A stretch of 7,147 bases of DNA, taken from assembly GCA_030620005.1 (NCBI GenBank), contig JAUXAJ010000266.1, forward strand, positions 1 to 7,147, in the 5' to 3' direction. Shown here one piece after another: positions 1-7,147 of this stretch. Position numbers and translations under genes: made by a program. This DNA is from Promethearchaeota archaeon (GTDB taxonomy: Archaea; Asgardarchaeota; Lokiarchaeia; Sigynarchaeales; SOKP01). How positions within the stretch are numbered: position 1 is the stretch's first letter; each line of letters starts with the position of its first letter. The notes under the pieces are model-generated. The model did not search any database, was not told the DNA's origin, and worked only from the letters and a program-made list of their open reading frames with translations.

Positions 1-23
1 TATATTTTACATTTATATATGTA

Positions 24-287
24 ATGTATATAATAGCAGGGATATTAGCAATAGCTATCGCACTTTTATTAGTTAAACCACGATTCTCAAGTAAATGGGC
101 TGATGAAGATTATGATTACTTATTGAATGATGTGATAAAAATTGGTAATTATAGAATTCCCCTCATGTTAATTTTAGGCATTATTTTGGAAATTCTGCTG
201 CAATGGTGGGGAGGCTTAATAATTATAATCCCATTATTGTTATTGATTTTCATGGGTCCAAAGGAATACAAGTGGAAGGAAGAATAA
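24..287 (+). CDS. Small membrane protein of unknown function, 87 aa
   Basis: I do not recognise this protein. It starts with a hydrophobic segment (residues 2-17) followed by KPRF. A short polar, acidic stretch (WADEDYDYLLND, about 25-36) comes next, then two closely spaced hydrophobic segments (about 45-60 and 63-78) flanking a QWWGG turn, and a charged tail ending in KWKEE. Two or three membrane helices are likely. No catalytic or metal-binding motif is visible. The ATG at 24 is the only early start. A TATA-like stretch at 11-20 lies too close to it to be its own promoter, so the real promoter is probably left of the window. An A/T hairpin with a T-tract (319-346) follows, which suggests the transcript ends there. 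The composition and length make a real gene plausible, but function cannot be assigned. Confidence 0.6.
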   Translation: MYIIAGILAIAIALLLVKPRFSSKWADEDYDYLLNDVIKIGNYRIPLMLILGIILEILLQWWGGLIIIIPLLLLIFMGPKEYKWKEE

Positions 288-318
288 TTAGTTTTAATCA
301 AAATTTCTTAAGAAACAC

Positions 319-346
319 CTTTTTTTTTATTTTGATAAAAAAAAAG
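319..346 (+). terminator. A/T hairpin with T-tract
   Basis: Positions 319-330 (C, nine T, then AT) and 335-346 (AT, nine A, then G) are perfectly complementary over 12 bp around the 4-nt loop TTTG. The run of nine T (320-328) after the upstream gene is the kind of U-tract at which archaeal RNA polymerase terminates. The hairpin itself may be incidental, because archaeal termination needs the U-tract more than a stem. It separates the small membrane gene from the RNase P subunit gene. Confidence 0.45.
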
Positions 347-369
347 TATTAAATCCAACCATCAAAAAA

Positions 370-422
370 GGCAGGTTTCTTCTATCGACCGCCAATGGCA
401 TAAAGCCAATTTATAGATAGAA
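370..422 (+). ncRNA. Candidate H-type pseudoknot in the leader of the RNase P subunit gene
   Basis: Stem 1 pairs GGC-a-GGTT (370-377) with GACCGCC (387-393); A373 is a one-base bulge and T377-G387 is a wobble pair. Its 9-nt loop contains TTCTATC (380-386), which is perfectly complementary to GATAGAA (416-422), giving a 7-bp stem 2 that crosses stem 1. The connector between 377 and 380 is 2 nt, the one between stems at 386/387 is 0 nt, and the third loop is 22 nt with its own small hairpin (TGGC 396-399 with GCCA 405-408). This is classic coaxial H-type geometry. It ends 21 nt before the start codon at 444, so it could be a cis-regulatory leader element. A TATA-like TATTAAAT at 347-354 would predict transcription starting near 377, inside stem 1. 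That would remove part of the fold and leave only the TTCTATC/GATAGAA hairpin. I do not recognise it as a known riboswitch class. Confidence 0.4.
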
Positions 423-443
423 CAAGAAGTAAAATTCCCTACA

Positions 444-767
444 ATGCCCCAAAAAAAACACATTATTAAGCATATAGCAAGATCTCGAATGGCCTATTTA
501 TTTCATAAAGCTCACGAAATATTTCCAGAAAATAAAGACTTGGCAAATAAATACACGTATTTATCAAGACGATTCGCTCAAAGGGCCCGAATAAAGGTTC
601 CTACTAAATGGAAAAGGCGTATTTGTCATGGATGCAAAAAGTTTTTGTATCCTGGAATAAATTGTAGGATAAGAATGCAATCCAGAAAGGGAAAAGGCTC
701 TCATGTGTCCATGACCTGTCTTGAGTGTAATAAAACTACTAGATATTTTATAAAAATAAAAAAATAG
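444..767 (+). CDS. rnp4: RNase P protein component 4 (Rpp21/Rpr2 family)
   Basis: This is a protein subunit of archaeal RNase P, the ribonucleoprotein that removes 5' leaders from precursor tRNAs. In archaea Rnp4 works as a pair with Rnp1 (Rpp29) and helps substrate recognition. The 107-aa length is typical. The basic N-terminal helical part (about 1-45) contains RSRMAYLFHKAHEIF and RRFAQRARIKVP, family-like segments. It is followed by the zinc ribbon: C61-x2-C64 (CHGC), then FLYPGINCRIR, then C92-x2-C95 (CLEC), with TRYFIKIKK ending the chain. All four expected zinc ligands are present. The ATG at 444 gives a standard N-terminus. No strong Shine-Dalgarno site precedes it, but a possible pseudoknotted leader does. 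nep1 follows 48 nt downstream on the same strand. Identification from motifs is confident. Confidence 0.93.
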   Translation: MPQKKHIIKHIARSRMAYLFHKAHEIFPENKDLANKYTYLSRRFAQRARIKVPTKWKRRICHGCKKFLYPGINCRIRMQSRKGKGSHVSMTCLECNKTTRYFIKIKK

Positions 768-783
768 AAAAAAGATTATCAAG

Positions 784-791
784 TATTTATA
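784..791 (+). promoter_or_regulatory. TATA-like box of nep1 (possibly leaderless mRNA)
   Basis: TATTTATA lies with its centre about 28 nt before the A of the nep1 start codon at 816. That is close to the spacing between an archaeal TATA box and the transcription start, so nep1 may have its own promoter and a leaderless or nearly leaderless mRNA. GATTA (774-778) and TAATC (797-801) form a short inverted repeat around the box. Confidence 0.4.
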
Positions 792-815
792 GTAAGTAAT
801 CTCATATATCATACA

Positions 816-1490
816 ATGCCTTTAATATTAATTTTAGTAGAATGTGGATTAGAATTAATACCAAAACAAATCAGGAATCATCCTGCTGTTAAAAGAAATC
901 TATCTACAAAGAATTACGCTTCGCAATTGTTAGACAACGCGTTACATCATTCTGCCATGAAAGAACTAAAAAACTACGAGAAAAGAGGGCGTCCAGATAT
1001 TACACATGTTTGCTTGCTTAACGCACTAGGTTCTCCACTTAATAAATCTGGCAATTTACGACTTTTCATTCATAATATTCACGGTAAAATATTTGAATTT
1101 AATCCTGAAATCAGAATTACTAGAAATTTTAACAGATTTAAAGGATTAAGTGCTAAAATCTTAATAGACACGGAAATTCAAGTAAATGGTTCATACTTAA
1201 TCCGTAATATCAATGGAAGTTTGAAGAATTTAATTAATTCTTTTAAAAAACCAGAAGCGATTCTATTTTCAAGTAAGGGTAAATTATTAAAAAACCATCT
1301 AGATTTGTTTAAAAAAGATATTACAACGAATTACATTGCCATGATCGGAGGCTTTCAAAAAAGCAGTTTTTCGCAAGAAATCTTAGAGTTATCAAATCAA
1401 ATGGTTTCAATTTCAGAATTTCGTCTAGACGCTTGGGTAGTTGTAAACAAAATGTTAACTTATTATGAATTAATTCATGAAATCATATAA
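816..1490 (+). CDS. nep1: rRNA small subunit pseudouridine N1-methyltransferase Nep1 (Emg1)
   Basis: Nep1 is a SPOUT-class methyltransferase that uses SAM to methylate N1 of a pseudouridine in the small-subunit rRNA. It is known in Methanocaldococcus and in yeast and is needed for ribosome biogenesis. The 224-aa protein carries the family signature RGRPDITHVCLLNALGSPLN (57-76), then LRLFIH (81-86) and the substrate-side motif RNFNRFKGL (103-111). Near the C-terminus are the glycine loop MIGGF (176-180), part of the knotted SAM site, and SISEFRLDAWVVVNKML.YYE (198-218), the usual last helix. The N-terminus (LILVECGLELIP) matches the first strand of the fold, supporting the ATG at 816. It follows rnp4, another RNA-processing gene, but has its own TATA-like box. 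In yeast Nep1 is functionally linked to ribosomal protein S19; no S19e gene is seen here. Confidence 0.95.
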   Translation: MPLILILVECGLELIPKQIRNHPAVKRNLSTKNYASQLLDNALHHSAMKELKNYEKRGRPDITHVCLLNALGSPLNKSGNLRLFIHNIHGKIFEFNPEIRITRNFNRFKGLSAKILIDTEIQVNGSYLIRNINGSLKNLINSFKKPEAILFSSKGKLLKNHLDLFKKDITTNYIAMIGGFQKSSFSQEILELSNQMVSISEFRLDAWVVVNKMLTYYELIHEII

Positions 1491-1512
1491 AAAAGGTTAA
1501 AAGAAATAAATC

Positions 1513-1521
1513 ACTTAAATT
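1513..1521 (+). promoter_or_regulatory. TATA-like box of the tRNA-Gly gene
   Basis: The stretch CTTAAATTG is centred about 29 nt before the first base of the tRNA (1547), and a purine-rich stretch (AAGAAATAAA, 1501-1510) precedes it as a possible BRE. The spacing fits transcription starting at or just before the tRNA 5' end. Confidence 0.35.
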
Positions 1522-1566
1522 GATTACTAATTATTAAAATGAAAAAGCGCTCTTAGTATAGTGGTT

Positions 1567-1598
1567 AGAATTTCGTCTAAATAGCTTAATTTCCACAG
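1567..1598 (+). other. tRNA intron 1, D-loop (position 20a/21), 32 nt
   Basis: The 5' exon GTGG (1561-1564) pairs perfectly with CCAC (1593-1596) as the 4-bp central helix of a bulge-helix-bulge motif. The 3-nt bulges are TTA (1565-1567) and AGA (1597-1599), each cut after its second base. The inner helix is GAATT (1568-1572) with AATTT (1588-1592), with one G-U. The outer helix is weak, so this is a relaxed motif. AGAAT occurs at both 1567-1571 and 1599-1603, so neighbouring cut sites would give the same mature tRNA. Confidence 0.75.
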
Positions 1599-1630
1599 AG
1601 AATCACGGGTTTCCAACCCGTGGACCCGGG

Positions 1631-1659
1631 AGATACCTCCACTAGGAGTTATCCGGGAC
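1631..1659 (+). other. tRNA intron 2, T-arm (position 53/54), 29 nt
   Basis: The central helix is CCCG (1625-1628) with CGGG (1654-1657). The 3-nt bulges are GGA (1629-1631) and ACT (1658-1660), cut after the second base. The inner helix GATA-c-CTCC (1632-1640) pairs with GGAG-t-TATC (1645-1653), with one C-T mismatch and loop ACTA. The outer helix is GA (1623-1624) with TC (1661-1662). This is a complete canonical bulge-helix-bulge motif. Splicing joins the T-stem strand CCGGG directly to the T-loop TTCAATT. Confidence 0.85.
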
Positions 1660-1748
1660 TTCAATTCCCGGAGGGCGCATCTATTCTTATCTATTAGAAA
1701 AAAAAAAAGTTATTACCCCTTAAAATCGAGTATTCTAGATAATTATCT

Positions 1749-1870
1749 CCTCTATAGTATTTTGCCATATTTGATCTAACGTCGTGAAATAGGCATTTCG
1801 CGATTAAACTAATATACGCACATATTACCAGCTTTTAAGTTTCATGCAAATCATTTCGAAATTTTTTTTT
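1749..1870 (+). ncRNA. Candidate small structured RNA, about 120 nt
   Basis: A TATA-like TTAAAA (1720-1725) would place a transcription start near 1749. A closing helix TTTGC (1761-1765) with GCAAA (1846-1850) could enclose two hairpins. One is TCGTGAAAT (1782-1790) with ATTTCGCGA (1795-1803), 9 bp with one wobble and loop AGGC. The other is TAATAT/ATATTA (1810-1827). A palindrome and a nine-T tract (1853-1870) follow and could end the transcript. It does not show the signature sequences of RNase P RNA, SRP RNA, 5S rRNA or a box C/D guide. The evidence is structural only. Confidence 0.25.
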
Positions 1871-1930
1871 CAACCCTAACCTTCTCTTAAGTGGTCTTTT
1901 TTTAACCATTATTTTTACCTGAAAGAAGAA

Positions 1931-1938
1931 TTTAAATC
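1931..1938 (+). promoter_or_regulatory. Possible TATA box of the radical SAM gene
   Basis: TTTAAATC follows the purine-rich GAAAGAAGAA (1921-1930), a BRE-like context. Transcription would start near 1961, leaving a leader of about 37 nt with no clear Shine-Dalgarno site. An alternative AT box at 1965-1972 (TTATTTTA) would give a leaderless message. Confidence 0.35.
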
Positions 1939-1997
1939 AGTTTTTTGAGGGAATTACAAAAAGATTATTTTACCATAATTCAAAATGTATAATTAGA

Positions 1998-3131
1998 ATG
2001 GTTAAAATAATTCATCGCGAATTCAAAACTGCCATAAATAAATTGAAATACCCAGACACATGGTTCTGGTGTAGATATACCATTAATCCATATTCTGGCT
2101 GTCAGCATGCTTGCATATATTGCGATGCGAGAAGTCAGCGCTATTATTTAAGTGACTTTGAAAATGAAGTGGTTGTAAAAATTGATCTAGACAAAAAATT
2201 AGATCAGCGCATAAAGCGAGCTCGTACTTTATTACCGGACGTGGTTGGTCCGGGAGGCGTGTGCGATGGATATCAACAAATTGAGGAAAAAGAGGAAAAT
2301 ACAAGAAAAATTCTAAAGGTATTCGCCAAGCATAAATTTCCCGTCAATATAGCTACTAAAAATAAACTCATAACCAGGGATATAGAAATTTTAAAAGGTA
2401 TCGCTAATGACACGTGGTGTACCGTAGGGTTTTCTATAACAACCACTAATGAAGAATTAGCGAATTTTTTAGAACCTTTTTCTTCTCCGCCTTCAGAGCG
2501 TCTTGAGGCTATTAAGACTATAAAGAAGGAGGCCCCTAATATACAAGTTGGAACTTATTTTATTCCAATTATCCCCTTCCTTGAAGATGATGATGAGAAT
2601 TTAGAAGATGTTTTTAAAAAATCAAAGCAAGCAGGTGCTGATTTTGTATTATTTTCTCCAGGAGTAACAATGAGGAATAAACAAGGAGAATATTTTATAA
2701 AGAAATTAAGAAATAGCAAATATAATAATGTAGTAAAACCTCTTTTAGATTTATACCAAGGACAAATGTTCCCTCAAGGAGATTATGCTAGAGAAATAAA
2801 TAAAAAATTGCTTAGTTCATGCAAAAAATATAATTTGCCTGTACGTGAAAGAAGATGGATCCCTAAAGATTTTCGGAGATGGAATTATAAAATCTCTGAA
2901 CTCTTGTTAAATAAAGAATACATGGCCTCTTTAGAAGGAAAACCAAACAAAACCATGATGTGGGCGGGGTTAATTCTGAACAATTTAGAAGAATCAATTA
3001 TTGATGTATATAAGAGAGGCGAACTGTCGAAATTAAGAAATTTTAACGCAAAAATAATAAAATTTGTAGAACCTTATATAAAAAAGAGTAAAAGATTGAC
3101 TCATAAAACAGGATTAGACAAATTTTTATGA
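1998..3131 (+). CDS. SplB-type radical SAM protein (spore photoproduct lyase-like family)
   Basis: This 377-aa protein belongs to the archaeal and bacterial radical SAM group related to SplB (COG1533 type). It should bind a [4Fe-4S] cluster and SAM and generate a 5'-deoxyadenosyl radical. The cluster motif is C35-x3-C39-x2-C42 in NPYSGCQHACIYCDAR (30-45). Other family segments are GVCDGYQQIEEKEENTRKIL (87-106), which parallels the DPYQPIE motif, TKNKLITRDIEIL (120-132), FSITTTNEELANFLEPFSSPPSERLEAI (145-172) and the barrel strand PIIPFLEDDDENL (190-202). The C-terminal third (about 240-377) is basic and less conserved. The family name comes from spore photoproduct lyase, but archaea make no spores and most members have no proven substrate, so DNA repair is only one option. 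The ATG at 1998 is the first usable start; an ATG at 1985 hits a stop within a few codons. It converges on the 7TM operon, with 41 nt between. Confidence 0.85.
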   Translation: MVKIIHREFKTAINKLKYPDTWFWCRYTINPYSGCQHACIYCDARSQRYYLSDFENEVVVKIDLDKKLDQRIKRARTLLPDVVGPGGVCDGYQQIEEKEENTRKILKVFAKHKFPVNIATKNKLITRDIEILKGIANDTWCTVGFSITTTNEELANFLEPFSSPPSERLEAIKTIKKEAPNIQVGTYFIPIIPFLEDDDENLEDVFKKSKQAGADFVLFSPGVTMRNKQGEYFIKKLRNSKYNNVVKPLLDLYQGQMFPQGDYAREINKKLLSSCKKYNLPVRERRWIPKDFRRWNYKISELLLNKEYMASLEGKPNKTMMWAGLILNNLEESIIDVYKRGELSKLRNFNAKIIKFVEPYIKKSKRLTHKTGLDKFL

Positions 3132-3172
3132 TAGAGCATGATACAATCTAAATCCAATCGAAAGAAGGAATT

Positions 3173-4285
3173 TTAAATTTTAAATATTTCGTTACTAATG
3201 TATTCTATTGGCTCAAATACAGCTATTTCGCCGTCCCAACTTTTAAGAACATTTTCATAAATGGATTCAACTTTTGAAACAAATTTATGCAACAAAACTT
3301 TTAAAGCGTTTAATTCCTTTGACGAAAATATTACACCTGTAACATATTTACCAGGATAAATCATGGTAATCGTTCCTTTTTTTTTTAAAACAGTAACACC
3401 TTGCGTTTCAGTAATTTCATCAAGTAATAGCTTTACACCTGTAATTGCGCCCCCTATTATGTGCTCATCCAATGATTTATCTTTTTCTTGAAATATTTTG
3501 CTATAAAGTGAAATTCCAGATTTACTTAAAATCATGATATTTTCAATAGAATCAAACCAATCGAATTCGGAAAATGGAGGGAGGCTCAAGAAAAAATAAG
3601 AAAATAAAACGATCGCTATTAATTGAGTTATATCGCCCATCAATCGAGCTTCAAGTCCAAGTAATCCAACTAAAGCGTCGGTAGTAAATAAAAATCCTAT
3701 TAGCAATAAACCAACTCCCGGGATATATTTCATCATACCGATTAAAAGCTTCTCCCTATTTTGTACTTTTCTGCTGAACTCTATTAAATAAAAAAACAAG
3801 AATATAACAAATAGCGAAAAAAAGATGTAGGTTATTGTCTGCGTAATTCTAATGTCAATGAAAAACAATATTAAAAAACCAATAGCACAAATCGAAAATA
3901 GAATTGAAAAGAAATATCTCTTAAATAAAAAAACCTTGTAAGTCTCTATACAAAGTAGAAAGAAAAATGCTGCAATCATGATTGTGAAATATCCAAGATT
4001 TAAAAACACATCTCTTACACTTCCTTCCCTCCAAATGTAAAAAGGAGACAAAATATCATCGCTAGCATAGTAATCGCTAAAAATGTAAAAAACAAACATG
4101 AGAGAAAATCCAAGTAATAACGCGAAATATCCTAGTTCTTGTAAATTTCTCAAGTCTTTTTCTGGCTTCAAGTAACGATATAAAAAAATGAAACTAAATT
4201 CCATGCACGTGCATATAAATACGCATTCCATTAATAATAATGGCAATCTTAACGGTCCAGATATAGGAAAATCTAAAAATATCAT
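3173..4285 (-). CDS. Seven-helix membrane protein with C-terminal longin/roadblock-like domain (paralogue B)
   Basis: This 370-aa protein has an N-terminal membrane part with about seven hydrophobic helices (residues 12-38, 51-73, 92-116, 124-145, 147-170, 187-211 and 216-238). The linker LPPFSEFDW (235-243) follows, then a soluble domain of about 125 residues. That domain begins IMILSKSGISLYS, continues with IIGGAITGVKLLLDEIT (277-292), GTITMIYPGKYVTGVIF (304-320), an amphipathic helix, and SWDGEIAVFEPIEYISNEIF. The pattern (strand, GG.I.GI helix, two or three strands, long helix, W.G, final helix) resembles the longin/roadblock (profilin-like) domains abundant in Asgard proteins. This is my reading by pattern and not a database hit. 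The protein lies 12 nt behind its paralogue and is probably co-transcribed; a weak GTGA precedes the ATG. With seven helices and the tail cytoplasmic, it looks like a receptor or sensor. The ligand is unknown. Confidence 0.72.
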   Translation of the reverse strand: MIFLDFPISGPLRLPLLLMECVFICTCMEFSFIFLYRYLKPEKDLRNLQELGYFALLLGFSLMFVFYIFSDYYASDDILSPFYIWREGSVRDVFLNLGYFTIMIAAFFFLLCIETYKVFLFKRYFFSILFSICAIGFLILFFIDIRITQTITYIFFSLFVIFLFFYLIEFSRKVQNREKLLIGMMKYIPGVGLLLIGFLFTTDALVGLLGLEARLMGDITQLIAIVLFSYFFLSLPPFSEFDWFDSIENIMILSKSGISLYSKIFQEKDKSLDEHIIGGAITGVKLLLDEITETQGVTVLKKKGTITMIYPGKYVTGVIFSSKELNALKVLLHKFVSKVESIYENVLKSWDGEIAVFEPIEYISNEIFKI

Positions 4286-4297
4286 AATTCACACTTC

Positions 4298-5452
4298 TCA
4301 TTTTATTATATTTTTTATGATTATATCAAAGCTACCAAATAGTTGTTCTTGATTTTCTGTTAATTCATCAAGATTTGACAATAACTCGTTATAGAAATTT
4401 TCAAATTGATTTATGAGAGAATTTATAAAATATTTATTGCTTTTTATATCTTTTTTGACAACCAAAGCGTATGTTATGAGCGGAAAAAGCTTTCCCTGCT
4501 CTATAATGATAAGTAAATCACCTTGCTTGATTTTGTTTATTTTTTCATCTTGAGTATCCGTTATTACTGAAATAACATGATCTATCCCGATTAATCCCCC
4601 GGAGAAAACTTTCTCTATTTTTTCTTGTTTAGAATCATCTATCACCTTGAATTGATCAATAGCTCTCTCAGAAATATCAGAGAAATCACTGTTATATATA
4701 CAACTTTTATTTTTTGTATTTATAATATGTAATGAGTCCAAGTTTTCGCTCCACTTGAACTCTAAATACGATGGAAAATTAAAGCTTGAAATAAATAGAA
4801 TTATTAAACTCGTTATTAATAGTGTCAAATCCGCGAATAATAATGAGTCGCCAAATGTCGCTGCATAAGGCTCAATTGGAACAATTGCGATAAGAGCTAC
4901 TGATATAACATTTATTATCCACCCAATTAACATCAAAATCAATCTTTTTCTTATATTGCCAACTGAGGTGCTTATTAATCTAATTTGGAAGATAAAGATA
5001 TATATAACGACTATCATTGTAATTAAAAGACTATATAGAAAAAACGGTGACTGTGTAGTTGAAACAAATAAACTTATTACTATTGGTATCATGCTAATTG
5101 CCATTAGAACCTTCGATACTTTCAAGTCTATAGTTGGAAAATCTTTAGAAGATACAAAAAATAAAAACGATATTGGAGAAAGTAAGAGAAGGATATATCC
5201 AAATTTGAAGAAGAATTCTTTCAAAACAAAATTAAAAATAAATATATTAACCGTGATTAATACAAAGGAACCAATAATCGAGAATAACAAAAACGAGCCA
5301 AAAGATAGTAGTATCTTGTAAACCTGAAGTTTTGCATCTCGTATTTTGTAATATTGGAAAAAGTAATAAAAAGAGATTTGTATGCTTAAAATAGCAACAA
5401 CAAGATAAAGAATAAATTGAACTTCATTGATTGCATTCAATTGAAATAACAT
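4298..5452 (-). CDS. Seven-helix membrane protein with C-terminal longin/roadblock-like domain (paralogue A)
   Basis: This 384-aa protein is the first gene of the minus-strand pair and shares the architecture of the next gene. Its seven hydrophobic helices are at about 13-35, 47-73, 81-101, 112-132, 137-160, 170-193 and 206-225. The linker NFPSYLEFKW (225-234) corresponds to LPPFSEFDW in the paralogue. The soluble domain (about 240-384) has LHIINTKNKSCIYN, an acidic insert (257-280) longer than in the paralogue, FSGGLIGIDHVISVITDTQ (283-301), LLIIIEQGKLFPLITYALVV (313-332), the helix FINSLINQFENFYNELLSNLDEL and a final SFDIIIKNII. The two sequences are clearly diverged, with similarity concentrated in the GG.I.G helix and the linker. 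The W.G of the paralogue is replaced here. The ATG at 5452 has no Shine-Dalgarno site, and the promoter is probably the AT-rich repeat at 5501-5518. Signalling through a small GTPase is a hypothesis from domain type only. Confidence 0.72.
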   Translation of the reverse strand: MLFQLNAINEVQFILYLVVAILSIQISFYYFFQYYKIRDAKLQVYKILLSFGSFLLFSIIGSFVLITVNIFIFNFVLKEFFFKFGYILLLLSPISFLFFVSSKDFPTIDLKVSKVLMAISMIPIVISLFVSTTQSPFFLYSLLITMIVVIYIFIFQIRLISTSVGNIRKRLILMLIGWIINVISVALIAIVPIEPYAATFGDSLLFADLTLLITSLIILFISSFNFPSYLEFKWSENLDSLHIINTKNKSCIYNSDFSDISERAIDQFKVIDDSKQEKIEKVFSGGLIGIDHVISVITDTQDEKINKIKQGDLLIIIEQGKLFPLITYALVVKKDIKSNKYFINSLINQFENFYNELLSNLDELTENQEQLFGSFDIIIKNIIK

Positions 5453-5500
5453 GTTTCTAAAATTTTTAGATATAAATTTCTTAACAATTATTCATTACAT

Positions 5501-5520
5501 CATTTAAATACATTTAAAGA
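5501..5520. repeat. Tandem 10-bp repeat in the divergent promoter region
   Basis: CATTTAAATA (5501-5510) is followed directly by CATTTAAAGA (5511-5520), so the 8-mer CATTTAAA recurs at a spacing of one helical turn. Read on the minus strand each unit contains TTTAAATG, a TATA-like box placed 25-35 nt upstream of a plausible start for the 7TM operon (ATG at 5452). It could be a double TATA box or an operator on one face of the DNA. Confidence 0.4.
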
Positions 5521-5553
5521 TTTAGTTTTAATTTTAAAAATCAGAAAGGATTA

Positions 5554-5560
5554 TTTAAAA
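5554..5560 (+). promoter_or_regulatory. TATA-like box of the AlkD-type gene
   Basis: TTTAAAA lies after the purine-rich AGAAAGGA (5542-5549), a BRE-like context. Transcription would start near 5583. That is almost at the TTG at 5586 and about 42 nt before the ATG at 5625. Confidence 0.35.
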
Positions 5561-5624
5561 AATTTTTTTAGAATTAATTCCATTATTGGACCCTCGATTT
5601 GAATTAGGGATTGAACGGATTACC

Positions 5625-6362
5625 ATGATTGGTACAATTACTGATGAAATAAAGAAATCGTTAAAGGAGAACGCTCCTGCACTAACTCAAGATCAAAGGT
5701 CCCGAATGTACAAGATATTGAATTCTAAAAATCCTAATTTTATTTGTCATGGTCTTAAAGTATCTGAGATTGAGAATATTGTTAAAGCTATTTATAATAA
5801 ATTTGAATGCTCGTATCAGGACGCCATTGGAGTTTTTAAAGAATTAATGAAATCCGATGTTAATGATGAACAATTTTCGGCGATTTTATTCATAGACAGA
5901 TATAAAAGAAATTTTAACGGAAATACAATCAAGCTGTTCCATGATGAACTAGCAAAGTATTGTAGTACATGGGCTCTCTGTGATAGTTCCATGATAAGAT
6001 TAGGCTCGTTTTTAGGAAAAAAGTGTAATGAAAAATTAGCAAGGGAAACCATACAAGATTGGTCTAATGATAAAAACATGTGGGTAAGGCGGGCTTCAAT
6101 AGTTATTCTTTTAAAAATTATCATGGTCAAGAGAGAATTTGATAAAGAATATGTTTTTGCCTTTGTCGAAAAAATGCTTCAATATCCCGAAGATTACGTG
6201 CAAAAAGGAATTGGATGGTTGCTTAAAACCTGCTCTAAACACGAACCCGAGTTAATATTTAATTATTTAAAAGAAAATAAAAAAGCATTACCTAGATTAA
6301 TTTTACGATATGCAAGCGAGAAACTTTCAAAAGAAAAGCGGGCTCAAGTTTTAAAGAATTAG
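5625..6362 (+). CDS. AlkD-type DNA glycosylase homologue (HEAT-like repeats)
   Basis: This protein belongs to the DNA alkylation repair family (AlkC/AlkD type), all-helical HEAT-like proteins that excise positively charged alkylated bases such as N3- and N7-alkylpurines. Numbered from the ATG at 5625 (245 aa), the sequence shows SKNPNFICHGLKVSEIENIV near the N-terminus, FKELMKSDVNDEQFSAILFIDRYKRNF, STWALCDS, NMWVRRASIVIL, EKMLQYPEDYVQKGIGWLLK and LPRLILRYASEKL. The residues that bind the lesion in Bacillus cereus AlkD (W109, D113, R148, W187) have counterparts W116, D120, R155 and W198. The W-D distance of 4 and the D-R distance of 35 match exactly, which supports an active enzyme. The reading frame is open from a TTG at 5586 (258 aa). 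I prefer the ATG because the 13 extra residues are not family-like, but the promoter spacing leaves the TTG possible. A pyrimidine-rich stretch follows the stop. Confidence 0.85.
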   Translation: MIGTITDEIKKSLKENAPALTQDQRSRMYKILNSKNPNFICHGLKVSEIENIVKAIYNKFECSYQDAIGVFKELMKSDVNDEQFSAILFIDRYKRNFNGNTIKLFHDELAKYCSTWALCDSSMIRLGSFLGKKCNEKLARETIQDWSNDKNMWVRRASIVILLKIIMVKREFDKEYVFAFVEKMLQYPEDYVQKGIGWLLKTCSKHEPELIFNYLKENKKALPRLILRYASEKLSKEKRAQVLKN

Positions 6363-6380
6363 TAGATTATTAAAATTAAT

Positions 6381-6403
6381 CCTTCTCTTTTATTATTTCT
6401 TTT
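6381..6403 (+). terminator. Pyrimidine-rich stretch after the AlkD-type gene
   Basis: A run dominated by T and C, with T-clusters at 6388-6391, 6395-6397 and 6399-6402, begins 18 nt after the stop codon. It fits the U-rich signals at which archaeal transcription ends. It lies in the 51-nt gap between the two convergent genes. Confidence 0.3.
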
Positions 6404-6413
6404 AGAATGGAGT

Positions 6414-6962
6414 TCACTGATTGTTAGCGTTTTCTATAGAATTATAAATTTCCAACGCTAATTTTTCAAACACATCGTCCACTCCAACATTATTTTTTGA
6501 ACTTGTTTCAAGATAAACGCTTGACTTTAACTTTGCCAATATCTCATTAATATCTCGAGAATAATATTTAACATTTTCTTCATTTGTTATGTCAAGTTTA
6601 GTTCCAACTAGAACGCTCGGTGTCTCCCCAATAGTATAATCTATTTCTTTCTTCCACTTTAACAAATTAAAATATGTAATATTTCTGGTAAGATCAAAAG
6701 TGTAGATAACCCCGTTAGCTCCTTGGTAGAAATTCTGCCTGATCAATGCAAATTGATCTTGATTTCCAATATCCCAAATTTGCAGTGTTACATACGAATT
6801 AATTTCTGGAATTTTAAGTCTTTTTATAAAAAAATTAGTTCCAATGGTCATTTGAGTATTTGCTAAAAATTTACCCTCAATGTACCGAACAAGAAGTGTA
6901 GTTTTACCAACTCCTCCATCGCCGATAATTACAACCTTATACATTCTCTTTTGCATGTACAT
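6414..6962 (-). CDS. Ras-superfamily small GTPase with atypical switch II (DIGNQ)
   Basis: This is an Asgard-type small GTPase, a GTP-dependent molecular switch. Numbered from the ATG at 6962 (182 aa), the P-loop is GDGGVGKT (14-21), and switch I has T39 in MTIGTNFF. The G3 motif is WDIGNQDQF (63-71), G4 is GTKLD (T121, K122, D124, the Rho/Rac form of NKxD) and G5 is ETSSK (152-156). In most relatives G3 reads WD-T/I/V-A/G-GQ. Here the near-invariant glycine equivalent to Ras G60 is asparagine (N67), while the catalytic Gln equivalent (Q68) is kept. The chain ends in ENANNQ with no cysteine, so C-terminal prenylation is unlikely. The frame is open from a TTG at 6989. ATGs at 6962, 6956 and 6944 are all usable, and the last gives the compact start MYKVVIIGDGG. 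It is convergent with the AlkD-type gene and shares the strand of the 7TM pair but not its operon. Confidence 0.92.
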   Translation of the reverse strand: MYMQKRMYKVVIIGDGGVGKTTLLVRYIEGKFLANTQMTIGTNFFIKRLKIPEINSYVTLQIWDIGNQDQFALIRQNFYQGANGVIYTFDLTRNITYFNLLKWKKEIDYTIGETPSVLVGTKLDITNEENVKYYSRDINEILAKLKSSVYLETSSKNNVGVDDVFEKLALEIYNSIENANNQ

Positions 6963-7147
6963 TCTCGATCGGTAGAAATTTTTTATCAAACATTTACTTA
7001 ATTTTAATAATAACTTAAGTTTTGTAATTTTTTCTAAAGAATAATAAAGATCTTGTTTCTATTAATTTAAAACTTTAGTATCTTTAAAATTTGTACTAGT
7101 TTTACATCTATACGCAGCCCATTTTTAACGATAAGTTGATACTATTT
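6963..7147. other. Upstream region of the GTPase gene, no further gene seen
   Basis: The stretch is very AT-rich. On the minus strand TTATTAAAA (7002-7010) could be the TATA box of the GTPase gene, giving a start near 6980 and a short leader. A minus-strand frame open from the window edge closes at 7108 after only twelve codons. It could be the tail of an upstream gene, but nothing supports this. No other feature is visible. Confidence 0.35.

Follow-up and report, generated by a model that had tools for sequence, protein, structure and literature searches.

How a membrane protein might signal to small GTPases directly is the question raised by two neighbouring genes, here called A and B, on a contig of a Promethearchaeota archaeon (JAUXAJ010000266.1; the whole stretch of 7,147 nucleotides that was analysed is referred to as the window). 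A preliminary description of the DNA had seen in them tandem paralogous membrane proteins with seven helices and longin- or roadblock-like tails, and had suggested a heterodimeric receptor acting on GTPases. This interpretation is partly supported by the analysis reported here. The reading that we prefer, with a probability of roughly 0.58, is that of a heterodimeric seven-transmembrane (7TM) receptor in which the paired longin tails would form a TRAPP-like platform regulating a small GTPase.

Two diverged seven-helix proteins and their relatives

Both reading frames are found where the preliminary description had placed them (Table 1), and the short junction between B and A is consistent with one transcript. 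BLASTP aligns the two proteins with 23% identity (E 3e-8), and profile-profile comparison by hhalign aligns them end to end with a probability of 99.5% (E 3.4e-23); judged by these alignments, A and B are diverged full-length paralogues, as had been proposed.

Table 1. Features of the window, in order of position.
Feature	Position	Strand	Basis
EMG1/NEP1 gene, counterpart of genes downstream of the pair in Loki relatives	816-1490		
Radical SAM gene, counterpart of genes downstream of the pair in Loki relatives	1998-3131		
Gene A, 7TM-longin protein, 370 aa	3173..4285	minus	ORF
A linker PPFSEFDW, residues 236-243, between TM7 and longin	3557..3580	minus	conservation over 49 A rows
B-A junction, 12 bases	4286..4297	minus	from ORF coordinates
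Gene B, paralogue of A, 7TM-longin protein, 384 aa, directly upstream of A	4298..5452	minus	ORF
Ras-like GTPase gene, candidate partner	6414..6989	minus	PF00071 E 5e-39

A protein-database search returned 52 proteins for A and 29 for B, the proteins of the window counted in both cases. The named relatives belong to Lokiarchaeota/Promethearchaeota, with one each labelled Thorarchaeota, Hodarchaeota and Helarchaeota, and the window is assigned to the Asgard archaea because these relatives are. Widening of the family with a diverse alignment gave 52 matches, of which all the named ones are Asgard, within a reach limited to word-seeded candidates (7997 scored). The A profile matches at least 217 of the 227 genomes in the phylum of a Lokiarchaeota genome (G005), the counts of this survey being lower bounds because at most eight candidates were scored per genome; many of the matches in the 217 genomes are the tail alone, in other architectures. 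Two A-profile matches (G142:C11 and G148:C140) are interrupted by many stop codons and look like decayed copies. In Pfam, B has no match and the sole match of A, DUF4865, was rejected as an identity since its E-value of 0.56 is at chance level, while neither protein matches a family of NCBIfam.

Hydropathy gives seven strong transmembrane peaks in A and likewise in B. In the AF2 model of A (mean pLDDT 84.3) the helices span residues 13-39, 48-73, 90-114, 125-143, 148-173, 177-201 and 211-234, and the model of B (mean pLDDT 69.0, with a low-confidence tail) also has seven, so that both methods agree with the helix count first claimed for the two proteins. Two weaker hydropathy peaks in the tail of B (means 1.31 and 1.65) are placed by the low-confidence model in tail helices and strands 4-5. 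In all 52 A rows and in 28 of the 29 B rows, loops 1-2, 3-4 and 5-6 together with the first part of the tail are richer in lysine and arginine than the remaining loops, with transmembrane boundaries set by hand from AF2 (B TM1 trimmed) and fragment rows included. This distribution predicts an N-terminus outside and a cytoplasmic tail in both A and B, and not the tail outside the cell that the preliminary description had named as fatal to its own proposal. A and B thus have, by prediction from the AF2 helices and the charge rule, the seven helices and the cytoplasmic C-terminus expected of a GPCR, a likeness of architecture for which we claim no homology. Conserved charged or polar positions in the outer half number 10 of 127 in A and 3 of 114 in B, an unequal comparison of 49 with 24 rows, and give a weak hint of an extracellular pocket.

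Two known 7TM families were considered and rejected. Microbial rhodopsins carry their Schiff base on a TM7 lysine, which is not conserved here: a lysine anywhere in TM7 occurs in 4 of the 49 A rows and in one of the 24 B rows, and TM7 of both window proteins has none. The HisKA_7TM family (PF16927) matches neither A nor B, and its matches in 3 of 14 Asgard genomes lie at none of the A/B places.

The conserved linker reported after helix 7 is real: over 49 A rows P236 is kept in 96%, F238 in 98%, and E240, F241 and W243 in 100%, and all 24 B rows keep F226, P227 and E231. Each window protein has the GG.I.G helix described as shared (A, IIGGAITGV; B, FSGGLIGID), yet as a family feature it holds for B only (G285 92%, G286 100%), since SAA replaces GG in most A relatives (S278 92%, A280 98%). 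In two loci (L001:482-1252 and L005:9216-9986) a B shortened to 257 aa, without its middle transmembrane helices, adjoins a full 7TM A, and is probably a natural partner of A with four transmembrane helices.

The longin tail and the re-use of both modules

In the AF2 model of A the region following the linker (approximately 245-370) consists of strands 247-254 and 259-264, helix 274-292, strands 298-302, 305-311 and 315-321, and helices 326-342, 344-348 and 360-368, that is the longin order b1-b2-a1-b3-b4-b5-a2-a3 with no helix before strand 1. The same domain matches solved longins over its whole length (Foldseek, VIA). As modelled, the tail of A is therefore a longin fold, and not the unrelated fold at residues 240-370 that would have spoken against the earlier assignment. 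The tail of B has the same strand order in its low-confidence model, and is regarded as a probable longin on the strength of its homology to A. Of the two folds first suggested longin thus stands, whereas roadblock/LC7 was rejected on topology: in the model of A the stretch from TM7 (211-234) to strand 1 (247) is free of helices of at least four residues, and there are C-terminal helices (326-342, 360-368) unlike roadblock/LC7.

At the level of sequence profiles, none of the curated Pfam longin cut-offs is passed by A or B. A Pfam scan of 17 tails gave weak, below-threshold E-values for Sybindin (3 of 17, best E 0.0095), Intu_longin_1 (2 of 17) and Fuz_longin_1 (1 of 17), the best single E-value, 0.0013, going to the unrelated family cNMP_binding (1 of 17). 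When a profile of the 17 tails, which come from differing architectures, was compared with PDB sequences, the top five of 10 matches were TRAPP longins (E 0.022-1.1). The tail profiles may thus be said to lean weakly to the longins of TRAPP and INTU/FUZ, which belong to GTPase regulators; longins also work in SNAREs and coat adaptors.

The tail is found at the end of several other kinds of protein (L and G numbers designate loci and genomes). It ends an MFS-like protein (L039:5274-6923; PF07690 E 7.1e-16), a possible transceptor. The protein L041:5251-6900 has the same length as this Pfam-scanned one, and is alike by length; in both loci a separate 129-aa gene lies nearby, of which the L041 copy matches Robl_LC7 at cut-off. 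The tail also ends a protein of 1485 aa with HisKA and numerous PAS domains (L040:7375-11829), which may be a kinase converted to a longin output because HATPase_c is not listed in its Pfam scan, TPR-type proteins of 1112-1137 aa (L031 and L032 by scan, L033 and L036 by like length), and multi-TM proteins of 743-751 aa (L045, L046). Several longin-ending proteins of 1112-1137 aa lie in one Helarchaeota genome (G009), and L032 has a MIT match just below threshold.

The 7TM module, in turn, occurs alone (about 210-280 aa), with cysteine-rich tails that by eye resemble zinc ribbons (L170, L175), and, in L172:1161-2852, fused to HisKA (E 2.6e-15) and HATPase (E 4.4e-28) domains with an adjacent response regulator; in this last case the 7TM link (E 1.2e-10) is good, if not beyond doubt, because helix composition can inflate matches of transmembrane segments only. 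In L183:1734-3529 a lone 7TM gene is immediately followed by that of a protein of 364 aa which carries a longin-like domain at its N-terminus (E 1.7e-14) as well as a winged helix (E 2e-10), an arrangement that is possibly a direct route from membrane to DNA. In L181, genes for a longin, a 7TM protein and an Arf/Ras-like GTPase are adjacent.

These architectures bear on two alternatives to the receptor reading. According to the first, the tail would be a trafficking or sorting module, comparable to SNARE longins and to the small subunits of AP and COPI, that recruits membrane-remodelling factors, with the 7TM part as cargo or anchor and the nearby GTPases recruiting the complex instead of being regulated by it. 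We consider this unlikely in view of the signalling contexts, namely the 7TM part with a histidine kinase (L172) and the tail on a multi-PAS/HisKA protein, and of the lean, weak as it is, of the tail profiles to longins of GTPase regulators. According to the second, the 7TM part would be a transporter or a membrane enzyme that the longin only regulates or dimerises, a GTPase would control the transporter, and information would run from the GTPase to the membrane protein. This appears more doubtful still: A and B match none of the transporter families of Pfam, and a membrane module that is found with HisKA-HATPase, with cysteine-rich tails or on its own follows a pattern typical of sensors.

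Pairing of B with A and GTPase genes upstream

The two genes behave as a unit. A survey of Asgard genomes for the pair, which the preliminary description had taken for a heterodimer on account of its divergence, found it in 35 Asgard genomes besides the window (L047, a duplicate of L004, is left out of the counts). Over 70 loci, B stands directly upstream of A in 31 of 32 cases when A scores at least 300 bits, in 22 of 26 at 140-300 bits, and in 1 of 20 below 140 bits; the sole A of at least 300 bits with no upstream B of its own stands behind a complete B-A pair as an additional A. The gap within 54 pairs, measured from the last sense codon of B and therefore including the 3-base stop, has a median of 14 bases and ranges from -29 to 128. 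The distance matrices of A and B correlate with r 0.864 over 53 of the 54 pairs (36 sources, that is 35 genomes and the window; L113 was left out because a contig end cuts its B), while partner shuffles within multi-pair genomes have a mean of 0.651 and a maximum of 0.824, and 0 of 2000 reach the observed r. This excess over all the shuffles indicates that B-A pairs tend to duplicate and diverge together, and the low-scoring lone relatives of A suggest that a one-chain version is also in use.

In a Helarchaeota genome (L030, in G009) the order B-A, B-A, A, A, followed by two GTPases on the opposite strand, represents a local expansion of the family. In close Loki relatives of the window (L001, L004, L005, L006, L008) the pair is followed downstream by a radical SAM gene, an EMG1/NEP1 gene or both; in these genomes, as at 816-3131 of the window, it stands beside housekeeping genes.

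In the window, roughly 960 bases separate B from the GTPase gene upstream of it, which has the same orientation and is outside the operon of the pair. Between the two lies an AlkD-like gene of opposite orientation, which was dropped as a cluster member because the only other AlkD match among the examined loci is a fragment in L018. Over all 54 pairs, the 2 kb upstream of B contain 21 GTPase genes (at 20 pairs; 20 genes without the window), where 1.62 would be expected from a background of 1986 matches in 124.3 Mb of 30 genomes. This background density is a minimum, as the candidates in 15 of those genomes outnumbered the ones scored; the detector used in the loci was a purpose-made profile and not PF00071. 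Sixteen of these genes are on the strand of the pair and five on the opposite strand, each against 0.81 expected. The enrichment drops to background past 2 kb upstream (2 observed against 1.37 expected at 2-4 kb, 2 against 1.27 beyond 4 kb), and within 2 kb downstream of the pairs there are 4 GTPases against 1.7 expected. The Poisson p of ~1e-16 overstates the significance because pairs and linked GTPases share descent. In 34 of the 54 pairs, some with incomplete flanks, no GTPase was detected within 2 kb upstream; there is none in more than 8 kb upstream in three close Loki relatives of the window (L004, L005, L008), and the 19 loci of lone divergent A relatives likewise yielded none.

One type of GTPase stands 96-137 bases upstream on the same strand in seven loci (L082, L083, L084, L086, L087, L088, L139), and other types stand upstream on the same strand at 61 (L085), 30 (L089) and 101 bases (L009); the linked GTPases span several types, in genomes of the Loki type and of Helarchaeota. 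In a tree of 58 GTPases with several long branches, 25 of them labelled linked (at distances of up to 3.4 kb in some cases), the label needs at least 8 changes on well-supported branches, gains and losses being indistinguishable, and the linked GTPases are therefore not one clade. A search of 25 genomes for close relatives of the window GTPase, taken as the best or second-best match per genome, places one upstream of a B-A pair in five of them (G157, G156, G134 and G149 within 1.4 kb, G131 at 3.4 kb).

Four linked GTPase ORFs in which the P-loop had seemed absent are probably not truncated, since the P-loop was found in frame before the first ATG/GTG/TTG. The window GTPase reads DIGNQ, and its linked relatives DLGGQ, DLAGQ, DFGGE or similar; the Asn is at what we take to be the position of the DxxG glycine (Ras G60), which is normally conserved, and could reflect an altered GTP response or a sequence error. 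In L088, two Ras-domain proteins of 521 and 517 aa (2794-4356 and 7603-9153) flank the GTPase-B-A cluster, with an N-terminal part that is roadblock-like by eye and a weak MAPKK1_Int match in one only.

That A and B should instead each form homodimers and merely share an operon, with the proximity of GTPases reflecting a conserved neighbourhood and not function, is very improbable, for although the divergent A-like relatives that stand alone mean that one chain can suffice, the close pairing, the partner-specific co-divergence in multi-pair genomes, the several types of linked GTPase and the return of the enrichment to background past 2 kb all argue against it.

Proposed mechanism and comparison with known systems

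The proposal of a receptor heterodimer that regulates GTPases comes from a longin that takes the position held by the kinase in L172, on a sensor-like membrane domain, and that is predicted to be cytoplasmic, is paired and is often near GTPases. Embedded in the Asgard cell membrane, A and B would together constitute a receptor, a heterodimer of seven-helix proteins whose 7TM bundles would sense a stimulus from outside or from within the membrane. By way of TM7 and the conserved linker PPF.EFDW, the change would reach the cytoplasmic longins, and the two would form a platform like the TRAPPC1-TRAPPC4 core that would bind a Ras-like GTPase and alter its nucleotide state, either as an exchange factor or as a GTPase-activating protein. 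A broader proposition, to which we give somewhat less than even odds, is that interchangeable sensors (7TM heterodimers, MFS-like transceptors and soluble PAS or TPR proteins) share a TRAPP-like longin transmitter to Ras-like GTPases. They would make up a phylum-wide Asgard class separate from GPCRs and histidine kinases, with the longin in the role of HisKA-HATPase, and small GTPases would have come under receptor control before eukaryotes arose.

If the mechanism is correct, a coupling of membrane sensing to small GTPases that needs neither a kinase nor a trimeric G protein is older than eukaryotes, and the platforms of TRAPP and Ragulator gain a plausible sensory ancestor or cousin. Ras-like GTPase matches number at least 52-85 per genome in 30 Asgard genomes, and, according to the available text of PMC10933270, their individual regulators are for the most part still to be assigned. 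A receptor with a built-in GTPase platform, beside specific GTPases, offers candidate receptor-GTPase pairs for in vitro study.

Proteins with longin and roadblock domains often form GEF or GAP complexes, as stated in the accessible parts of PMC9481161 and PMC10152722. In its available portions, PMC10933270 describes Asgard GTPases, roadblocks, longins and fusions (GTPase, roadblock or TRAPPC3 with longin or roadblock), and reports that GTPase genes of MK-D1 are generally not in operons with roadblocks, longins or fusions; its main text has no occurrence of 'transmembrane' or 'membrane protein'. The accessible sections of PMC7997004, PMC9834061 and PMC11291895 mention longins as a category only; PMC10936438, on ESCRT, mentions longin domains, and '7TM' is absent from PMC5847659, on archaeal two-component systems. 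No description of a 7TM-longin protein was found in the titles and abstract openings searched, a scope outside which lie preprints and most subscription papers; the upstream clustering of GTPases and the re-use of the modules are new here.

Among the known systems, TRAPPC1-TRAPPC4 (Bet5-Trs23; a GEF of Rab1/Rab11) likewise pairs two related longins with a small GTPase, and TRAPP longins are the nearest, though weak, profile neighbours of the A/B tail and a strong fold match; they are soluble and reside in a large complex with TRAPPC3-type subunits, whereas the longins of A and B are each fused to a 7TM part. MglB, the partner of the Ras-like MglA and a bacterial GAP, is a soluble roadblock homodimer, while A and B have longin topology and are membrane-fused. 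The HisKA_7TM kinases resemble A and B in joining a 7TM sensor to a cytoplasmic signalling output, but PF16927 does not match A and B, whose output is a longin. The Loki roadblock-longin of PDB 8yqg is among the closest known Asgard proteins. The nearest working analogy would be SLC38A9 with Ragulator and the Rag GTPases, where, as described in the available part of PMC4922434, a multi-TM sensor and a roadblock/longin-type platform are linked to small GTPases, much as proposed for A and B; SLC38A9 binds a separate Ragulator complex, whereas in A and B, the main form of which is 7TM, the platform domain is within the membrane protein itself, and the nearest formal analogue of SLC38A9 is the Asgard MFS-longin fusion.
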